Part shown: positions 1-10,950 of the stretch, piece after piece
Layout: every line of letters starts with the position of its first letter
Position numbering within the stretch: position 1 is the stretch's first letter
Assembly (NCBI GenBank): GCA_021803885.1
Contig: JAJZKY010000092.1
Span: 1-10,950 of the forward strand
Direction: 5' to 3'
Source: Planctomycetota bacterium
GTDB lineage: Bacteria; Planctomycetota; Phycisphaerae; WQYP01; JAJZKY01
Length of the DNA stretch: 10,950 nucleotides
Notes under the pieces: generated by a model
Databases searched by the model: none
What the model saw: only the letters and a program-made list of their open reading frames with translations
What the model was told of the DNA's origin: nothing
Made by a program: the position numbers and the translations under genes

Positions 1-333
1 CTTTGGCTAGGAACTTTAAAGCACATGTCATAAATGTATCCAATGCATATGCCGGCATGCGAAGTGAGCGACGCCGAGGAAATGTTTAATGCGATACTTT
101 TATCGGGTAATGAGGCGGCACAAGTTGTGCATGCAGGCGGCCGTTGTGTTTTTAGCGGCCCCGCCGTCGGCGAGCTGGAACTTCCACGGAGCGACTCCAG
201 AGTACCACCAATCACAGCCTCAGTTATTTATGAGAGTGGTTTCATTCAGTGATGCAGACAAGTCGGCTGCATGTGTCTGCAATCACCTTATGTCGCACGC
301 ACGGTCCTTAAATTCTCGGGTTGAGGATTTCAA
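1..333. other. Upstream region without a recognisable gene
   Basis: Two short overlapping open frames (34-252 and 89-337, + strand) exist here, but neither translation resembles a family I know. The second frame ends in TGA overlapping the ATG of the epimerase (ATGA at 334-337). That is the same coupling geometry as the genes downstream, so a small or decayed upstream gene cannot be excluded. An 8-bp inverted repeat lies at 253-281. I could not identify a convincing -35/-10 pair. The stretch most likely carries the leader of the operon or the eroded end of an earlier gene. Confidence 0.4.
253..281. repeat. 8-bp inverted repeat in the operon leader
   Basis: TGCAGACA at 253-260 and TGTCTGCA at 274-281 are perfect inverted copies separated by 13 bases, about 50 bases before the epimerase start. 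The pair could form a small RNA hairpin or be an operator. There is no T-run after it, so a terminator is unlikely. A repeat this short can arise by chance. Confidence 0.35.
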
Positions 334-1323
334 ATGAAGGGCACTCGCTTCTTTATCGTCGGCGGCGCGGGCTTTATCGGCAGCCACTTTACAGATCGAC
401 TCCTTGCCGATCAGGCTACTCAACGAGTCACTGTATACGATAACTTCTCATCGGGCCGGGAATGGCATTTGGAACACCATAGAGACGACCCAAGGCTCGC
501 AGTCGTTTGTGCTGACGTAAAGGATCTGCCGCAACTGACCGCCGCCATGGATGGCCACGAAGTCGTCATTCATCTAGCCTCGAATCCAGACATTGCTCGC
601 GCCGCGACCGAACCGGATATCGATTTTCGTGAAGGGACCTATCTGACGTCAAACGTTCTGGAGGCAATGAGGGTCACGTCGGCCGAGCGCCTCCTTTACG
701 CGTCTGGGAGCGGTGTTTATGGCGATATCGGATCTATCGAAGCCACCGAAGATTTTGGGCCGCTAATCCCTATCTCGACTTACGGCGCGAGCAAGCTGGC
801 TGGAGAGGCGCTCATTAGTTCCTATTGCCATATGTGCGGACTGTCCGCTCGTGTCTTTCGTTTTGGCAATGTTGTGGGCCCACGGCAAACACATGGAGTA
901 GGTTTTGACTTCCTCAGGGCACTGCAGACTGATCCAACCCGCTTGCTCATTTTGGGCAATGGCTTGCAAAGCAAATCTTACATCCACGTCGCAGATGTAA
1001 TCGACGCTGTGCTATATGCACATGAACATGCTCAGCACCGGTTCCGTTCTTATAATGTTGCGACTGGCGACTATATTACTGTGAGTGAAATAGCCCGCCT
1101 TGTATGCCAGTGTGCAGGTCTGGATTCCGAGCAGGTTGCCTTTACCTTTACGGGAGGAGACCGGGGATGGAAGGGCGATGTGCCGATCGTCCGCCTAAAC
1201 ACTGATCGTATTCGCGCGCTTGGCTGGAAGTGTTCGCGGTCTTCCGAAGAGGCCCTCAGGGCCGCAGTACTGGCCATGCTGAGTGAAGCCGATCGTCTTT
1301 ATGTCAAGGCGGGGTTGGTATGA
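334..1323 (+). CDS. NAD-dependent sugar-nucleotide epimerase (extended SDR)
   Basis: This 329-residue protein is a complete extended short-chain dehydrogenase/reductase of the NDP-sugar epimerase group. The Rossmann glycine motif GGAGFIG is at residues 10-16. Asp36 after the second strand (VYDNFSSG) favours NAD over NADP. The catalytic region has Ser124/Ser126 in ASGSGVYG and the Tyr150-xxx-Lys154 pair in YGASK. The Asp-Glu pair that 4,6-dehydratases carry next to the catalytic Ser/Thr is absent, so an epimerase is more likely than a dehydratase. The C-terminal GDRGWKGD segment is of the kind seen in homologues encoded beside heptose kinases. The ATG at 334 has a GAGGA ribosome site at 323-327. 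The stop overlaps the start of the kinase gene by 4 bases, indicating one operon. The substrate is probably GDP-D-glycero-D-manno-heptose or its product; this is inferred from context only. Confidence 0.9.
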   Translation: MKGTRFFIVGGAGFIGSHFTDRLLADQATQRVTVYDNFSSGREWHLEHHRDDPRLAVVCADVKDLPQLTAAMDGHEVVIHLASNPDIARAATEPDIDFREGTYLTSNVLEAMRVTSAERLLYASGSGVYGDIGSIEATEDFGPLIPISTYGASKLAGEALISSYCHMCGLSARVFRFGNVVGPRQTHGVGFDFLRALQTDPTRLLILGNGLQSKSYIHVADVIDAVLYAHEHAQHRFRSYNVATGDYITVSEIARLVCQCAGLDSEQVAFTFTGGDRGWKGDVPIVRLNTDRIRALGWKCSRSSEEALRAAVLAMLSEADRLYVKAGLV

Positions 1324-2303
1324 TTATTACTCGCAGTCCACTTAGGATTTCACTGGGAGGTGGCGGAACCGACCTGCCATCGTATTATCGCGAACATGGT
1401 GGTTTCCTGATTTCCGCGGCCATTAGCCAGTACGTCTATATCACCATTAATGAGGCGTTTCGGCCGCGGATCATTTTGAAATATTCGAAATTAGAGGATG
1501 TCCAGAATGTGGACCAGATCGAACACCCGATAGTGAGAGAAGCCCTAAGAAAGCTCAATATTGTAGGGCCATATCTTGAGATCGTCAGCATATCCGATAT
1601 TCCGGCTGGAACCGGCTTGGGATCCTCTGGAAGTTTCACAACCGCGCTGCTTCGAGCCTTGCACGCATTGAAGAACGACTTTATCCTTCCAGCGGAGCTC
1701 GCAGAGGAAGCCTGTCAGATTGAAATTGACCGATTGAGTGAGCCGATCGGAAAGCAAGACCAATACATTGCCGCATTTGGCGGAATCACCAGCTTTCAGT
1801 TCGCCCCCGATGATGAAGTAATTGTAGAGCCCTTGAAGTTACAGCCCGAGGTGCTGGCGAATCTGGAAGATAACATGCTGCTGTTCTTCACTGGATATGC
1901 TCGCTCCGCCTCTAACATTTTAAGAGACCAGGAGGTGCGCACGCGTCAGAATGACAGCGACATGCTAGCTAATTTGCATTATGTAAAGCAGTTGGGCCTG
2001 CAGAGCCGCGATGCGTTGTTGGCGGGAGACTTGAGGCAGTTTGCTGAATTGATGCACGCTCACTGGCTGCATAAGAGGACACGTTCTCCTGGAATGAGCA
2101 ATGCAGCAATCGATGAGTTGTATGAGTTGGCGCGGACAAATGGCGCTCTCGGCGGTAAATTGATTGGAGCGGGAGGGGGAGGATTCCTTTTGTTCTACAC
2201 AGAAAATAAAACCCAGCTTCGACGGGCACTTCGTGTGGCGGGCTTGCGCGAGGTTCGTTTTCGATTCGATTTTTCTGGCACGGCAGTTCTAGCTCATTCG
2301 TGA
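1320..2303 (+). CDS. hddA: D-glycero-alpha-D-manno-heptose-7-phosphate kinase (HddA)
   Basis: This 327-residue GHMP-superfamily kinase would phosphorylate D-glycero-D-manno-heptose-7-phosphate at C1 to give the alpha-1,7-bisphosphate. It is the committed step toward GDP-heptose. The N-terminal substrate motif RSPLRISLGGGGTDLPSYY is at residues 5-23. The ATP-binding loop PAGTGLGSSGS is at 95-105. GKQDQYIAAFGG at 144-155 supplies the probable catalytic Asp147, and the third GHMP motif KLIGAGGGGF is at 280-289. Length and motif order match the HddA family, and I see no lesion. The ATG lies inside the epimerase stop (ATGA), so translation is probably coupled. The guanylyltransferase starts inside this gene's stop. 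Family-level assignment is strong; exact specificity is supported mainly by the neighbours hddC and gmhB. Confidence 0.91.
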   Translation: MIITRSPLRISLGGGGTDLPSYYREHGGFLISAAISQYVYITINEAFRPRIILKYSKLEDVQNVDQIEHPIVREALRKLNIVGPYLEIVSISDIPAGTGLGSSGSFTTALLRALHALKNDFILPAELAEEACQIEIDRLSEPIGKQDQYIAAFGGITSFQFAPDDEVIVEPLKLQPEVLANLEDNMLLFFTGYARSASNILRDQEVRTRQNDSDMLANLHYVKQLGLQSRDALLAGDLRQFAELMHAHWLHKRTRSPGMSNAAIDELYELARTNGALGGKLIGAGGGGFLLFYTENKTQLRRALRVAGLREVRFRFDFSGTAVLAHS

Positions 2304-3016
2304 GTGAAAGAATGTTAACTGTGGCGATACTTGCAGGTGGCTTGGCGACGCGCTTACGGCCACTAACCACCATGACCCCCAAGTCTCTCATTGAGGTGAA
2401 TGGAGAACCATTCATCGTACACCAGCTGAGACTCTTACGCGTAAACGGAGCGCGACGCGTTGTATTATGCGTTGGTCATCTGGGTGAAATGATTGAGGAA
2501 ATCGTCGCCGATGGAGCCGCATTCGGCCTAGAGGTGAGCTACTCGCATGATGGGGACTCGCTTTTGGGAACCGGAGGGGCAATCAAGAAAGCTCTGCCCT
2601 TATTGGAGGAATCATTCTTCGTTGCGTACGGAGATTCCTATTTGCCGTGTAACTATGAAGCGGTTGCAGCAAGTTTTGAAAAAGCAAAAAAGCAGGCGCT
2701 TATGACCGTATTTTGGAATAAGAATAGGTGGGACACCAGCAACGTAGAATTCAACGGCCATGACATTATTGCGTACGATAAGCGAAGCCGTTCGCCAAGA
2801 ATGCAGTTTATCGACTACGGATTAGGGGTGTTCCGTGCTGAGGCACTTGCAGCAGTAAGAAATGATCCGCCATTTGACCTGGCAGATGTATACCGGGATC
2901 TGCTCACCCGCGGGGAGTTGGCGGGTTTTGAAGTCCGTCAAAGATTTTACGAGATAGGATCAAAGGATGGTCTGAACGAAACTGCGGCCTACCTGGCGCG
3001 AGCGGCAAGGAGATAA
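2300..3016 (+). CDS. hddC: D-glycero-alpha-D-manno-heptose-1-phosphate guanylyltransferase (HddC-like)
   Basis: This nucleotidyltransferase of the GT-A-like NTP-transferase fold joins a nucleotide, presumably GMP, to heptose-1-phosphate. The signature AILAGGLATRLRPLT is at residues 9-23 with PKSL following. GTGGAIKKA at 90-98 and the metal-binding GDS at 111-113 (VAYGDSYLP) are present. The protein is 238 residues and appears complete. The start is ambiguous. GTG at 2300 overlaps the kinase stop (GTGA) and gives a 4-residue extension. ATG at 2312 (MLTVAILAGG) would bring the signature to the usual distance from the N-terminus. Assignment as HddC rather than a glucose-1-phosphate or mannose-1-phosphate transferase rests on the hddA and gmhB neighbours. 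Confidence 0.87.
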   Translation: MSERMLTVAILAGGLATRLRPLTTMTPKSLIEVNGEPFIVHQLRLLRVNGARRVVLCVGHLGEMIEEIVADGAAFGLEVSYSHDGDSLLGTGGAIKKALPLLEESFFVAYGDSYLPCNYEAVAASFEKAKKQALMTVFWNKNRWDTSNVEFNGHDIIAYDKRSRSPRMQFIDYGLGVFRAEALAAVRNDPPFDLADVYRDLLTRGELAGFEVRQRFYEIGSKDGLNETAAYLARAARR

Positions 3017-3606
3017 AGCCACTCGAGAGCGGTTTTGTTGACCGGTATTTGCGAGAGATCGTAAAGAATGTTGGACAGTTGAGCACAGCACCAATCGAGG
3101 AAACAGCTAGTGTGCTGAGGCAGACATGGTCCAGTGGCGGGGCGCTGTTTATCCTAGACGTCGGCGGCACCGCATCACTTTTATGTAACGCGGCGAGCAA
3201 CTTCCGGATAATTGCAGGAATCGAGCCTTAGAGCGCGATCGAAGAGTTGTCACAATCAGTTCGGTAGGAACACAAATCTGTGGTGGGGAGTTGGCTGAAG
3301 ACGCGTCAAATAGAGGCGAGCGATACCATGATCGCTTTGTCAATTTGCGGAGGGAATGCCGATGCAAATGTCAGTCCGAGAATAGTGACTGAACTAGTTT
3401 CGGTCGAGCGAACGGGAGCCGGTGGGGTCGGCATCGCGGGTGAAAGCGGAGATGTCGTGGAGAGAGTCGCAGATACGCTGCTTATGATTCCTAGCGTACA
3501 TCCGGCTGATAGCGTGCCACAGGGTGAGGCCATTTAATCCGTGGCGTTGAGCTTGATTGTCCGCGATTCGCTGGTGAAGGTAAAAGGAACGGGACGGGAG
3601 CTCTTT
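3013..3606 (+). pseudogene. Decayed SIS-domain phosphoheptose isomerase (gmhA-like)
   Basis: One frame across this gap aligns with the intact SIS protein encoded at 8714-9313. FVDRYLREIVKNV matches YVSRYLQEVAEIA, GGALFILDVGG matches GGRLFVLGVGG, NFRIIAGIE matches DFRKIADIE, and LSICGGN matches FSVGGGN. LIVRD near the end matches LIVSD. The frame has stops at 3229-3231 (TAG), 3265-3267 (TAG) and 3535-3537 (TAA). No ATG or GTG stands at the expected start; ATA at 3013 and CTC at 3022 are there instead. The sugar-phosphate loop and the C-terminal HAESFQAVVWH are lost. All pieces stay in one frame, so point substitutions and small in-frame deletions, not frameshifts, killed the gene. It sits between hddC and gmhB, where an isomerase would be expected. 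Confidence 0.85.
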
Positions 3607-3609
3607 GTG
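3596..3609 (+). promoter_or_regulatory. Ribosome binding site and GTG start of gmhB
   Basis: GGGAG at 3596-3600 lies 6 bases before GTG at 3607. This is the site that decides the gmhB start. Translation from 3607 begins VKTKPQLKRAVFFDRDG, which places the HAD motif at the usual distance. The in-frame sequence upstream (3541-3606) is instead the tail of the dead isomerase. Confidence 0.7.
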
Positions 3610-4185
3610 AAAACAAAGCCTCAGCTCAAACGAGCCGTGTTTTTCGACCGAGACGGTGTACTCAACCGAGCATTTGTGCGCAACGGCAAGCCTTATCCTC
3701 CAGCCACAATAGCGCAATTTGAAATTGTGGCTGGCGCGCGCGATGCGCTCCGTGATCTTAAGCGCGAGAAGTTCCTGCTCGTGGTAGTTACCAATCAACC
3801 TGACGTTGCGCGCGGGACGCAGTCTCGCGACACTGTTGAGCAAATGAATGAGATACTTACCTCACTTCTTCCCATCGACGATGTCTTTGTGTGTTACCAT
3901 ATAGATGAAGACAACTGCAATTGCCGAAAGCCCAGCCCAGGACTCCTGCTACAAGCTGCCAAGGAACATGGAATCGATTTGTATAGAAGCTTTATGGTAG
4001 GAGATCGATGGCGGGATGTGGAAGCAGGCTACAACGCTGGCTGTGAGACGATTCTCATCGACTATGGGTATGATGAAAAAGTTGCGGAGCGGAGCCCCAC
4101 TGCTCGCGTCAAGAGCGTAAGCGATGCAGCAAGGTGGGTTATCCAGCGCATTGGAAGAGAAGCAAATCCTGCGATTTTGTTGTAG
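3607..4185 (+). CDS. gmhB: D-glycero-D-manno-heptose-1,7-bisphosphate 7-phosphatase (GmhB)
   Basis: This 192-residue HAD-superfamily phosphatase removes the 7-phosphate from heptose-1,7-bisphosphate, giving the 1-phosphate used by HddC. Residues are counted from GTG 3607. Motif I is FFDRDGVLN with nucleophile Asp14 and acid/base Asp16. Motif II is VVTNQ with Thr62. Motif III is CRKPSPG with Lys108. Motif IV is VGDRWRDVEAG with Asp133 and Asp137. Cys96, His98, Cys104 and Cys106 (CYHIDEDNCNC) form the zinc-binding loop typical of GmhB. The GVLNRAFVRNGKPYPP segment after motif I and TNQPDVARGTQSR are also family-like. The open frame extends back to 3541, but those residues match the C-terminus of the SIS protein, so the shorter start is preferred. 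No strong terminator is visible after the stop. Confidence 0.9.
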   Translation: MKTKPQLKRAVFFDRDGVLNRAFVRNGKPYPPATIAQFEIVAGARDALRDLKREKFLLVVVTNQPDVARGTQSRDTVEQMNEILTSLLPIDDVFVCYHIDEDNCNCRKPSPGLLLQAAKEHGIDLYRSFMVGDRWRDVEAGYNAGCETILIDYGYDEKVAERSPTARVKSVSDAARWVIQRIGREANPAILL

Positions 4186-4341
4186 AAATGAGCTTGGTTA
4201 GTTTCAGTGCTGTCGGAGAGTCCTCTGTGTTTTATTTATGTCGTTTTTGCCTTACCCATCTGTATTTGTCGAGCGTGCCGATTCCGGCTCAAGGAAGGTA
4301 ATTGTTCGGATTCGGCGGGCTGTTACTCTGCGAGCATGTAG

Positions 4342-4793
4342 TCGCTGGTTGAGGGAAACGCCCGACTACGGCAAGAGGTGGCGGAGTTGAAGCTTGCCAA
4401 CGAGCGCTCGGAGCGCCGGGTGGAACGTTTGTTGCACGCATTGGAAGAGGTGCGCCGGGCCGGGAAGCGCCCGACGGCGCCGTTCTCGCGTCAGGAGCTG
4501 AGGGCCCATCCACCCAGGTCAGGGCAGAAAGCGGGAGCCGGATCTGGATGCCGTAGCCGCCGTGGGATCCCTGCTACGATCGACGAAACGCTGGAAGCGG
4601 AACTGCCGGGCTGTTGGCCGCACTGCGGCGGGGAGTTGGAAGAGACCAGGATCGAGAAGACGTACTAGACCGAAATGCCGCAACTCAAGGTGGAACGGAT
4701 TGAGTGTCGCATTCATGTTGGCCGGTGCAAGCGATGCGGACGGCGGGCGCTGTCACCACATCCGCGCCAGACCTCGGATGTGGTGACAGCGCC
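4342..4793 (+). pseudogene. IS66 family transposase TnpC, N-terminal fragment
   Basis: The frame reads LVEGNARLRQEVAELKLANE, the leucine-zipper-like coiled coil at the start of IS66 TnpC. It continues through RRAGKRPTAPFSRQE to CWPHCGGELEETRIEKTY, then a TAG at 4666-4668 where relatives have Gln. After the stop, in the same frame, come VERIECRIHVGRCKRCGRR and PHPRQTSD. The paired Cys motifs CxxC (HCGG region and CKRC) are the IS66 zinc finger. The middle (about 4520-4570) diverges and may carry compensating small indels. Nothing of the DDE catalytic domain follows; the fragment ends at the palindrome at 4746-4793. It is a dead, 3'-truncated copy. Confidence 0.85.
4746..4793. repeat. Perfect 19-bp inverted repeat (palindrome) at a junction
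   Basis: GGCGCTGTCACCACATCCG at 4746-4764 and its exact reverse complement at 4775-4793 are separated by 10 bases. The left arm encodes part of the IS66 TnpC zinc-finger region. The right arm starts exactly where that protein stops matching its family (QTSDVVTAP instead of the usual QTSDALGAA). On the other side begins the opposite-strand ParB-like fragment. The right arm may be an inverted copy of the left, made when the two fragments were joined. Confidence 0.85.
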
Positions 4794-5016
4794 GGCCTGG
4801 CATATAGGTGTGCGCGCGGTGGTGTTGCTCAAGCGCCGCCACCCGCTGGCAGCCGTCGAGCACCGGGTAACGATCAGCATGTCCGGCGGCCATCACGACG
4901 ATCGGCGTCTGATGACCGCTGGCCGCCAACGACGGCAACAATCGCCGATGCCGCTCCGGCTGGCGCACGCGAAGGTGCTTGAGACGCCGCTGAAGTTGAT
5001 GGAATTCTAGACGCAT
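4794..5016 (-). pseudogene. ParB/Spo0J N-terminal-domain protein, truncated
   Basis: On the minus strand, from ATG 5016, the frame reads MRLEFHQLQRRLKHLRVRQP, then RRLLPSLAASGHQTPIVVMA and YPVLDGCQRVAALEQHHRA. This matches the beginning of ParB-like nuclease-fold proteins, in which GQQTPVVV and LIDGYKRVRAL are characteristic. I recall such proteins being encoded with IS21-type transposase modules in Acidobacteria. Only about 70 residues remain. The domain stops at the palindrome, and the HTH part is absent. It is certainly a relic; whether it belonged to a transposon or to a partition-like gene cannot be told here. Confidence 0.7.
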
Positions 5017-5395
5017 GGTCCGCAGCCCCTCGACAGCTCCACTCTGCACCAGCTCTGATCTGGGATTGCGCGGAGCGAGCCGGTAGGGCTCCCATAACGC
5101 CCAAGCAATCAGCGCCTTGCATCCCACACTCGGATCGTGCGATGTCCCAGGGAAGGCGATTCAGCGGGGGCGGTAATCACAGCGGTTCTGGCGGCTTGTC
5201 GCTGGCGCCGCGGGCCTGGATCCGGTGCCCGCGAAAATAATCCGGATTCCGCGCTCGCCAACAAGCCTGCTTCCGGCAACGCCGCAAGGACTGGCACGCC
5301 GGCTTACTGCAAGCCCATTGTCGGGAACCAACTCGATTGTCGGGATGGAACCAGCGATGGCAGATACAACAAGGGCGCTTCCGGGCAACGGGCAT
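5010..5395 (-). pseudogene. Cys-rich small protein associated with mobile modules, interrupted
   Basis: From ATG at 5395 on the minus strand the frame reads KRPCCICHRWFHPDNRVGSR, then CSKPACQSLRRC and ARNPDYFRGHR. The CxxC...CxxxxC arrangement suggests a small zinc-binding domain. A TGA at 5177-5179 interrupts it. The same frame then continues as LPPPLNRLPWDIARSECGMQ and GADCLGVMGALPARSAQSQI, which also resembles the C-terminal half of this family, so the stop is probably a recent CGA-to-TGA type change. The ParB-like fragment lies directly downstream on the same strand, as in the intact modules I remember. The function of the family is not known to me, and the 3' limit is approximate. Confidence 0.6.
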
Positions 5396-5465
5396 GATGA
5401 GCCGTCATCTCCGTCACGTCAGCAGATTTTCAGTTGCACCCTTGATTACAGGGCTGGTGGGTCAA

Positions 5466-6359
5466 TTCTCGATAGCATACCTGAGACAATCCACGATAGC
5501 GCCGAAGGCTTCTGTCTCATCGATCGCGCCTTCGGTATGAGCTACTACTGGAGCGTGAACCAGTGCAAATGCGCTACCGACATCGTGTCCCGCATACAGG
5601 CCGGTCTCCAGCTTTTGTATGAGAACTTCGGCCGGACCGCAATCCGCACCGTCAAACCCGACAACATCGCCCGCCTTCCTGGGGTGCAAACTCGACGCTC
5701 GCTACCAGGGCGGGCCGGGAAATCGTCTCAATGTCCGCATCGAAGGAAGGCGGATCAAACACACCATGGGGCCGGTATCGCTGAAGCTTTACGACACGTT
5801 AGGTCTCAGTCGGCGCATTGAACCCACGGTCAACTTTAGGACCTTCTTCAAGCACTACCGCGAGCTAGAGCACCGCGATGGCTCGCGCGAAACCCAATGG
5901 GCCGCCAAGCAGAAGTCCGTTTACGGCCTGCCCGTGCCGCCCTAACTGCTTCACGCTGCCAATCGCCGCTACCTCCAGTTCCTCTCTGCCTGGAAGATTT
6001 TCGCAACGGGCGACACAAACTCAACAAGGTGTCGCCACCGGTCGAGCATGAAAGCCGCAGCTATCCCGGCCTTAACCCCTTCGACCTGGACAACGATCCG
6101 CTCTTTTAAAGCTATCGCACGAGGCGGGTTCAACATCAGCGGGTTGCAGAACAAAAGCCTGCGCCGCAGCTTAGCCGGCCTATCCAACGCTCAGGTCTTC
6201 CGCCCGTCCAAACCCCTGCGTCTGCACCTCTGATCAAGAAGATCGGCAGCACTTACATGTGCGGTCTGGCCCTGTTTGACAAACAGACGTTGACATCGGA
6301 TTGAAACTGCGTGAACTGGTTGCAATCCTTTAACTCAACATCGCTCACGCGGCATAGCT
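5466..6359 (+). pseudogene. C-terminal two thirds of a decayed hypothetical-protein family
   Basis: Several frames join to give one protein-like path. First come MSYYWSVNQCKCATDIVSR and AIRTVKPDNIA. A frameshift near 5670 leads into LDARYQGGPGNRLNVRIEGR, RIKHTMGPVSLKLYDTLGL and TVNFRTFFKHYRELEHRDGS, ending in a stop at 5943-5945. Then, in other frames, follow AANRRYLQFLSAW, SRSYPGLNPFDLDNDPLF (stop), ARGGFNISGLQNKSLRR, LIKKIGSTY and finally LKLRELVAIL. I recall this architecture from a large hypothetical-protein family repeated in Acidobacteria and Deltaproteobacteria genomes, about 450-500 residues long and ending in a winged-helix-like segment. At least four frame changes or stops make this copy dead. 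An N-terminal piece of the same family lies at 8339-8578. Confidence 0.72.
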
Positions 6360-6469
6360 CAACGATGTCCTGCCCGCTCTGCGCGGATTGTTAATGGAGG
6401 GGTCCTACAGGCGTTCAGTGTCACCCTGTTTGAGAAAACGTCCACTATTAAAGGCGAAAAGGAATACCA

Positions 6470-7192
6470 ATGTTAACACTCTCTGAATTGCGAATTAAGG
6501 TTTTCGCTGACGGTGCTGACTTTGAAAGCATGATGAGACTATATGCGAAACCCTACATCAACGGCTTCACCACCAACCCGACGCTGATGAGAAAAGCTGG
6601 TATCAAGGATTACGAGGCGTTCGGAAAAAAGATTCTGGCAGCGATTCCTGACCGCCCGATCTCGCTGGAAGTCTTCGCCGATGACTTCCCGAGCATGGAA
6701 AAGCAGGCTCGCGTCATCGCCAGTTGGGGCAGCAATGTGAATGTCAAGATACCTGTAACCGACACGAAAGGCAAGTTCAGCGGAGAGCTGATTCGCCGCC
6801 TGTCCGCTGAGGGAATCGCGTTAAATGTCACGGCCATCATGACCTTGGATCAGATCGTCCGTGTTTCCGAAGCCTTGGACCCGAACACGCCTGCGATCGT
6901 CTCGGTGTTCGCGGGGCGGATTGCTGACACAGGAGTCGATCCGGTGCCCCTCATGACAGAGGCACTGAAGATCCTCACAATACGCCCCAAAGCCGAATTA
7001 CTGTGGGCTAGCCCGCGTGAATTGCTCAACATTTTCCAAGCCAACAAGTTAGGAACGCACATTATTACTGTCACGCCGGATCTTCTACAGAAGCTTGATA
7101 ACGTGGGATACGATTTGAATGCGTTTTCCCTCGACACGGTTAAAATGTTTTATAACGATGCCATGGCGAGCAATTTCTCAATTGAAATCTAG
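6470..7192 (+). CDS. Transaldolase family protein (small, FSA/TalC-like)
   Basis: This intact 240-residue class I aldolase is of the short transaldolase / fructose-6-phosphate aldolase type. The probable Schiff-base Lys93 is in NVNVKIPVT. FADGADFESM (residues 12-21) and GFTTNPTLMRKAG (32-44) carry the conserved Asp and the TTNP signature. SLEVFADD (65-72), GIALNVTAIMTLDQ, SVFAGRIADTGVDP, ELLWASPRELLN and HIITVTP follow in the expected order. AAAAGGA at 6457-6463 is 6 bases before ATG. The gene is isolated between a dead hypothetical gene and a dead IS630 but shows no lesion, suggesting it is under selection. Transaldolases interconvert sedoheptulose-7-phosphate and other sugar phosphates, and sedoheptulose-7-phosphate is the entry point of the heptose pathway encoded at 334-4185. 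A dedicated role there is inferred; a general pentose-phosphate or aldolase role is the alternative. Confidence 0.9.
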   Translation: MLTLSELRIKVFADGADFESMMRLYAKPYINGFTTNPTLMRKAGIKDYEAFGKKILAAIPDRPISLEVFADDFPSMEKQARVIASWGSNVNVKIPVTDTKGKFSGELIRRLSAEGIALNVTAIMTLDQIVRVSEALDPNTPAIVSVFAGRIADTGVDPVPLMTEALKILTIRPKAELLWASPRELLNIFQANKLGTHIITVTPDLLQKLDNVGYDLNAFSLDTVKMFYNDAMASNFSIEI

Positions 7193-7235
7193 CCTAATGC
7201 GCCTGAAATAGGAACGATTAGGATTGCGTTTCGTC

Positions 7236-7261
7236 CATACTGTGGAGAACGGCACAGTATG
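7236..7261. repeat. 9-bp hairpin overlapping the IS630 start codon
   Basis: CATACTGTG (7236-7244) and CACAGTATG (7253-7261) are perfect inverted copies around an 8-base loop. The last three bases are the ATG of the decayed transposase. The hairpin could mask the transposase start, or be an element-end structure, or act as a weak terminator for the transaldolase. There is no T-run to favour the last option. Confidence 0.5.
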
Positions 7262-8266
7262 CGCACAGCGGCCCCAGTTCGATTGAATCCGGAACAGAGG
7301 ACAGCCCCAGAGCGGATTGCGCGGCAGCGCTCGCTACACGCGCGGTTGGTCGAGCGGACGCCTTTTGTGCTGCACGCTGGTGAAAGTCTGGAGAACAAAC
7401 AGATTCCCGCGCAGATGGGCATTATGACAAAGAAAGTAGCGCCGCGGCGGAGCCGCTTTCTCGATGGCGGCATAGCTGCGCTGGCGAAGAACACTTCCCG
7501 GCCAGGTAGAACTCGCACCATCACAAACAGCCGCATGAAACACGTGGTGGAGATGACACTGCATCGCGAGCCGGCCAACGCCACGCACTGGAGTACACGC
7601 ACGATGGCGGCTTCCATAAGCATCAGCGAGGCGAGTGTGCGCCGCATCTGGCGTGCGCACGGATTGAAACCGCATCTGACGAGGACCTTTAAGCTCAGCC
7701 GCGATCCTGAGTTCTCCGCAAAACTGGAGAATATCGTCGGCTAGTACCTGAATTTGTCCGAGCATGCCGTCGTGCTATGCGCCGACGAGAAGAGCCACAT
7801 TCAGCCTTTGGATTGCGCCCAGCCAGGGCTGCTCATGAAGAAGGTTTGCTGCGGCACCATGACACACGACTACAAGCGCAAGGGCGCCGCGGCTCTGCTT
7901 GCGGACCTCAATGCCTTGGAAGGCAGGGCGATTTCCATGTGTGACGGCTGCCACCGCCACCAGGAATCGCTGAAGTTCCTACGCGGAATCGAGTACGTGG
8001 TTCCAGGCGACAAGCAGGTTCACATGATCGTGGATAATTGCGCCACGCACGAACACCCCAAGGTCTAGCGCTAGCTGGCTCGCCATCCGGCCTTCCACAT
8101 GCACTTCACGCCTACCGGTTGCTCGTGGCTCAACATAGTAGAGCGGTTCTTTCGCGGCCTGACGGAGAATCAACTGCGCCGCGGCGTTTTCCGCAGCGTC
8201 AAAGAATTCATCGCTGCTATCGACGAATACATCGATCGCCACAATGAGGACCTTAACCCGGAATAG
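7259..8266 (+). pseudogene. IS630 family transposase, inactivated by in-frame stops
   Basis: A single frame from ATG 7259 encodes a nearly full-length IS630 transposase. The N-terminal HTH region (LENKQIPAQMGIMTKKVAPRR) is followed by ATHWSTRTMA and SEASVRRIWRAHGLKPH. The DDE domain has Asp in LCADEKSHIQ, Asp in MIVDNCATHEHPKV, and Glu in CSWLNIVERFF. RRGVFRSVKEF and DRHNED close the homology. Stops occur at 7742-7744, 8066-8068, 8072-8074 and 8264-8266, all TAG, with no frameshift needed. The first stands where relatives have Leu in GLYLNP, the third where they have Trp in RWLARHP. All three catalytic residues are still encoded. I could not define convincing terminal inverted repeats. Confidence 0.88.
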
Positions 8267-8338
8267 CCGAAACCAAAGAGACCGTTGGTTATCATTTCTC
8301 GCTGGACATCGAACTTCTGACCGAGATTTTCGACTTAG

Positions 8339-8578
8339 ATAGCAGGAGTGCTGAGCTGCTGGGACCGGGTGCTGATTTTTGGCACCCTGCCGAAGATATG
8401 CTACGCCGATCAAATCACCTCGTAGCTTTGCGAGCGGACGGTGCGGATCTTCGACGCTTCGCGACTCGCCAAGCCGTTCCGCGATGAGATGCGCGAGAAC
8501 GGGGAGCGGCTGGCGGCCGAGGCCGGCATCGAAATCGAGTTCATCCGCTAGCGGAACTCTTGCAAAGAAGAGCGGGTG
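8339..8578 (+). pseudogene. N-terminal fragment of the same hypothetical-protein family
   Basis: The frame reads IAGVLSCWDRVLIFGTLPKI, then CYADQITS, a TAG at 8423-8425, RTVRIFDASRLAKPFRDEMR and ENGERLAAEAGIEIEFIR, a second TAG at 8549-8551, and RNSCKEERV. As I recall it, this is the N-terminal 80 or so residues of the family whose C-terminal part lies at 5466-6359. The homology stops at about 8578, and the sequence that follows leads into the isomerase gene. Order and spacing exclude a simple insertion that split one gene, because the N-terminal piece is downstream of the C-terminal piece on the same strand. Confidence 0.65.
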
Positions 8579-8713
8579 AGAAAAAGGTCTACCCGTTCTG
8601 TGCAGAATCTCAATAAAGAGGTACTAACTTATCTCGATGACAGATCAGGTCCGGCTAGCCGGAGGCATCGCTGCGAGATGTGTATGAATCTCAAGAGAGA
8701 AAGGCACCGTTCA

Positions 8714-9313
8714 ATGGAGACTTATGTTTCTCGCTATCTGCAGGAAGTTGCAGAGATAGCAAAGCAAATCGATCAGCGGCAGGTACAAGGGATAATCGAT
8801 GTCCTCATCGAAACCCGGAATCATGGCGGACGCCTGTTTGTTTTGGGCGTTGGCGGTGGGGCAGGCAACGCAACCCACGCGGTAAACGATTTCCGCAAGA
8901 TTGCCGACATAGAAAGTTATGCGCCAACGGATAATGCGAGTGAACTCACTGCGCGGGTCAACGATGACGGCTGGGACACGAGCTTTTCGCGCTGGCTGCA
9001 GGGGAGTCGGCTGCGTAAGGGTGATACGTTGCTGGTCTTTTCGGTAGGGGGAGGCAATTTGAAAAGGAACGTCAGTGCTAACATCGTGAAAGCGCTGGAA
9101 CTGGCGCAGAAGGTGGGAGCAAAAGTCACCGGCATTGTGGGGAGAGACGGAGGTTACACCGCAAAGGTCGCCGCCGCGGTAGTAGTTATCCCTACACTTT
9201 CGAGTGATACGGTCACGCCGCACGCAGAAAGCTTTCAGGCCGTGGTCTGGCACCTGATCGTCTCTGATCCGCAACTAAAGAAAAACGAGATGAAATGGGA
9301 GTCAACGAAGTAG
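8714..9313 (+). CDS. gmhA: Phosphoheptose isomerase-like SIS protein (GmhA-like), intact
   Basis: This 199-residue sugar isomerase (SIS) domain protein is expected to convert sedoheptulose-7-phosphate to D-glycero-D-manno-heptose-7-phosphate. The N-terminal helix YVSRYLQEVAEIAKQI is followed by the sugar-phosphate loop GVGGGAGNATHAVNDFRK (residues 45-62). DDGWDTSFSRWL (84-95), the second phosphate-binding turn FSVGGGN (109-115), IVGRDGG (141-147) and the C-terminal PHAESFQAVVWH (169-180) follow, in GmhA order and at GmhA length. The frame is open from GTG 8576, but the first 46 codons derive from the hypothetical-family relic. I chose ATG 8714, which has GAGAGAAAGG at 8695-8704 and gives a family-like N-terminus. 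It is the intact counterpart of the dead copy at 3013-3606. Specificity versus other SIS isomerases is inferred from context. Confidence 0.87.
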   Translation: METYVSRYLQEVAEIAKQIDQRQVQGIIDVLIETRNHGGRLFVLGVGGGAGNATHAVNDFRKIADIESYAPTDNASELTARVNDDGWDTSFSRWLQGSRLRKGDTLLVFSVGGGNLKRNVSANIVKALELAQKVGAKVTGIVGRDGGYTAKVAAAVVVIPTLSSDTVTPHAESFQAVVWHLIVSDPQLKKNEMKWESTK

Positions 9314-9333
9314 CTCAAAATTGTCGCTACTTC
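9307..9333 (+). repeat. Hairpin over the stop codon of the isomerase gene
   Basis: GAAGTAGC (9307-9314) and GCTACTTC (9326-9333) are perfect inverted copies separated by 11 bases, and they span the TAG stop at 9311-9313. Only a weak T-bias follows (TTCTTG), so this is a possible but unconvincing terminator. It may instead protect the 3' end of the transcript. Confidence 0.4.
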
Positions 9334-9472
9334 TTGAAGGAACCTCGGAATATGTCCCTTGTTCTGCAATTGGACAAAACATAACTGCTGGTTAAGGGAC
9401 GGCGGCCTGAACAGATGCACTTGCGACGGCCTGGATCTAGCCTCGCTATCCACTAAATAACTGGAAGCGCCA

Positions 9473-10413
9473 ATGGTAGGCCCACAGGCAGGGCGCGAAG
9501 CTGTGCCGTTGTTTCGCGCCGCTGCGGAATGCTCGGAGCGGCATGCCTGTAAGCAGTTGGAAGTATGCCGGGCGATGGTGCGGTATAGCCCACGCGCCAC
9601 GCGTTTTGCCTCGGTAAATGAGCAGTTGCGCGTACGTCTGCGCGAGTTGGCTGACCAACGAAATCGCTGGGGCTACCGGCGACTGCATATTCTGCTTCGC
9701 CGTGAAGGATGGACCGTGAACACCAAGCGACTGTACCGGATCTGCGTTGAGGAGCGGCTGGCGGTGCGCCGGCGCAAGCGCGGACGGCGCATCGGCGCCC
9801 AGGCACGCGTCTTGCTTGACACTTCGACACTTCTGAACCAGATCTGGACGATGGATTTCCTGCAGGTGCACTGGCAAATGGGCGCAAGTTCCGCGCTCTG
9901 TCGATCGAGGATGCCTTGAGCCGCGAGATGCTGGCCATCGAAGTAGATACATCATTGCCCGCACTGCGTGTTGTGCGTGTGCAGGAGACGCTGCGGACTA
10001 AGCGCGGTCTGCCGAAACGAATCGTAATTGACCACGGCACTGAGTTCATTGTGAAGGTGCTCGACCAGTGGGCCTACGATAACAAGGTCAAGCTGCACTT
10101 TATCATCCCGGGAAGGCCGATGGAGAACGGCTACATCGAGAGCTTCCGCGGCAAGTTCCGCGAGAAATGCTTCAACCAGCACTGATTCCTGACACTAGAC
10201 AATGCCCGCGAGACGATTGAAACCTGGAGAGTCGATTACAACCAGGTGCGCCCACACAGCGTGCTGGGCTATCTGACACCGGAGGAGTTCGCAATGCGCT
10301 ATGCAAATGTGGAAAGCAAACTGCGTTTCCCTCATTCACACAGCCCCGGCGGCGGTTGCGGAATGACTTTGCAGCTAAACTCAAATTCTGGTGCTCTCAC
10401 TTACCTAGACTAA
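9473..10413 (+). pseudogene. IS3 family (IS407-like) transposase OrfB, frameshifted
   Basis: The first frame has RNRWGYRRLHILLRREGWTV, then TKRLYRICVEERLAVRRRKR and WTMDF with the first catalytic Asp. A one-base change around 9855-9875 moves the frame to LANGRKFRALSIEDALSREM, which continues through RGLPKRIVIDHGTEF (second Asp) and GRPMENGYIESFRGKFREKC (catalytic Glu). A TGA at 10183-10185 stands where relatives have Trp. In the same frame TWRVDYNQVRPHSVLGYL and TPEEFAMRY follow to a TAA at 10411-10413. The order matches the rve-type DDE domain of IS3 OrfB. OrfA is missing upstream, so the left end of the element is lost. Two lesions make it non-functional as a single protein. Confidence 0.9.
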
Positions 10414-10418
10414 CCGAA

Positions 10419-10430
10419 GGGGGCAGCTCA
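10419..10430 (+). repeat. Right terminal inverted repeat of the IS3 element
   Basis: GGGGGCAGCTCA ends 17 bases after the transposase stop and resembles the GGGGGCAGGTCA-type right ends of IS407-group elements. The sequence on its right switches abruptly to an IS66 tnpB frame on the opposite strand, which fixes the element boundary close to 10430. No matching left end (TGAGCTGCCCCC) was found upstream of 9473. Confidence 0.65.
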
Positions 10431-10544
10431 ATCGCAGCCCAGATGGTCCCGCACCAGACCATAAAGACCGTTGAAGAAGTTCCTCATGTCTGTCGTTCCG
10501 GTCGCTACGTAGATCCGCGTCGCCGGCCCAAATCCAAACGGCAC
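10428..10544 (-). pseudogene. IS66 family TnpB, N-terminal fragment cut by the IS3 element
   Basis: From GTG at 10544 (minus strand) the frame reads PFGFGPATRIYVATGTTDMR, then NFFNGLYGLVRDHLGCD, and stops. This is the start of the IS66 accessory protein TnpB (compare GLGPGTRVYLAVGATDMRKG and GLYGLVR). The match ends where the IS3 right end begins; the apparent stop at 10428-10430 is made from that terminal repeat. It was not in the supplied list of longer frames because of its 38-residue length. It starts 1 base after the stop of tnpA, the usual tight IS66 arrangement. Confidence 0.85.
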
Positions 10545-10545
10545 C

Positions 10546-10756
10546 CTACGCCTGCTCCAGCACGCTCAGCAGGCGCTTCAACGTCTCGTCGTCGAATCCG
10601 CCACCCACCTCGATCCACCGTCGCTACGCTCAGCCCGCGGCCGGCGCAGAAAGCCGGTCGCGTCAGTCCACTGGCTTCACACTCGCCAACCAATTCCTCC
10701 ACCTCGGCCTGGCTCAGCCGGCGGCGCACCGACTTTATCGCTCCTGTTTCGCCCAT
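10546..10756 (-). pseudogene. IS66 family TnpA with internal deletion
   Basis: From ATG 10756 (minus strand) the frame reads RRRLSQAEVEELVGECEASG, then LTRPAFCAGRGLSVATVD, the helix-turn-helix part of IS66 TnpA. The frame then shifts, and the C-terminus appears as VGGGFDDETLKRLLSVLEQA followed by TAG at 10546-10548. The middle, about 50 residues in relatives, is missing at about 10605-10615. Read straight on, the first frame gives only a low-complexity Arg/Gly-rich shadow. Both ends of the gene survive and it abuts tnpB correctly, so this was once a normal IS66 operon reading leftward. Confidence 0.82.
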
Positions 10757-10950
10757 GTCCTCAGCAAATCGCCGATCCACTACACGAGAACAGGTGTGTT
10801 GCTCTGACGGATACCATCTAATAGATGACTGGCCAACCATTTGCTGCGCGAGGACTCCCATGTTCGCTTTTCTCGACTCCCGGGCCTGGATACGGTCATG
10901 TGCCGCGCCGAGCAGGCGATTCGACAAAGCAAGGTAAAATGCGGCCATCG
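10757..10950. other. Window edge, no gene identified
   Basis: The minus-strand frame of tnpA is open through this stretch to the window edge, but the translation upstream of the Met at 10756 matches nothing I recognise. It is most likely the leader or left flank of the IS66 element. I did not see the typical IS66 terminal repeat. Confidence 0.4.

What the first reader, a model, noticed from the sequence alone, without database searches (positions are those of the whole stretch)
3013..9313. Operon isomerase is dead, a displaced intact copy sits about 5 kb downstream
The SIS isomerase gene between hddC and gmhB carries three in-frame stops and has lost its sugar-phosphate loop. An intact relative lies at 8714-9313 among dead transposases. 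The two share clear block-by-block similarity. This looks like replacement of a pathway step by a paralogue or a transferred copy, followed by decay of the original. Without the distant copy the GDP-heptose pathway would lack its first enzyme.
Basis: partly seen in the sequence, partly recalled or inferred. Interest (0 to 1): 0.7.

Follow-up and report, generated by a model that had tools for sequence, protein, structure and literature searches.

The report
Dead isomerase half, intact substitute nearby
In what looks like an acidobacterial sugar operon, one half of a two-part enzyme has decayed while the other half stays open, and a pair of genes of another lineage a few kilobases away includes an intact version of the missing enzyme.

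Summary
The SIS copy at 3013-3606 has three in-frame stops and keeps 30 of 64 near-invariant family columns; the intact copy at 8714-9313 keeps 63. First: the dead copy is not a separate gene. In the closest operon found (L234) SIS and GmhB are one fused protein, and the window aligns to it in a single frame over 375 columns. So a SIS-GmhB fusion lost its first half, while GmhB stays open and constrained. Second: the intact SIS is not a displaced operon copy. With the transaldolase at 6470-7192 it matches an adjacent TAL-SIS pair of another heptose-type cluster (82% and 86% to L194), and tree tests reject putting either with the resident type. No relic of the resident transaldolase was found. 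Best reading: a transferred TAL-SIS pair, later split by IS630 debris, took over two steps. Untested: the window's genome is not held, so sole supply, order of events and a chimeric assembly remain open. Of 17 genomes with the fusion, 9 carry a further gmhA-like gene; the nearest, G639, does not. A new variant of a known kind.

The parts
334..1323 (+). NAD-dependent epimerase/dehydratase family gene (EPI), first gene of the resident operon
   Evidence: PF01370 E 2e-43; 78% to L234
1320..2303 (+). HddA-like GHMP kinase
   Evidence: NF049969 178.8 bits, cut-off 600; 80% to L234
2300..3016 (+). HddC-like nucleotidyltransferase
   Evidence: PF00483; several NCBIfam transferases under cut-off, MurU 126 bits best, HddC 74; 66% to L234
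3013..3606 (+). dead SIS half of a former SIS-GmhB fusion; stops 3229-3231, 3265-3267, 3535-3537
3541..4185 (+). GmhB-like HAD phosphatase, the surviving half; longest open frame starts at GTG 3541, likelier start GTG 3607
   Evidence: TIGR01656 129 bits, TIGR00213 104.6 bits; 67% to L234 GmhB half; codon positions as in controls
3596..3609 (+). GGGAG (3596-3600) six bases before GTG 3607: candidate new ribosome site and start for GmhB
   Evidence: sequence printed; inference
4378..5010 (+). IS66-like transposase debris, where the resident transaldolase would be expected
   Evidence: resemblance recalled; no Pfam or NCBIfam match
6470..7192 (+). transaldolase (TAL), first gene of the type B pair
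   Evidence: TIGR02134 350.5 bits over cut-off 281.95; 82% to L194; tree 100/94* with G786
7259..8269 (+). IS630 transposase remnant, four in-frame stops, splits TAL from SIS
   Evidence: NF033545 in two pieces of one frame; translation
8714..9313 (+). intact SIS isomerase, second gene of the type B pair
   Evidence: PF13580; 86% to L194, 85% to L195; trees
9473..10320 (+). IS3 transposase remnant, frame changes near 9870
   Evidence: NF033516 in two frames; translations

Best explanation
The resident operon was EPI-HddA-HddC-[SIS-GmhB fusion]-TAL (type A), as in L234. A TAL-SIS pair of another heptose cluster type (type B; in L194 the order is HddA-GmhB-HddC-TAL-SIS) came to lie next to it, probably by IS-mediated transfer or recombination. 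With transaldolase and isomerase supplied by the newcomer, the resident TAL was lost and the SIS half of the fusion decayed by missense and three stops, while the GmhB half stayed under selection and is now probably translated from its own start (GTG 3607 or 3541). An IS630 element split the newcomer pair. What is left would make sedoheptulose 7-phosphate (TAL), isomerise it (SIS), phosphorylate it (HddA), remove the 7-phosphate (GmhB) and transfer a nucleotide (HddC): a mosaic pathway. Shown: decay, fusion ancestry, type B descent of TAL and SIS, constraint on the intact parts. Inferred: transfer, order of events, enzyme activities, the new GmhB start, and that the intact SIS serves this pathway.
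For: The L234 fusion aligns to the window in one frame over 375 columns (52%) with only a 3-aa and a 1-aa gap; 9 of 117 distinct adjacent SIS-GmhB pairs are fused. Among 104 of 153 pairs of 18 operons whose HddA are 70-82% identical, SIS is 71-83% (median 76); the dead half is 35-42% to those 18, while the window's HddA (61-80), HddC (58-66) and GmhB (52-67) look ordinary. Differences at codon positions 1/2/3, window against L234: SIS .48/.36/.64, GmhB .26/.16/.62; control L234-L247 SIS .21/.10/.62. Intact SIS .12/.06/.59 and TAL .15/.09/.56 against L194. Intact SIS groups with G786 at 100/93* and 100/98*, TAL with the same genome at 100/94*. Holding SIS with type A: AU p 2e-7; TAL with type A: p 9e-5. 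No match above chance to three type A TAL in 4186-6469. Each genome with a family SIS (63 of 348; 5 of 80; 30 of 150; 17 of 17) had one such copy, so two lineages side by side is unusual.
Against: The tree cannot place the dead half: end branch 10; with type A its support is 92/86 (unstarred), and grouping it with type B is not rejected (p 0.36). Its orthology rests on synteny, frame and best hits. The AU groups were named after the trees were seen; a first, ill-chosen type A set was itself rejected as one clade (SIS p 0.025, TAL p 2e-6). The window is probably one whole metagenome contig (10,950 is the longest contig holding P0002 and P0121) with the junction in IS debris, so a chimeric assembly is not excluded. 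9 of 17 fusion-bearing genomes have a further gmhA-like gene.
Confidence: 0.66

Rival explanations
1. Another gmhA-type gene elsewhere in the genome does the isomerisation; the dead half was redundant for that reason and the intact SIS at 8714-9313 is incidental.
For: A further SIS of 28-36% identity or a gmhA-model match is found in 13 of 14 and 9 of 17 genomes.
Against: The nearest genome, G639, has no other gmhA-model match. The intact SIS is constrained and paired with a transaldolase where the resident one is missing.
Confidence: 0.15
2. Two clusters coexist: TAL and SIS are the near end of a complete type B cluster beyond the contig end, and the type A operon is dying piece by piece.
For: TAL-SIS is the end of a type B cluster in L194; SIS and TAL of type A are gone.
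Against: EPI, HddA, HddC and GmhB of type A are open and show normal codon-position patterns. In L194 the other type B genes lie upstream of TAL, and the 2.3 kb upstream of TAL here holds no relic of them.
Confidence: 0.1
3. The contig is a chimera joined at IS elements, and the two halves come from different genomes.
For: The junction lies in IS debris; no fetched genome had both types.
Against: The IS copies are degenerate, which makes a repeat-driven join less likely; G+C of the two sides is alike. P0121 (the GmhB that starts after the last stop) and P0002 are each counted in 2 contigs, which may however be the same assembly held twice.
Confidence: 0.07
4. The intact SIS is a duplicate of the operon SIS made within this genome.
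For: Both are SIS of the same wide family.
Against: Intact SIS and its TAL neighbour are 86% and 82% to another genome's pair; holding it with type A SIS is rejected (p 2e-7).
Confidence: 0.02

Closest known systems
Xenologous gene displacement (term as found in the listing; those papers were not opened)
   Same: A resident pathway gene is lost while a homologue of another lineage is present
   Different: Here one half of a fused enzyme is lost, the newcomer is a two-gene pair, and it lies 5 kb away instead of in place
[quoted passage not shown]
   Same: Same four enzyme types together, plus a transaldolase that could make the substrate
   Different: All four are under the NCBIfam equivalog cut-offs; the nucleotide and the product are unknown
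GmhA, sedoheptulose 7-phosphate isomerase (PDB 2i2w, 2i22, 1tk9)
   Same: Best sequence and fold matches; D59 and H180 of the intact copy align with a conserved Glu/Asp and His of gmhA-like SIS
   Different: 52.8 bits against the TIGR00441 cut-off of 209.45; six extra residues after the second glycine loop
SIS-GmhB fusion proteins of Acidobacteria-related genomes (L234, L110, L111 and others)
   Same: Window 3034-4149 aligns in one frame with the 391-aa L234 fusion
   Different: The SIS half carries three stops here; no fused relative fetched shows a stop there (stops_inside 'none' for all 17)

Membership tests
Pseudogene (resident SIS half) | Reading frame broken | tested here: met
   Three in-frame stops
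Pseudogene (resident SIS half) | Constraint lost relative to neighbours | tested here: met
   30 of 64 conserved columns kept; lowest other of 154 rows 58, intact copy 63; codon positions
Descendant of a SIS-GmhB fusion | Same frame and no stop at the domain border | tested here: met
   the last stop 3535-3537 lies inside the SIS half
GmhA (TIGR00441 equivalog), for 8714-9313 | Score over the curated cut-off | tested here: not met
   52.8 of 209.45 bits
GmhA (TIGR00441 equivalog), for 8714-9313 | SIS fold like GmhA | tested here: met
   Foldseek ranks 1-29 are GmhA or annotated so, TMq 0.64-0.70, one of them titled only hypothetical protein; the model is weak (pLDDT 66)
GmhA (TIGR00441 equivalog), for 8714-9313 | Isomerises sedoheptulose 7-phosphate | not testable with these tools
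   needs an assay
Xenologous replacement | Newcomer of another lineage than the lost gene | tested here: met
   AU tests, (groups named after the trees were seen)
Xenologous replacement | Newcomer does the lost gene's work and nothing else does | not testable with these tools
   own genome not held

The most novel reading that the evidence does not exclude
The fusion shielded the frame. While SIS and GmhB were one protein, frameshifts and stops in the redundant SIS half were purged because they would have killed GmhB, so the SIS half decayed by missense and in-frame deletion alone; the stops came after GmhB gained its own start. An estimated 175-200 substitutions without a frameshift suggest it. 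Against it: three stops is just what unshielded neutral decay predicts (mean 3.3-3.7 in the simulation), and the IS630 remnant beside it also shows stops but no frameshift that I saw over about 1 kb.
Probability: 0.2. Interest if true: 0.6.

Novelty: new variant of a known kind. Interest (0 to 1): 0.42.

Why it matters
It would be a worked case of replacement acting on half of a fused enzyme: a two-gene module takes over two steps, one domain of a bifunctional protein dies and the other survives as a separate gene. It shows how a mosaic pathway and a reversed gene fusion can arise together, and warns that a 'dead gene' inside an operon may be a dead domain. It also points to a GmhA-like SIS family, fused to GmhB in some Acidobacteria-related genomes, that has no curated model of its own in the libraries searched.

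Tried and rejected
Displaced paralogue: rejected by TAL and SIS trees. A distinct SIS lineage rather than decay: the dead half keeps 30 of 64 conserved columns and its nearest row in the second tree is the SIS of G639, the genome with the nearest operon. A first protein search with the dead half gave nothing. Reassigned stop codons: GmhB, TAL and SIS themselves end in TAG, so TAG is a stop here. Frame shielding as main reading: the stop simulation did not support it. Relics of type A TAL or type B HddA, GmhB, HddC between 4186 and 6469: none. Promoter and terminator scan of 4100-9500: below shuffle expectation, not used. Structure model of the intact SIS: weak (pLDDT 66), used only for fold rank. 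Literature: searches gave no paper on a SIS-GmhB fusion or its decay in their listings; of PMC7705670 and PMC10680097 I saw passages only, of the other papers only the listing.

Full report
What is there. The window holds EPI (334-1323), an HddA-like kinase (1320-2303), an HddC-like nucleotidyltransferase (2300-3016), a broken SIS stretch (3013-3606), a GmhB-like phosphatase (frame 3541-4185), IS debris, a transaldolase (6470-7192), an IS630 remnant, an intact SIS (8714-9313) and an IS3 remnant. The transaldolase passes its NCBIfam cut-off (TIGR02134, 350.5 against 281.95 bits); HddA, HddC, GmhB and SIS are under the equivalog cut-offs, so their exact substrates are inferred.

The dead copy. 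It has stops at 3229-3231, 3265-3267 and 3535-3537 and is 33% identical to the intact SIS over 186 aa. Of 64 columns kept by at least 95% of 154 SIS proteins it keeps 30; the intact copy keeps 63 and the lowest other row 58. Lost residues include D59 and H180, which align with conserved acidic and His positions of gmhA-like SIS; that Glu and His (or Gln) are catalytic in GmhA is from passages of PMC7705670.

It is half of a fusion. A class-wide and family-wide search led to operons in which the SIS frame is 324-477 aa long. Of 117 distinct adjacent SIS-GmhB pairs 9 are one open frame; 17 genomes picked for long frames were then checked (G762's contig ends early). The nearest operon is L234 (genome G639): EPI 78%, HddA 80%, HddC 66%, GmhB 67%. 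Its 391-aa SIS-GmhB protein aligns to the window in one frame over 375 columns with gaps of 3 and 1 aa. In the 108 unfused pairs a stop follows within 48 bases of the SIS alignment end; in the window none follows the SIS end until the end of GmhB. So the dead stretch is the first half of a former fusion.

Decay against constraint. Among 18 operons, 104 of 153 pairs have HddA 70-82% identical; their SIS are 71-83% identical, median 76. The dead half is 35-42% to the same 18. Codon-position differences against L234 are .48/.36/.64 for the dead half but .26/.16/.62 for GmhB.19/.10/.63 for HddA and .28/.21/.63 for HddC; the control L234-L247 SIS gives .21/.10/.62. The third position is alike throughout; only the dead half has lost the protection of positions 1 and 2. 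A neutral simulation down to 50-55% retention needs about 174-202 substitutions and gives 3.3-3.7 stops; three are seen. No frameshift is seen. GmhB can be read from GTG 3541, straight after the last stop, or from GTG 3607 with GGGAG six bases before it; the latter is my guess.

The intact SIS and the transaldolase. The nearest SIS in a genome is G786 (L194), 86%, then G001 (L195), 85%, then Granulicella L002, 76%; the next are 71% or less. In L194 the order is HddA (47%)-GmhB (34%)-HddC (32%)-TAL (82%)-SIS (86%) on one strand, TAL and SIS about 55 bases apart. The window keeps TAL before SIS on one strand with an IS630 remnant between. In trees SIS groups with G786 at 100/93* and 100/98*, TAL with the same genome at 100/94*. 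Holding SIS with the type A clade costs 65 log units (AU p 2e-7), TAL 91 (p 9e-5). These groups were named after the trees were seen, and a first badly chosen set was not a clade. Both genes look constrained (.12/.06/.59 and .15/.09/.56). No match above chance to type A TAL was found in 4186-6469, nor relics of type B HddA, GmhB, HddC.

Limits. The tree cannot place the dead half (branch length 10; support 92/86 with type A, AU p 0.36 for type B). The window's genome is not held. In 17 fusion-bearing genomes, 9 have a further gmhA-model match (107-208 bits, none over the cut-off), 8 have none, G639 among these; in 14 other relatives 13 have a further SIS match, and the nine of these proteins that I scanned score 118-211 bits on gmhA, one over the cut-off. 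Completeness of these genomes is not given. Every genome with a family SIS had one copy (63 of 348; 5 of 80; 30 of 150; genomes overlap; 17 of 17). The contig may be chimeric; its two counted contigs for P0002 and P0121 may be one assembly.

Verdict. The better account is a type A operon with a SIS-GmhB fusion whose SIS half has died, beside a type B TAL-SIS pair that can supply both missing steps. Interest is moderate: ordinary forces, an instructive case.

Noticed in passing
L195 (G001:C228) 1834-2363: The transaldolase next to the type B SIS lacks its middle (query residues 58-157 unmatched, 110 bases between the pieces) and faces the SIS: it looks broken.
   Followed up: no
window 7259-8269: IS630 remnant with four in-frame stops and no frameshift that I saw, a decay pattern like that of the dead SIS half.
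   Followed up: partly
window 9473-10320: IS3 remnant that changes frame near 9870.
   Followed up: no
window 4742-4797: 23-base inverted repeat, 96% complementary, 10 bases between the arms, inside IS66-like debris.
   Followed up: no
L119, L122, L127, L151: Type A HddC genes without SIS directly beside them; these genomes carry one family SIS on another contig.
   Followed up: partly
L248 (G771) 10054-10897: HddA is found in two pieces 35 bases apart, so it may be interrupted there.
   Followed up: no
window 10505-10948: Weak match to an IS66 accessory protein on the minus strand (20.8 bits, cut-off 28).
   Followed up: no
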